A stretch of DNA of 64,000 bases from an uncultured Bacteroidota bacterium (GTDB lineage Bacteria; Bacteroidota; Bacteroidia; Chitinophagales; Chitinophagaceae). Position numbers and translations under genes: made by a program. The stretch is taken from positions 1 to 64,000 of the forward strand of contig CAIRYK010000071.1 in the NCBI GenBank assembly GCA_903882805.1. The letters run 5' to 3'. The notes beneath the pieces are model-generated. The model was not told the origin of the DNA and made no database searches. It was given only the letters and a program-made list of their open reading frames with translations. Positions 1 through 64,000 of the stretch are shown here, piece by piece (position 1 is the first letter of the stretch; every line of letters begins with the position of its first letter).

Positions 1-460
1 ATACCGCATTAGCGCCTGTTATAGACGCTGACGCTGCAATAACTGTTACTGATTTCGTAGCCAGACAACCTGTGCTTAATATATAACTGATTGTGGCAGT
101 ACCTGCTGATACACCGGTAACAATTCCAGAAAGTGAACCAATGGTTGCTTTCAGTATTGCGCTGCTACTCCATGTGCCGCCCGTTGAGGTATTGCTAAAC
201 GTTGTTGTTGCTCCTACACATACTGCATTAGCGCCTGTTATAGATGCTGTGGCCGGATTAACCGTTATGGTTTTAGTAATTTCACAAGCAAGTGTGGTAA
301 CGTATAATATGGTATCTATTCCAGCTGATACACCGGTAATAATACCAGAGAGCGATCCAATTGTTGCAATAGATGGATGATAACTTGTCCAAACGCCGCC
401 GGTATCTGGATTAGTCCAGGTAGTAGCAGAACCTACGCAAACCTGATTGGCGCCCGTGAT
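1..460 (-). repeat. Tandem 219-bp (73-aa) Big_2-like repeat units inside the DUF3494 protein
   Basis: The TGAN-encoding motif (att-a/g-gcgcc) recurs with spacing 219 bp (e.g. starting at 227 and 446; another copy at ~8); translated units share ITGANxVCVG...TGGxWxS...ATIGSLSGIxTGVSAG. Confidence 0.8.
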
Positions 461-1813
461 AGCCGTAGCAACACAGGGATCGGGCGTAGTATTTATATAA
501 CTTGCATTAATATTTACTGCGCCAACAATAGTCATAGCTCTGCCATAAAGCGTATCTCCTGTATTAAGTGTTATGGCGCCCGAACCAATTATGGTACCAT
601 TGAACAATGAAGTACCGCCAATGTTGACAGCCCCATTAACCAACCAGTATACATTTTTTGATTTAGCGCCATTTATTAGGTATACATGTGATGAAGCGCT
701 TGGCGTTAAAGCCCCGTTTACATGTATTACAAATACTGCATTGGGGTTTCCTTGTGCGTTCAGGTAAATGTTGCCAATAAGCGCTGTTGCTGCATTTAGT
801 AAGTAGGTGTGCGGAGTTAAAACAAGGTCATTACCAAACTGCGCAGGATATAACAGCTCAATATTTATAGGCAATGTGTTTAGGTAGTTATACACATTGG
901 TAAGATCGCCTGCGCAAGCTATTGTAGATGCATCGGGCACCGGATGAATCATGCCGGTTACAAACAATGGATTGAAACCTGTTGTCAATCCCGAATTTGT
1001 TCCCACATCTCCTTTTACATAGGTAATACCTGTATTAGTAACAGGGCCTATACTTGAAAAAGCTGCATAAGCCGCAGTAGATACCAATGCTGGCGCTGCC
1101 GGGCCTGTAAGAACTGAACTACCACAACCTATAGGCAAATATGCCAAATCGCTGTTGGTAGTAATAGCGCCATTGATAGATAAAGCACGACCTTCTAAAG
1201 TATCTAAAGTACCAATGTTTATAGCAGCGTTGTGCGCAAGTACCGTACCCCTCATAAAGGTTCCTGAAGCCATACTTACTAATCCTTCTACTTTCCAAAA
1301 CACATTGCAGGCAAGCGCTCCGTTGATCAACTTCACTTTTGACCCTGTGCCAGTTGATAATGAACCGTCTATCTGAAATATGAAAACCGCATTCGGATCG
1401 CCCAACGCATTCAGATAAAGGTTAAGATTGAGCGTTGCGGCGCTGGCAACATGGTAAACGCCCGGCAATAGCGTATCGCCATTACCTAACAACCCACTTG
1501 GGGAGAAAGTTGGCGTGGCGCTATTCAGTATGCCGTATGCTGTTACCAGATCTGCAGCGGCTGTACCGCTTACTAAATCTCCGTCGTGCATCACGCCATC
1601 TACATTACCAAAACCTGTGCTTGATCCGCTGTTGGAACCAACATGGCCTGTTAGGTGGGTAAGATGCGCAATTCCTGAATTGGTTACAGCCCCAACTGTT
1701 GTAAAGAGTACGAAATCGCCCGCCGTCCCCAATGAGGGAGTTTGCGCAGAAATTTCATGAGGTATTAAGAACAGTAGTACTGCAATTAACACATTGAGTA
1801 GTTTGAGTTTCAC
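1..1813 (-). CDS. Tandem DUF3494 (ice-binding-like) domains plus Big_2-like repeats; surface/secreted protein, C-terminus truncated by window start
   Basis: Not in ORF track (no stop inside window). Reverse-strand reading from GTG at 1813: MKLKLLNVLIAVLLFLIPHEISAQTPSLGTAGDFVLFTTVGAVTNSGIAHLTHLTGHVGSNSGSSTGF...; later LPGVYHVASAATLNLNLYLNALGDPNAVFIFQIDGSLSTGTGSKVKLINGALACNVFWKVEGLV..., repeated once more as LTPHTYLLNAATALIGNIYLNAQGNPNAVFVIHVNGALTPSASSHVYLINGAKSKNVYWLVNG, i.e. two DUF3494-type domains, followed by ITGANAVCVGATTTFSNTSTGGTWSS repeats. Confidence 0.88.
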   Translation of the reverse strand, partial: MKLKLLNVLIAVLLFLIPHEISAQTPSLGTAGDFVLFTTVGAVTNSGIAHLTHLTGHVGSNSGSSTGFGNVDGVMHDGDLVSGTAAADLVTAYGILNSATPTFSPSGLLGNGDTLLPGVYHVASAATLNLNLYLNALGDPNAVFIFQIDGSLSTGTGSKVKLINGALACNVFWKVEGLVSMASGTFMRGTVLAHNAAINIGTLDTLEGRALSINGAITTNSDLAYLPIGCGSSVLTGPAAPALVSTAAYAAFSSIGPVTNTGITYVKGDVGTNSGLTTGFNPLFVTGMIHPVPDASTIACAGDLTNVYNYLNTLPINIELLYPAQFGNDLVLTPHTYLLNAATALIGNIYLNAQGNPNAVFVIHVNGALTPSASSHVYLINGAKSKNVYWLVNGAVNIGGTSLFNGTIIGSGAITLNTGDTLYGRAMTIVGAVNINASYINTTPDPCVATAITGANQVCVGSATTWTNPDTGGVWTSYHPSIATIGSLSGIITGVSAGIDTILYVTTLACEITKTITVNPATASITGANAVCVGATTTFSNTSTGGTWSSSAILKATIGSLSGIVTGVSAGTATISYILSTGCLATKSVTVIAASASITGANAV

Positions 1814-1854
1814 GTTGTATGTTATTTCCTTGCAAATGAATTTTCACAAGGAAA

Positions 1855-1862
1855 CAAAGGTA
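1855..1862 (-). promoter_or_regulatory. Bacteroidota -7-like box TACCTTTG upstream of the DUF3494 gene
   Basis: CAAAGGTA on + strand = TACCTTTG on -, matches TAnnTTTG; no clear -33 element seen. Confidence 0.4.
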
Positions 1863-2166
1863 GATATGACAGATACCTTAACTGTTACACAACTATGCGC
1901 GAGAGTTGCAACATTCTTTCATTACTGTTATTCCTAATAAATGCAAAACATCGGCAACAACACATTAAAAATAAAAAAAATGCAAATTTCGAACACGTGG
2001 AAAAACAGAGTTGAGAGCCATCTCAAATTCGCCTTGGTCACAGAAACAAATTATAGAGATAGTCCTGTATGCCGTGGTAATTATGTAGCAATTAATAATG
2101 TAGAAAGTCGTAATTTTAACAATAAGACCATAGGATAGTCATACGTTAACCAAACCTTACAACAAA

Positions 2167-2796
2167 ATGCGCTTATTAATGTTCTTATCCGTTTTGTGTT
2201 GCTCCACTTTTTTACGGACCGAAAATATTGATAGCTTCAGGGCGCCAACGGCAGTGTACATAATGCCCTGCCAACTACTAAACCTTAGCTACGCCTCTGG
2301 TATAATAATGGGCGGCGAAGTCAACATTTATAAATCTATATCTGCTTCAGCAGAAGTCGGAACTTTTTTCCAGGGTACAGGAAACACAGCCAAAGTCAAT
2401 TTAAAATACTACCTGCCTTTGAACGAAATAGACGGACGGTATGAAATACGATATTACGTGGCTCTGGAATATGCTTATAAAAACCAGCAATACGGCGTTA
2501 GCGATAAAATAGAAGGTCCGCCTAAACAAGATGTAAACTACACTGTAGATAAATTCATCAGCACAGGAAATCTCAAAGTTGGCTCCTCTTGGTCCCGTAA
2601 AAAATCGTGGTTCATGGACTTTTACGTTGGAGCTGGTGTTAGGTACAGGGTAGTAAGAAACACACTTACACCTTACGAACTCGACCATATTTATCATTGG
2701 CATGAAGGGTTTATTGATAGGTTCACCAATTCATCCTGCAATGGTTTCTGCCCCAGCATAACTATAGGCTGGAAAGTAGGTTATAGATTCAGATAA
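2167..2796 (+). CDS. Hypothetical protein, probable outer-membrane/beta-barrel-like
   Basis: 209-aa ORF, N-terminal hydrophobic segment, alternating aromatic/polar strands ending GWKVGYRFR. Confidence 0.55.
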   Translation: MRLLMFLSVLCCSTFLRTENIDSFRAPTAVYIMPCQLLNLSYASGIIMGGEVNIYKSISASAEVGTFFQGTGNTAKVNLKYYLPLNEIDGRYEIRYYVALEYAYKNQQYGVSDKIEGPPKQDVNYTVDKFISTGNLKVGSSWSRKKSWFMDFYVGAGVRYRVVRNTLTPYELDHIYHWHEGFIDRFTNSSCNGFCPSITIGWKVGYRFR

Positions 2797-2937
2797 GCGG
2801 AACAGCGCTCAAGGGTGCGGCTACCAATACATTACTTACAACCCACAATAATTAAGACGGTAAAATTTCACCACATAAAGTGGAAAACAAATTTCACCGA
2901 CTAAATAATACCTTAGCTATATAATACTGTCGCTGCC

Positions 2938-4497
2938 ATGAATAAATATATAAGCAATAAGGTAAGGCAATTTTCCAATTGCACATATTTCGTACTATTA
3001 CTGATTTGCAATTCCTGCGGCAACCCACCAAAGGAAATACCCGCCTATAACGAGGATTTTTGCGCTAAAATTCATCCTGCAGACTCACTAAAACTAAGCG
3101 ACCAGCTAAAACCGCTAAAAGATAGTATGACCAGCAAAACCGGTGTATACATACTGGAAGATGGCGGCGGGGCTATAATGGATCGTGCCTGGCTTTGCGA
3201 ACATGCAGAAAAAACAATAGACATACAGTACTTCATATTTGCTACCGATAATGTGGGACTGATTGCCTGCGACTATTTGGTGCGGGCAGCAGACCGAGGC
3301 GTAAAGGTGCGGATACTTATAGACGATATACTGGTAGATGCCGGGCCGCACGAATTACTTACCATGGACTCACATGAGAACATTGAAATCAAAATATATA
3401 ATCCGGGCGTGAACCTGGGTAAGAATATAGTAGGTAAAATAAAGAAGTTGGCAACCGATTTTAAAGGCGCTAATCAGCGGATGCACAATAAAACATTTAC
3501 AGTAGATGGCAGTGTAGTGATAACAGGCGGTAGAAACATTGCAGATGAATACTTTGACTACGATCACGAATATAACTTCCGCGACCGGGATGTATTGCTT
3601 TTGGGAAAGACGGTTAAAGCTGTTAATAATTCGTTCGAAGAATTCTGGAATAGTCCGCTCAGCGTACCGGTAACACAACTCGTCTCGGAACAACGTAATG
3701 ACTTTAAAGCTCCGGGCAGGTTTGATCGCTTGCATCAGTATGCATGCAATCCAGATAATTTCTGGCCACAGATACGCGAAAAGATCAAATCGCTTCCCGA
3801 TGACTTTAAAAAGATACAAGCCAGCGGAGATTTGGCATGGGTAGACAGCGTGACTTTTGTTTCAGATGCACCAGGCAAAAACGATGTTGATGGCCTGCAC
3901 GGCGGCGGAATAACCACCACCCAATTGACCAACCTTATCCGTTCTGCTCAGAAAACAATAGATATTCAATCGCCCTACCTTATTGTTACCCACGAAGGGT
4001 TGGCCATTTTAAAGGCTGCTGCCGACCGTAAAGTGCGCATACGCGTGCTCACAAACAGTTTGGCAAGCACCGACAACCTGCCTGCATTTGCCGGCTACCA
4101 AAAGGTGAGGAAATCGCTACTCGAGGCCGGCGTAGAGATTTTCGAATTTAAGCCGAATGCAAAAGAACGCTACGAGATAATGACCGGCGCATTGCAACAA
4201 AAACTCAATTATACGCCAAAATTTGGTTTACATGCTAAATCGATGGTAATAGATGGGCGCACTACTGTGGTGGGCACCTACAACCTCGACCCACGGAGCG
4301 CTAATCTGAATACCGAATGCGTAACGGTAATCTATTCTGAAAAAGTAGCCCGGGCTGTACTGAAAGGAATGGAAACAGAATTCGCCCCGGAAAACTCCTG
4401 GCAAACAACGTTGACCTATAACCCCGACAACGAAGCCGGCAAAAGCAAAGAACTGAAAACCTGGATAAAAAAAGTTGTTCCAAAATCAATATTGTAA
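2938..4497 (+). CDS. Phospholipase D / cardiolipin synthase-family lipoprotein
   Basis: Two HKD motifs: HNKTFTVDGSVVITGGRN and HAKSMVIDGRTTVVGTYN; lipobox-like LLICNSCGN. Confidence 0.88.
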   Translation: MNKYISNKVRQFSNCTYFVLLLICNSCGNPPKEIPAYNEDFCAKIHPADSLKLSDQLKPLKDSMTSKTGVYILEDGGGAIMDRAWLCEHAEKTIDIQYFIFATDNVGLIACDYLVRAADRGVKVRILIDDILVDAGPHELLTMDSHENIEIKIYNPGVNLGKNIVGKIKKLATDFKGANQRMHNKTFTVDGSVVITGGRNIADEYFDYDHEYNFRDRDVLLLGKTVKAVNNSFEEFWNSPLSVPVTQLVSEQRNDFKAPGRFDRLHQYACNPDNFWPQIREKIKSLPDDFKKIQASGDLAWVDSVTFVSDAPGKNDVDGLHGGGITTTQLTNLIRSAQKTIDIQSPYLIVTHEGLAILKAAADRKVRIRVLTNSLASTDNLPAFAGYQKVRKSLLEAGVEIFEFKPNAKERYEIMTGALQQKLNYTPKFGLHAKSMVIDGRTTVVGTYNLDPRSANLNTECVTVIYSEKVARAVLKGMETEFAPENSWQTTLTYNPDNEAGKSKELKTWIKKVVPKSIL

Positions 4498-4503
4498 GTA
4501 GCG

Positions 4504-4995
4504 CTATACCCATTTCTCATACAACACCCTACTTACTATATATCCCTGACTTTCCAAAAAGTTGCGCATTTTGGTATTGTTTTCAAGTGTAAAACGCTGA
4601 ATGCGCTTTACACCTCTATTTATAAATAACGCTTCAAGGTTGTCATTAAGTTGTCTATACAACCCCATGCGGCGGTATTGTGGCGATACATACCCGTCGC
4701 TCACGTATAGTTCTTTACCTGTGTATATTTCTATTCTACTATCGTCAGGTTCCTCCATATACCCGAATATAAAACCTGCTGGCACGTCATCTACAAAAGC
4801 AACAAGGCAAATCCCATCACATTCTTCCTGCATGGCTATAACATGGCGCATATAGCTTTCAGCAATTTCCGACCAAAATGCTGTTTTATCATTCAACAGA
4901 TGCTCATTTTCGTGCAACCCCTGCATAAATCCAGCAATTACCGCATAATTTTCAGCTATTTCAACCGACTGAAACCGAGTATCAGACAATGCCAT
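4504..4995 (-). CDS. GNAT-family N-acetyltransferase
   Basis: VSDGYVSPQYRRMGLYRQLNDNLEALFINRGVKRIQRFTLENNTKMRNFLESQGY pattern. Confidence 0.75.
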   Translation of the reverse strand: MALSDTRFQSVEIAENYAVIAGFMQGLHENEHLLNDKTAFWSEIAESYMRHVIAMQEECDGICLVAFVDDVPAGFIFGYMEEPDDSRIEIYTGKELYVSDGYVSPQYRRMGLYRQLNDNLEALFINRGVKRIQRFTLENNTKMRNFLESQGYIVSRVLYEKWV

Positions 4996-5194
4996 GTTAT
5001 GTTATTTACAATCAAAGATAAACGTAAGCGAGTGGCATTGCGTAACAACTATTAACATTCCTAACCGTGGCGCGCATCAGTATTAACCTTTTTGTACCTT
5101 TACGGGTTCCAGACAGTCTTTTACAGACTGTTGATTTATTTTGCCTAAATTTATCTGTGTTTAGCAGGTCTATTTCTTAATTATAAAGCAAACA

Positions 5195-5914
5195 ATGCGG
5201 GTACAACTATTTATTCCATGTTTTGTAGACCAGCTCTACCCCCAGACCGGTTTCAATATGGTAAAAGTTCTTGAAAAACTGGGATGCCGGGTAACATATA
5301 ACACCAAACAAACCTGCTGCGGCCAACCGGCATTTAATGCCGGATACAGAAACGAAGCCAAAGATGTAGCTACAAAGTTTTTGCACGATTTTAGCGACAA
5401 TCTAGCCATTGTCAGCCCAAGCGGCTCTTGCACAGGCTATGCGCGCAATTACTTTATGGATATGTTTGATAACAGTGCGGAGAAACACTTGTGTAAGCAA
5501 GTGCAAGGCAATATGTTTGAATTTACCGAATTCCTTATTAATCAACTAAAGGTTGATAATGTGGGCGCTGTGCTGGAAGGTAAAGCCACCTATCATGACG
5601 CTTGCGGAGCGCTGCGCGAATGTGGTATAAAGCAGGGTCCACGCCAGTTGCTGAAAAATGTACAAGGCCTCGAACTGGTAGAGATGAAAGAAGCCGAAAC
5701 CTGCTGCGGCTTCGGAGGAACATTTGCTGTAAAGTATGAGGCTATTTCTATTGGTATGGCGCAGGTAAAAGTAAAAAGCGCTCTGGAAACAGGCGCCAAG
5801 TACATTATCACCACCGACGTATCTTGTATGATGCACATGCAGGGCTATATAAACGAAAACAAACTACCCATAAAAACCATGCACATTGCCGACGTATTAG
5901 CAAGCGGATGGTAA
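5195..5914 (+). CDS. (Fe-S)-binding CCG-domain protein, LutA/YkgE-like lactate utilisation family
   Basis: CCGQPAFNAGY and ETCCGFGGTFAVKYEAIS CCG motifs; ~240 aa. Confidence 0.85.
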   Translation: MRVQLFIPCFVDQLYPQTGFNMVKVLEKLGCRVTYNTKQTCCGQPAFNAGYRNEAKDVATKFLHDFSDNLAIVSPSGSCTGYARNYFMDMFDNSAEKHLCKQVQGNMFEFTEFLINQLKVDNVGAVLEGKATYHDACGALRECGIKQGPRQLLKNVQGLELVEMKEAETCCGFGGTFAVKYEAISIGMAQVKVKSALETGAKYIITTDVSCMMHMQGYINENKLPIKTMHIADVLASGW

Positions 5915-5962
5915 TAGTCAGTGAACATTAGCGGTAATTATTAGTACAATTGAAATACAAAC

Positions 5963-7858
5963 ATGGCAGACGTTTTTAATCAGTATAACGAAGACAGTAT
6001 CAAATCGCTCGATTGGCGCGAACATATCAGGCTTCGTCCCGGCATGTACATAGGCAAGCTGGGCGATGGCAGCAGCGCCGACGATGGTATATATGTGTTG
6101 GTAAAAGAAGTTGTTGATAACTGCATAGACGAGTTTGCTATGGGTCAGGGCAAACGTGTGGAACTATCTATAGCCGATGGTAATGTTACTGTTAGAGATT
6201 ATGGCCGCGGTATACCTCTTGGAAAAGTAGTAGATGTAGTTAGTAAAATAAATACCGGAGCAAAATACGATAGCAAGGCATTCCAGAAATCGGTGGGCCT
6301 GAGCGGCGTGGGTACAAAGGCTGTTAACGCATTGAGCAAGTATTTTAAGGTTGCTTCGTTCAGAGACGGACGCACCAAGGTTGCAGAGTTTGAACGCGGA
6401 ATATTGGTAAAGGAACATCCGGAAACCGACACCACCGAAGCTAACGGCACTTTTGTGCAGTTTACACCCGACGAAACTGTTTTCAGAAACTATCACTTTC
6501 TGCACGAATATCTTGAAAACCAAGTTTGGAACTATTGCTTCCTGAATGCTGGATTACTATTTAATTTCAACAGGAGAAACTATGTTTCTAAAAACGGGTT
6601 ACTCGATCTGCTTACGCGGAAAACAAATCCCGAAACTATACGCTACCCCATTATCCACCTTAAAGGAACGGATATAGAAGTAGCTGTTACCCACACAGGC
6701 GACTATGGTGAGGATATATATTCGTTTGTAAATGGCCAGCATACCACACAGGGCGGTACGCACCAGGCTGCCTTCCGCGAGGCATTTGTAAAAACCATTC
6801 GCGATTTCTATAAGAAAGATTATGAGGCTTCGGATGTAAGGCAAAGTATTTGCGCCGCTATATCTGTGCGGGTTCAGGAGCCGGTGTTTGAGTCGCAAAC
6901 AAAAACAAAATTAGGGTCGCAGTATGTTTTTGAAAACGGACCTTCAATGAAGGCTTTCATTGCCGAATTCTTAAACAAACAACTTGATAACTATCTTCAT
7001 AAGAATCCGTCGGTTGCCGACGCGCTCAAAAAACGAATAGAGCAAAGCGAACGCGAAAGAAAGGAACTATCTGGCATACGGAAACTGGCTAATGAAAGGG
7101 CAAAAAAGGCAAACCTGCATAATAAAAAACTGCGTGATTGCCGTATACACCTAAACGACGAACCGCCAAATAAAGGCCGCGATGAGTATAACCTGAAACA
7201 ACAGGAATCTACAATTTTCATCACCGAGGGCGACTCAGCGAGCGGTTCTATTACAAAAAGCCGTAGCGTAGAAAGTCAGGCTGTGTTTAGTTTGCGCGGT
7301 AAGCCGCTCAATTGTTATGGATTGACTAAAAAAGTAGTGTATGAAAATGAGGAATTCAATCTGCTGCAGCATGCGCTAAATATTGAAGAAGGCATGGAAG
7401 GTTTGCGTTACAATAATATTGTAATAGCAACTGATGCCGACGTAGATGGCATGCACATTCGCTTACTTATAATGACCTTTTTCTTGCAGTTTTTCCCCGA
7501 CCTTGTGCGCGGAAATCACATTTATATACTGCAAACACCGCTATTCAGAGTAAGGAACAAACAAAAAACCATATACTGCTATAGCGATGAAGAGCGCCAA
7601 CGTGCAATTAAAGAAATTGGCGTAAAAGCAGAGATTACCCGATTTAAAGGCTTGGGTGAAATTAGTCCGGAAGAATTTGCTCAATTCATTGGGGTGGATA
7701 TCCGCAAAGATCCCGTGTTGATAAGTCAGGATGCCCAAATACAGAAACTACTGGAATACTATATGGGTAAGAACACACCCGATAGGCAGGTATTTATTAT
7801 CAATAACCTAAGAATTGAAAAGGATCTTGTTGAGGAATTGGGTGTTGAGGTAGGTTAG
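5963..7858 (+). CDS. parE: Type IIA DNA topoisomerase subunit B (topoisomerase IV ParE / GyrB-like)
   Basis: [14 protein letters not shown] ATPase motifs, [33 protein letters not shown] and [13 protein letters not shown]. Confidence 0.88.
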
Positions 7859-7906
7859 TTTTCATATTAAGATATTTTAATTTCCTATCTGATAACTTTT
7901 ATACTA

Positions 7907-8353
7907 TTGCAAACACACTACCTTACCTACACTGGCATTATACTTATTGCTTTATGCATATTGTGTAGCTGCACGGCGGGCGACAGCAATATAGAAGAAC
8001 CTCATGCTATTGTAGTGAGCATGGCAAGCAAAAATTGCTATGAGGAGTTGGGGATAAATGGAAAATGGTATTTAGTTGATATTATAGAAGAAGGCAAAGA
8101 AGTAGCGCCATCGTACAAAGCTGAAATAGATTTTCAAGGATGTAGCAGTATTGCTACTTCCATCCCAGAACAGTCCATCTCAAAAAAAGAAAAATTTACC
8201 CTATACAGAGTAAAGGACTTTTGCGACGACTACCAGCTTGTGTTTGAAAACGACTCTGTTTGCTGTATGAGTTTGCGCGGCCACGATACTATGGTATTTG
8301 GAGACTGTAACAACCGCGAAGCCGCAAGGTTTTATTATAGAAAAATAAAATAA
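7907..8353 (+). CDS. Hypothetical lipoprotein
   Basis: 148-aa ORF from TTG with lipobox CILCSC. Confidence 0.55.
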   Translation: MQTHYLTYTGIILIALCILCSCTAGDSNIEEPHAIVVSMASKNCYEELGINGKWYLVDIIEEGKEVAPSYKAEIDFQGCSSIATSIPEQSISKKEKFTLYRVKDFCDDYQLVFENDSVCCMSLRGHDTMVFGDCNNREAARFYYRKIK

Positions 8354-8364
8354 CACTAATACAA

Positions 8365-8405
8365 AATAAAAGAGCCGTTGCAATCAATGCAACGGCTCTT
8401 TTATT
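8365..8405. terminator. Bidirectional intrinsic terminator between the hypothetical lipoprotein gene and rplQ
   Basis: Perfect 18-bp stem aataaaagagccgttgca / tgcaacggctcttttatt with 5-nt loop; A/T tracts on both sides, convergent genes. Confidence 0.9.
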
Positions 8406-8424
8406 AAATACTATCAGCAAAAAA

Positions 8425-8943
8425 TTATGCATTTTCTTCAGTAGTCTCGGTAGCTTCTGCTGCCGGAGCTGCTGTTTCTTCTGTAGTAGTTGTAGCTTCA
8501 TCAGCTTGCTTAGAACTACCGCTGCCTCTACGGCTACGACGAGTTTTCTTAGCGCTTGCAGACTCAGTATCCTTACCGTAGATTTCATTGAAATCAACCA
8601 GTTCGATCATAGCCATATCAGAAGCATCGCCCATACGACGTGGCAACTTGATGATACGTGTATAACCACCCGGACGGTTAGCAACTTTATCGCCGATAAC
8701 GCCAAACAATTCCTTGATAGATTCTTTATCCTGGAGGATGCTGAATACAGTACGGCGGTTGTGCATGGTATCTACCTTGCTACGTGTGATGATTGGCTCC
8801 GCAAATACGCGCAAAGATTTTGCTTTAGCGAGCGTAGTGATAATACGCTTGTGCTCGATAAGCTGGCTTGTAAGGTTGCAAAGCAATGCAGAGCGATGTG
8901 ACGCTGTGCGACTTAAATTTTTGATTTTGTCTCCGTGACGCAT
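8425..8943 (-). CDS. rplQ: 50S ribosomal protein L17 with low-complexity C-terminal extension
   Basis: MRHGDKIKNLSRTASHRSALLCNLTSQLIEHKRIITTLAKAK...; tail rich in T/E/A. Confidence 0.97.
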   Translation of the reverse strand: MRHGDKIKNLSRTASHRSALLCNLTSQLIEHKRIITTLAKAKSLRVFAEPIITRSKVDTMHNRRTVFSILQDKESIKELFGVIGDKVANRPGGYTRIIKLPRRMGDASDMAMIELVDFNEIYGKDTESASAKKTRRSRRGSGSSKQADEATTTTEETAAPAAEATETTEENA

Positions 8944-9010
8944 GACATTTTGTTTTTGTACCCCATACCGTGTCAGGAATTATGAGGCGATAATTGTAAT
9001 AAAAAAATAA

Positions 9011-9049
9011 AAAAGGAGCTTAGCCGATTACTCAAGCTAAGCTCCTTTT
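9011..9049 (-). terminator. Intrinsic terminator-like hairpin between rpoA and rplQ
   Basis: aaaaggagcttagc (9011-9024) pairs with gctaagctcctttt (9036-9049), 14 bp; on the minus strand followed by a T-rich tract (complement of aaaaaaataa at 9001-9010). Confidence 0.8.
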
Positions 9050-9058
9050 AATATAGTA

Positions 9059-10060
9059 TTAAAGATCTTCTCCTCTACGGAATTTATTGATATCCATTCC
9101 GAAATGCAAACCGCGCTCAATGAGTACCTGCTCAATTTCAGACAGTGATTTCTGACCGAAGTTGCGGAATTTCATCAGTTCTTCCTGAGTGTACTGTACC
9201 AGCTCGCTCAGTGAATTGATTTTCGCAGCTTTCAGGCAGTTGAATGCGCGTACAGAAAGTTCCAGATCTTCGAGCGGAGTGTTCAACACCTTGCGAACAA
9301 GCAGTGTTTCTTCGTCTACAATTGTTTCTTTCTCTTCGCGTTTAGTATCCAATGAGATGTTCTCATCAGTAATGATCATCAAATGCTGGATAAGTATACG
9401 AGATGCTTCTTTTACAGCCTCTTCAGGATGTATAGTGCCATCTGTATTCACTTCCATTACCAGTTTTTCGAAATCGGTACGTTGTTCAACGCGGGTGTTT
9501 TCTATACTGTATTTTACATTCTTGATAGGCGTGTATATAGAATCGATAGCGATCAATCCCAAAGGCGCATCATCGGGTCTGTTTTCCTCTGCAGGCACAT
9601 AACCGCGACCTTTGCCAATATGCAATTCCATTTGAAAACCTGCGCCCGGATGAAGGTTGCAGATAATCAGATCAGGATTCATTACCTGAAAGTTAGGCAA
9701 TGCTTCGCCAATCATTCCGGCAGTAAATACCTCTTTATTTTTTACATTCAAATCAACCTTTTCACCGGCAAATTCGCTCATGTCGCCAATGGCCTTAAAG
9801 CGTACTTGCTTCAGATTAAGTATGATTTCGGTTACGTCTTCCAGTACGCCTTTTAGCGTAGCAAATTCATGGTCAGCACCCGGAATCCTGATGGCAGTTA
9901 TCGCAAAACCCTCCAGTGAGGAAAGCAATACGCGGCGAAGAGCGTTACCAATGGTGACGCCATAGCCCGGCTCCAGGGGGCGGAATTCGAACTGCGCCTC
10001 GAAATCAGTTGTTTTCTGAAGAGCTATCTTATCCGGTTTTTGGAAATTCAATATGGCCAT
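9059..10060 (-). CDS. rpoA: DNA-directed RNA polymerase subunit alpha
   Basis: [35 protein letters not shown]-terminal alpha-[49 protein letters not shown]. Confidence 0.98.
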
Positions 10061-10120
10061 ATTGATACTTTATTTGTGATTTGTAATTGTTTACTTGTTA
10101 ACTTAATCAGGAACAGCAAA

Positions 10121-10136
10121 ACCCCCATCAGGGGGT
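10121..10136 (-). other. Short GC hairpin in rpsD-rpoA intergenic region
   Basis: acccccatcagggggt perfect stem; on minus strand followed by TTTTGCT. Confidence 0.55.
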
Positions 10137-10141
10137 AATGA

Positions 10142-10747
10142 TTATTTAGAATACAATTCTACAATCAGCTGCTCTTTTATGTTTTCCGGAACTGCATCGC
10201 GTTCTGGATGTGCAAGGTATGTACCTTTCATATCTTTTTCATTCCACTCTACCCAGTTGATCTTTACATTTTTGCCGCGGATCATACCAGTAACAATAGT
10301 GTTTGCTTTGCTCTTAGGTTTCAGTTCGATCACATCGCCTGGTTTAAGGCTGTATGAAGGAATGTTCACTATCTCGCCATTAACCATGAGGTGTTTGTGA
10401 GAAACCAACTGACGGGCAGCAGGACGTGTAGGGGCAATACCCATACGGTAGATAGTATTGTCTAAACGAGCTTCAAGCAACTTAATAAGGTTCTCACCGG
10501 TTGCGCCTTTCAAACGTGCAGCTTCTACGTAAGTATTAGCGAACTGTTTTTCGAGCAAGCCGTAAGTGTACTTTGCTTTTTGTTTTTCTTTCAACTGCAC
10601 TGCGTATTCGCTTGGAGCTTTGCGCTTGCGGGTTGGGCCATGCTGGCCGGGAGGATTGCTGTTTTTAGCGAGGCTTTTGCCTGATCCTAAGATTGGTTCG
10701 CCAAATATGCGGCAAATCCTGTTTTTGGGTCCTGTGTAACGTGCCAT
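10142..10747 (-). CDS. rpsD: 30S ribosomal protein S4
   Basis: MARYTGPKNRICRIFGEPILG..., S4 domain RLDNTIYRMGIAPTRPAARQLVSHKHLMVNGEIVNIPSY. Confidence 0.97.
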   Translation of the reverse strand: MARYTGPKNRICRIFGEPILGSGKSLAKNSNPPGQHGPTRKRKAPSEYAVQLKEKQKAKYTYGLLEKQFANTYVEAARLKGATGENLIKLLEARLDNTIYRMGIAPTRPAARQLVSHKHLMVNGEIVNIPSYSLKPGDVIELKPKSKANTIVTGMIRGKNVKINWVEWNEKDMKGTYLAHPERDAVPENIKEQLIVELYSK

Positions 10748-10842
10748 TACGATTTTTTGTTTTTAGCTGCTCCGTCTCCTTTAAAAATCGTAAAATCCGA
10801 TCCGAAACAGCCTGATTAAAAATAATTGTTTATTATGAATGA

Positions 10843-10874
10843 TATCCCCTCTACAAGGTTGTAAAGGGGATATA
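10843..10874 (-). other. Imperfect hairpin in rpsK-rpsD intergenic region
   Basis: atatcccct...tacaa / ttgta...aggggatat inverted repeat around 10843-10874. Confidence 0.5.
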
Positions 10875-10881
10875 CTATATA

Positions 10882-11286
10882 CTATACTCTACGTTTTTTG
10901 GGAGGGCGACAGCCATTGTGTGGGAGAGGAGTAACGTCCTTGATAGAAGTTACTTCGATACCGCTGTTGTTAAGAGCGCGGATAGCGCCTTCACGACCAG
11001 AACCCGGTCCTTTTACATATACATCGCATCTTTTCATACCTGCATCGGTTGCTACTTTAGCGCAATCCTGTGCGGCTGTTTGAGCTGCATAAGGCGTGTT
11101 CTTTTTAGAACCGCGGAAACCCATCTTACCAGCAGAAGACCAGGAAATAACCTGACCAGCTTTGTTGGTAATGCTGATAATAATGTTGTTGAAGGTTGCA
11201 TTTATATGCACATCTCCATGAGTGTCTACTTTTACGATACGCTTTTTAGCGACGGTCTTCGCAGATGCTTGTTGCGTTTTTGCCAT
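10882..11286 (-). CDS. rpsK: 30S ribosomal protein S11
   Basis: Likely start [45 protein letters not shown]...; ends [18 protein letters not shown] track begins further upstream. Confidence 0.97.
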
Positions 11287-11396
11287 TTTTACTTTTTGTA
11301 TTGAGGTAGTCAATTAATAGTCAAGCCGCATATTGCAGCTTTGCGTTACCCCTCCCCGAAGCGCCTGCCCGGATCCAGTAGTCAACGCGGTTTATT

Positions 11397-11777
11397 TTAC
11401 TTCTTAGGCGCTTTCTTCTTACCGGCAACTGTCTTACGCTTACCTTTACGGGTACGGCTGTTAGTACGTGTGCGCTGTCCACGTAAAGGAAGACCTTTAC
11501 GATGACGCAGTCCGCGATAACAAGCGATATCCATCAGGCGCTTAATGTTCATTTGCACTTCAGAACGCAATTGACCTTCAACTTTAAACTCTGCGTTGAT
11601 TATATTACGGATTGCAGTCTGCTCTTCATCATTCCACTCAAAAGCCTTTTTGTCGTAGCTTACGCCTGCTTTATCAAGAATGTACCGGGCAGTACTATTA
11701 CCAATGCCGAAAATATAAGTGAGCGCTATCTCACCACGTTTGTTCTTCGGAAGATCAATACCAGCTATACGAGCCAT
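11397..11777 (-). CDS. rpsM: 30S ribosomal protein S13
   Basis: [34 protein letters not shown]...[24 protein letters not shown]. Confidence 0.97.
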
Positions 11778-11870
11778 TAATATTGAGAATTTATATTTAC
11801 AATTAAAAAATAATTTCTGTTGTTTCTTTACCTTCTTAGGGATGATTCACTGAAGGGGGCCGATAACATC

Positions 11871-11987
11871 TTATCCCTGACGCTGTTTGAAACGTGGGTT
11901 CATTTTGTTGATGATATACAGTCTACCCTTACGGCGAACAATTTTACAATCTACGCTGCGCTTTTTAATGGATGCTCTTACTTTCAT
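11871..11987 (-). CDS. rpmJ: 50S ribosomal protein L36
   Basis: Not in ORF track (short). Reverse strand: [38 protein letters not shown]. Confidence 0.96.
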
Positions 11988-12042
11988 GACTTTTGTTTTG
12001 TTGTGTTTGTTTTGTTTATCTACACCCTAAAGGGCATTTTGT

Positions 12043-12261
12043 TTACTTGTAACGATAAATTATTCTGCCACGACTCAAATCGTACGGACTCATTTCAACG
12101 CCCACTTTGTCGCCAGGCAAAATACGAATATAGTGCATCCTCATTTTTCCGGAGATGGTGGCCAGTATTTCATGACCATTTTCCAAACGAACGCGAAACA
12201 TTGCGTTTGACAATGCTTCAACTATTGTTCCGTCTTGTTTAATCAGTGATTGTTTGGCCAT
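12043..12261 (-). CDS. infA: Translation initiation factor IF-1
   Basis: [72 protein letters not shown]. Confidence 0.98.
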
Positions 12262-12277
12262 ATTTTCTAAAGGACTG

Positions 12278-12285
12278 CAAAGGTA
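12278..12285 (-). promoter_or_regulatory. Bacteroidota -7-like box TACCTTTG upstream of infA operon
   Basis: TACCTTTG on minus strand (TAnnTTTG consensus) 17 nt upstream of infA start; -33 element weak. Confidence 0.5.
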
Positions 12286-12468
12286 GTAAAAACTTTTGAT
12301 TTAATTAAATAACGTGAAAAAAATAAAAAATAAGCAGCCAACACTCTACATGTCGGTCCGAATTTGTTCATTTTATTTCAACAGAGTTGCGAAAGTACGT
12401 GTTTTTCGCAACAAATGCCTTACAAATATTAAACCTGTTCTCATCTTCGAGCACAAGCATGGCGCTTT

Positions 12469-13383
12469 CTAGTTAATACGTGCACCCGACAATGAAATTA
12501 CAGACTTGCCGCCGCCATGACCAGGCGCCGGCAAATTGGGATAGGTATTGGTTGTTTTAACCGACAGGCTGCATCCCGGCTGTATTGTCGCTGCCTTTGT
12601 AGGAATGCAACTCTGAAAATTGAGCGTATATCCGTTTACTGTAGTTGCATTTATTGAATAATTAAGATAGTCGCAACCCGACGAAAGCGTTATTTTAGTC
12701 GTGTCTATCTGATAAGTGAGCGATATGGGCAACTGATGCGCAACCGGCGCGTCGTATTGATTAAAAGTGTCGGTTGAAGTATACGTCCAATAAACATCGT
12801 TTCCGCTCCATACTAATGTATTAGTAGCGCAATCCAACGACCATGTGCCAGAAACTGGCGCCTTGGGTATTACGCCCAGATTGTTTGCCATACCTGAACT
12901 CGTGCCACTCCATGTGCCGGACCATTTCCCTAAACCTTTAGCTACGGAAAGCGGACTACGGACAAAAACAGATACCGGGAAACGGGAATAATTGAGCGCC
13001 TGAGGCGTGTTGATATTGAAGGATAAATTTTGTGAATAACTTGGAGTTGCAATGATACCAGCCACTTTCGATGTGTTAACATTAACGCCTACCGTGGCTA
13101 CCTCGCCTGCGGCAAGCGCTCCCGAAGTATTGGTGAAACTGAGCATACCTGCAGAACCTGTTACATTATCGTCGATAGTATAATTGAGGATACTACCAGA
13201 TGGCCCGATATTAGCAACTGTAAAATACTGTGCGCAATTGCCTGGCAAAATAACCGTGATAGGTATTTCCTTTACTTCTAGTACCGGAGTTGGCCGAGCA
13301 ACCTCATCGGGCGCTTTTGTGCAACTCAGCGGCAGTAAAAACAGCAAAAATCCTATTAAGCATAACCGGCTCAGTAACTGCAT
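12469..13383 (-). CDS. Hypothetical lipoprotein
   Basis: 304-aa ORF with lipobox LLPLSC; Bacteroidota-type secreted protein, no recognised domain. Confidence 0.6.
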   Translation of the reverse strand: MQLLSRLCLIGFLLFLLPLSCTKAPDEVARPTPVLEVKEIPITVILPGNCAQYFTVANIGPSGSILNYTIDDNVTGSAGMLSFTNTSGALAAGEVATVGVNVNTSKVAGIIATPSYSQNLSFNINTPQALNYSRFPVSVFVRSPLSVAKGLGKWSGTWSGTSSGMANNLGVIPKAPVSGTWSLDCATNTLVWSGNDVYWTYTSTDTFNQYDAPVAHQLPISLTYQIDTTKITLSSGCDYLNYSINATTVNGYTLNFQSCIPTKAATIQPGCSLSVKTTNTYPNLPAPGHGGGKSVISLSGARIN

Positions 13384-13477
13384 GGGTGGTATTTGCTACA
13401 AATATAAACTTCAGCCCACTCATTAGCAAATATCGCCAATGCTGTTAGCCGAACAAAAGGGTTGTGCTTCAAGCTGT

Positions 13478-14056
13478 TTATCCCATTGCTGCAACAGGAG
13501 CCAACCTGTGCGCCCACTCCATTAGCGACCCATACTGTTCGTCAATCAGATCGTGGGGTAGTTGGTAGGGATCGTGCTTGGTTGTAAGAAACACAGTATG
13601 CATAGACAGGCGTTTACCAAACTCCATGTCGCTGATGCTGTTTCCTATCATCACGCTACGTTTAAAATCTATGCCCGGAAAATCTTGCTGAGCCTGTAAC
13701 CCCATACCGGTGTTAGGTTTGCGGTTTCTATCTTCATTATTTACCGCCGTGGCCGAGTACACCTTGTCTATTCTGCCGCCTTCTTCGGCCACATGGCGTT
13801 TCATATTGGCATGTATTTCGCGCAGGGTTTCCAACGTCATTATACCCCGCCCTACTCCACGCTGGTTGGTAACAACTACTATATTACCAAAGACGCTATT
13901 AAACATACGCATAGCCTCAAGCACGCCGTCGTGAAACTTAAACTCATCCCAATTGGTGATGTAAGAGCCTACAGATTCTATATTAATTACGCCGTCTCTA
14001 TCTAAAAACAACGACCAGCTTTTATCGATTTCGGGTTTACCGTTCAATATCTCCAT
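13478..14056 (-). CDS. HAD-IIIA family phosphatase, D-glycero-D-manno-heptose-1,7-bisphosphate 7-phosphatase-like
   Basis: LFLDRDGVINIE, VVTNQRGVGRGIMT, MIGNSISDMEFGKRL; adjacent to gmhA-like gene. Confidence 0.82.
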   Translation of the reverse strand: MEILNGKPEIDKSWSLFLDRDGVINIESVGSYITNWDEFKFHDGVLEAMRMFNSVFGNIVVVTNQRGVGRGIMTLETLREIHANMKRHVAEEGGRIDKVYSATAVNNEDRNRKPNTGMGLQAQQDFPGIDFKRSVMIGNSISDMEFGKRLSMHTVFLTTKHDPYQLPHDLIDEQYGSLMEWAHRLAPVAAMG

Positions 14057-14073
14057 TGCTACAAACCTAACAT

Positions 14074-14652
14074 TTACTTTTTAAACAAATGCGCCTCTAC
14101 CAACTGGCAGATGATATGCCCAACCATTATATGCGACTCCTGTATACGCGGCGTATCGCTGCTCGGAACATTGATCAGGTGATCGCAGATTTCCTTCATT
14201 TTACCTCCGCCTACTCCAGTTAATCCTACATTTATCATACCAATTTCGCGAGCCTGCTCCATGGCTTTAATAATATTTACAGAGTTGCCCGAGGTGCTCA
14301 GTCCTACCAGCACATCGCCGGGGCGGCCCATACCTTTTATCATACGGCTATATACTACATCGTAGCCATAGTCGTTTGCTACAGCCGTCATGTATGATGA
14401 ATTGCAATGCAATGCTTCTGAGGGGAGCGGATCTCTATCGAAATAAAACCTGCCGCTAAATTCTGCTGCAAGATGCTGGGCGTCGGCAGCGCTACCGCCG
14501 TTGCCGCAAAACAGCACTTTGTTACCGTTTTCGAACGCTTTAATTATTAATGCAGTTACCTGCTCTATACGGGCTATCAGCTCAGGGCTGGATAGTATTT
14601 GTTGCTTAACGGCTATAGAAGCCTCTACGATACTGGATATTTGTTGTTGCAT
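14074..14652 (-). CDS. gmhA: SIS-domain sedoheptulose-7-phosphate isomerase
   Basis: KVLFCGNGGSAADAQHLAAEFSGRF, DVLVGLSTSGNSVNIIKAM, IQESHIMVGHIICQLVE. Confidence 0.88.
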   Translation of the reverse strand: MQQQISSIVEASIAVKQQILSSPELIARIEQVTALIIKAFENGNKVLFCGNGGSAADAQHLAAEFSGRFYFDRDPLPSEALHCNSSYMTAVANDYGYDVVYSRMIKGMGRPGDVLVGLSTSGNSVNIIKAMEQAREIGMINVGLTGVGGGKMKEICDHLINVPSSDTPRIQESHIMVGHIICQLVEAHLFKK

Positions 14653-15028
14653 AAGCTTGGTTCAAAAATACACGGTTATATCAAAGATAAAAACTCGGGC
14701 CTTGCTGCGCTGTTACAAAATGTGTAAAACAGCCTGATTTAACACAATTGTAGCTATTATATGTATAACTCTCATAAGAATTCAGCAATTTCAATGCCAA
14801 AACAAAAGCAGCGAGAGTATGTCCCAAGCAAATTACCCATAATTCCTCCTGTGACGCTGGCAGAATCTTTTGTTTATTTTGCCTCCCGAAACTCCTTTTC
14901 AACTGATTATTGCAAGGCTATTACTGCCATAGGTTATTCATTTATAAAGGGATGCATAAGAATGCCGCAAAAAAATTTAGTTTTGCACTCAATTGGGATA
15001 ATTAAAATTTTAATAACAATCTAATATC

Positions 15029-15676
15029 ATGAACAACGCAGCCAAACAGGAATTTCAAAAAGCCAACGACCATTCGCTGGAGTTTTACTCTCAGCTCGTT
15101 CACAATGCAGCCGATGAGCACAGTATAGTAGCGCAATCGCAAATGTCGCATTTACGCCGTTTCAACGCTATGCTTCACCTCGGCGATTTTCATGGCAAAA
15201 GTCTGCTCGATATTGGCTGCGGTCTGGGCGGTTTTTACAACTTTTTGCTGGAACGCGGTATCGAGACCGATTACATGGGTATCGACATCAATCCGGATAT
15301 GATAGCCAAGGCCAAGGAAAAAAATCCAGAGATGGCAGATCGCTTTCAGGTTTTTGATATTATTGAAAACGATTTTCCAAGTAAATTTGACTACAGCATT
15401 GCCATTGGCATACTTAACCTCAACTTTGGCGGAGAGATCAACAACGAAATGAACTTCTCGTTGATGAAACAAATGGCTAAACATTCGGAAAAGGGATTTG
15501 CAGTGTCTATGACTTCCAACCTGAGCCCAAAACCAACGCCTAACACTTATTACTTCGATGCAAAAACGATCATTGATCAAACGCTGACGATCACCAAAAA
15601 CTACAAAATAGACCATTCGTACCTGCCCAACGACTTTACTATTTTCGGGTATATGGAAGACTTTTTCAAAAAATAA
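15029..15676 (+). CDS. Class I SAM-dependent methyltransferase
   Basis: SLLDIGCGLGGFYNFL motif I; MGIDINPDMIAKAKEKN. Confidence 0.82.
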   Translation: MNNAAKQEFQKANDHSLEFYSQLVHNAADEHSIVAQSQMSHLRRFNAMLHLGDFHGKSLLDIGCGLGGFYNFLLERGIETDYMGIDINPDMIAKAKEKNPEMADRFQVFDIIENDFPSKFDYSIAIGILNLNFGGEINNEMNFSLMKQMAKHSEKGFAVSMTSNLSPKPTPNTYYFDAKTIIDQTLTITKNYKIDHSYLPNDFTIFGYMEDFFKK

Positions 15677-15685
15677 ATAACCATA

Positions 15686-16387
15686 ATGATATTTTCGATA
15701 CACCAGCCCAACTACATACCGTGGATAGGCTACTTCTATAAAATATACCGTTCCGATGTATTTATATACCTCGATTCGGTGCAATACCCACGCGGACAAA
15801 GCTATGGCGCCCGCAACACCATAAAAACAGCCAATGGGCCGCTGGTGCTAACCATACCAGTATCTATAGAAAAAGGCAAGGAGGGTAAAATAACCTACCT
15901 CGACGTTAAGTTTTCTGACCCTAAATGGAAAGTAAAACACCAGCGCACACTGGAGGCCAACTATAAGAAAGCGCCTTTTTACAATGAAGTAATGCCGCTT
16001 ATTCAGTCGGTTTTTGATCAGGATATTACGTTTGCTGAAAACAACATACAGATTATTGAAAATATCTGCAACTATATCGGTATCACCTCACAGCGCAAAC
16101 GCCTATCTGAGCTTTTGCCCGACTTTGGCCAAAAAACCGGACTGATAATAGATATAGGCAAGGCAGTAAATGGCACAGCCTACCTTTGTGGCGATGGCGG
16201 TGGCACAGAATATACAGAAGAGCAAATGCTGGCTGAAAACAATATTGCGCTAACGCACACCAAATTTCACCACCCTACCTACAAGCAGCTTTGGGCCGAA
16301 CCGTTTGTGTCGCACCTGTCTATGCTCGACCTGCTGTTTAATAAAGGTAAGGAATCGCTGAATGTAATGTTGAGTACAAACCCCTGA
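15686..16387 (+). CDS. WbqC family protein
   Basis: MIFSIHQPNYIPWIGYFYKIYRSDVFIYLDSVQYPRGQSYGARNTIK. Confidence 0.85.
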   Translation: MIFSIHQPNYIPWIGYFYKIYRSDVFIYLDSVQYPRGQSYGARNTIKTANGPLVLTIPVSIEKGKEGKITYLDVKFSDPKWKVKHQRTLEANYKKAPFYNEVMPLIQSVFDQDITFAENNIQIIENICNYIGITSQRKRLSELLPDFGQKTGLIIDIGKAVNGTAYLCGDGGGTEYTEEQMLAENNIALTHTKFHHPTYKQLWAEPFVSHLSMLDLLFNKGKESLNVMLSTNP

Positions 16388-16412
16388 TAGAAAATATACG
16401 AACAAATACATA

Positions 16413-16439
16413 GAGGGAGCTGCAACCGGTAGCTCCCTC
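16413..16439. terminator. Hairpin terminator between convergent WbqC and OmpA-family genes
   Basis: gagggagct / agctccctc 9-bp stem followed by attttatt. Confidence 0.7.
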
Positions 16440-16456
16440 ATTTTATTAGCGCTGCT

Positions 16457-17509
16457 CTACAATGCCCTGAACTCGACCCTTCTGTTGGCTTGCCTGCCTG
16501 CTTCGGTATTGTTGGAAGCTATTGGTTTCAGTGCGCCAGCGCCATTGGTTTTTATACGACTTTGGTCAATACCCGCTTTCACCAATTCAGCTTTTATAGC
16601 TCTTGCTCGTGCCAGCGACAAATACCTATTGTGCGCAGGGTCGCCGGTATTGTCGGTATGGCCGGTTATCTCCAGCCGCATGGCGGTATTGTTACGCAGC
16701 AAGGCAGCCAGTTCATTTATTGTAGCAATACACTCACTGGAAGCTACCGAATCGTCGACCGCAAAATTTATACTGTGAGTTACCACCCTGCCACCGGAAA
16801 CCAATGCCGAAAACTCGCTGCCGGGAGCCCCCCGGGTTATACGCACACGTTTGTAGCTCACGGGAGCTATACAGCCCAGAGACATAAGGTTTGGTTCAAA
16901 TCCACAGTCGGACAGGGTATGAGGGCGGCCGTTATCGAGCAGATAAGTAACCGACTGGCGACTGTAGCTGACTACACATCTATGCCATGCCGAACAATCG
17001 AAACTATCGGCAGGCATGCTGGCAGCTGTACCAGCGGCAGCCCCCGAAAAATGAATTCCGCCATGGGCGGCTATATGCATCGTTACGGTAGTGCACGGAT
17101 GCCCAAAAGCTACCTTACTCAGGTTGAGTTCGGTACAGGCCGTGTTGGCATCAAACCTAAAATCGAATTCAACGGTAAAGCTGTCGTTGTGCATCGACCA
17201 ACCTTTGACCACAGGCATAACCTGCAAAAAGGTGGTTTTTAGTTGCAGCGCATGGGCGCCATTGTTTGCCGCTACCTTTATTTTATCTTTGAGTTTATTC
17301 TGCGCTATTGCCCCTTCCGCACAATCAGATACTTGCCACTTTGCCGGAAAATCACCAATACTATCGCTAGTAAAATCGTCGTAGAAAATGAGTTGCGACC
17401 GGGTAAGCACAGCCGGAGATGCCCTATTGTTGCGCGCCTCTACGCCCTGTGCTGCGCACCACAGAGCAACAAATTGTAATAACAGCGGCAAAAAATGGCG
17501 CAATATCAT
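16457..17509 (-). CDS. OmpA-family C-terminal domain protein with N-terminal LamG/concanavalin-like region
   Basis: Likely start MILRHFLPLLLQFVALWCAAQG; C-term LEITGHTDNTGDPAHNRYLSLARARAIKAELVKAGIDQSRIKTNGAGALKPIASNNTEAGRQANRRVEF. Confidence 0.82.
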   Translation of the reverse strand: MILRHFLPLLLQFVALWCAAQGVEARNNRASPAVLTRSQLIFYDDFTSDSIGDFPAKWQVSDCAEGAIAQNKLKDKIKVAANNGAHALQLKTTFLQVMPVVKGWSMHNDSFTVEFDFRFDANTACTELNLSKVAFGHPCTTVTMHIAAHGGIHFSGAAAGTAASMPADSFDCSAWHRCVVSYSRQSVTYLLDNGRPHTLSDCGFEPNLMSLGCIAPVSYKRVRITRGAPGSEFSALVSGGRVVTHSINFAVDDSVASSECIATINELAALLRNNTAMRLEITGHTDNTGDPAHNRYLSLARARAIKAELVKAGIDQSRIKTNGAGALKPIASNNTEAGRQANRRVEFRAL

Positions 17510-17739
17510 GATACAAATATAACCCGGATAGAAGAGTTTCCTACCTGTGGCATGGCATAAGGCATGCCTACAAATCAAAACAGACAAGCCATCCTTTTCC
17601 GTAATATATACCGCTATTTTGCTGCTTGCCTTATGGATTTAGTAAAAGATATACAACAGAAGTGGAAAAAAATTAGCTTTAAAAACGGGCTCATTTTCCG
17701 AGGAACCCTTAATTTCACCGCAAAGCAAAACTACTTTTA

Positions 17740-18195
17740 ATGAAAGTAATGATAATAATGGGGTCGCAGACCGACGAAAGCGTAATGATGGAGGGCAGCA
17801 AATGGCTCACCTGGTTTGGCATAGAGCACAATATGGTGGTAGCTTCTGCCCATCGCAACCCCGACAAAGTAAGAGAACTGATGGTAACGGCTCAGGCCAA
17901 CGGATATGGCGTGATTATAGCCGCAGCTGGTATGGCCGCAGCCTTACCCGGCGTATGTTCGGCATACACATCGCTGCCAGTACTGGGTGTGCCGCTGGAT
18001 GGTGGACTGCCAGGCGGCATAGACGCCCTGTATAGCATTGTGCAAATGCCCGCCGGACTGCCCGTAGGTACCCTGGCTGTAGGTAAGGCCGGCGCTCGCA
18101 ACGCCGCAGCGCTGGCAGCAAGAATAATTGCCTTGAGCAATGCTGCCGTAGCGGCCAAAGTAGAAGAATTTAAAGCAAACGACTACAGAATTTAA
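17740..18195 (+). CDS. purE: N5-carboxyaminoimidazole ribonucleotide mutase
   Basis: IMGSQTDESVM, SAHRNPDKVRELM, AAAGMAAALPGVCSAYTSLPVLGVPL. Confidence 0.95.
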   Translation: MKVMIIMGSQTDESVMMEGSKWLTWFGIEHNMVVASAHRNPDKVRELMVTAQANGYGVIIAAAGMAAALPGVCSAYTSLPVLGVPLDGGLPGGIDALYSIVQMPAGLPVGTLAVGKAGARNAAALAARIIALSNAAVAAKVEEFKANDYRI

Positions 18196-18342
18196 TGCGG
18201 AGATAACAACTGTCATAGATATTTGATGTTGACTCCGGGATACTTTAACCCCTATCGAAAATCAATATTGCCCGCCACCCAAAAAGTCGTTTAATTTGGC
18301 AGGCTATTTGTTACGTTTTTTATAACCCAAAAACACAACACT

Positions 18343-19350
18343 TTGACAGAAGCTATCATAAACTTAGAAACCGTAAACCCCATCGAGTTTTTCGGTATCA
18401 ACAACAGTAAGTTCGACATACTGAAAAAGAGGTTTCCGTTGCTGAAACTGCTATCGCGCGGAACACAAATAAAAATAACCGGCCAGCCCGAAGAGGTAGC
18501 CGCTGCACAGGTGAAGATTGGCCAGGTAATACAATACCTGGAGCGCAATGGCCACTTATCTGAAAACTACTTTTCGCGCATACTGGGCGATGAAGAGCAG
18601 GGCGAACCGGTAACTGAAGACCCGGCCAACAACGACATTCTGGTGTTTGGCCCAAATGGTAAGGTGATAAGGGCAAAAACCCGAAACCAAAAGCTGATGG
18701 CGCAGGCTTCGGAGAAAAACGATATACTGTTTGCCATAGGGCCTGCGGGTACTGGTAAAACCTATACTGCTGTGGCGTTGGCTGTGCGCGCGTTGAAAAA
18801 CAAAGCGGTACGCAAAATAATACTGACCCGCCCGGCGGTGGAGGCAGGCGAAAGCCTCGGTTTTTTGCCCGGCGACCTGAAAGAAAAAATAGACCCGTAT
18901 CTGCGCCCGCTTTATGATGCGCTCGACGATATGATACCCAGCGACAAACTGAACTACTATATGGCCAACCGTATAATAGAAATAGCTCCGCTGGCCTATA
19001 TGCGCGGCCGCACCCTGGATAATGCGTTTATAATACTGGACGAAGCCCAAAACTCGACCGACCTGCAGCTAAAAATGTTTCTGACGCGTATAGGCTCATC
19101 GGCAAAGGCCATAATTACCGGCGACCTGACACAGATAGACTTGCCGAAGAATCAGAAATCGGGTTTGTTTAAGGCTACGCGCATATTGAAAAATATAGAA
19201 GGCATAGCCCAGATAACCCTCGATGAGGCCGATGTAGTGCGCCACCGACTGGTAAAAATGATCATCCGCGCTTACGACAAAGATCTGGAACGCGACAAGG
19301 AACTGGAAGAAAAAAGAACAGGCAAAAAGGTAGAAGAGCAGGAACAATAG
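18343..19350 (+). CDS. phoH: PhoH family protein
   Basis: Walker A AIGPAGTGKTYTAVALAV, ILTRPAVEAGESLGFLPGDLKEKIDPYLRPLYDAL, IILDEAQNST. Confidence 0.94.
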   Translation: MTEAIINLETVNPIEFFGINNSKFDILKKRFPLLKLLSRGTQIKITGQPEEVAAAQVKIGQVIQYLERNGHLSENYFSRILGDEEQGEPVTEDPANNDILVFGPNGKVIRAKTRNQKLMAQASEKNDILFAIGPAGTGKTYTAVALAVRALKNKAVRKIILTRPAVEAGESLGFLPGDLKEKIDPYLRPLYDALDDMIPSDKLNYYMANRIIEIAPLAYMRGRTLDNAFIILDEAQNSTDLQLKMFLTRIGSSAKAIITGDLTQIDLPKNQKSGLFKATRILKNIEGIAQITLDEADVVRHRLVKMIIRAYDKDLERDKELEEKRTGKKVEEQEQ

Positions 19351-19386
19351 TATAGCAACTACCCTTTCCGATAATTTTAACTACCA

Positions 19387-19422
19387 CGCCTCGCAGCCCG
19401 ATTGCTGCGAGGCGTTTTTTTT
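19387..19422 (+). terminator. Intrinsic terminator downstream of phoH
   Basis: cgcctcgcag / ctgcgaggcg 10-bp stem, 8-nt loop, followed by T8. Confidence 0.92.
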
Positions 19423-19617
19423 GTGTGATTTTTGATTGATTATATCTGAACAGCAGATAAACCTGAATTGTATTTTAGAAATTCAAAAAAAAACAATACA
19501 CCCAATAGCGGGGAGAATTGTGTGTGGGTATTAGTTAACGCAGAACACTATCGGCTTTTTCCTTCTGTTTTTGGGCATGGTATTTATATTTGCTGCACAA
19601 TACCAAAAACCGTTATT

Positions 19618-20751
19618 ATGAACAAAATTATAGTTGCTGCTTTTTTGTTGTTAGCGTGCAAGACAAGCCAGGCTCAAACCGTTCGTGCGCGAGATTTGGG
19701 TATACTATTCGAAGGAGCAACCGGCAAATACAATGCAATTACCGATGTGCATAATGTGCTTGTAGGCTACCAAACAAAAATTAAGGATAGCGGCGCTAAA
19801 GCGGTGCGTACCGGCGTAACAGTAATATTGCCCAACGGAAAATCGAACAAACCAACGCCTGCAGGCTGGTTTTGCCTAAATGGCGACGGTGAAATGACAG
19901 GCACTACAGTGATAGACGAATATGGTTTCAACTTTGGCGCCATAGGCATTACCAATACCAACAGCGTTGGCGTAGTGCGCGATGCCATTGGCGAATGGAA
20001 CATAAAAAACTTTGCCACAAACGATATGCTTGATTTCTCGTTTGGATTGCCCGTGGTGGCCGAAACATACGATGGCATACTCAACGATATAAACGGACTG
20101 CACATAAGCAAAAAAGATGTTTTTGCGGCCCTCGGCAGCGCCCACTCCGGACCAATAGAGGAAGGCAATGTAGGCGGAGGCACAGGCATGGCCCTATTCT
20201 TGTTCAAGGGCGGTAGCGGCACATCGTCGCGCATAGTGCAGATAGACACTGCACGGTATACGGTTGGGGCTTTTGTGCAGGGCAATTTTGGCGGACGAAA
20301 AGACCTAATGATTGCCGGTATACCTATGGGGGCTGAACTAACAGAACTGATGCCTGTAGTTAATGCTCGCAAAAAAGACGGGTCGATAATTGTTGTAATA
20401 GCCACCGATGCACCTTTTCTGCCATCGCAACTAAAGTTGCTGGCCAAGCGCGCAACCATGGGCGTGGCGCGTACAGGGGGATTTGCACGCAACAGCTCGG
20501 GCGATATCTTTTTGGCTTTCTCAACAAAAGGGCCGATTGATAACAATAACAGTACTTTGCAAACCTGGCAGTCTATACCAAAGGAGCAACTCGATAAATT
20601 TTATATAGCCGTGGCGCAGGCAACCGAAGAAGCAATAATCAATGCAATGGTTGCCGCGAAAACTATGACTGGCTATAATGGCAACACTGTATATGCCCTA
20701 CCCCACGCTCGGGTTAAGGAACTACTGAAGAAATACGGTCGCAAACAATAA
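19618..20751 (+). CDS. P1 (S58, DmpA-like) family aminopeptidase, secreted
   Basis: Likely start MNKIIVAAFLLLACKTSQAQ; ITDVHNVLVGYQT, GAIGITNTNSVGVVRDAI, GNVGGGTGMALFLFKGGSGTSSR. Confidence 0.85.
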   Translation: MNKIIVAAFLLLACKTSQAQTVRARDLGILFEGATGKYNAITDVHNVLVGYQTKIKDSGAKAVRTGVTVILPNGKSNKPTPAGWFCLNGDGEMTGTTVIDEYGFNFGAIGITNTNSVGVVRDAIGEWNIKNFATNDMLDFSFGLPVVAETYDGILNDINGLHISKKDVFAALGSAHSGPIEEGNVGGGTGMALFLFKGGSGTSSRIVQIDTARYTVGAFVQGNFGGRKDLMIAGIPMGAELTELMPVVNARKKDGSIIVVIATDAPFLPSQLKLLAKRATMGVARTGGFARNSSGDIFLAFSTKGPIDNNNSTLQTWQSIPKEQLDKFYIAVAQATEEAIINAMVAAKTMTGYNGNTVYALPHARVKELLKKYGRKQ

Positions 20752-20757
20752 ACTGCC

Positions 20758-21504
20758 CTATCCTGTATGGCGTTTACAGCTTTTATCTGCAATGTACCAA
20801 TGGAGTGGTATAGAGAGCGCTACTACAAGCGTAAGCAGCGTGAGCGATGTAAATGAACCACTACCGATAGTTTTTGTAGGCGCCACGTCGGTGGTTATCC
20901 GGTACACAATATTGCAGGCCCAGTGCACGCCAAGTGTATACCATAACGACCGGGTAACTACTAGCGGAATTGCCAGACTAATACCAGTAACCAACAAATA
21001 GACGAGGATAGCGGGTCCGTTTGTGAGCTTGTGTACATGATTGAGCACATATACCATCGCTGAAAAAATAATAAATGCCGTAGACGAATACTTTGGCGGC
21101 CAATGGGCATATATATACGCGCGTGTAACTATATCCTCTGCAAGCGAGGGAAGAAACACACCTGCTGCAAATATCGCTGCTTGCTTCAGCACGGCGGCGG
21201 CAGGCGGCACAGCAATTACTTGCTCCAAACCCAGAGCCAGCGATAGTGCAAACGACGAAAAATAAACAACCAGTCCAAGACCCAAACCTATCGCAAGGCG
21301 CCCTGCACCGCCCCTGCCCGGCGCAAGCCCCGTTTCCCGCAGCCCATCCCTACCCTGCAGCCGAGCCATAGTATAAGCTACGCAGGGAACAAGCGCCATG
21401 AGCCCAAGAAAAAGCGGTATGTTGTTTTGATAATATATAGCCGATTCGGCAAGCTGGTAAATGCCAAATAATACTACAAAACCCGTTACCGCTTTGATAC
21501 TCAT
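20758..21504 (-). CDS. CPBP family intramembrane protease-like protein
   Basis: Polytopic; SLAEDIVTRAYIY (E-D-x3-R variant), GVHWACNIVY. Confidence 0.65.
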   Translation of the reverse strand: MSIKAVTGFVVLFGIYQLAESAIYYQNNIPLFLGLMALVPCVAYTMARLQGRDGLRETGLAPGRGGAGRLAIGLGLGLVVYFSSFALSLALGLEQVIAVPPAAAVLKQAAIFAAGVFLPSLAEDIVTRAYIYAHWPPKYSSTAFIIFSAMVYVLNHVHKLTNGPAILVYLLVTGISLAIPLVVTRSLWYTLGVHWACNIVYRITTDVAPTKTIGSGSFTSLTLLTLVVALSIPLHWYIADKSCKRHTG

Positions 21505-21520
21505 ATACTTACAACAATTG

Positions 21521-22072
21521 CTAAAATGTATACCCTATATGCACAGTCGGAAAGATAGAAAATGAATTTGACTCGTAATTGTACCCCTTAAAATTAGGCT
21601 CTTTTATGGGTATATTGTAGTCTACACTGAACCATGGAGTTATGTACAAATTTTTAAATGCCGTGTTTTTGAAGAAGAAGAATCTATAGCCGGTATGTAT
21701 ACCTATGCTTACTATATGTTCGTCCAATTGCTGCCGGCTCTCTGTATGTTTAATATCACTGATGCCATAGCCACAGCCTATTCCAGCAAACCACGTTTCT
21801 TTTTTATTGAGTAACCGGTTGAGTTTTATACCGGCGCCTTTGGTGTATACTTCAAATCCTTTGTTGCCGGTATAACCTTCAGGTTGAGTTATAGCAAAAA
21901 CTCCTATATCGCCACGCCAGTGGTTGTGCACTACTATACCGTGTAATGAACACCCTTTTAACGCATACGCTATAGGGTCTATTTCAACTTCAAATCTTGT
22001 TTTTCTTATGTCTTGCGCATTAACTGCGGTAATGCTCAGGGCGGCAATCGCCATAATTGTCAACTTTTTCAT
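21521..22072 (-). CDS. Hypothetical outer-membrane-like protein
   Basis: Likely start MKKLTIMAIAALSITAVNAQ; ends FPTVHIGYTF with beta-barrel-like pattern. Confidence 0.6.
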   Translation of the reverse strand: MKKLTIMAIAALSITAVNAQDIRKTRFEVEIDPIAYALKGCSLHGIVVHNHWRGDIGVFAITQPEGYTGNKGFEVYTKGAGIKLNRLLNKKETWFAGIGCGYGISDIKHTESRQQLDEHIVSIGIHTGYRFFFFKNTAFKNLYITPWFSVDYNIPIKEPNFKGYNYESNSFSIFPTVHIGYTF

Positions 22073-22169
22073 CTCTTTTTTTATTTTGTTAAAGGAGTTC
22101 CACTCCATGCCGGCAACAGCCAACACAGTTAGATAATTTTCATTATTTTTATTTCTATTTTTTGCTACA

Positions 22170-22622
22170 CTAAACACCAAACTGTCGAAGATGATGATCG
22201 AGGTGTAGCCATGCTGCCCGCCCCCATTGCTTTGTAGTCAAGTATCCGAATGATGGATGCAACAATCTAAATTGATTACCCGGCTGTGCAAGTTTGCTCA
22301 CAATACGCACAAATTCACTTTTCTGTTCGTCAAAATGCACATCATGTGCAGCCCCAAGTGTATCGTTTATGGCTGCGCCCTTCCTGTTTTTAGGTATTCG
22401 GGGCGCTACATACAAGGCCAGAAAACGCACCATGTATTCCTTTAAAGTGGGCGGTTGGTAGGGTTGATTTGCTGTAAGCAGTTGTGTATTAGCCCGGTTG
22501 CAGTGTAGTAGCATTTCTGTGGCGTTCATTTTTCCCCATTGTGCTTTGTGCGTTTTTTCCAACTGCAGCGCCCTGCTTGTTAAATCATCAGCAACTCCGC
22601 GCGTCAAAATATTCTTCTTCAT
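22170..22622 (-). CDS. DUF1569 / DinB-like protein
   Basis: QWGKMNATEMLLHCNRANTQLL...HLDHHLRQFGV histidine pattern. Confidence 0.72.
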   Translation of the reverse strand: MKKNILTRGVADDLTSRALQLEKTHKAQWGKMNATEMLLHCNRANTQLLTANQPYQPPTLKEYMVRFLALYVAPRIPKNRKGAAINDTLGAAHDVHFDEQKSEFVRIVSKLAQPGNQFRLLHPSFGYLTTKQWGRAAWLHLDHHLRQFGV

Positions 22623-22638
22623 AAGTGATAGCGTGGTT

Positions 22639-23070
22639 TTATTGTTCGGCCAATAGTTTCAACGCATTGTTCATTTTTATGAAATTGTCGCGGGTGTCGG
22701 CGCCTATTTTTTTCAGTATCGGGCCGCTTAGCAATCCGCTGAAATTTTCGCCTTGCGTCAGTTTCACCTGACTTTCGTTCAGTTGTTCTATTTCAAAATA
22801 ATGATGTCCGTCAAAAATGCCCCTGAACCAAAGACTGCCCAACCAGTCGAAGTAAGCGTTCGGGCGCACAGTGAGCACAAGCGGCTTAAACACATAGGCT
22901 TTGCCTCCATTCCACATAGTGTTGGTTAGCCGTGCTCCTACCCTCAGCTCGCCTTCTATACTGTTTATAAAAGGGTTCCATGCGCCGTATGCCTTAAAGT
23001 TGGTAAGCGCCTGCCATACCCGTTCTTTCGGTGCATTGATGATAATTTCTGTTACTATTCTCTTGCTCAT
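22639..23070 (-). CDS. SRPBCC (START/AHSA1-like) domain protein
   Basis: MSKRIVTEIIINAPKERVWQALTNFKAYGAWNPFI. Confidence 0.82.
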   Translation of the reverse strand: MSKRIVTEIIINAPKERVWQALTNFKAYGAWNPFINSIEGELRVGARLTNTMWNGGKAYVFKPLVLTVRPNAYFDWLGSLWFRGIFDGHHYFEIEQLNESQVKLTQGENFSGLLSGPILKKIGADTRDNFIKMNNALKLLAEQ

Positions 23071-23151
23071 ACAATTGTTATTTGTTGATGCAAAAGTAGA
23101 TGGCGGTTTATGGGCCGCCATTAACAATTGTAAAGAAATTGGAAAACCGGA

Positions 23152-23721
23152 TTAATTTCTTCGTTTTCTTATCCGGCTCATGGACACTGGCGTTATGCCC
23201 AGAAACGATGCAATAATATGGTGTGGAACACGCAACAGAAGGTCGCCGTGCTGCGCTTCAAATTTCCTGTAGCGTTCTTCGGGGCTGTCTAAAATAAAAG
23301 ACGATAGCAACGCCTGGCCGTTTATAAATCGCTGTTCGGCTACTTTGCGAGCTAATAGATGCATTTTGGGTATTTCGTCGTATAGCCGCTCCAGCCGCGT
23401 ATGGCTTATTACCAGCAAATCGCATTCTTCAATAGTCTCCAGTGTTTGTATACTCGGCGTTTGCCGCAGAAAACTATCGTAGCTGCTTGCAAACAAATGC
23501 TCTTTGAAAATAAAGCCGGTAATCTCTTCACCATCCTTGGTATAATAGAGCCGCACCAGACCTTTGAGTATAAAAAACAGTTCGCGGGCCACCTTGCCTT
23601 CCTCGGCAAGCTTAAACTTTTTGGGAACCTGCCTAAAGGAAAATGCACTTTCGATCAGCATTTTCTCGCTGCTCGTAAAACTAACTATAGGATTGACATA
23701 CTTGTAAAAATCATCAAACAT
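23152..23721 (-). CDS. Crp/Fnr-family transcriptional regulator
   Basis: cNMP-binding-like region and C-term HHIIASFLGITPVSMSRIRKRRN HTH. Confidence 0.85.
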   Translation of the reverse strand: MFDDFYKYVNPIVSFTSSEKMLIESAFSFRQVPKKFKLAEEGKVARELFFILKGLVRLYYTKDGEEITGFIFKEHLFASSYDSFLRQTPSIQTLETIEECDLLVISHTRLERLYDEIPKMHLLARKVAEQRFINGQALLSSFILDSPEERYRKFEAQHGDLLLRVPHHIIASFLGITPVSMSRIRKRRN

Positions 23722-23775
23722 ATCTACAATACGTTGCTCAGAAATTCAAAAAAACTATCTCAAACCCAATTTTCA

Positions 23776-24843
23776 TCAGGCTTTTACAATTATTGTTTTA
23801 TCTGCTTTAGCTACCATTTTACCCACAGATGTGCAAAAAGCTTCAAGCCCGTATTGCTGTAATACTGCTTTCACCTCTTCCAATCCTTGGGGATCAACAG
23901 CTATCAGCAAGCCGCCATTGGTCTGAGGGTCGGGCAGCAGGCTGAATGCCTGCATCACATCTACTCCGGCCTCAAAGGTTATTTTGGCGCTGTAGGCATT
24001 CCAGTTGCGGTAGGTGGCGTCGGGTACTATTCGCTGCGCCAGGTACTCTGCTACGCCCTCCATTTTGGGCAGGTTGTTGTAGTATATTTCTGCGCTTAGT
24101 CCGCTACCAGCCGCCATTTCTATCAGGTGCCCCGCAAGTCCAAAACCAGTTACGTCGGTCATTGCCGTCACTGCTTTCAGTTTGCCCAGGGCAGCGCCTA
24201 CCTTGTTCAGCGTGGTCATTTGCGCTACCAGCGCGGCTGCATGTTCGTCTTTTAGCGCTCCGCGCTTTTGCGCCGTCGCCAGTATGCCCGTACCCAGGGG
24301 CTTGGTAAGCAGCAGCAAATCGCCCTCTGTTGCCGTGTTGTTTTGTTTAAGGTGGGCTATATCGCACAGTCCATTCACAGACAGCCCAAACACCGGCTCC
24401 AGCGAATCTATACTGTGTCCGCCCGCCAGCGGAATGCCCGCATCGGCGCACGTAGCGCGCGCGCCTTCCATTACCCTCCGCGCCAGCGAAGCCGGAAGTT
24501 TGTCTATGGGCCAGCCCAAAATAGCGAGCGCCATTACTGGGGCGCCGCCCATAGCGTACACATCGCTAATGGCATTGGCCGCAGCTATCCGTCCATAGTC
24601 GTAGGAGTCGTCTACTATGGGCATAAAAAAATCGGTGGTGGCTATCAGCGCCTTGCCGTTGCCTATGTCGTAGGCGGCAGCATCGTCGGCGCTGCTGTTG
24701 CCAACCAGCAGTTGCGGGTATTCCGGCGCTGCAATATCTGTTTTTAAGGCCTCTTCGAGCACAGCAGGCGAAATTTTACAGCCACAGCCTGCGCCTCGCG
24801 AATATTGGGTAAGTTTTATATCGTTTGGGTTATCCATTTTCAT
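23776..24843 (-). CDS. selD: Selenide, water dikinase (Cys-type)
   Basis: LTQYSRGAGCGCKISPAVLEEAL; ALIATTDFFMPIVDDSYDYGRIAAANAISDVYAMGG; VTGFGLAGHLIEMA. Confidence 0.95.
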   Translation of the reverse strand: MKMDNPNDIKLTQYSRGAGCGCKISPAVLEEALKTDIAAPEYPQLLVGNSSADDAAAYDIGNGKALIATTDFFMPIVDDSYDYGRIAAANAISDVYAMGGAPVMALAILGWPIDKLPASLARRVMEGARATCADAGIPLAGGHSIDSLEPVFGLSVNGLCDIAHLKQNNTATEGDLLLLTKPLGTGILATAQKRGALKDEHAAALVAQMTTLNKVGAALGKLKAVTAMTDVTGFGLAGHLIEMAAGSGLSAEIYYNNLPKMEGVAEYLAQRIVPDATYRNWNAYSAKITFEAGVDVMQAFSLLPDPQTNGGLLIAVDPQGLEEVKAVLQQYGLEAFCTSVGKMVAKADKTIIVKA

Positions 24844-26011
24844 TGGTTTTTTCTACCAGCGCCCGGCTGTTGGCAACTGTATCTACGCCAGGGCAGGCAA
24901 TATTTTTTCTATAATAAATTGGGTAAACAACAAAAGTTGCGCCTGCTGCCTTTGCCATTAAAAAAGCCTGCGCGGTTGCCACCGGGCAATACACATAGCG
25001 CAGGGCCCTTGCCAGCGCATTTTGCTGGTCGCGGGTTTTTATACCCCGTTCATAATATTTATCGTAATAGGCAAGCAATATGCGGAAGGCGGACCTGACA
25101 TCGCCGGCATCCAGATAGCGAATAGCCTGCCGCGCCTGCTCGTTGCCCAGCCTTTTTTGTATTCTGGTTACTGCATCAATCAGCGCCGGAAGTTGAATTC
25201 GGCCATATTCATCCATAATGTGCTGCAACCTGCTATCGAAATCGATAAGCAGGTAATAAACTGGCGCCATGCGCATGCGCTGCCACAACCCACCGGGTAT
25301 GTTTATACCGCCTATACGCTGACTTTCGTCTTCTACCCATATAGCTTCCCGGCTGCCATGATTCTGCACAACAGCAAACAATTCGGCAGCCAGGTCATTT
25401 TCAAATTGCTCCTGAGTTGGCTGTACCTTGTCTACCCCGCCAAATGCCGACCCTTTATGTCGGGCAATACCTTCCAGATCTATTACCGGCTTGCCCGCGC
25501 GGTGCAACTCCTGCAGTACCACGGTTTTACCCGAACCTGTGTATCCACCTAACACCTTTAACCTGTAGGGAATTTTAAATTGCTGCAACACCCAATTTCG
25601 ATAAGCTTTATATCCGCCCTTGAGCGTAACCACCCTGAACCCGTATAGATTGAGCAACCAAGCCACCCCGCCGCTGCGCATACCCCCGCGCCAGCAGTGC
25701 ACCAGTACTGTATTGTTTTTATCGCCGGCGGGTACCCATCCGTTGGCAGCGCGATCGGCCAGCAGGGCTTCTACCTCTTCCACCATTTTGCGCATCTTAG
25801 GGCCAAAATAGTCCAGGCCCTCTTTTATTGCCTGCTCCCTGCTTTGCTGTTTGTAGGCAGTGCCCACCACTTTGCGTTCCTCATCGGTAAATAAGGGCAT
25901 GCTATAGGCGCCGGGTATATGGGCTTGCCGGTATTCGCCAGGCGAGCGCACATCGATAACAGGATAACGCTGCGCCCATGCCAAAAAATCATCTATCCGG
26001 AGTTGCTGCAT
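24830..26011 (-). CDS. mnmH: tRNA 2-selenouridine synthase
   Basis: Rhodanese VLVHCWRGGMRSGGVAWLLNLYGFRVVTLKGGYKAYR plus P-loop VLGGYTGSGKTVVLQEL; overlaps selD by 14 bp. Confidence 0.94.
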   Translation of the reverse strand: MQQLRIDDFLAWAQRYPVIDVRSPGEYRQAHIPGAYSMPLFTDEERKVVGTAYKQQSREQAIKEGLDYFGPKMRKMVEEVEALLADRAANGWVPAGDKNNTVLVHCWRGGMRSGGVAWLLNLYGFRVVTLKGGYKAYRNWVLQQFKIPYRLKVLGGYTGSGKTVVLQELHRAGKPVIDLEGIARHKGSAFGGVDKVQPTQEQFENDLAAELFAVVQNHGSREAIWVEDESQRIGGINIPGGLWQRMRMAPVYYLLIDFDSRLQHIMDEYGRIQLPALIDAVTRIQKRLGNEQARQAIRYLDAGDVRSAFRILLAYYDKYYERGIKTRDQQNALARALRYVYCPVATAQAFLMAKAAGATFVVYPIYYRKNIACPGVDTVANSRALVEKTNENG

Positions 26012-26157
26012 GAAATAGTCCGGCCATTTTGAACCGCAATGGTAAAATTAGGAAATTACCCGACTATGCCCGCATTCAATTACCCGCTGCAATGAAAAAG
26101 CCCCAGACCTAAACAAGCCCGGGGCAAATCACCAAATCACACAAACCACTAACTATT

Positions 26158-26712
26158 TTAAGGAAGCAATACCTGATCAATTACATGTATCACTCCGTTT
26201 TTCTGATAAACGTCTTTTATAGTTATCATCGCCGTATGGCCGCCATGATCTTTTACCATCAGGTTCTTACCTTTTTGCATTATGGTCAATTCTTCTCCCT
26301 GCACTGTTTTCAGCATAGTTGAGCCTTTGCCCATTTTCACTTTTCCCATCAGCGCCTTTGCATCCATAGCGCCTGCTACCACATGGTAGGTGAGCACAGC
26401 GGTCAGCTTACCTTTATTTTCGGGCTTAAGCAGATTATCTACTGTGCCGGCCGGCAGCTTACCGAAAGCCGCATTGGTAGGTGCAAATACCGTAAACGGC
26501 CCAGCGCCCTGCAAGGTTTCTACAAGCCCCGCAGCCTTAACTGCTGCTACCAGCGTGGTGTGGTCTTTAGAGTTCACTGCGTTCTCTACAATGTTCTTGG
26601 TAGGATACATAGCCGCTCCGCCTACCATTACTGTGTTCTGGGCATAGGTATGGATGTTAGCCCCGGCTGCAAGCGCCAATGTCATTACTGGAATCAAAAA
26701 AATACGTTTCAT
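26158..26712 (-). CDS. Fasciclin-domain protein
   Basis: GAGPFTVFAPTNAAFGKLPAGTVDNLLKPENKGKLTAVLTYHVVAG. Confidence 0.92.
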   Translation of the reverse strand: MKRIFLIPVMTLALAAGANIHTYAQNTVMVGGAAMYPTKNIVENAVNSKDHTTLVAAVKAAGLVETLQGAGPFTVFAPTNAAFGKLPAGTVDNLLKPENKGKLTAVLTYHVVAGAMDAKALMGKVKMGKGSTMLKTVQGEELTIMQKGKNLMVKDHGGHTAMITIKDVYQKNGVIHVIDQVLLP

Positions 26713-26913
26713 ACTTCTGGCGTTTTTGTTTGTTTTAATTGTTTTACACTATCATTTACGATGCCAGAGGAAGAGTAGATTTTATTGAAGCAAAAAACTT
26801 TTTCCTACCGCCCGGCATGCCAAAATGCAGCTACATTTACGGTATAACCTTACATTTGCGACCAAACATTTTCTACTTTTATCGGGGCATGCCCCAATTC
26901 TTCCGCAATATTT

Positions 26914-28047
26914 ATGCAAGATCTGAGCGTTTTTTTTGAACAGGAGCATTTTATAGAAACCAAGGCGCCAAACGCCTACCAACCACTACAATGGGGCGCA
27001 AACATAGTATGCGCTACGCAAAAGTCGTTTCACTGGGGCGATGCCGACGTGGTGATTGTGGGCTGTGGCGACCGCAGAGGTCAAGACAGAAATGCGCCCT
27101 ACAGTCACAGCGCCAATGCTGTGCGTGAGGAACTATATAAAATGTATTACTGGCACAGCGACATAAAAATTGCCGACCTGGGCAATTTACTACCGGGGGC
27201 AACAATGGGCGATACCCGTGCATCGCTGGTTACTGTACTTACAGAAATATATAATGCGGGCAAAATAGCGTTGATACTGGGCGGTAGCCACGACCTGACG
27301 CTGCAACAGTATGAAGTTTTTAAAAAGGCTGAAAAGATGGCCGTAGCATCGGTTGCCGATATGCTGATAGATCTGGACGAGGCCGAAGAAATAAACGCCG
27401 GCAGCTACCTGATGGACATGCTTACGGAAACGCCTAATTTCATAACACACTACAGCCACATTGCGTTCCAGAGCTACTACGCTCATCCGCAGATGTTGGA
27501 AACGCTGGATAAACTACGTTTCGATTTTTACAGACTAGGTAAGGTAAAGGAAAACATAGACGATATAGAACCAGTATTGAGAAGCAGCGATATGTTTAGC
27601 TTCGACCTATCGGCAGTACGTTATTGCGACGCACCTGCAAACATAGCCGGCTCACCCAACGGACTAACCGGAGAAGAAGCATGCCAACTGACGCGCTATG
27701 CCGGTATGAGCCAGCAACTCACTTCGTTTGGTATATACGGTTTTAACGAAGAACACGACAGCCATGGCATGACCGCTCGCTTGCTGTCGCAGATGATCTG
27801 GTATTTTATAGATGGCTACCTGTTATGCAAAACAGAGTCGCGCCTAACGGAACGCGATGAATTCATGGTTTTTCACGTAAAATTTACAGATAACGATACT
27901 GAATTTCTGAAAAGTAAGCGCACTAACCGCTGGTGGATGAAACTACCTAACCAGACTTTTGTGCCCTGCTCTTACAACGACTACCTACTGGCCAGCGGCG
28001 ATGAACTACCAGAGCGCTGGCTGCGCGAGCAAGAAAGGCTGATGTAA
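26914..28047 (+). CDS. Arginase/formimidoylglutamase-fold protein with divergent metal site
   Basis: VVIVGCGDRRGQDRN, IALILGGSHDLTLQQYEVF, but DMLID in place of DxHxD and DLS in place of DxD. Confidence 0.75.
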   Translation: MQDLSVFFEQEHFIETKAPNAYQPLQWGANIVCATQKSFHWGDADVVIVGCGDRRGQDRNAPYSHSANAVREELYKMYYWHSDIKIADLGNLLPGATMGDTRASLVTVLTEIYNAGKIALILGGSHDLTLQQYEVFKKAEKMAVASVADMLIDLDEAEEINAGSYLMDMLTETPNFITHYSHIAFQSYYAHPQMLETLDKLRFDFYRLGKVKENIDDIEPVLRSSDMFSFDLSAVRYCDAPANIAGSPNGLTGEEACQLTRYAGMSQQLTSFGIYGFNEEHDSHGMTARLLSQMIWYFIDGYLLCKTESRLTERDEFMVFHVKFTDNDTEFLKSKRTNRWWMKLPNQTFVPCSYNDYLLASGDELPERWLREQERLM

Positions 28048-28198
28048 TACCATTTGGACATTAAAAATCGCCATGCTGGGATTGTTGCGACCCTCCGGGC
28101 GCAGCTAATAAATAATACATAACGCAACTACAAACCTGTAGCGCCTAACGGCGCAATGACATGCGCTGGCGGCGAATTTTAATCGATTTGGCATAATA
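28045..28198. repeat. Intergenic dispersed repeat, copy 1 (partner at 33248-33400)
   Basis: taatacc.tttggacattaaaaatcgccatg.(g)gggattgttgcgaccct.cggg(g)cgcag...ctacaaacctgtagcgcctaacggcgcaatgacat...ggcg.cgaattttaatcgatttgg shared with copy 2. Confidence 0.93.
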
Positions 28199-28212
28199 CT
28201 GCCTGAATATAA

Positions 28213-28252
28213 AAAAAACCTGCGAACCCCAAGAGGATTGCGCAGGTTTTTT
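28213..28252. terminator. Bidirectional hairpin terminator
   Basis: aaaaaacctgcg / cgcaggtttttt 12-bp stem between convergent genes. Confidence 0.85.
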
Positions 28253-28274
28253 ATTAGGGAAATAATACAATATT

Positions 28275-29063
28275 TTAAAATCCGTCGCCATCTATCAAGT
28301 TGCCGAGGCCGCCAAGCACACTGCCTTCTTCCTTGCGTTTTGATCCGCTATAGGCAAGTATTCTGCTGGCCAGTCGGCTGATAGGCAGGGTTTGTATCCA
28401 CACAGATCCCGGTCCGCGAAGCGTGGCAAAGAATACGCCCTCGCCGCCAAACAGTGTATTTTTAATACCGCCTACAAACTGAATATCGTATTGCACTGTA
28501 CTCATAAACGCTACTATACAACCGGTATCTATTTTGAGTAACTGCCCCGGAGCTAACTCACGGCGCAACACATGGCCGCCTGCATGTACAAAAGCCATAC
28601 CGTCGCCTTCCAGCTTTTCCATTATAAAACCCTCGCCGCCAAACAAACCGGTACCCAGTCTTTTCTGAAACTCAATACCAATTGCAACACCTTTGGCAGC
28701 GCACAAAAACGCATCTTTTTGGCAGATAACCTTACCGCCAAGACGTGCAAGATTCATAGGAATGATCTTACCGGGATAGGGCGATGCAAACGAAACTCTT
28801 TTCTTACCCATACCCACATTGGTGTACGAGGTCATAAACAGGCTCTCGCCCACCAGCAAGCGCTTACCCGCGCTAAACAACTTACTCATCAGTCCGCCCT
28901 GCTGCTGACTGCCATCGCCAAAAATGGTTTCCATTTGTATACCATCTTCCATCATCATAAAGGCGCCCGCCTCTGCCATTACGGTTTCGTTGGGGTCCAG
29001 TTCCACTTCCACATACTGCATTTCCTCCCCATATATCTGGTAGTCTATTTCATGGTTTTGCAT
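28275..29063 (-). CDS. AIM24 / TIGR00266 family protein
   Basis: VELDPNETVMAEAGAFMMMEDGI..., GEGFIMEKLEGDGMAFVHAGG, LRGPGSVWIQTLPISRLASRI. Confidence 0.88.
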   Translation of the reverse strand: MQNHEIDYQIYGEEMQYVEVELDPNETVMAEAGAFMMMEDGIQMETIFGDGSQQQGGLMSKLFSAGKRLLVGESLFMTSYTNVGMGKKRVSFASPYPGKIIPMNLARLGGKVICQKDAFLCAAKGVAIGIEFQKRLGTGLFGGEGFIMEKLEGDGMAFVHAGGHVLRRELAPGQLLKIDTGCIVAFMSTVQYDIQFVGGIKNTLFGGEGVFFATLRGPGSVWIQTLPISRLASRILAYSGSKRKEEGSVLGGLGNLIDGDGF

Positions 29064-29282
29064 AACTCTTGTGTTTTTTTGCGGCTAAAATTAAGGGATT
29101 TAGGCATTACTAAAAATGCCCATGTGCATAGATTTTATGTTAAATATAGAATCTGTCGCAAACTAATTTTGGAATTCACAGGCAATCTGGCCTCCCGGCG
29201 CAAATAGACCCACAAAATACAGCCTCGAAAAGAGCAATTTCTACTGAAATACGCTATTTTTAATGTTTAAAATTCGGATGTT

Positions 29283-31712
29283 ATGAATTCAAAAAGTACT
29301 TTTTCAGCTATTCACACTGGTTGTCATTTTCTTAACTGGTCAAAGCAGCTTTTACTGATAGTTGTGCTATTGATAACCAATCAGTTAGCGGGTTATGCTA
29401 CTGCCTGGACAACTTCGGTTGCCGGACCTGTAAACAGTTTATCAAACTGGACAGATGGCGCCACCTCTCCAACCACGTTTACCACACCCGGCGATACCTG
29501 GGCGGTAACCATGAGCATGACTCTTCCTGCATCGGTAGTTTGGACAATTGGCACACCGTCTACGTCGCCGGCTACCCTATATTTCGAGAGTGGCGGAACA
29601 ATAACTATGAGCGGGGCGGGCAGTACCTTTACCATGAATGTATATGGCGACATGGTGTTCAATGGGGGTACGCTATCGCTGGGCGGCGCAGGCACCACCT
29701 GCAACGTTACTACCAACGGGAATGTTATAATGAATACGGGTACAATAAGCTCGGTTGCAAGCAGTACTCACCTTTATATGAATACCTATGGCAATTTTAC
29801 TATAAATGGCGGCACGGTTACCACAACTGGCGCGAGCAGTTGGCTGATATTGAATACGCACGGAAACTTTGCAATGACCGGAGGCTCCTGCAATGCCGGT
29901 GGTGCAAGTGGAATTATTACCAACAACATCTTTGGCAATTGCAGCCTTTCCGGTCCGGCGACTATGGTGAACACGGGAGCAGGCTGCACAAACAATGTTC
30001 ATCTGGCATTACACAGAAGCGCCGGAACTATGCTGGTAAACAACACGACAACGGGATCATGGTCAGGCACAAACATATTTGTTGACAGTAATTGCATAGC
30101 CCGATTGAATGGCGATTTCAGCACTACTACTGGTTCGTCAGCTTATGGCCTAACCGTAAATGGCGTATTAGAGTGCCCTGCGTCATACTTTGTAAACGGT
30201 ACGCGTAAATTTGCACTCAATGCTTCTGGAAAACTGACTGTGGGTCATGCTACCGGCATAAACGGAGCGATAATAACAACTGGTACGCGAACATTCAATG
30301 ACACTGCCAACTACGAGTTCAATGGAACGGCGCCCCAGGTAACCGGCTCGTATCTTCCTGTTTCATTGGCAGCCCCCGACACAATTACTATAAATAATCC
30401 AGCGGGAGTCAGCCTCTCCGCATCAACCGCAACAACAGGTACGCTATTTTTTACAGCCGGCATATTGCACACTGGCCCCTATACAATAACACTGCCAGAT
30501 GCCCTTAGTGCAGTTGTAGGCGCGGGCCCAACAAGCTATGTACATGGTACTTTGCAAAAAACAATTGCTGGAGCTTTTGCCTTAAACTATGAGGTAGGCG
30601 ACGCCAATTATTGCCCTATGAAACTCTCGTTGAGTTCTATGGGCGTGGGCGGCATGCTGGGCGTAACCTCTACCAATGGCATGCATCCGGCTGTGGGTAC
30701 GTCGGGTATATCCACATCATTCATTGCCAACCACTACTGGACAATAACTAATATTGGGGCTTCAGGACCAACCGACATAACGCCCACTGCAACTTACAAT
30801 GCGGTTGATATTATTGGCGGAACCAACGTGGATTTCGTGACACAAAAATACTCAGGGCCTTCCTGGCTCACCTCTTCGTTGGTGAGTAGAAATACATCTA
30901 CGCCCTATACCTCGGCGCCCGTAACAAGTATTGCGACAGCCTCCATAGCCGGCGACTATATTTTCGGAAATACCGACTGCGGCACAGCGCCCATTACCGG
31001 CATAACCACAGTATGCGTAGGTAGTACCACCACACTAAGCGATGCCACGCCCGGCGGAGTATGGGTTAGCGCTTCAACTGGCATAGCCACAATTACAAGC
31101 GGCGGTGTTGTATCGGGCGTTGCTCCCGGCTCAAGCGTTATCTCTTATACTGCCTTGGGCTGCACCGTTACTACGGTGGTAACTGTCAATCCGCTACCTA
31201 ATGCCGGGTCTATAACCGGACCAAGCACTGTATGCGAAGGACGCACTTATTCCTTTACCGATCCGGCTACCGGCGGAACATGGACAAGTAGCAACACTGC
31301 AATTGCCACTGTAGGTATAGCTGGCGATGTTACAGGGGTAGCTGCAGGAACCGCTGTGATATCTTATGCTGTAACCAACAGTTGTGGTACGGCTACGGCG
31401 GTGCGTACAGTCACAGTTATAACCGCCATTGCTTGCGCTCTGCAAAGCGCGCAACCCATTACCCAAAACAATACTGGAACAATATCACTGTATCCCAATC
31501 CTGGTTTCGGTATTTTTACTGTATCCGTTTCAGCATCCGAAGCCAAAATATTCAATATGACAATTACCAATATTTTGGGTCAGAAAGTCAAAGAATTCCA
31601 ATTGGTCGCCAATCAACCAATTGAATTGAATACTGGATTAACCCCAGGAATCTACCATTTATCAACAACCGATGGGACGCAACGAATTCAAACCACGTTT
31701 GTAGTAAGATAG
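29283..31712 (+). CDS. Secreted T9SS-sorted protein with beta-helix-like 24-aa repeats and Big_2-like repeats
   Basis: Signal-like N-terminus; ITGITTVCVGSTTTLSDATPGGVW / ITGPSTVCEGRTYSFTDPATGGTW repeats; C-terminal SLYPNPGFGIFTVSVSASEAKIFNMTITNILGQKV...GIYHLSTTDGTQRIQTTFVVR sorting domain. Confidence 0.87.
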   Translation: MNSKSTFSAIHTGCHFLNWSKQLLLIVVLLITNQLAGYATAWTTSVAGPVNSLSNWTDGATSPTTFTTPGDTWAVTMSMTLPASVVWTIGTPSTSPATLYFESGGTITMSGAGSTFTMNVYGDMVFNGGTLSLGGAGTTCNVTTNGNVIMNTGTISSVASSTHLYMNTYGNFTINGGTVTTTGASSWLILNTHGNFAMTGGSCNAGGASGIITNNIFGNCSLSGPATMVNTGAGCTNNVHLALHRSAGTMLVNNTTTGSWSGTNIFVDSNCIARLNGDFSTTTGSSAYGLTVNGVLECPASYFVNGTRKFALNASGKLTVGHATGINGAIITTGTRTFNDTANYEFNGTAPQVTGSYLPVSLAAPDTITINNPAGVSLSASTATTGTLFFTAGILHTGPYTITLPDALSAVVGAGPTSYVHGTLQKTIAGAFALNYEVGDANYCPMKLSLSSMGVGGMLGVTSTNGMHPAVGTSGISTSFIANHYWTITNIGASGPTDITPTATYNAVDIIGGTNVDFVTQKYSGPSWLTSSLVSRNTSTPYTSAPVTSIATASIAGDYIFGNTDCGTAPITGITTVCVGSTTTLSDATPGGVWVSASTGIATITSGGVVSGVAPGSSVISYTALGCTVTTVVTVNPLPNAGSITGPSTVCEGRTYSFTDPATGGTWTSSNTAIATVGIAGDVTGVAAGTAVISYAVTNSCGTATAVRTVTVITAIACALQSAQPITQNNTGTISLYPNPGFGIFTVSVSASEAKIFNMTITNILGQKVKEFQLVANQPIELNTGLTPGIYHLSTTDGTQRIQTTFVVR
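29634..29993 (+). repeat. Five tandem 24-aa (72-bp) degenerate repeats
   Basis: MNVYGDMVFNGGTLSLGGAGTTCN / VTTNGNVIMNTGTISSVASSTHLY / MNTYGNFTINGGTVTTTGASSWLI / LNTHGNFAMTGGSCNAGGASGIIT / NNIFGNCSLSGPATMVNTGAGCTN. Confidence 0.85.
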
Positions 31713-31735
31713 ATTTCACGAAATACATTTATCAC

Positions 31736-31764
31736 AACGCCGCCAGCAAGTAGCTGGCGGCGTT
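31736..31764 (+). terminator. Hairpin downstream of T9SS protein gene
   Basis: aacgccgccagc / gctggcggcgtt perfect 12-bp stem, 5-nt loop; weak T tract. Confidence 0.65.
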
Positions 31765-31850
31765 CGTTTACGGCTGTTTGTCATAAAAACGCCACTTTAG
31801 CGCCGGATGATTTCTGTCAGCGACCGAAATTTGAAAGCCATATACTTTGC

Positions 31851-33230
31851 ATGAAATTTCAGTTTATGTCGTTTTATAATCTTGCTGTAAAATACAATGT
31901 ACCGGTACCCCGCTACACCAGCTACCCTACTGTGCCCAACTGGAAAGAAAATCTGGATGTTGACAATTATAAAAGTGTTTTCCGCAAGAGGTTCAGTATC
32001 GAGAACAAGACAAATGGTATAAGCCTGTATATACACCTGCCCTTTTGCGAATCGCTTTGCACCTATTGCGGATGCAACAAAAAGATTACCGCCAACCACG
32101 GCGTAGAGGAAGAATATATAAATGCCATAATTAAAGAATGGACCCTCTACCTAAGCCTTATGGATGCAAAGCCAGTAATAAAGGAATTACACCTTGGCGG
32201 TGGTACGCCTACTTTTTTCTCGCCGCAAAATCTGGAACGTTTGCTGAATGCCTTATTTAGTGAGGCCATCATTCATCCCGATCGCGAATTTAGCTTTGAG
32301 GGCCACCCAAACAATACCGGCAAAGAACACCTGCAAACGCTGTATAATCTTGGGTTTCGGAGGTTGAGCCTCGGGGTGCAGGACAACGACCCGGAGGTGC
32401 AGCGCATCATCAATCGTATACAGCCTATAGAAAATGTTCGCCGGGTTACGGAGTGGGCGCGCGCCATTGGCTACACTTCGGTAAATTATGACCTTATTTA
32501 TGGACTGCCTCTCCAAACTGCCGAAAGCATTGCTAAAACAATTGCAGAAGTAATAACCCTGCGCCCAGACCGTATAGCCTTTTACAGCTATGCACACGTG
32601 CCATGGACCAGCAAGGGGCAGCGGCTTTTTGACGAAAACGACCTGCTACCGCCTAATGAGAAACTGAAACTATACCAAACCGGCCGTGAGTTGTTTTTGG
32701 CCAATGGCTACAACGACATAGGCATGGATCATTTTTCGCTGCCCGGCGACGATCTTTACCTTGCCTCTACAAAAGGCAGGCTGCACAGAAACTTTATGGG
32801 ATATACTACCCAAAATACAAGTATTTTGATAGGCTTGGGGGTGTCGAGTATTAGCTGCACCGGAAATAGCTTTGCCCAAAATGCAAAAACAATACACGAT
32901 TACTACAGCCACCTTCATAAAAACGAACTGCCAATAGAAAAAGGCTATTTTCTCACCGAAGAAGATATCAGGTTTGGTCAATACATTCTCGACCTCAGCT
33001 GTAGGGGAATTACAACAATACACCCCACCGACCGCGACACCTTAGCCACCTATTGCCAACCCGAACTAAAACGCCTGTGGACCGACGGCCTCGTAATATT
33101 GAGCGGGAATACCATACAAATCACGGCCACCGGACGAAATTTTATTCGTAATATCTGCGCTGCATTAGACTTGTATTTGCATAAAAACAAGCCAACAACC
33201 GAGAAACGAGTGTTCAGTTCGGCTGTATAG
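31851..33230 (+). CDS. hemN: Oxygen-independent coproporphyrinogen III oxidase (radical SAM)
   Basis: VPRYTSYPTVPNW, SLYIHLPFCESLCTYCGCNKKIT, ELHLGGGTPTFFSP. Confidence 0.94.
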   Translation: MKFQFMSFYNLAVKYNVPVPRYTSYPTVPNWKENLDVDNYKSVFRKRFSIENKTNGISLYIHLPFCESLCTYCGCNKKITANHGVEEEYINAIIKEWTLYLSLMDAKPVIKELHLGGGTPTFFSPQNLERLLNALFSEAIIHPDREFSFEGHPNNTGKEHLQTLYNLGFRRLSLGVQDNDPEVQRIINRIQPIENVRRVTEWARAIGYTSVNYDLIYGLPLQTAESIAKTIAEVITLRPDRIAFYSYAHVPWTSKGQRLFDENDLLPPNEKLKLYQTGRELFLANGYNDIGMDHFSLPGDDLYLASTKGRLHRNFMGYTTQNTSILIGLGVSSISCTGNSFAQNAKTIHDYYSHLHKNELPIEKGYFLTEEDIRFGQYILDLSCRGITTIHPTDRDTLATYCQPELKRLWTDGLVILSGNTIQITATGRNFIRNICAALDLYLHKNKPTTEKRVFSSAV

Positions 33231-33247
33231 AAAATCAGCACACCAAC

Positions 33248-33400
33248 TAATACCGTTTGGACATTAAAAATCGCCATGCGGGGATTGTTGCGACCCTACG
33301 GGGCGCAGCCTATAAATAATACATTTCTCAACTACAAACCTGTAGCGCCTAACGGCGCAATGACATCCTTTGGCGCCGAATTTTAATCGATTTGGTATTA
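33248..33400. repeat. Intergenic dispersed repeat, copy 2
   Basis: See copy 1; ends taatacc...ggtatta form imperfect terminal inverted repeats. Confidence 0.93.
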
Positions 33401-33416
33401 CCCCATAGAAAATACT

Positions 33417-33547
33417 CCCGACTATGGACTATCTACTAAGGACTATGGACTAAAAAACCGACTACGGACTATCTACTAAAGAACATCTACTAAAAAAACC
33501 AACTCTCGACCATGGACTATCTACTAAAGACTATCTACTAAAAAACT
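33417..33547. repeat. Degenerate short tandem repeat (gactatggactatctactaaa-like units)
   Basis: Repeated ggactatctactaa(a), gactatggacta, gaacatctactaaaaaaacc units reaching the antiporter stop codon. Confidence 0.85.
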
Positions 33548-34955
33548 ACTCTTTCATCCTACCAATTGCTGTAAGTAATGGGCCGGTCATAAGCGTGGTT
33601 ACTAATGCCATAATCACCATTATGGCAAATATCTCGGGGGTGAGGATACCGAGGTCGTAGCCTATGTTTAGCGCTATAAGTTCCATTAGTCCGCGAGTGT
33701 TCATGAGGGCGCCTATACCGAGCGCGTCCTTCCACGACCGCCCCACCAGCCGGGCAGCAATGGCGCTACCGCCAAACTTCCCCGCAATTGCTACTGCCAC
33801 CACAATGCCGCACAGCGCCCACAAAGCAGGTTGATTTAACAATCCAATCTGGGTGCGCAAACCTGTAAACACAAAAAATATGGGTAGGAAAAGCAATAGG
33901 CTTACATCTTCCAGCTTACCGGTTACAGAATGTTTGAAATTGAAATCGGCTGGCATAATTACGCCCGCCATAAATGCGCCAAACAGAACATGTATGCCTA
34001 TCAACTCCGCGATATATGCCGACCCGAGCAAAACAACAAAAACCACTGCTATTATTGCCTTGTCGGTCTTTTGCTTGTTGCCATAGGTAATGCACAGCCG
34101 GGCCAATAATGGCCTTACAGCATACAGCATAATACCTACATATACCACCGACAAGCCAATGGTTACCAACACGCCGGTTGCGCTGCCTGCTTTAGCAATA
34201 GCTATTACCACAGGCAGTATGCACCATGCTGTTATGTCGTCGGCGGCGGCGCAGGTGAGCGCCAGCGCTCCAAGCGGCGTTTTGGTTATGCCCCGCTCTT
34301 GCATAATGCGCGCCAGCACCGGGAAAGCAGTAATACTCATAGCAATACCCATAAACAATGCAAACGACAAAAAACTGATATTTGCCGGCGCATATTGTTC
34401 GTAGATAAAGAAGGCAAGACTCATGCCTAAAAAATAAGGGAAAACAATGCTGGCGTGGCTTACCACCAGCGCATCTTGCGCTCTTTTTTTCAGGATGGTA
34501 ACATCGAGCTCCATACCTATAATGAACATAAAGAACACTAAGCCCACCTGACTAAAAAACTGCAGCGTTTTTAAGGAATCTATGGGAAAAAGAAAAGCCG
34601 ACACCTGAGGAAACACCATACCAAACAAAGAGGGCCCTAAGAATATACCAGCAAAAATTTCGCCGATAACCGATGGTTGCCCCACCTTTTGTGCAATAAA
34701 CCCAAAAACTCTGGAAACTATGAGAATGGAAATGATTTGCAAAAACAATATGCTGACAGGATGATGCATATTCTCAAAAACCTCGGCAAACATCCCGTTA
34801 ATTGGCGTAGCGGCCATCTTTTGCGCGGCCGACTGATATGCCTTTGATATGGGCGGAATAGATGCATGTAAATGCTTCCCCTGCTCCAATATCAGCCACA
34901 TTAATGAGGCAAAAAGCGCAAGGGTAACAACGTAGATGATAGCTTTCCGGTTCAT
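33546..34955 (-). CDS. Cation:proton antiporter (CPA2 family, Na+/H+ exchanger-like)
   Basis: ~12 TM; QPSVIGEIFAGIFLGPSLFG, FPVLARIMQERG, GALMNTRGLMELIALNIGYDLGIL. Confidence 0.9.
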   Translation of the reverse strand: MNRKAIIYVVTLALFASLMWLILEQGKHLHASIPPISKAYQSAAQKMAATPINGMFAEVFENMHHPVSILFLQIISILIVSRVFGFIAQKVGQPSVIGEIFAGIFLGPSLFGMVFPQVSAFLFPIDSLKTLQFFSQVGLVFFMFIIGMELDVTILKKRAQDALVVSHASIVFPYFLGMSLAFFIYEQYAPANISFLSFALFMGIAMSITAFPVLARIMQERGITKTPLGALALTCAAADDITAWCILPVVIAIAKAGSATGVLVTIGLSVVYVGIMLYAVRPLLARLCITYGNKQKTDKAIIAVVFVVLLGSAYIAELIGIHVLFGAFMAGVIMPADFNFKHSVTGKLEDVSLLLFLPIFFVFTGLRTQIGLLNQPALWALCGIVVAVAIAGKFGGSAIAARLVGRSWKDALGIGALMNTRGLMELIALNIGYDLGILTPEIFAIMVIMALVTTLMTGPLLTAIGRMKE

Positions 34956-35096
34956 GGTGTGAAATTAGGCAAAACACCAGTTGATAAGAATGTTTTGAAT
35001 ACAATTCCATCACAGCGCCCGCCTAATACTTCAGTAAATCTCCAACGCACAGATACAAGCCACGAGAAGTAAGCAGTAATGATGTGCCACTAAATA

Positions 35097-35494
35097 CTAA
35101 GCAGGAGTGGATAGTATATTGAGCAGATACAAAAAGGGAGATAGGTTCAAGCCTGCCGACTCATTTAATTCTCTGAAATTTGTCACGTCCTCAAAATTAG
35201 CGGGATCTACAGATTTGAATCCCATCGACCAGTCTTCAAAAAACCGCTGTACTATTGGGCCTTCTTTTAATATCATAAAAAATTCGTGCCTACTGTCTTT
35301 TGATATAGTATTAGCTAAATCTTTTACTACCTGCTCCTCTCCTTCAATAAGTTGAATGAATTTGCCGGTAAAAAAAACAGCATTCCGGTAACGCCCAAAG
35401 TCTTGTTCTTTGTCTGCGACTGTATCAGCAATTCTTTTAATTCCAGATCAGTAAAATCGGCAGTAGCATAGCTACTATAAAGAATATAGTACAT
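35097..35494 (-). pseudogene. BLUF-domain photoreceptor protein, frameshifted at an A8/T8 homopolymer
   Basis: Reverse strand frame 1: MYYILYSSYATADFTDLELKELLIQSQTKNKTLGVTGMLFF; then shifted frame TGKFIQLIEGEEQVVKDLANTISKDSRHEFFMILKEGPIVQRFFEDWSMGFKSVDPANF...LSTPA*. Span 398 bp, one base short of 133 codons. Confidence 0.87.
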
Positions 35495-35603
35495 ATAGTT
35501 AAAGGTATGCAGTAACTATCAAACAAAACGGTGTGTTTTGTTAAAAAGCAACTTAAGCTGCAAACTAAAGCAATTACAAAAAAAACAAGTCACTTCCACA
35601 CTT

Positions 35604-36251
35604 TTACTTCTTACCATGTTGTCCTTTCCACGTCTTATAATAATCGTCGCGAATATCGTTGATAACATTAAAAATGCTGCCTGCCCAGAAATTCCGCAAA
35701 CCAAAACCCTTTGGCTTACCCGACAACCGCTCATGAAGCAATACTTCTTTTGTAGTCATGTTTATGGCCACAAAATGTATTATTGCTTTCTCAGCATTCT
35801 TATTGAAACACTCAACAAGAAATAAAACACCGATACCTTTTTTGTCGCCCGTGTTATATGTTTTTACAAAGCCGGCTATATCCTCGTTCTTATAGTTGGG
35901 GGTAAAATTGCTTTCTATTGACTCTAAGGATGTAGACGCATTGATTTTCATAATCATATCGATATCATACACAATATCCTCCTTACGCAGCATGGCGCCG
36001 ATGTCGTATTTTTTCTGTTCGTGAATGATCACATTATTCCATGCCGGGAAAAACCTATTCCTGATATCCGATGCGCTTTGCCCTCCTGCTTCTTTAAACT
36101 GGGTGAAGTCGCCAATCATTTTCGCATGCGAAAAATCCAACCCAAGCCAGGTTACCAGCACATCGCTACGCTTAAACAAATCCTCTACTTTTTGCGCAGC
36201 AGCCGTTAATACCACACAAATTGATGCAATAACTAAAACCAACTTTTTCAT
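35604..36251 (-). CDS. Hypothetical secreted protein
   Basis: Likely start MKKLVLVIASICVVLTAAAQ; long ORF, no recognised domain. Confidence 0.6.
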   Translation of the reverse strand: MKKLVLVIASICVVLTAAAQKVEDLFKRSDVLVTWLGLDFSHAKMIGDFTQFKEAGGQSASDIRNRFFPAWNNVIIHEQKKYDIGAMLRKEDIVYDIDMIMKINASTSLESIESNFTPNYKNEDIAGFVKTYNTGDKKGIGVLFLVECFNKNAEKAIIHFVAINMTTKEVLLHERLSGKPKGFGLRNFWAGSIFNVINDIRDDYYKTWKGQHGKK

Positions 36252-36351
36252 AGTAAAATGTTTGAACGTTAAAGATAATCCGACAGTATTATGCAAAGAT
36301 AAAATCTTGAATTCCAGTTATCAAAAACATAATAGGGTTTGCTTTCGCTAA

Positions 36352-38028
36352 CTATTGGCCTATCAATGATTTCAATTTTTTGTTTATTAACGCACGTTCG
36401 TTTACAGAAGCTACATCGCGCTCTAAAGCCATTCTGTAGTATTTAATTGCTTTTACGCTTTCTTTTTCCTTTTTATAGAAATCGCCTAATACCATGTAAG
36501 TTAAATAACAGTCGGGATTGTCGCTAATAAACATTTGTATCTCTGCATCTTTCAATGCCACTGGCGCCCCCATCATAACATGTTTTTTTATCAGCTCTTT
36601 TATTTTCTTATAATGTTCATATCGGTTAAAATCGTTTGTTGCTACAAAACTATCTGCAGGTATTGTTAGCGAGTCTATGGTTAATGTGTTTACATGAGCA
36701 AAAGCAGCGCTGATATTATAACACACAAAAGCCCCCAACTGATAGGGAGGCGTAGATACCCACATATTTCGTTCGCCTGGCTTAAATATTACTGCATGGT
36801 GTGCAATCAACTGGTTTAATGACTTTGGATTGCCCATGCCGATATTCTTACCATTAACACCTTGCCTGTTTCTAAGAATAGCGGCGGCTTTTAAGTAATC
36901 GATAGGTTGAGTAGCCGAAAGCAATTCATTAACCCTATCGAACCGGTATTTCGAATCACTGTTCTGTATGTTGTTCAGGTTTACCGAATCTTTCATAAAT
37001 ATTTCGCCCTGATAATGATTCGCGCAAACCAGTGTACTATTGCTACTCTCGTACACATCCCACTTCAAAGGCGACTTTTCGATGATTATTGCTTTATCGT
37101 CGGCAGCCGAGCCAATCAGTAATGATTCTGATACAAATGTTTCCTTAGCTTTTGCAATGGCAATTGCTTCGTCTTTGTTCTTTGCATACTGCAAAATTTC
37201 GCGGGCTAATATAGATATAGGGTCTTTAGCGCCCATCGGCAAGTCCGACTTTGAAGCATTGAGTGTAACCGTTACCCCCATTTCGTTCATACCCGATACC
37301 ACGCCCGTTAGCCCGGCCCACGAATAACTGGCGAATTTGTATCCCGTCGTTGGCTTTACAAACACAATCATTTTCTCCTTCGCAAATTCCTCGCCCATGT
37401 AAAAATCAAAATTGCGACCAATTAGCAGGCTGCCGTCCTTCGAACTTTCCTTATTAACGGCAAACGAGGTGCAACCCACCATATTAAAATCATTGAGCGC
37501 ATGGCCTATGTCGTGCGCGCCATGGTAATAAAGTATGCGGTAGTATTTCGGTCCTACATAATCGTACTTGTCGGCAAACGACTGCGATACGCCATATATT
37601 TCCTGAAGGTTTTCTTCCGGTATATTTTTATAAATATCGCGATTGAACCAGGCAATAAACAACTTTAATACTTGCTGGTAAAACCGATTGGGCACTAACT
37701 CATTTATTTGATTTACAAACACTTCCTCTTGTCGTTGTATGAGTTCCTTAGCGAGCACCCCATATATTAAGCCCCTTTCGTAAGGAGCGCCTTCCAGATA
37801 CATTTCCCAAATACCGTACTTGTTCTTGCGTAACCAACAGTTGTTTACCGCATAGCTATCCGGCCCGGTTTGCTTGCGCACATAGTTGGCAGTAGTGAGC
37901 TTTTTATCCACCTTAGGGTCGGGTATGCTAACTCGCCACCACAAAAGCAATAATGCCACTGTTAACAGACCAATTGCGGTAAGAAGTGTTATAAATAGTA
38001 TACGCATTATTTTTTTCAGCAATCGCAT
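36352..38028 (-). CDS. C45-family autoproteolytic acyltransferase/hydrolase (membrane-anchored)
   Basis: N-terminal TM; VGCTSFAVNKESSKDGSLLIGRNFDFYMGEEF and SWAGLTGVVSGMNEMGVTVTLNAS typical of AAT/C45 enzymes; C-terminal TPR-like segment. Confidence 0.8.
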   Translation of the reverse strand: MRLLKKIMRILFITLLTAIGLLTVALLLLWWRVSIPDPKVDKKLTTANYVRKQTGPDSYAVNNCWLRKNKYGIWEMYLEGAPYERGLIYGVLAKELIQRQEEVFVNQINELVPNRFYQQVLKLFIAWFNRDIYKNIPEENLQEIYGVSQSFADKYDYVGPKYYRILYYHGAHDIGHALNDFNMVGCTSFAVNKESSKDGSLLIGRNFDFYMGEEFAKEKMIVFVKPTTGYKFASYSWAGLTGVVSGMNEMGVTVTLNASKSDLPMGAKDPISILAREILQYAKNKDEAIAIAKAKETFVSESLLIGSAADDKAIIIEKSPLKWDVYESSNSTLVCANHYQGEIFMKDSVNLNNIQNSDSKYRFDRVNELLSATQPIDYLKAAAILRNRQGVNGKNIGMGNPKSLNQLIAHHAVIFKPGERNMWVSTPPYQLGAFVCYNISAAFAHVNTLTIDSLTIPADSFVATNDFNRYEHYKKIKELIKKHVMMGAPVALKDAEIQMFISDNPDCYLTYMVLGDFYKKEKESVKAIKYYRMALERDVASVNERALINKKLKSLIGQ

Positions 38029-38116
38029 GAGGCAGTATTTGTAGGAATGAGCGCAAAATTAGACAATTAATAATACCCGTCTGGTAACAACAAAAAGCCA
38101 AATAAAAACAAAATAG

Positions 38117-39466
38117 GTGACGGAAAAACATAATTTTGAACCATTAAAACATCCTTTGGCCACATTACTTATGATTCCATCAGAAGATTTAGAACGATTG
38201 CCGCTGGCTGAAATACATCAATTTCAGGCACAGGAGCTGAAAAAAGCGCTGAAATATGCAATCGCCAAGTCGCCTTATTATAGGAGAACCTTCCAAAACC
38301 TAAATTTAGACATCAACGCAATTAATAATATTGCCGACCTGAGCAAGCTGCCATTTACAACTAAAGACGACCTGCTGCAATGCAACAACGATTTTTTGTG
38401 TGTGCCGCAATCTATGATTATTGATTATGTTACCACTTCTGGCACGCTGGGCAGCCCGGTTACTATTGCGCTCACAGATAAAGACCTCGACAGACTTGCG
38501 AAAAACGAGTGCAATTCCTTTAAAATCACTGGCGGCTCTCGCGAGGATATTTACCAACTGATGACCACCATCGACCGGCAATTCATGGCGGGCATGGCCT
38601 ATTTTTTGGGCGCGCGTCGCTTGGGCGCAGGTATAATTCGTGTGGGCAATGGCATTCCCGAGCTACAGTGGAACACCATAATGCGCATTAAGCCTACTAC
38701 TATCATTTGCGTGCCGTCATTTATACTTAAGCTGATTGAATATGCCGACAATAACAACATTGACTACCGCAAAAGCAGCATAAAGAAAGCTATATGTATA
38801 GGTGAATCGCTCCGGAACGACGATTTCAGTCTGAACACACTTGGAGAGAAGATAAAAGGACTGTGGGATATTTCCTTATTTTCTACCTATGCTTCTAGCG
38901 AAATGGGCGCAGCATTTACAGAATGCCATGCAGGCAAAGGCGGGCATTTGCAACCTAATCTGGTGATAACCGAAGTTATTGACGATAACGACCAAAAGGT
39001 CGCCGAAGGCGAACTGGGCGAGCTAGTAATCACTACGCTGGGTATAGAGGGTATGCCGCTAATCAGGTTCAAAACCGGCGACCTTTGCAGGTTTCACTAC
39101 TCGGCTTGCAGTTGCGGCCGCAACACCCCACGCATTAGCCCTGTTCTGGGCCGAAAAAAACAGATGATCAAGTACAAAGGCACTACATTATACCCCGGTT
39201 CGTTGTACGATATTCTCGATTCTATAGACGAGGTAAAAAACTACCAGGTAGAAATATATACCAACGAAATAGGCACTGACGAGATATTGGTGCGTATAGG
39301 CTGCCTGAATGTAACGGAGCGGCTGGAAAAAGAAATAAAAGATCATTTCAGAGCAAGACTGCGCGTAGCCCCCACTATTAGATTCGAGCATCCGGATTCG
39401 TTGCAAAAACTACTGTTCCCCGAAATGGTGCGCAAGCCGTTAAAGTTTATAGATAAGCGCAGCTAA
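38117..39466 (+). CDS. Phenylacetate-CoA ligase-like adenylating enzyme
   Basis: YVTTSGTLGSPVTIALT, STYASSEMG, LIRFKTGDLCRF, ISPVLGRKKQMIKYKGTTLYPGSLYDILD. Confidence 0.85.
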   Translation: MTEKHNFEPLKHPLATLLMIPSEDLERLPLAEIHQFQAQELKKALKYAIAKSPYYRRTFQNLNLDINAINNIADLSKLPFTTKDDLLQCNNDFLCVPQSMIIDYVTTSGTLGSPVTIALTDKDLDRLAKNECNSFKITGGSREDIYQLMTTIDRQFMAGMAYFLGARRLGAGIIRVGNGIPELQWNTIMRIKPTTIICVPSFILKLIEYADNNNIDYRKSSIKKAICIGESLRNDDFSLNTLGEKIKGLWDISLFSTYASSEMGAAFTECHAGKGGHLQPNLVITEVIDDNDQKVAEGELGELVITTLGIEGMPLIRFKTGDLCRFHYSACSCGRNTPRISPVLGRKKQMIKYKGTTLYPGSLYDILDSIDEVKNYQVEIYTNEIGTDEILVRIGCLNVTERLEKEIKDHFRARLRVAPTIRFEHPDSLQKLLFPEMVRKPLKFIDKRS

Positions 39467-39607
39467 ATGCACACTAATCAAATTTAGTTTTATAAAACAA
39501 TGTACTTTTGACCATACCAGTAGGCGCACGGCAGTAGCATTGCTTTTTTCGCCTCCGGTTAAACATAGCGTGCCTTTACTATATTACTATTCGCAAAAAG
39601 CGATTTC

Positions 39608-40006
39608 ATGAAAAAGAAAGAACTTCCACAAGACGAGTCAGCGCTGATAGGGGTAACCCGGGAGGTTTGCTATGTTAAAGATGAGGATGGCAAATACACC
39701 ACCGATCTGAGCACTGGCTGGAACGTAAAAAAAGAAGCCCTGGACAATGCATGGGACGATATAAAAGACCGGATTGAAGCTGCGCGCAAAGCAGTGGCAG
39801 ACGGCACCCAAAGCCCCATCGGCTATTTTATGGAAATGAAACTCATGGACTTGAAACTACTGGCCGATTATACCGGTTTTTGGCAGTTTACCATAAAGCG
39901 CCACATGAAACCATCGGTATTCCGATCGCTGAGCGAAAAGCAGCTTGAACGCTACGCAAAGGCATTCGACATACCGGCGGCTGATATTAAAAACTTCAAA
40001 GGATAA
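39608..40006 (+). CDS. Conserved hypothetical protein preceding BtrH-like gene
   Basis: 132-aa ORF immediately upstream of, and 3 nt from, the BtrH-like ORF. Confidence 0.65.
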   Translation: MKKKELPQDESALIGVTREVCYVKDEDGKYTTDLSTGWNVKKEALDNAWDDIKDRIEAARKAVADGTQSPIGYFMEMKLMDLKLLADYTGFWQFTIKRHMKPSVFRSLSEKQLERYAKAFDIPAADIKNFKG

Positions 40007-40009
40007 TAA

Positions 40010-41023
40010 GTGGGAAAAGAATATAAACATTTACAAACAGCGCATTGCGAAAACGGAGTAGCCACAGGGCTGTTGCGGTATCATGGTTTAGAGTTTATGA
40101 CCGAGCCGCTGGTTTTCGGTATGGGCTCAGGACTTTTTTATATTCATCTTCCGTTCATAAAAATAAGCGGCGGCCCGGGCATATCCTATCGCACCCTACC
40201 GGGTTGGATTTTTAAGCGCGCCAGCAAATCGCTTGGCGTTGATATAACGCGCAAAAAATTTGGAAACGAGGCCGAAGCGCAGCGTTTTCTCGATAATAAA
40301 ATTGCGGAAGGCGTACCAGTGGGTTGTCAGGTAGGCGTTTTCAACCTACCCTACTTCCCTCCCGAGTATCGCTTTCATTTCAACGCACATAATATTATTG
40401 TATATGGCAAGCAGGGCGACCAATACCTTGTGAGCGACCCAACCCTGGAAAAAGTAACTACCCTCAGCGAAGCCGACATGAATAAAGTTAGGTTTGCCAA
40501 GGGCCCATTGGCGCCTAAAGGACAGATATACTACCCTGAGCGCGTACAACCTGTAAGCGCCGAGACCATTAGGAAGAGTATTGCCAAGGGAATAAAGCGC
40601 AATTCGAGCGATATGATCAACATACCCGGTCCGTTTGCAGGGGTATCAGGCATAAACTATACGGCAAGACAAATACTGAAATGGCAGGAAAAATTCAGGC
40701 CGCGAAAAGCAGGTTTGTACTTGGGGCAAATTGTACGCATGCAAGAAGAAATTGGTACGGGCGGCGGCGGTTTCAGGTTTTTATATGCCGCGTTTCTGGA
40801 AGAAGCTGCCGCGATACTTAACAACGATCGCCTTGCTACAATATCTGAAGATTTTACTAAAGCAGGCGATTTATGGCGCCAAAGCGCCGTGCAGATGGGC
40901 AGAATATACAAAGGTCGCACCAACAGCGACCGCAAGGAATTTGAAATATCGGCAATTTTACTCCACGAAATTGCTGCAATAGAAAAAAAGGCTTTTACTG
41001 AGCTGAACAAAATGAAGTTATAA
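40010..41023 (+). CDS. BtrH N-terminal domain-containing protein
   Basis: HCENGVATGLLRYHGLEFMTEPLVFGMGSGLFYIHLPF; HNIIVYGKQGDQYLVSDPT. Confidence 0.82.
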   Translation: MGKEYKHLQTAHCENGVATGLLRYHGLEFMTEPLVFGMGSGLFYIHLPFIKISGGPGISYRTLPGWIFKRASKSLGVDITRKKFGNEAEAQRFLDNKIAEGVPVGCQVGVFNLPYFPPEYRFHFNAHNIIVYGKQGDQYLVSDPTLEKVTTLSEADMNKVRFAKGPLAPKGQIYYPERVQPVSAETIRKSIAKGIKRNSSDMINIPGPFAGVSGINYTARQILKWQEKFRPRKAGLYLGQIVRMQEEIGTGGGGFRFLYAAFLEEAAAILNNDRLATISEDFTKAGDLWRQSAVQMGRIYKGRTNSDRKEFEISAILLHEIAAIEKKAFTELNKMKL

Positions 41024-41070
41024 TCAGCGTCCATATACGTACTCAAAGCCTTATAAAAATACACTCCAAA

Positions 41071-41994
41071 ATGAAACGTGTTTTAGTAATATACTATACC
41101 CAGACCGGCCAGCTCAATCGCGCTTTGCGCGCTACCCTTGCCCCTCTGGAAAACCAGCCAGATGTTTCCATTCATTACGAACTACTGAAACCCACTACAC
41201 CGTTTCCTTATCCGTGGAGCTATGTAAAATTTTTCGACACATTTCCGGAAACAGTGCAAGGAATACCGTGTCAACTTGAACCTACAACAATTACAGAAAA
41301 CAATGAATTCGATATGATTATTGTTGGGTATCAACCTTGGTTCTTATCTGTTTGTATACCTGTAAATTCGTTCCTGAAGTCGGATCTTGCTAAGAAGCTG
41401 ATGAAAAATAAGCCGGTGGTAACGGTAATAGCCTGTCGTAATATGTGGCTGAATGCGCAGGAAAAAATGAAACGACAGTTGCTAGAACTGAAAGCCAATC
41501 TGGTAGGCAACATAACGTTTGTAGATAAGGCTGCAAATTTGGTTAGTTTGGTAACCGTATTGGCTTTTGTACTGAAAGGAGTGCAAACAAAGTATCTCGG
41601 CATTTTCCCTAAATATGGCGTTGCAGAGACTGACCTGCAGAATGCAGCCCCAAAATATGGCGCAACATTATTGAAACACCTGAAGTCGGGCGATTATAAC
41701 GGCATGCAACCAGCGCTAAACGCCTCTGGCGCAGTAACAGTAAAAGCAAACCTGATGCTGATGGAAGGGCGTGGAGCAGTTATGTTTCCGCTTTATGCCA
41801 ATTACATCTCCAAAAAAGGATCGGCTGCAAGTAAAGATCGCCAAACTAGAGTGAAAGTATTTGGCATTGTATTACCAACTGCCATATTAATACTGTCGCC
41901 TATTATCACGGTAGCTTCCCGTTTGGCGCCTTTGCTATTACCCAAACGCATGAAAAAAGAAATAGACTACTGGTCGCAAAACACGTTGCGATAA
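41071..41994 (+). CDS. darA: Dialkylresorcinol condensing enzyme DarA-like
   Basis: MKRVLVIYYTQTGQLNRALRATLAPLENQPDVSIHYELLKPTTPFPYPWSYVKFFDTFPETVQGIP; flavodoxin-like N-terminus; adjacent to DarB-like KS III. Confidence 0.8.
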   Translation: MKRVLVIYYTQTGQLNRALRATLAPLENQPDVSIHYELLKPTTPFPYPWSYVKFFDTFPETVQGIPCQLEPTTITENNEFDMIIVGYQPWFLSVCIPVNSFLKSDLAKKLMKNKPVVTVIACRNMWLNAQEKMKRQLLELKANLVGNITFVDKAANLVSLVTVLAFVLKGVQTKYLGIFPKYGVAETDLQNAAPKYGATLLKHLKSGDYNGMQPALNASGAVTVKANLMLMEGRGAVMFPLYANYISKKGSAASKDRQTRVKVFGIVLPTAILILSPIITVASRLAPLLLPKRMKKEIDYWSQNTLR

Positions 41995-42148
41995 GCATAA
42001 ATACACAGATAAGTTAACTTCAATACCCACAGATAAAGTACAATTCGGAAGCTACTTTCTTTTTAGTTGTATAATTGCTTTATTTTTACCCTCTAATTTG
42101 CTTTAAAACACGTCGGTAACGTTGTTTTTTGAAGATACATAGCACGAA

Positions 42149-43291
42149 ATGAGTAAAAACATATACATTAATAAAATCTCTAAATTCCTACCCGGCGAAC
42201 CGGTTAGTAACGACGAGATGGAGCAATATCTTGGTTTTGTAGGCGGCGACATGAAGTCGAAATCTAAAGCCATCGTGCTGCGCAACAACAAAATAAAAAC
42301 CCGCTACTACGCACTCGATAAGAATAGCCAAAGCACCTACAACAATGCGGAACTGACTGCCATGGCTATACGCGGACTTGAGTCGGACGAATTCAGTATC
42401 AATGATATAGAACTACTTACTTGCGGCACTACTTCGGCCGATCAGCTGCTGCCCGGCCACGCATCAATGGTACATGGCCATCTGAAACAAAAACCAGTAG
42501 AAGCCATTTCGTTTTCAGGTTCGTGCTGCGCTGGCATGAATGCGCTTAAGTATGCTTATATGTCGGTAATGGCTGGCTTCACGAAAAATGCCGTTGTTAC
42601 TGGGTCTGAAAAAATATCGCAGTGGCTTTTGGCAAACAACTATAAGGAGGAAGCGGGGCAGATAAAAGCCGTTGAGAAAAATCCGATACTTGCTTTCGAA
42701 AAAGATTTTTTAAGATGGATGCTTTCTGATGGAGCAGCGGCAACGCTTATCTCCGATGAGCCCAACAAAGAAGGCTTGTCGCTGCAAATAGAATGGATTG
42801 AGATTTGCTCATTTGCCAATGAAATGGAGACCTGTATGTACACCGGCGGCGAGAAAATGCCCGATGGCGAAATAAAGGGTTGGGCCTACTTCGACCAGAG
42901 CGATTGGCTCAATAAATCGTTGTTTTCGCTAAGGCAAGATGTGAAATTGCTGGACAACAACATTGCTCGCCTGGGTACAATAAAATACCTGGAATTATTG
43001 GCTAAGTACGACGTAGACCCACAAAGCATCGACTGGTTTCTGCCACATATTTCGTCTGAGTATTTCCGGTCTAAAGTCGACGATGAAATGCGTTTGGCGG
43101 GTGTGCAGCTGCCGCAAGACAAATGGTTTGTCAATCTCACCCGTGTGGGTAATGTTGGCTCAGCCTCCATTTTCTTGGCGCTCGAAGAACTGCTCTATTC
43201 CGGCAAACTACAAAAGGGACAAAAAATATATCTGTCGGTACCAGAAAGCGCAAGATTTTCATATGCCAATGCATTACTAACGGTCGTGTAA
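42149..43291 (+). CDS. darB: Beta-ketoacyl-ACP synthase III-like (DarB-like)
   Basis: ELLTCGTTSADQLLPGHASMVHG, SFSGSCCAGMNALKYAYMSVMAG (active-site Cys), NLTRVGNVGSASIFLALEELL. Confidence 0.83.
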   Translation: MSKNIYINKISKFLPGEPVSNDEMEQYLGFVGGDMKSKSKAIVLRNNKIKTRYYALDKNSQSTYNNAELTAMAIRGLESDEFSINDIELLTCGTTSADQLLPGHASMVHGHLKQKPVEAISFSGSCCAGMNALKYAYMSVMAGFTKNAVVTGSEKISQWLLANNYKEEAGQIKAVEKNPILAFEKDFLRWMLSDGAAATLISDEPNKEGLSLQIEWIEICSFANEMETCMYTGGEKMPDGEIKGWAYFDQSDWLNKSLFSLRQDVKLLDNNIARLGTIKYLELLAKYDVDPQSIDWFLPHISSEYFRSKVDDEMRLAGVQLPQDKWFVNLTRVGNVGSASIFLALEELLYSGKLQKGQKIYLSVPESARFSYANALLTVV

Positions 43292-43400
43292 CGCAAACAT
43301 CATATAATTATCAACAGTGTTTGCGCCTGCTATCTCGACATAACAGGCGTAAATTATTTTTAAGGAATAACAATACCAAATAGTAATATCCGTAGCCATA

Positions 43401-44150
43401 ATGCCCGCAGAAACAGCAATAGAAGTTGTAAGACTATATAAGCAATACAAAGGCTCTGGCGAGGCTGCGGTAAACCATATATCGTTTTCAATACCATCGG
43501 GCAGTATTTTTGGTTTGCTTGGCCCTAACGGGGCAGGTAAAACCACCACAATATCTATGCTTTGCGGACTGCTGGCGCCCACAAGCGGAACCGCTACTAT
43601 ACTTGGCCTAAAGCTGAAAGACAACCTGAAGCTGATAAAACAACAAATAGGAGTTGTGCCTCAGGAGATAGCGCTCTACCCCACCCTGACTGCCTACGAA
43701 AATCTGCGATACATTGGCAATATGTACGGACTAAAAGGGCAAAACCTGAAGGAAGAGATCATGCGCCATCTGGAAATAGTTGGGCTGTCGGCACATGCCG
43801 ATGCGCGGGTCGAGACTTTTTCGGGAGGTATGAAACGCAGAATAAACCTTGTGGCGGGCATTCTGCACAACCCCAAAATTTTATTTCTGGACGAACCAAC
43901 GGTAGGCGTAGATGTACAATCGCGCAACCTGATAACTGAACATCTGCACTTGATAAACAAGAGAGGTTGCACCATCATTTACACATCGCATCTGATGGAA
44001 GAAGCTGAGAAGTTATGCACCGATATTGCGGTAATAGACAATGGAGCCATTATTGCCATGGGTAAACCGCAACAACTTATAGAAGACCACCATACTAACA
44101 ACTTAGAGCAACTATTTTTGAAACTGACTGGTAAAACCCTGCGAGATTAG
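43401..44150 (+). CDS. ABC transporter ATP-binding protein
   Basis: GLLGPNGAGKTTTISMLCGLLAPTSG, FSGGMKRRINLVAGILHNPKILFLDEPTVGVD. Confidence 0.95.
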   Translation: MPAETAIEVVRLYKQYKGSGEAAVNHISFSIPSGSIFGLLGPNGAGKTTTISMLCGLLAPTSGTATILGLKLKDNLKLIKQQIGVVPQEIALYPTLTAYENLRYIGNMYGLKGQNLKEEIMRHLEIVGLSAHADARVETFSGGMKRRINLVAGILHNPKILFLDEPTVGVDVQSRNLITEHLHLINKRGCTIIYTSHLMEEAEKLCTDIAVIDNGAIIAMGKPQQLIEDHHTNNLEQLFLKLTGKTLRD

Positions 44151-45427
44151 TGCTTAGACTATTAGCGACCATACGAAAAGAGCTGATTATCCTTGTCCGC
44201 GACAAGGGAGGGCTTGCTGTCATGTTTTTGATGCCCATGATGCTTATTACCATTATGGCGCTGATTCAGGATGCACCCTTCAAAGACTATCAGGAAATGA
44301 AAATACCGCTGGCGCTTGTTAACCATGATAAGGGTAAACTGGGCAAAAGCATTGAAGCCGGACTTAGAGAATCGAAAATATTTGCCATAAATAGCAAAGA
44401 TTTTTCTGAGCAGGAACTTAAACAGAAAGTAAAGGGTGGCGACTATGAAATTGGTATACTTATACCCGAACAAGCAACGCAGCGTCTGGAAGATCGTGTC
44501 AACGATTTTGTTGGTAAAAAACTATCAGCAGTTGGTATGGGCGGCGCGGCATTATCGCTCAATGACAAAGTAGATAGCGCTATTGACCTGAAAGTTGTTT
44601 TTGCACCTACCACCAAGAAATCATTCAAGGCCTCAATAATGGGCTCGCTAAAGCAATCGGCATCCAAACTGGAAACACAAACGCTTTTGGCTGTGTTCAG
44701 TCAGCAACTGAACCGCGATACCGGCGCGAAGAAAGAACAACCGCCTATGGCCGATTTCATAGAGTTCAAGGAACTGAACGCTATAGAAACGCCCAAGGAA
44801 GCGCTCCAACTCAACTCAGTGCAGCATAATGTGCCGGCATGGACGATTTTTGGCATGTTTTTTATCGTTATTTCCCTTGCCGGAAGTATTATCAAGGAAC
44901 GTGAAAGCGGTAGCTATACGCGCCTGCTCACCATGCCCGGCAACTACCTTACCATTATGGCAGGCAAAATATCCTCCTATCTGTTGGTTTGCCTGATACA
45001 GTGCGTGCTGATGTTGCTTGTTGGTATTTACCTGCTACCCCACCTTGGCTTACCAAGGCTTATTATTGGCAACAATATACCGGCCATTGGCATTATTGCC
45101 GCCAGCGCAGGCCTTGCGGCTACAGGCTATGGCATAATGGTGGGCTCGTTGTTCACCTCGCAACAGCAATCTTCTACTTTTGGCGCAGTTTCGGTGGTTA
45201 TTCTTGCGGCGCTTGGCGGCATTTGGGTGCCCGTTTACGTTATGCCCGAGGCTATTCGTATGTTTGCCGGGTTTTCGCCGCTTTATTGGGCGCTAACTGC
45301 ATTTCACAAGATATTTTTAGGTGATGGCGATATAAAAAGTATACTACCTTATGCTGCAAAGCTGGTCGCATTTTTTGTAGCGACGGTTGGCATATCCTTT
45401 TTTTACAATAAAACACATACCAGATAA
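44150..45427 (+). CDS. ABC-2 type transporter permease
   Basis: Starts overlapping ATPase stop codon (TAGTG); IRKELIILVRDKGGLAVMFLMPMMLITIMALIQ; ERESGSYTRLLTMP. Confidence 0.9.
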   Translation: MLRLLATIRKELIILVRDKGGLAVMFLMPMMLITIMALIQDAPFKDYQEMKIPLALVNHDKGKLGKSIEAGLRESKIFAINSKDFSEQELKQKVKGGDYEIGILIPEQATQRLEDRVNDFVGKKLSAVGMGGAALSLNDKVDSAIDLKVVFAPTTKKSFKASIMGSLKQSASKLETQTLLAVFSQQLNRDTGAKKEQPPMADFIEFKELNAIETPKEALQLNSVQHNVPAWTIFGMFFIVISLAGSIIKERESGSYTRLLTMPGNYLTIMAGKISSYLLVCLIQCVLMLLVGIYLLPHLGLPRLIIGNNIPAIGIIAASAGLAATGYGIMVGSLFTSQQQSSTFGAVSVVILAALGGIWVPVYVMPEAIRMFAGFSPLYWALTAFHKIFLGDGDIKSILPYAAKLVAFFVATVGISFFYNKTHTR

Positions 45428-45438
45428 CCACCACATTA

Positions 45439-46611
45439 TTGAAACCGACAACCTACATATTAGCAGACAACATCATTTCCCCGCTTGGTTTCACAACCAG
45501 CGAGAACTTTGAGCGTTTATGCCATATGGAGACCGGAGTGACGTATCTGCCAGAATCGCATTTGTACCCCACGGGCTTATATGCAGGAATTATTGCTGAA
45601 CAAAAAATTGAGGAACGTTTTAGAGCGCTCAACGCTGCAGAACCCTATACAAGACTGGAAAAACTGGCAATTCTATCGATCAATAACTTGCTGGAATCAT
45701 GTGCCGAAATTGACATCAGATCCAAAAAAACCATAATTGTCCTTTCTACTACAAAAGGAAACATTGACCTCCTCGACCCTAACAGCCCCACGGAAGTGGA
45801 TAAAAATCGTGTTCATTTATGGCAGGCGGCCAATGCAATAGGTCGTTTTTTTAATAACCTAGTTCGTCCGTTAGTCGTTTCAAATGCTTGTATATCTGGC
45901 GTGCTGGCAATAATAACTGCTAAGCGACTGCTGGAAGCAGGTATGTACGAAACGGCAATTGTGGTTGGCGTAGATATTCTTACGCCGTTTGTAGTGTCGG
46001 GCTTCAAAGCATTTAAAGCGGTTAGCGAACAAATAGCCCGCCCTTACGATGCAGACAGGGACGGCATATCGCTGGGCGAAGCGTGCGGATCGGTAGCGCT
46101 GACAATAAACAAACAACTCATTGATAATCAAACACCCATAAAGGTATCCGGAGGCGCAAGTTCAAACGACGCCAACCATATCAGCGGCCCCTCAAGGACC
46201 GGAGATGGTTTGCTGCTGGCCATCAATAAAACCCTTGCGGACGCTGGCGTTGCAGCTGCAGACGTAGACTATATTTCCGGGCACGGCACAGCAACGGTGT
46301 TCAATGACGAAATGGAATCGCTGGCTGTATACGATGCCGGACTTGCCCATGTGCCCATGAACAGCCTAAAAAGCTATTTTGGACATACGCTGGGCGCTGC
46401 CGGCGTGCTAGAGGCAATAGTTGGCTTACAATCTATGCGCGCCAACACATTGGTAGGCACCTACAATTTTAGTAAGTATGGCATGAGCAGGGAAGTAAAT
46501 ATATTGCGCCAGACCCAACACCAGCAAGTAAATAACTGCCTGAAAACGGCAGCCGGATTCGGTGGATGCAACGCAGCAGTATTTTTCGAAAAAGTAAACC
46601 CGATATCGTAA
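45439..46611 (+). CDS. Beta-ketoacyl synthase (complete active site)
   Basis: VVSNACISGVLAIITAKRLL, SGHGTATVFND, SYFGHTLGAAGVLEAIV. Confidence 0.87.
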   Translation: MKPTTYILADNIISPLGFTTSENFERLCHMETGVTYLPESHLYPTGLYAGIIAEQKIEERFRALNAAEPYTRLEKLAILSINNLLESCAEIDIRSKKTIIVLSTTKGNIDLLDPNSPTEVDKNRVHLWQAANAIGRFFNNLVRPLVVSNACISGVLAIITAKRLLEAGMYETAIVVGVDILTPFVVSGFKAFKAVSEQIARPYDADRDGISLGEACGSVALTINKQLIDNQTPIKVSGGASSNDANHISGPSRTGDGLLLAINKTLADAGVAAADVDYISGHGTATVFNDEMESLAVYDAGLAHVPMNSLKSYFGHTLGAAGVLEAIVGLQSMRANTLVGTYNFSKYGMSREVNILRQTQHQQVNNCLKTAAGFGGCNAAVFFEKVNPIS

Positions 46612-46616
46612 CGGCT

Positions 46617-47246
46617 ATGGAAAACACCAACTACATAACCGCGGCTTGCACTATTGCGCCAAACACTGCTATTATTAACAATAGCGTGTACCTTACTGAT
46701 GAACCCGGTACGGCATTCAACGATTTTCTGAAGACGCTCTACAAACATGGGCAGATAGCCTATCCTAAGTATTATAAAATGGATAGTTTGTGCAAGTTGG
46801 CCTTTCTGACATCGGAACTGCTCTTGCAAAACAACCCAATAACAAAAAAATACCAACCCGAAGAAATTGCAATAGTCGTTTCCAACAGCGCTTCTTCGCT
46901 TGAAGTAGACACTGCACATCAGGCAACAATTACAGACGCCGAAAACTATTTCCCAAGTCCATCATTATTTGTGTACACCCTACCCAACATTCTGGTAGGC
47001 GAAATAGCGATAAGAAATTGTATAAAAGGAGAGAATACATTCTTTATTTTCGATAAATTTGATGCAGAATTTATGTCGGGGTATGTCAATCTGCTACTAA
47101 ACGACAATAAGTGCCAATGCTGTATAGCCGGATGGGTGGAGTATTTTGAAAGCAATTGCTATGCTTGCCTATATGTAGTAGAAAAGCAGCCGCAGGCGAC
47201 AAGCATAGCCCACACCAAAGAAAATTTAAATACATTAATAAAATAG
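46617..47246 (+). CDS. Short KS N-terminal-like protein without catalytic Cys
   Basis: MENTNYITAACTIAPNT...MDSLCKLAFLTSELL...IAIVVSNSASSLEVDTAHQATITDAENYFPSPSLFVYTLPNILVGEIAIRNCIKGENTFFIF. Confidence 0.65.
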   Translation: MENTNYITAACTIAPNTAIINNSVYLTDEPGTAFNDFLKTLYKHGQIAYPKYYKMDSLCKLAFLTSELLLQNNPITKKYQPEEIAIVVSNSASSLEVDTAHQATITDAENYFPSPSLFVYTLPNILVGEIAIRNCIKGENTFFIFDKFDAEFMSGYVNLLLNDNKCQCCIAGWVEYFESNCYACLYVVEKQPQATSIAHTKENLNTLIK

Positions 47247-47251
47247 AAAAA

Positions 47252-47506
47252 ATGGACGAACTGGTAGAAAAGCTCAAAGGAGAAATCATTTTACAACTCA
47301 ATCTATCCGATTTGAAGCCGGAAGACATAGACGTCAATCAGCCATTGTTTGGCGAAGGCTTAGGGCTTGATTCGATAGATGCGCTGGAACTGATCGTGCT
47401 CTTGGAAAAGAATTATGGCATTAAAATTCAGGATCCCAAAGACGCTAAAAACGTTTTCACATCCGTACAAACCATGGCCGATTTTATTCGCGCTCAGAAA
47501 CAATAG
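47252..47506 (+). CDS. Acyl carrier protein
   Basis: MDELVEKLKGEIILQLNLSDLKPEDIDVNQPLFGEGLGLDSIDALELIVLLEKNYGIKI; phosphopantetheine Ser in LDSID. Confidence 0.92.
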   Translation: MDELVEKLKGEIILQLNLSDLKPEDIDVNQPLFGEGLGLDSIDALELIVLLEKNYGIKIQDPKDAKNVFTSVQTMADFIRAQKQ

Positions 47507-47713
47507 TATCATCTGGGAAAACCTATGCAGTAGTTGAAACTAAATTACTGATATCCAATTGACTGCACAACCCTATCGGCAGTGATTTCTATTATTAGCC
47601 CGACTCATTATTTAGAAAAACGAAACTAATTTACAACGCTGGTAGTGGTAAATTAGACAGGGCGGGAAGTCAGGCGTCGGTTTGAATTTATTTTTTAAAA
47701 ATTTATAGTAAAA

Positions 47714-48904
47714 ATGCAAAGCAATGTATATGTGACGGGAATGGGCATTTTATCTGCAATAGGTAATTCGGTTGACGAGACATTTGAATCGCTATCGGGC
47801 AGCCTATCCGGCATAGGAAAGATAAAATACCTCGACACGCTGCATAAAGATACTTTTGTGGTGGGCGAAGTGAAAATGAGCAATGCCGAGTTGGTTTCGA
47901 AAGCCGGCGTAGGCAACTACAACAGAACTACTTTGCTGGCTTATCTGGCGATAAAAGAGGCCATGCTTAACGCCGGACTTACCAATCTTACTGATGCGCG
48001 TACTGGTTTGGTATCTTCTACAACAGTGGGAGGTATTTGCCATGCCGAACTCATGTATAAAGATTTCTTCGACGAAAAGACAAACGAGAACTTCATAAAT
48101 AGTTACCTGAGCGGCATAAGTACAAATGATATTGCTGCCCTTATTGGTATTACCGACTACGCAACCACAATCAGCACGGCCTGCTCATCGTCGGCCAATG
48201 CAATTATGCTGGGCGCGCGGCTAATAAAAAACAATATCCTGGACCGCGTCATCGTGGGCGGAGTGGATACTCTATCGAAATTTACGCTCAATGGATTTAA
48301 TACCCTTATGATACTGGACACCGAATGGTGTAAGCCATTTGACGAAAACAGAAAAGGACTTAACCTGGGCGAAGGGGCCGCTTACCTGATACTGGAATCG
48401 GAAGCCGAAGTCAGAAAGCATAACAAAACACCAATAGCCAGAGTAGTAGGTTATGGCAATGCAAACGATGCTTTTCACCAGACTGCTTCGTCGCCCGAGG
48501 GCGCAGGAGCATTACTGGCTATGCAAAAGGCATTCAAGGTTGCAGGTATTAAGCCGGAAGAAATTGACTACATCAATGCTCATGGCACAGGCACTGCCAA
48601 CAACGACTCATCGGAGGGCGTGGCTATGCAGTCAATGTTTAACGGTCATGTGCCGAAATTTAGCTCTACAAAGGCATTTACAGGGCACACTCTCGCCGCT
48701 TCGGCCGCTGTAGAAGCTGTTATTTCTATACTGTCTATGCAACACAGCATGATTTTCCCTTGCCTGAACAGGCACGAACAGATGAAAGACCTTACAATAA
48801 CGCCTGTTGACGTTTTGGAAAAAGACGTTCCGGTAAATTACGTTTTGTCAAATTCATTTGGATTCGGAGGCAATTGTTCCTCACTAATTTTTGCTAAAAA
48901 ATAA
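47714..48904 (+). CDS. Beta-ketoacyl-ACP synthase (FabF-like)
   Basis: STACSSSANAIMLGARLI, NAHGTGTANND, AFTGHTLAASAAVEAVISIL. Confidence 0.93.
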   Translation: MQSNVYVTGMGILSAIGNSVDETFESLSGSLSGIGKIKYLDTLHKDTFVVGEVKMSNAELVSKAGVGNYNRTTLLAYLAIKEAMLNAGLTNLTDARTGLVSSTTVGGICHAELMYKDFFDEKTNENFINSYLSGISTNDIAALIGITDYATTISTACSSSANAIMLGARLIKNNILDRVIVGGVDTLSKFTLNGFNTLMILDTEWCKPFDENRKGLNLGEGAAYLILESEAEVRKHNKTPIARVVGYGNANDAFHQTASSPEGAGALLAMQKAFKVAGIKPEEIDYINAHGTGTANNDSSEGVAMQSMFNGHVPKFSSTKAFTGHTLAASAAVEAVISILSMQHSMIFPCLNRHEQMKDLTITPVDVLEKDVPVNYVLSNSFGFGGNCSSLIFAKK

Positions 48905-48905
48905 T

Positions 48906-49964
48906 ATGGAAGCTTATATAAACGGGATGGCTTGTATTGCGCATCATAACGTAATTGATGACCAATACTTTTTTGAAGATGTTGCGGAAATGCCCGCAAG
49001 CAACAACCTGATGGCTAAAGAGCCCGATTATAAAGCATACATACCCGCAGCGTTAATACGCAGAATGTCGCACATAGTAAAAATGGGCGTTTCGGCAGCT
49101 ATGATGAGCATGAAAAAAGCAGGGCTTTCACAGATCGACGCAATAATAACTGGCACCGGCATGGGCTGCGCTGAAGACACGGATAAGTTTTTACGCTCTG
49201 TAGTGTACGACAACGAATCAATGCTTACGCCGACCTCATTTATAAAATCTACACACAATACTGTTGCCGGACAGATAGCGCTGCTAATGAATTGCAGCGG
49301 CTGCAACTTTACTTATGTACACCAAAACCTATCGTTTGAGTATGCCGCCATGGACGCTATGATGCTGCTGATGGAAGGTGATGCAGAAAATGTGCTGGTT
49401 GGGGGTATAGATGAAAATACGCCTACCATGTATGAGCTTTTCCGCAGGCATGGACTAATAAAACTACACGAAAACCTGCAACCAATATGGCAGACCAATA
49501 CAAGCGGTTATGTGGTTGGCGAAGGCGCGGCATTCTTTAACCTTAGCGATAAACCCGCCGACAATTGCCGAGCAAAAATAGCTGGCGTAAAATGCCTTCA
49601 GGAACTTGCCGGATCTGCATCACTGCTACAGAGAGTAACAGATTTTCTTACCGAATCCCTCACAATGCTTAGCGACATCGACCTCGTACTCTCCGGTAAT
49701 TGCGGTGATGCGGAAATGGACAAACGCATCGCTGCTTTCAATACAGACTGCGAAAGGCCTATTGGCTATTACAAACATCTTTGCGGCGATTACTTTACTG
49801 CATCTTCGTTTGCAGTATGGCTTGCTGCGCGCATTATAGACCTGCAACAAGCGCCCAAAGTAATTGTACCCAACCATACTATAAAGGAACCGATAAAAAA
49901 TATCCTGATAGTGAACCACTACCAGGATAAACAGTATTCTTTCCTTTTGGTTTCTGCCCGTTAA
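48906..49964 (+). CDS. KS-like protein, chain-length-factor-like (Cys replaced by Gln)
   Basis: Two nt after FabF-like stop; NCSGCNFTYVHQNLSFEYAAMDAMMLLMEGDAENVLVGGIDE aligns to KS active-site region with Q in Cys position; no HGTGT His. Confidence 0.75.
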   Translation: MEAYINGMACIAHHNVIDDQYFFEDVAEMPASNNLMAKEPDYKAYIPAALIRRMSHIVKMGVSAAMMSMKKAGLSQIDAIITGTGMGCAEDTDKFLRSVVYDNESMLTPTSFIKSTHNTVAGQIALLMNCSGCNFTYVHQNLSFEYAAMDAMMLLMEGDAENVLVGGIDENTPTMYELFRRHGLIKLHENLQPIWQTNTSGYVVGEGAAFFNLSDKPADNCRAKIAGVKCLQELAGSASLLQRVTDFLTESLTMLSDIDLVLSGNCGDAEMDKRIAAFNTDCERPIGYYKHLCGDYFTASSFAVWLAARIIDLQQAPKVIVPNHTIKEPIKNILIVNHYQDKQYSFLLVSAR

Positions 49965-49971
49965 CACTACC

Positions 49972-51786
49972 CTATTCTGATTTCGATTTTCTTCCCTGCA
50001 ACGGTGTTTGAATTGCCACGGGGAGCGAATATTCGCTCATTACGCCATTTTCCGAAATAGCGCGCAGCGTATAGGTGTAGGCTGTATTCGGCTCTAATTT
50101 TGGTGTTACAAATTCAATAGCTCCTTTTTTAATAGTGCCCTCGTTTGCAATTTCCACCGTATTCTGGTACAGTTTAAAGCCCTTCACATCAGCCACATCA
50201 GGATATTGCCATTGTACAACCGCCTTCCCGCTATCCAGTAAAACTTTTGAAATTAGCGGTTGCGGCAACTCCAGGCTCGGCACACTAATAGCTATTGTGT
50301 CGCTCAACGGGCTTTCCATATTTTTCTTACCTAATGCCGCTATGATAAACTTGTAAACAGTAGCGCTGCCATGTGTTATTTCGTAGTTGTATTTACTAGT
50401 GCGCACCTGCGTTTTCTCTGCAGCAAAAAGTAATTTTCCACTGTTTTGGCTAGAAACATATACCCTATAATAGTCCGTAACTGAATCACCGGCCAGTTTG
50501 GGGTTCCAGCTTAGTTGTACTGTATACTTTTTATTACCCGGCATGAGCTTAACTCTAAAATTATCCGGCTTTGGAGGAATGTTTTGTGGAAAATAATAAT
50601 ACAGTCTTTCTGGCCCTACCGATACAGTCTTATCCAGATAAAGGGTTTTGACCCTAAACTTAATGTAACCGCTGATTGGCGAGGGTGATTTATCGATATA
50701 CTCGCGGGTAAAAGGCTCAATGAGCGGCGCAATTTGCTGAAACCCATCTGGAAGATTCGACTTTTCTATGTAAAACCCTTTTATAAAACGTTCGTCAGCA
50801 ACTGGAAAATTCCATTTGATATCTATTCCCTCTTTGAAATAGTACCCTAATGACTTCACGCCTGTAATGCTTGCCAACTTATAATCTGACGGATGCTCTT
50901 CAGGATCGTATTTGTAGGACTTGATTATACCCTCAATTCCTAACAAACTTTCTGCGCTAATACTGTATTGAATAGTTTCGGCCGCATTGGCTGATTTGTC
51001 GGTCCAGTTAAACTCAGACGGAGCCTGCACATTGCCAGCTACGATAGGCGCCTGATTAAGCCGCATACCTTCTCTGTATACATTGAATCCGGCTATATCG
51101 CCAGCCTTTAGTTTATTTACATCTGCTGTCCACAATACAGTTATACCTCTTGTCGCCTTTGTTCCTCTCGATGTTATTTCTTTTACCACATTAAGATCGG
51201 GAATTTCACCATAGTTCCACATTGCGCTATCTAATAATACGTTAGTACCCTGCGCAAACAAGCCATAACAATAGCCAGTTTTGTTTTTTGCCGACCTATC
51301 TACAAAACCAAAACCGCTTGCCAACGCCACATCATAATTGGACGCAATCAATATGGAAAAATCCTGCAACACTTTATCATCTGCTAAAAAACCACTTATC
51401 ATAGCCGTATTATCTATTTCTTTCAACTTTTTCCGCGCTATCATTTTCAATACCCTTGCCTTGGTCACACTTTCCTCATTCTTATCGGCTTCTACATTAC
51501 TCAGCTTTTTCTTTGCTGATATCTCGGGAATAATTGCCTCTGTATTTAGCTTTACCCAACCTTGTTGCCCCTCTTTTCTTTTGATGTCGAAGCCGCTAAT
51601 TTCCTTATTCCAGCTTTTCAGAAACCAAACCAGCTTTACCGTTTTACCATCCGGGCTTTGCAAAAGCAGATTCGCATCGCCGGATTGTGAAAAGCCCATA
51701 GTGGCAATTAGTAAAACCCCGACCAACAACAATAACGACACTTTCATATTAAATTTTTTTAAAAAAATAACCTCCGAAGGAACCAA
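49972..51786 (-). CDS. Fibronectin type III repeat secreted protein
   Basis: Signal peptide MKVSLLLLVGVLLIATMGFSQ; repeated KVVLVWxx...FxxYR-type FN3 modules (SDTIAISVPSLELPQPLISKVLLDSGKAVVQWQYPDVADVKGFKLYQN). Confidence 0.8.
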   Translation of the reverse strand: MVPSEVIFLKKFNMKVSLLLLVGVLLIATMGFSQSGDANLLLQSPDGKTVKLVWFLKSWNKEISGFDIKRKEGQQGWVKLNTEAIIPEISAKKKLSNVEADKNEESVTKARVLKMIARKKLKEIDNTAMISGFLADDKVLQDFSILIASNYDVALASGFGFVDRSAKNKTGYCYGLFAQGTNVLLDSAMWNYGEIPDLNVVKEITSRGTKATRGITVLWTADVNKLKAGDIAGFNVYREGMRLNQAPIVAGNVQAPSEFNWTDKSANAAETIQYSISAESLLGIEGIIKSYKYDPEEHPSDYKLASITGVKSLGYYFKEGIDIKWNFPVADERFIKGFYIEKSNLPDGFQQIAPLIEPFTREYIDKSPSPISGYIKFRVKTLYLDKTVSVGPERLYYYFPQNIPPKPDNFRVKLMPGNKKYTVQLSWNPKLAGDSVTDYYRVYVSSQNSGKLLFAAEKTQVRTSKYNYEITHGSATVYKFIIAALGKKNMESPLSDTIAISVPSLELPQPLISKVLLDSGKAVVQWQYPDVADVKGFKLYQNTVEIANEGTIKKGAIEFVTPKLEPNTAYTYTLRAISENGVMSEYSLPVAIQTPLQGRKSKSE

Positions 51787-52319
51787 TCAAACACGTATGT
51801 TCTGATAAAATTATTCATTTTCTGCCATACAAAGGCGCATTAACAACATGACACATATCATGTTATGCAAACTACTACTAAACAAGTGTTTACAAAAAGG
51901 GTTTTACACTAATTGTTGATGCTATTTATAAAATACAAATTGACTTTGGCGTTTAGACGCTTGATTTCTGAAAAGGTTTAGAAACGATTATGCGCAAAGA
52001 AAAATGACAGCTCAGATGGCTCCTCTAAATCCAAATAAAGCTAGTTTAAGTAGGAGCAATGATAACATTATCGTTACTTTTATTACACTACACTTTGCAT
52101 ACTCAACTCATTATCAATATCCCAACTAAAAGTTTGAGAAATAAAAAAATGTTTATACTTTGCAGAGGGCAAAACAATCCTATTACTTATATACGATAAA
52201 AACGGCTTCTAATATAACATTGAGTCTATCAGTTTTATACAGCCAAATCATTAATGTTTACTACATTAACATGGCGTTATATTTTCAGCGATTGTAAATA
52301 CCTAAACACCCAATGCGGT

Positions 52320-52703
52320 ATGAGCGACGAAGTAAAAAAAATATTTGTGGTTGACGACGACGAAATGCTATCGTTGGCGCTCGAGGACTATCTGGAACGT
52401 AAAACAACGCACCAAGTGCATCTTTTCGAAACAGGTGAGGAATGCCTCAAACATTTGGAAGAAGATCCAGACATTATCATCCTTGACTATAATCTTAATT
52501 CAGTTCATAAAAACGCTGCCAATGGACTTATAATTCTGGAAGCAATAAAATCGCGCAATAAGGGTATTAAAGTAGTTATGTTATCTAGTCAGGAAGCAAA
52601 TGGCATAGTATTACAAACAATTGATTTGGGAGCCGAACAATATGTTGTAAAAGATGAAGATGCTTTCGACAAAATAGTATCAATATGCAACAACAAAAAA
52701 TAA
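52320..52703 (+). CDS. Stand-alone response regulator receiver protein (paralog A)
   Basis: KKIFVVDDDEMLSLALEDYL...PDIIILDYNLNSV...VVMLSSQ...VVKDEDAFDKI. Confidence 0.92.
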   Translation: MSDEVKKIFVVDDDEMLSLALEDYLERKTTHQVHLFETGEECLKHLEEDPDIIILDYNLNSVHKNAANGLIILEAIKSRNKGIKVVMLSSQEANGIVLQTIDLGAEQYVVKDEDAFDKIVSICNNKK

Positions 52704-52797
52704 TATACAATATTTGCAATCTTATATTCGCAGCTTAATATAGCGATGTGGCAAATCTATTGTTTTTTTTGCGAGCTACATTCAAAGCCAAAATCCC

Positions 52798-55700
52798 ATG
52801 AAAACGCCTCAAATAAGCAGAGTTTTTCTCGTTTCGTTTTTACTATCCTACTCAAGTGTTGCTGTTGCGCAAAAGCAAAATAATTTAATTATAGATTCAT
52901 TACTGAGCGAACTGCCGAAACAAAAAGATGATACAAACAAAGTAAACCTACTGTTACACATCTCCGGATCGTATCACCAAACCAATAATGCTAACAAAAG
53001 TATACGCTACGCAGAGGAGGGACTGGAAATAGCAGAGAAAATAGTTTGGGAACGAGGCATAGCGAAGTCATACATTAGTTTGGGAGATGGTAATTTATTA
53101 AAAGACAACAACCAAACTTCGCTCGAGCAATTTCAAAAGGCATTGAAGATAGCTGACATTTTAGATGAAAAATCTATTATATTCAGCGCTCTAAAACATT
53201 TAGGATCAACATATTACCAACTAAAAGACTATCCAAAGGCGCTCGATTATTATTTGCTGAGTTTAAAAATAAATGAAGCATCGGGCAACCAAAAAGCCAT
53301 ATACAACAACATGCTAACTATAGGCAATTTGTATGCCTATAAAACACATGACTATTCCAAAGCCCTGGATTACTTTCTACGATGTTTAAAAATTAGCGAA
53401 GAACTTTGCGACACCAGCGAGGTAGCGAACAATGTGAGCGAAATAGGTAATGTATATTCCGGTCAGCGCGACTTTCCAAAAGCTCTTGGCTATCTGCAAC
53501 GTGCGCTTAAAATAAATGAAGACCTTGGTAAAGACCGTAGCATTGCTGCCAATCTAAAAAATATAGGCAAAGTCTACTTCAACCAGAACGACTATTCGAC
53601 ATCGCTTAGTTTCACAACACGAGCCCTGAAACTATTTGAGCAACTTGGCGATAAAGCAGAAATAGCTGGCGCCAACCAAATGATAGCCGATATTAAAAAT
53701 GGACAAAACAACAAAACAGAAGCGTTAGACTATTATAACATAGCGCTCAAAATATATCGCGAAAATGGAGATAAATCACAGACCGTTCAAACTCTGTTGA
53801 AAATTGGCGGTATTTACAAAGACCAGGCCGACTATGCAGCTGCAATGTATTACAACCTGCAGGGCATGAAGCTTAGCGATGAGATGGGCGACAAAACTGG
53901 CATGGCACGGAGTATGGCGCACATTGGGGTAGATTATCAGCAAATGGCTATTGACACCGCACATAAAGTACATGCCGACTCGCTTGCCTGCCTTACTAAA
54001 CAAGAACGTCTTGACCGCTCGTTTGCTTACCTTAATCAGGCTATTACTTTGTTCAAAGAAGCCGGCAATCTCGATCAATTACAAGCTACCTATCTGCAAC
54101 TATCGCAGGTGCAAACGCTACAGGGAGATAATCTAGGCGCACTGGAAAGCTATAAACAACATATCAATTACCTCGAAAGCGTATATAATCAGGAAAAAAG
54201 CAACGAGGTATCACGAAAAGAACTACTCCACCTGTTTGAAAAAAAACAGGAAGCAATGCGCCTTGAAGCCGAGAAAAAGGAACTAGCCATGCAAATGGAA
54301 ATGCGTCTTAACACCCTACGTCTGGAGTATGAACACAAACAGGCGATGGCCAAATCGGACAAGGAGCGTCAAAAATTAAAATATGAAGAAGAGATAAAAG
54401 AAAAAGAGATAAAGTTTGAGTTCGCACAAAAACAAGCGCGAGCCGAAGCCGATCAACAAAACAAGATAGCTCTTGTAAAAGCCGAACAGGATAAAAAAGA
54501 CGCAATTGCGGCCGCAAAAATAGCCGAAAAAGAAAAAGAAGCAGGAATGCAACGCAACTACTTCATCGTAGGATTTAGCATGCTTACTGTGCTTACATTG
54601 GTGGTGTTCAATAGATTCATTATCACCCGCAAAAACAAAAAAATCCTTGAAATAAAAAACAAGGAAATAGCAGCAGAAAAGGAAAATGCCGACTACCTGC
54701 GTATAAGAGCAGAGAATTCTGAAAAATTCAAGCAAAAATTTCTGGCTAATATGAGCCACGAAATTCGCACGCCGATGAATGCAATAAGCGGTATGACCGG
54801 GTTGCTGCTTGATAAAAACCCTCGACCAGACCAACTCAATTATCTGCAGGCAATTAGCAAGTCTTCAGACATTCTTTTGCATGTAATCAATGACGTACTC
54901 GATTTGTCTAAAATTGAAGCAGGCAAGCTGGAATTAGAAACTATTGATTTTTCGCTATCAGAAGCTATTAAGCAAGTAAAGGATACTTTGTCTTACAGGG
55001 CAGAAGAAAAAGGCTTATTGCTGGTTACTCAAATCGAAGAAAATGTACCTGATGTTATTATAGGCGACCCCTTCAGGCTAAACCAGATATTATTGAATCT
55101 TGGAGGAAATGCACTTAAATTCACGGAACGCGGCGGCGTTTACATAGTAGTTTCTACGGATAACAAAAAGGAAGATGAAGTTTCTCTGAAATTTACAATT
55201 TCTGATACCGGCATAGGCATACCATCCGATAAAATGAATAACCTGTTTGAGAGCTTTTCCCAAGTCAATAATTCTGACACCCGTATGTATGGCGGTACAG
55301 GACTGGGATTATCTATTTCAAAGCAACTGGTGGAGTTGCAGGGTGGAACAATATCGGTAGAGAGTATCGTAGGAAGTGGTTCAACATTCTCATTTACAAT
55401 AGGATATACAGTTGGTTCTGCAACAAGACTCCAACAAAGAGCCATTGAAGAACAAAGTCTTAACGGCGTAATACTTAACGGACTTAGAATATTGCTTGCA
55501 GACGATAACGAATACAACCGGATGGTAGTAAGTGAGACGCTTCAATTAAAGGCAGAGGTACAAACGGACATGGCTTTAAACGGGCAGGAAGCCATTGACT
55601 TGTTGCAAGCTAACGACTACGACGTGATATTGATGGATGTACAAATGCCTGTTATGAATGGAATAGATGCAACACGGTATATCAGAGAAAAACTGTCTGC

Positions 55701-56247
55701 GCCTAAAAACCAGATACCTATTATAGCGCTTACTGCCAGTGTTCTGCGATCAGACCTCGACATGTGTTCGCAATCGGGAATGAACGCTTATGTGCCAAAA
55801 CCGTTTAAGCCATGGCAGTTGATACAAACTATCGCCGACGTAACCGGGCGAAAAAAACAAGCTACAAACCACAAACTACATAACGGCAGCGAAATTGCCA
55901 GTGCATATGCATCGACAAACTCCGTTACCGATCTAACCTACCTTAAGAAGTTTTGCGAGGACGATGAAAAAAGAATGAAAAAGTACATTAAGCTATACCT
56001 GAACGCACTACCCGCATTTAAAGATAAGATTAGCGCGGCAGTAGACGCTAATGATAAAACCGAGATCGCGTTGCATGTTCATTCCTTTAAACCTAAATGG
56101 ATGATGATGGGTATGAAAAAAGCAAATGAACTGGGCATAAAAATAGATATGCAATGCAAAGAAAACAGTGAACAAGTATTTGCCAACATAGAATTATTAC
56201 TACAGGAAACAAATAATTCTGTGCTCGAATTGAACGACAAATGTTAG
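52798..56247 (+). CDS. Hybrid sensor histidine kinase: TPR repeats, coiled coil, TM, HisKA-HATPase, REC, HPt-like
   Basis: Multiple TPRs; FLANMSHEIRTPMNAISGMTGLL (H box), GTGLGLSISKQLVELQGG, ILLADDNEYNRMVV...DVILMDVQMPVMNG, C-terminal ALHVHSFKPKWMMMGM HPt-like. Confidence 0.93.
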   Translation: MKTPQISRVFLVSFLLSYSSVAVAQKQNNLIIDSLLSELPKQKDDTNKVNLLLHISGSYHQTNNANKSIRYAEEGLEIAEKIVWERGIAKSYISLGDGNLLKDNNQTSLEQFQKALKIADILDEKSIIFSALKHLGSTYYQLKDYPKALDYYLLSLKINEASGNQKAIYNNMLTIGNLYAYKTHDYSKALDYFLRCLKISEELCDTSEVANNVSEIGNVYSGQRDFPKALGYLQRALKINEDLGKDRSIAANLKNIGKVYFNQNDYSTSLSFTTRALKLFEQLGDKAEIAGANQMIADIKNGQNNKTEALDYYNIALKIYRENGDKSQTVQTLLKIGGIYKDQADYAAAMYYNLQGMKLSDEMGDKTGMARSMAHIGVDYQQMAIDTAHKVHADSLACLTKQERLDRSFAYLNQAITLFKEAGNLDQLQATYLQLSQVQTLQGDNLGALESYKQHINYLESVYNQEKSNEVSRKELLHLFEKKQEAMRLEAEKKELAMQMEMRLNTLRLEYEHKQAMAKSDKERQKLKYEEEIKEKEIKFEFAQKQARAEADQQNKIALVKAEQDKKDAIAAAKIAEKEKEAGMQRNYFIVGFSMLTVLTLVVFNRFIITRKNKKILEIKNKEIAAEKENADYLRIRAENSEKFKQKFLANMSHEIRTPMNAISGMTGLLLDKNPRPDQLNYLQAISKSSDILLHVINDVLDLSKIEAGKLELETIDFSLSEAIKQVKDTLSYRAEEKGLLLVTQIEENVPDVIIGDPFRLNQILLNLGGNALKFTERGGVYIVVSTDNKKEDEVSLKFTISDTGIGIPSDKMNNLFESFSQVNNSDTRMYGGTGLGLSISKQLVELQGGTISVESIVGSGSTFSFTIGYTVGSATRLQQRAIEEQSLNGVILNGLRILLADDNEYNRMVVSETLQLKAEVQTDMALNGQEAIDLLQANDYDVILMDVQMPVMNGIDATRYIREKLSAPKNQIPIIALTASVLRSDLDMCSQSGMNAYVPKPFKPWQLIQTIADVTGRKKQATNHKLHNGSEIASAYASTNSVTDLTYLKKFCEDDEKRMKKYIKLYLNALPAFKDKISAAVDANDKTEIALHVHSFKPKWMMMGMKKANELGIKIDMQCKENSEQVFANIELLLQETNNSVLELNDKC

Positions 56248-56292
56248 TTTTGACCCGGCTTGACGATGGATTGTACCAAATAACCGTGCAGT

Positions 56293-56673
56293 ATGATTAA
56301 TAAGAAACAGAAAAAAATATTTGTTGTAGACGACGATGAGATGCTCTCTATGGCGCTCGAAGATTACCTGACGAGAAAAACTCCACACGAAATACATTTA
56401 TTCAGCACTGGCGAAGAATGCCTCAGGCATTTAGAAAACCACCCTGACATCATCATTTTAGATTACCACCTCAACTCTGTAACCAAAGATGCAGAAAACG
56501 GAATCAAAATTCTGGAGTGCATCAAAAATTTCGACAACAAAATAAGCGTAATAATGTTGTCGGGTAAAGACATAAACAATATTGCAGTACAAACTGGTTA
56601 CAAAGGAGCAGACCTATATGTGATAAAAGACGAGCAAGCTTTTGACAATATTGTAAATATCTGCAACAATTGA
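56293..56673 (+). CDS. Stand-alone response regulator receiver protein (paralog B)
   Basis: KKIFVVDDDEMLSMALEDYLTRKTPHEIHLFSTGEECLRHLENHPDIIILDYHLNSVTKDAENG; close paralog of 52320-52703. Confidence 0.92.
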   Translation: MINKKQKKIFVVDDDEMLSMALEDYLTRKTPHEIHLFSTGEECLRHLENHPDIIILDYHLNSVTKDAENGIKILECIKNFDNKISVIMLSGKDINNIAVQTGYKGADLYVIKDEQAFDNIVNICNN

Positions 56674-56933
56674 AACAATGTCCGCATCTATTAGTTAATA
56701 CGCCTTTACAGGCGGTTACACACCAACGCTCGGTTTGAAAACTGGTCGACTATTAGTGTATTTGTTAACATAATTTGCCCTGCATTAACAATAGAGGTAG
56801 ATTGAATAAGACTGTCTTGTTTAGATACAACTCACTCATTTTCAATGATTTTCGACCCACCCCAACCCATTTCCGCTTCGTTTTCTATCAGGACCCTAAG
56901 GCTGTAAATGTTAATTTACGGTAAAGAAATTAA

Positions 56934-56970
56934 TTAAACGTTTGTTTAGTTTTAAACAGTTGTTTAATTT
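56934..56970. promoter_or_regulatory. Putative TetR operator: two tandem 18-bp imperfectly palindromic units
   Basis: ttaaacgtttgtttagtt (56934) and ttaaacagttgtttaatt (56952), immediately upstream of the TetR gene. Confidence 0.65.
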
Positions 56971-56990
56971 TGAGTCGTGAAACTGAAAGT

Positions 56991-57641
56991 ATGGAAACAA
57001 TAGACACGACTACCGAATTTAACGAAAAGCAGGTGGCTATAATTACTGCGGCAGAAAAACTGATCTCTACTGATGGATTTGCCGGTACCTCGGTACGCGA
57101 CATAGCACATGAAGCGGGGGTAAATGTGGCCATGATATCTTACTATTTTGGCTCAAAAGAAAAGTTACTGGAAGCCATCTTCGAATACCGCACAAGTATT
57201 ATGAGGATTAAAGTAGAGAACCTTATACAAAACGAACACCTGACGCATATAGAAAAAGTGAACGTACTGATAGACGATTATGTGGAAAAGTTTATGCACC
57301 AGCAAGATTTTCATAAAATCGTTATCAGGGAACAACTTATAGAGCGCGACACAGTAATTGCAAGCCTGATACTGGAATTGAAAAAACGCAATCTGGTATC
57401 TATAAAAAAATTGATTAGCGATGGCCAAAAGGCAGGCGCATTTAAAAAGAACATTGATGTAGGCCTTATGATGTCGACCATGGTAGGCACGGTAAGTCAC
57501 ATGATTTCGTCAAATAAATTCTACCGCGAAATAAACCATCTGGAACATCTAACAGAAGAAGAGTTTCAGAAACACATGAAAAAGAAGCTGAGTTTCCATT
57601 TAAAAAACCTGTTCAAATTAGTACTTACATATGAATCGTAG
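56991..57641 (+). CDS. TetR/AcrR family transcriptional regulator
   Basis: KQVAIITAAEKLISTDGFAGTSVRDIAHEAGVNVAMISYYFGSKEKLLEAIFEY. Confidence 0.94.
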   Translation: METIDTTTEFNEKQVAIITAAEKLISTDGFAGTSVRDIAHEAGVNVAMISYYFGSKEKLLEAIFEYRTSIMRIKVENLIQNEHLTHIEKVNVLIDDYVEKFMHQQDFHKIVIREQLIERDTVIASLILELKKRNLVSIKKLISDGQKAGAFKKNIDVGLMMSTMVGTVSHMISSNKFYREINHLEHLTEEEFQKHMKKKLSFHLKNLFKLVLTYES

Positions 57642-58959
57642 TAAATATAGCGCGCTAAAAGCTTTATCATTTAGCATACTGCTGTCGGCGCCGGCGCTAC
57701 CTGCGCTGGCCCAGCAAACCAAAAACCTGTCGCTCAACGAGGCTATTTCGCTTGCAGTAAAAAGCAGCGGACAGCTAAAAATTGCCTCTGCTAAAGTAGA
57801 TGAGGCTGCAGCTAACACCAGACAGGCTAAAGATAACCAATTGCCCGATCTTAAAGTATCTGGCTCTTACTTAAGACTAAATTCACCCGACGTAGCCCTG
57901 AAAGTAAAACTGGGCAGCGGCAGCGGCGGAGGTGGCGGAGTAAAAGTAGACCAGCTTGGCTATGCTATGGCCAATGCATCCTTACCGATTTTTTCAGGTT
58001 TTAGGGTAAAATATGGTATTGAGTCGGCCAAATACCTGGAACAAGCCGCAAAACTGGATGCAGAAAGCAGTAAGGATGAAGTAGTGATGAATGTGGTGTA
58101 TGCGTATAGCAACCTGTTTAAAGCACAAAACACCGTAGACCTTGTCAAGGAAAACCTGCAACGTGAAGTGCAGCGCGTGACCGACTTTACCGATCTGGAG
58201 AAAAACGGGATAATAGCCAGAAACGACCTGCTAAAAGCAAAACTTCAGGAATCGAATATAGAACTGACGCTGCTGGATGCCGAAAACAACCTAATAATAG
58301 CAACAGCCAATATGAATCTGATGCTGGGATTGCCAATGGAAACTGCCTTAAAAACAGATAACACCATCCTGGAAAACAACAGTACCGATGCTGGGCTGGC
58401 GCAATGGGAGCAAAATGCGTTGAAAAACAGAAAGGATATGGAAGCGCTTACCTACAAAGAAAAGGCGACGGAAACCTCTATAAAAATGGCAAAAGGCGAA
58501 TATTATCCCGGACTGGCTGTAACCGGAGGCTTGATAGCAGCCGATGTACCTAACCTGCTTACCATAAACAACGCATTGAATGTGGGTCTGGGGTTGCAAT
58601 ATAACATTGCTACCTTATGGAAAACAAAAGCTAAAGTAGATGGAGCTAATGCACGACTGCATGAGTTGCAAGCCACAAAAGGCATTATGAACGATCAGAT
58701 AAGATTACAGATCAATCAGGCCTATTACAACTACTTGCTGGCAACCAAGAAAATAGAGGTGTATGCCAAAGCAATAGATCAGGCAAATGAAAACTACCGG
58801 ATAACCAAGGACAAATACGATAACAAACTGGCCACCACTACCGACCTGCTGGATGCCGACGTAGCTCAACTACAATCGCAACTCAACTATTCATTCTCGA
58901 AAGTAGACGCAATAGTTGCTTATAAAAAATTGCAACAGGCCGCAGGACAACTACAATAA
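57631..58959 (+). CDS. TolC-family outer membrane efflux protein
   Basis: NLSLNEAISLAVKSSGQLKIASAKVDEAAANTRQAKDNQLPDLKVSGSY; overlaps TetR gene end. Confidence 0.92.
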   Translation: MNRSKYSALKALSFSILLSAPALPALAQQTKNLSLNEAISLAVKSSGQLKIASAKVDEAAANTRQAKDNQLPDLKVSGSYLRLNSPDVALKVKLGSGSGGGGGVKVDQLGYAMANASLPIFSGFRVKYGIESAKYLEQAAKLDAESSKDEVVMNVVYAYSNLFKAQNTVDLVKENLQREVQRVTDFTDLEKNGIIARNDLLKAKLQESNIELTLLDAENNLIIATANMNLMLGLPMETALKTDNTILENNSTDAGLAQWEQNALKNRKDMEALTYKEKATETSIKMAKGEYYPGLAVTGGLIAADVPNLLTINNALNVGLGLQYNIATLWKTKAKVDGANARLHELQATKGIMNDQIRLQINQAYYNYLLATKKIEVYAKAIDQANENYRITKDKYDNKLATTTDLLDADVAQLQSQLNYSFSKVDAIVAYKKLQQAAGQLQ

Positions 58960-59010
58960 ACACATAACCAACCAAACTACAACAAACAAAAAAGCAAAAA
59001 CATAAAATAT

Positions 59011-60141
59011 ATGTCACAAGCTACCACACAAAACGAAATGAACAATTCACAGCCTTCTGCACCTGCTGCAGCCCCTAAAAAGAAAAACTTAGGCTTTCCT
59101 ATAGCCTTGGTAATATTGGTAGTAGTTGGCGGCTCGTTCGGCATCTCTAAATACATACACTCAAAAAGCCATGAGGAAACCGACGACGCGCAGATCGAGG
59201 CCAGCATTAGCCCGGTTATACCGCGTATTTCGGGTTATGTAACCGAGGTAAGAGTAAAAGACAATCAAACTGTAAAAAAAGGCGACACACTGCTGATACT
59301 GGACAACCGTAGCGAGCAGATACAACTGATGCAGGCGCAGGCTGCCCTTACAGTAGCCCAAAGCAGTATGAATGTAGCGCAAGCCAACAGCAACTATGCC
59401 CGCACCAACATATCGAGCTACGAGGCTACAGTAGCCACTGCCGATGCGCAAATAGAAGCCGCAAAGGTAACGTTGCGCCGCGCCACACAAGATTACGAAC
59501 GATACAGCAATCTGATAAAGAACCATAGCATAACGCAACAGCAGTTTGAACAGGCAGAGGCAACAAAACTATCTGCAGAGCGGCAGTTGCAGGTATTAGC
59601 TAATCAGAAAAACACGGCATCGCGCCAAACAAGCGCTGCCACCTCGCAAAGCGCTGCCACCGGACAGCAGGTAAGCGTGGCCAATGCCACCATACAGCAA
59701 CGCATGGCCGATGTAGAGAATGCAAAACTAAATCTGTCGTACACCGTAATAACCGCGCCGGAAGACGGAACGGTAAACAAAGTAAATGCACAACTTGGGC
59801 AATACTTGCAGGCAGGCCAGTCGCTATTCAACATTGTGCTGGATAAGAATGTATGGATAGTGGGTAACTTCAAAGAAACCCAACTGGCAAATATGAAAAC
59901 AGGACAAAAAGTAACCATACATGTAGACGCCTACCCCGGTCATAACTTTGAGGCTGCTATTACTTCGTTTTCACCAGCTACCGGTGCAAAATTCGCCCTA
60001 CTGCCGCCAGACAATGCTTCGGGCAACTTTGTGAAGGTGGTGCAGCGTATACCCGTAAAAATAGAGTTTACCGGCTCCGACCCAATGGTGAAACAACTGC
60101 GCCCCGGTATGAATGTGGACGTAGATGTACACATAAACTAA
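59011..60141 (+). CDS. HlyD/EmrA-family membrane fusion protein
   Basis: TDDAQIEASISPVIPRISGYVTEVRVKDNQTVKKGDTLLILD; YTVITAPEDGTVNKVNAQLGQYLQAGQSLFNIV. Confidence 0.94.
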   Translation: MSQATTQNEMNNSQPSAPAAAPKKKNLGFPIALVILVVVGGSFGISKYIHSKSHEETDDAQIEASISPVIPRISGYVTEVRVKDNQTVKKGDTLLILDNRSEQIQLMQAQAALTVAQSSMNVAQANSNYARTNISSYEATVATADAQIEAAKVTLRRATQDYERYSNLIKNHSITQQQFEQAEATKLSAERQLQVLANQKNTASRQTSAATSQSAATGQQVSVANATIQQRMADVENAKLNLSYTVITAPEDGTVNKVNAQLGQYLQAGQSLFNIVLDKNVWIVGNFKETQLANMKTGQKVTIHVDAYPGHNFEAAITSFSPATGAKFALLPPDNASGNFVKVVQRIPVKIEFTGSDPMVKQLRPGMNVDVDVHIN

Positions 60142-60191
60142 CACTTGCAGCCGGCAACCCTATTTTTCAATAACCATTTAGATAATATTTT

Positions 60192-61766
60192 ATGACAGAT
60201 TCATTAGTTGAATACGGCTCGCGAAGGGTGATTATAACCATCACAGCCATATTCTGCGCACTGCTGGAGATAGTAGACTCTACTATCGTAAACGTAGCCC
60301 TCAACGATATGAAGGGTAATCTGGGCGCTACGCTCAGCGAAGTGGGCTGGGTGATAACCGCCTATGCTATAGGCAATGTCATTATTGTGCCTATGACCAG
60401 CTGGTTATCAGCACAGTTTGGCAGGCGTAATTACTTTGCTGCTTCAATTATGATCTTTACCATTTGCTCTTTTCTTTGCGGTAATGCCGACGGTATATGG
60501 CAATTGGTTTTCTTCCGTTTTCTGCAAGGCTTGGGCGGCGGCGCGCTGTTGGTTACTTCGCAAACCATTATCACAGAAAGCTATCCGCCCGAAAAACGCA
60601 GTATGGCTCAGGCCATTTACGGCCTGGGTGTGATAATAGGCCCTACGCTTGGTCCGCCATTAGGCGGCTATATTGTAGAGCACTACACATGGCCCTACAT
60701 ATTTTACATAAATCTACCTATAGGCGCTATAGCAGCGCTGCTTACCATGCAGTTTGTGCGCAGCCCTAAGTATGCCGAGAAAAAATCGGCCAGCGAAATA
60801 GACTGGGCAGGTATAATACTGCTTGCTGTATCGGTAGGTTCGCTGCAATACGTGCTGGAACGCGGACAGGAAGACGACTGGTTTAGCAGCTCCACAATTA
60901 CAACTTTGGTAGTAACTACAGTGCTCGGTTTCTTCTTCTTTATATGGCGCGAACTGACCGCAAAAAACCCGATAGTTGAACTACGGGTGCTCAAAAACGG
61001 AAATCTGCGGGTGGGCACTATCCTATCGTTCATCCTCGGTATGGGTTTGTATGGGTCTACATTTATCATACCGCTATACACACAGAGCCTGTTGCAATGG
61101 ACCGCGCAACAGTCTGGTGCGCTGATGATACCTGCAGCGCTTACTACTGCCTTTATGATGCCTATAATAGGCAAGATGCTGCAAAAGGGCGCTAAGCAAC
61201 AGGTGCTGGTAGCAATAGGCATGTTGGTGTTTTTCATGTATAGCCTGTGGGGCTACTTGATACTAACGCCCGACACCAGTAAAGACGCATTCTTCTGGAT
61301 GTTGATATTAAGAGGTTTAGGTATGGGCTTATTGTTTATTCCTATTACAGCTTTGTCGCTATCTACGCTTAAAGGGCAACAGATTGGTCAGGGGGCTTCG
61401 TTTACCGGTATGATGAGACAGCTGGGCGGCTCGTTTGGTATAGCCTTAATTACCACGTTTATGGCCCGCCAAAACGTGGTGCACCGCAGCGCATTGGTAT
61501 CGCACATAACCACCGATAACCCTGCAGTGCAACAGCGTGTACTGGGCATGCAACATAACTATATGGCCAAGGGAATGACGCCTGATGTAGCGCTACAAAG
61601 CGCACACAAAACGCTCGACTTTATGGTAACCAAGCAGGCTGCGCTGCTATCTTACATGGACGTATTTCTATACATCGGCCTTATGTTTCTGATATGCATA
61701 CCCTTCGTGCTCATGGTAAAAGCCAAAAAGAGCGCGCCCGTAGATATGTCGGAAGCGATGCACTAA
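60192..61766 (+). CDS. DHA2-family MFS drug efflux transporter (EmrB/QacA-like)
   Basis: LLEIVDSTIVNVALNDMKGNLGATLSEVGWVITAYAI; FLQGLGGGALLVTSQTIITESYPPEKR; YGLGVIIGPTLGPPLGGYIVEHYTWPYIFYINLPIG. Confidence 0.95.
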   Translation: MTDSLVEYGSRRVIITITAIFCALLEIVDSTIVNVALNDMKGNLGATLSEVGWVITAYAIGNVIIVPMTSWLSAQFGRRNYFAASIMIFTICSFLCGNADGIWQLVFFRFLQGLGGGALLVTSQTIITESYPPEKRSMAQAIYGLGVIIGPTLGPPLGGYIVEHYTWPYIFYINLPIGAIAALLTMQFVRSPKYAEKKSASEIDWAGIILLAVSVGSLQYVLERGQEDDWFSSSTITTLVVTTVLGFFFFIWRELTAKNPIVELRVLKNGNLRVGTILSFILGMGLYGSTFIIPLYTQSLLQWTAQQSGALMIPAALTTAFMMPIIGKMLQKGAKQQVLVAIGMLVFFMYSLWGYLILTPDTSKDAFFWMLILRGLGMGLLFIPITALSLSTLKGQQIGQGASFTGMMRQLGGSFGIALITTFMARQNVVHRSALVSHITTDNPAVQQRVLGMQHNYMAKGMTPDVALQSAHKTLDFMVTKQAALLSYMDVFLYIGLMFLICIPFVLMVKAKKSAPVDMSEAMH

Positions 61767-61780
61767 CAGGCATACAAAAA

Positions 61781-63478
61781 TTAATGCATGGGTATCTGTT
61801 GCAATAATCCTGCAGGAATGTCTAAACCGCATTCCTGCATTTTTTTTGCCTGCCTTCGAGCATTGGTAATCTGATCGGCTTCCATGTAGAGCAAAAATAG
61901 ATTAAGATTGGCCATAGCATCCTTGGGCTCAACTTTGAGGTAGCTGGTTAGATAATCAATACCATTTGAATATTCTTTTCGTTCGCGGGCTATGCGCGCC
62001 AGGTAGAAATCGCACTTGTAATAGCCGGTTATCTGTTTTTCCTTGAGCAGATAGCGCTCCGATGCCAAAACCGAGTCTTTGCCTTACAGTATTGTGGCGT
62101 ATAGATAATTCACATAACGTTCGTTAGGGTTTAGCTCGAAAGCCTTATTGAATAACCTGCGCGACTCTGCCGAGTCATCGGTGCGTGCGGCAAGCATCAT
62201 AGCCGCAAATGAGGAATGGGGCGACGTTGCCACAGCCTGCGACCAAAAGCTGAGCGGATCGGTAAAACTGCGCTGGTACACCCTATTGATAATAGACAAG
62301 ACAACCGCTACTGCAACGCCATATATCAGCAAGCGCTGCGCCTGCAAATGATGCAAAAACAGGGCAGTTCCAGACAAAGCCAACAACATGCCCATAAAGG
62401 GAAGATACAGTCTAAACTCATAGGTCTGCACACTGAGGCGCTGTGGTACAAGCAATGTGGGCAGCAAAAAAATGATGAATAACAGCGTACCGGCAACCAG
62501 CCTCTTGCTACCCCTACCCTTAGCAAAATAAGCTGCTGCTGCAAAAAGCGTTAATGCTATAATACCCCAATAGTATACAGTGTCTTGCTGCGAGGGATAT
62601 ACGCTCAGATTTACTGGCAGCAGTAGTTTACCCGCCTGCTGTATAACAACAGGTAATTGCCTAACGGCCCCTACGAATAATTCGACGGGCGACACCAGGA
62701 GCGAAGGCAAGTGCGCTTGCGCGCGAACTACTATCCATGCCGCTATACAGCCCACCCAAACGAGATATTGGGCTAAAGCGCGCTTACTGGTTATACCTGC
62801 GCCAACATACCAGATAACTACTAAAGCTGCTGCCGGCGCAAACACAGCCGTCTCTTTTGTAAACAAAGCAAGCAGCAAAAACAGCCCACCACCTGCCAAC
62901 GTTTTTATGCCGCCATGTCGCAAATATGCAACAGCGTTCAATAGAAAAGCAAGTATAAAAATGCCCAACAATATATCGTTGCGCCCAGGCACCCAAGCCA
63001 CAGCCATTACTAAAGCAGGATGGATAGCAAAAGTAAGCGATAAGATAAATGAGTCTAAATCATTTACCTTCAATTGTTTAAGAAATAAGTAAAACAAATA
63101 AACACCTGCAATGTGTAAAAAAAGATTGACGGCATGATACCCGGCAATATCTTGCCCGCTTACCTGACAATTCAGTATCATGCTCACCTGAAATATCGGA
63201 CGGTAGTAAGCGTCGTGCAAGGCGCCGGTAACGTTGGTGAGAAAAGATGCCGCAATATTGTGCAGATCACTATTGAAAGCAAAGCGGTCGTTGATGAAAA
63301 TACCGTCGTCGAGATCGGTGAATCCTGCGCTGAAGACCGGATAGTAGACAATTAGTACGGCCAGCGCCAACCATAGATAGGGGAAAGGGATGCTGTTCAA
63401 TCGGGAATGATTGTCCGATAAAGGTGACGCAGGCAAATTTTGTCGCGTCTTACTTTGCTTAACCCTATAACTACGCAT
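61781..63478 (-). pseudogene. Polytopic membrane protein with C-terminal TPRs (PMT/GT-C-like), split by in-frame TAA at 62084-62086
   Basis: 464-aa ORF (62084-63478) ends ...NERYVNYLYATIL*; same frame continues GKDSVLASERYLLKEKQITGYYKCDFYLARIARERKEYSNGIDYLTSYLKVEPKDAMANL... to 61781. Confidence 0.75.
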
Positions 63479-63571
63479 GTAGGAATATTAGCTAAGTCAA
63501 ATATATAGAATATCTACGATAGTGTATGTACGAAATTAAAAAACAGCAAATCGAGAAACATACTTATAAGA

Positions 63572-63606
63572 TTAAGCCCCGCTATCACTAGGATAGCGGG
63601 GCTTAA
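63572..63606 (-). terminator. Strong hairpin downstream of the cyclodeaminase-like gene
   Basis: ttaagccccgctatc / gatagcggggcttaa perfect 15-bp stem, 5-nt loop; weak T-tract on minus strand. Confidence 0.65.
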
Positions 63607-63628
63607 CTTTACGCTTCAAATGTAAGTC

Positions 63629-63997
63629 TTACTTCATCTTACTAAGCGATATGTTCCATATTTCCGTCTCCAGCTGGTCAGCAGCGGTATTCATTGCTTC
63701 CGACTGCGCTATAATATCAACAACTTCCTGATTGTCGGTAAGTCCTTTAGCATTGGTCATTACATTCAAATAGGTGCCTTTTACCGCTGCACGTGCACAC
63801 AGAGCGCCTACGCCTGCATCGCTCGCGCAGTTGGGATTTCCATATTCGGCCATGTCTTTAGCCAGTGCAAACGACTCAAACGCTAGTTGCATGGTGCGGA
63901 AGGGTATTTTTATAGCATATACTGTGGCCGCATCAATTGCCTCTTTGCGGGCTGCTTTTTCTGCGTCATTACCCTTAGGCAGGCCAAAGGCAGCCAT
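63629..63997 (-). CDS. Cyclodeaminase/cyclohydrolase (FTCD C-terminal-like) fragment, 5' end beyond window
   Basis: MAAFGLPKGNDAEKAARKEAIDAATVYAIKIPFRTMQLAFESFALAKDMAEYGNPNCASDAGVGALCARAAVKGTYLNV. Confidence 0.85.
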   Translation of the reverse strand: MAAFGLPKGNDAEKAARKEAIDAATVYAIKIPFRTMQLAFESFALAKDMAEYGNPNCASDAGVGALCARAAVKGTYLNVMTNAKGLTDNQEVVDIIAQSEAMNTAADQLETEIWNISLSKMK

Positions 63998-64000
63998 TAT

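Follow-up and report, generated by a model that had tools for sequence, protein, structure and literature searches.

A 64,000-nucleotide stretch of DNA from an uncultured Chitinophagaceae bacterium (Bacteroidota), referred to here as the window, carries two copies of one intergenic repeat, which raises the question of whether this repeat is a transposon, a REP-like palindrome or a structured RNA. An earlier, sequence-only reading had left these options side by side. Its description of two highly similar noncoding copies was accurate: the copies at 28045–28196 and 33248–33400 are ∼91% identical and neither holds an ORF.

Ends and target sites of the element

The transposon proper runs from TACC to GGTA and is 146 bp long in copy 1 (28048–28193, plus strand, reading TACC...GGCA and delimited by own-genome BLAST and an alignment of 44 copies) and 147 bp long in copy 2 (33251–33397, plus strand, TACC...GGTA), the latter being nearest to the family consensus (97%). 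It is closed by imperfect terminal inverted repeats (TIRs; TACCgtttgGACATTAAAAATCGCC / TACCaaatcGA(CAT)TTAAAATTCGGCGCC). In copy 1 the left TIR TACCATTTGGACATTAAAAATCGCC (28048–28072, plus strand) carries the end motif common to IS630-type ISs and MITEs of other genera, and the right TIR, placed by alignment with other copies, occupies 28167–28193 (minus strand); the equivalents in copy 2 are TACCGTTTGGACATTAAAAATCGCC (33251–33275, plus strand) and, again by alignment, 33372–33397 (minus strand). Copy 1 is flanked by TAA on both sides (28045–28047 and 28194–28196, plus strand), and the left triplet is the stop codon of the upstream gene (26914–28047, plus strand), as seen from the sequence, the TAA/TAA pair and the ends of orthologues. 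The flanks of copy 2 are TAA (33248–33250) and TTA (33398–33400, both plus strand), with one mismatch. The start that had been assigned to copy 1, on the upstream TAA stop, is thus retained as its left duplication, but its end moves from 28198 to 28196. Likewise, of the proposed inverted ends taatacc and ggtatta only TACC...GGTA belongs to the inverted repeat, and the outer TAA/TTA are target-site duplications.

The count of two copies holds inside the window only. Across the host genome there are ∼47, comprising 40 scored own-genome BLAST matches that span nearly the whole length together with end-motif matches, although copies were collected by search and a few diverged or chimeric ones may be missing from this number. 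A repeat confined to these two places, which had been named as the outcome that would speak against a mobile family, is therefore not what the genome contains. Forty-five copies aligned end to end measure 143–156 bp (most 145–149), and copies are 77–97% identical to the family consensus. The repeat has the features of a MITE: it is short (<500 bp) and without coding capacity, TACC...GACATTAAAA is inverted, imperfectly, at both ends, a TWA target-site duplication flanks it, and the copies are multiple and dispersed. As 200 genomes of the same bacterial family yielded no full-length copy, the subfamily of the window was amplified in the host lineage. Plasmid and phage collections gave no match to the element. 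An integron attC site, suggested by the motif GCCTAAC, was set aside, because the element forms no arrays and has a target-site duplication.

Nearly every copy reads TWA-TACC...GGTA-TWA, and the question is how much of this triplet was duplicated. Of 31 own copies with TWA at both flanks, 26 have the same middle base left and right (p = 2e-4), and positional agreement between the flanks of own copies ends after 3 bp. The same base matches in 29 of 32 MITEs of other genera (counted from the element table) and, among full-length ISs that share these ends, in 23 of 29, giving p about 6e-12 for the three sets pooled. The flanks agree in 19/22 copies of the half closer to the consensus and in 9/22 of the more diverged half, which fits duplications that erode over time. 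Additionally, one copy (L003) sits inside another repeat, of which two unoccupied paralogues align unbroken across a single TTA. Flank agreement and these single-TTA paralogues together argue that the duplication is TWA and that TA belongs to the element; the sequence comparisons place the outer TWA outside the inverted repeat, as a target-site duplication of 3 bp. If instead the duplication were the canonical TA and TWA merely a target preference, the palindromic preference would give inverted symmetry (TAA left, TTA right). Because the middle base agrees in direct orientation, this alternative was rejected, and the unoccupied paralogues, with just one TTA, count against it as well. A base-exact empty site at an orthologous locus was not found, the same-genus loci being too diverged.

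A probable IS630-type parent

The end motif TWATACCNNWTNGACATTAAAA is present in 38 of 399 family genomes, with a reversed-pattern control near zero. Many of its matches form inverted pairs 90–260 bp apart, which are therefore MITEs of other genera. In one same-genus genome (G378) the end is listed eight times as an exact and once as a near-exact copy. Of the exact ends, at least six continue into identical coding sequence that stops ∼140 bp on at a contig end and specifies the C-terminal part of a transposase-like protein, the picture expected of a collapsed multicopy IS. At locus L227 the same ends lie 1.12 kb apart and enclose a DDE_3 transposase in two reading frames (E = 1.4e-23) that matches NCBIfam transpos_IS630 (E = 3.3e-35), and L229, L237 and L284 are likewise IS630-type with TACC...GGTA ends. 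The ends of the element thus match those of IS630-family ISs at these four loci and at the G378 contig ends. Scanning the genome collection with L227 returned IS630-type ISs of 1.12–1.18 kb with TACC...GGTA ends, and same-end ISs of this type occur in Terrimonas, Flavobacterium, Aquimarina, Niabella, Algibacter and others. Judged by these relatives, the parent type is a ∼1.12–1.18 kb IS630-family IS of Bacteroidota (Pfam DDE_3, NCBIfam transpos_IS630).

Neither a DDE_3 (PF13358) transposase gene nor a full-length copy with the MITE ends was found in the host assembly, therefore the parent IS is inferred from other genomes. Absence of DDE_3 from a draft is weak evidence, because G378 also has no DDE_3 gene although its contig ends fall inside such an IS. 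Other candidate parents were considered. An IS5-type parent, suggested by the TNA duplication, finds no PF01609 (DDE_Tnp_1) in the genome, and the ISs that were found are IS630-type. A PIF/Harbinger origin, suggested by the TWA duplication, would call for a PIF-type transposase, and the same-end ISs encode DDE_3/IS630 transposases. The DDE_3 genes in genomes G099, G271, G374, G180 and G080 lack these ends and are other IS630s.

Taken together, each copy is very probably a non-autonomous transposon of the IS630 family (IS630/Tc1/mariner group) with a TWA duplication. Its shell consists of the imperfect inverted repeats TACC.....GACATTAAAA... that are common to ∼1.12–1.18 kb IS630-type ISs of Bacteroidota, and the element inserts at TWA (TNA) triplets, which become directly repeated over 3 bp. 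The DDE transposase responsible would be of the IS630 type and would have come in trans from an IS that has since been lost or escaped assembly; it would have excised the element at its ends and joined it to the TWA target. Transposition of IS630 and Tc1/mariner elements is described as TA-specific with a TA duplication, and the biochemically studied IS630-family members duplicate TA, not TWA (PMC2170065). The 2-bp TA duplication of an IS630-derived MITE is not seen here; the duplication is 3-bp TWA in the MITEs and likewise in same-end ISs, which therefore form a variant, non-canonical IS630 subgroup. A TNA-targeting branch that duplicates 3 bp (TWA) would broaden the known behaviour of the IS630/Tc1/mariner family. 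A review of prokaryotic MITEs does not mention IS630 (PMC10969869), and no paper in the open-access library searched combines IS630, Bacteroidetes and MITE, which is no proof of novelty. With defined ends, a target-site duplication, an IS630 parent type and relatives in other genera, the MITE option of the sequence-only reading is borne out: the family is real and was once mobile, an IS630-derived MITE whose TWA duplication is non-canonical and whose cargo is REP-like.

The palindromic interior

Between the ends lie the three stem-loops that had been read from the letters and are reproduced by folding: GTTGCGACCC..GGGCGCAGC, CTACA-AACC-TGTAG and GCGCC-TAAC-GGCGC. In copy 1 these are hairpin 1 (GTTGCGACCCTCCGGGCGCAGC, 28084–28105), with homologous palindromes at L125, L078, L090, L187 and L192, hairpin 2 (CTACAAACCTGTAG, 28128–28141), also recovered by pattern search, and hairpin 3 (GCGCCTAACGGCGC, 28141–28154), whose stem is altered on both sides between genera; hairpins 2 and 3 have one G in common. 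In copy 2 folding places them at 33287–33309 (GTTGCGACCCTACGGGGCGCAGC), 33332–33345 (CTACAAACCTGTAG) and 33345–33358 (GCGCCTAACGGCGC), all six on the plus strand. Folding z-scores are –3.2 and –3.0 for the two copies on the plus strand and about –1 on the minus strand, so that only the plus strand folds more stably than its shuffled counterparts.

Such strand-specific folding, together with the concentration of copies at gene 3′ ends, would be expected of a structured RNA family (cis-regulatory or sRNA) kept for its function. However, Rfam has no match to the element, 46 of 500 shuffles attained the covariation score found within 44 copies, where both-sided cells numbered 5, and RNAalifold kept 6 pairs on the same 44 copies, none covarying. 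Among 16 module copies from several genera there are 10 both-sided cells, 7 of them at one hairpin 3 pair; changes on both sides are seen chiefly in hairpin 3 when genera are compared, a pattern that the swapping of palindrome families would give. The copies are also scattered over unrelated genes, and decaying. The both-sided changes support the palindromes being units that differ between families and not a selected RNA function in the host genome. We consider a functional RNA family extremely unlikely, and this part of the sequence-only reading, along with the covariation proposed as its check, finds no backing within the genome. Two weak Rfam matches were obtained, both on a separate terminator-like hairpin near 28210–28275.

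In the element table the shell is constant and the interior differs widely between genera. The cargo is usually hairpin-rich, and that of other genera includes CTCCTCC/GGAGGAG palindromes and hairpins of the TTCGACAGG and CCCGCGAAGGCGGG types. Two further genera carry the two-hairpin cargo of the window within the shell (L152, L153 and L200; L187 and L192), and it also stands without detectable ends at L078 and L090 of genome G169. In the host, two copies that lack the transposon ends and are inverted relative to each other lie immediately downstream of a Y1_Tnp gene (contig C63), so that a palindrome flanks a Y1 transposase gene as in REP systems. The host genome has five Y1_Tnp genes, and the other two full ones are flanked by their own, different palindromes. 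The C63 protein contains a Y1_Tnp domain (E = 1.5e-24) but reads DYLH where the family has DHxH, and may be dead. The >100 copies independent of other elements that mark a REP were not found in the genome, which has 59 pattern matches, most inside MITE copies. In Bacteroidetes, TnpA subclasses have been described whose REP structures are atypical or absent (PMC6006769).

From this one gene, the genomic arrangement suggests that the two-hairpin cargo is a REP module that is associated with a RAYT and was taken up into an IS630 shell. It remains to ask whether the whole element could be a REP/BIME- or REPIN-type repeat moved by a Y1 (HUH) RAYT transposase, its TACC ends being incidental. The internal palindromes, the inverted pair beside the Y1_Tnp gene and the five such genes in the genome fit this model. 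A Y1 transposase would be expected neither to create a target-site duplication nor to need inverted-repeat ends. The element does show a 3-bp duplication, and its ends, which match those of IS630-type ISs, are shared across genera around a variable interior. RAYT-driven movement is very unlikely for the element as a whole, being largely refuted by its 3-bp duplication and common ends. The earlier REP-like label thus stays plausible for the internal hairpins, a separate module adjoining a Y1/RAYT-like gene, but not for the whole element.

Under the IS630 interpretation, then, the interior would be a separate two-palindrome REP-type module that came to lie between IS630 ends, either by palindrome insertion via a Y1/RAYT transposase or by IS630 ends forming around an existing repeat. 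More tentatively, and we would lean against assuming it, a TNA-targeting IS630 branch of Bacteroidota may use its end pair as a generic vehicle for REP-like palindromes, with unrelated hairpin cargo from genus to genus, so that DDE transposition and HUH/REP biology would be joined in a single composite element spread at gene 3′ ends. Palindrome cargo exchange inside one shell would be a concrete route for the spread of REP-like repeats between genera, and shell-borne cargo may explain many unannotated intergenic repeats in the host's Bacteroidota family.

Gene context and known systems

Three of 45 copies (L009, L034 and L024, the last being window copy 1) have a gene's TAA stop as their left duplication. 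The gene upstream of copy 1 encodes an arginase family product of 377 residues, and its ten same-genus orthologues are also 377 residues long, none with the element downstream. A TWA target explains why insertion onto a TAA stop codon need not alter the protein: the duplication restores the stop.

When the longest ORFs are taken as genes, 19 of 39 copies have convergent neighbours, 20 have tandem neighbours and none sits between a divergent pair. Against a background of 26% divergent and 18% convergent intergenic bases, which comes from the one 64-kb window with simple ORF calls, the divergent depletion has p about 8e-6 and the convergent excess p about 1e-5. Enrichment between convergent genes and absence between divergent ones would also be the signature of a dispersed bidirectional transcription terminator spread by chance through transposition. 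However, hairpin 3 is not followed by a T-run, a separate strong terminator-like hairpin follows copy 1 at about 28208–28252, and purifying selection against promoter insertion yields the same distribution, leaving the terminator model improbable. Selection against promoter insertions suffices for the pattern: promoter-landed copies would have been removed, leaving those at gene 3′ ends. A 3′-end role of the copies is possible, and the captured module may now act as a mild 3′-end RNA or DNA structure.

Among known systems, RUP (repeat unit of pneumococcus), an IS630-Spn1-type MITE (PMC3049150), is likewise about 100–150 bp long, with IS630-like TIRs, a target-site duplication, ∼100 dispersed copies and predicted secondary structure. 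It differs in phylum and end sequence, and the window family has a 3-bp TWA duplication, a GC-richer palindromic module inside and no parent IS in the host assembly. With IS630/Tc1-mariner elements such as ISY100 (PMC2170065) it shares, through the ∼1.12–1.18 kb same-end ISs, a DDE_3/transpos_IS630 transposase, but the window element is gene-less and has a 3-bp TWA (TNA) duplication, not the canonical 2-bp TA. REP/RAYT systems (TnpA-REP; PMC2817692, PMC6006769) are alike in their short palindromes, 3′ intergenic location and a copy pair by a Y1 transposase gene; the window element, in contrast, has DDE-type ends and a target-site duplication, and the nearby Y1 protein looks degenerate. QMITE2 of Coxiella (PMC5896051; reviewed in PMC10969869) also lies mostly in the 3′ UTRs of ORFs, and its truncated copies resemble REPs, but its sequence is unrelated and the REP-like part in the window is an interior module that also occurs without MITE ends. 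Finally, MITECca01 of Cardinium (PMC9769881) is, like the window family, an IS-derived MITE in Bacteroidota, but is derived from IS982 and measures ∼240 bp.

Surroundings of the MITE copies

A strong terminator-like hairpin (AAAAAAACCTGCG...CGCAGGTTTTTT, window 28208-28252) lies between copy 1 of the window's MITE and the AIM24 gene, and is the only place at which sub-threshold Rfam matches were found. Copy 2 is immediately followed by a degenerate minisatellite with units GGACTATCTACTAA / GACTATGGACTA (window 33414-33546). In another genome, G374, two adjacent 176-bp MITE copies with matching ends are found ~480 bp apart (locus L206, contig C165).

Other repeat families

A second, longer multi-hairpin repeat family (L041, L099-L105 and L094) has termini TACCAATTAGAGTTCATTTTTCGGCAT, TWA duplications and the hairpins CCCGGGATACTCCCGGGG, GCCCATTCGGGC and AACCCAGAATGGGTT; its member L041 (L041:1494-1960, on own contig C16) is a chimera of this family and the window's MITE family. 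A related motif, CTACAAACCTTTGACTCCTAACGGAGT, is present in four copies inside 1.6 kb of own contig C65 (48893-50491), once each on C20, C34 and C54, and several times on C87, and possibly represents an independent REP subfamily.

Further Y1 transposase genes

Two additional Y1 transposase genes, L123 (own contig C64) and L124 (own contig C37), are each surrounded by a separate palindrome family (GCCCTGAAAGGGC and GATGCTGTAGGCATC, respectively), as expected for REP-RAYT pairs in Bacteroidota.
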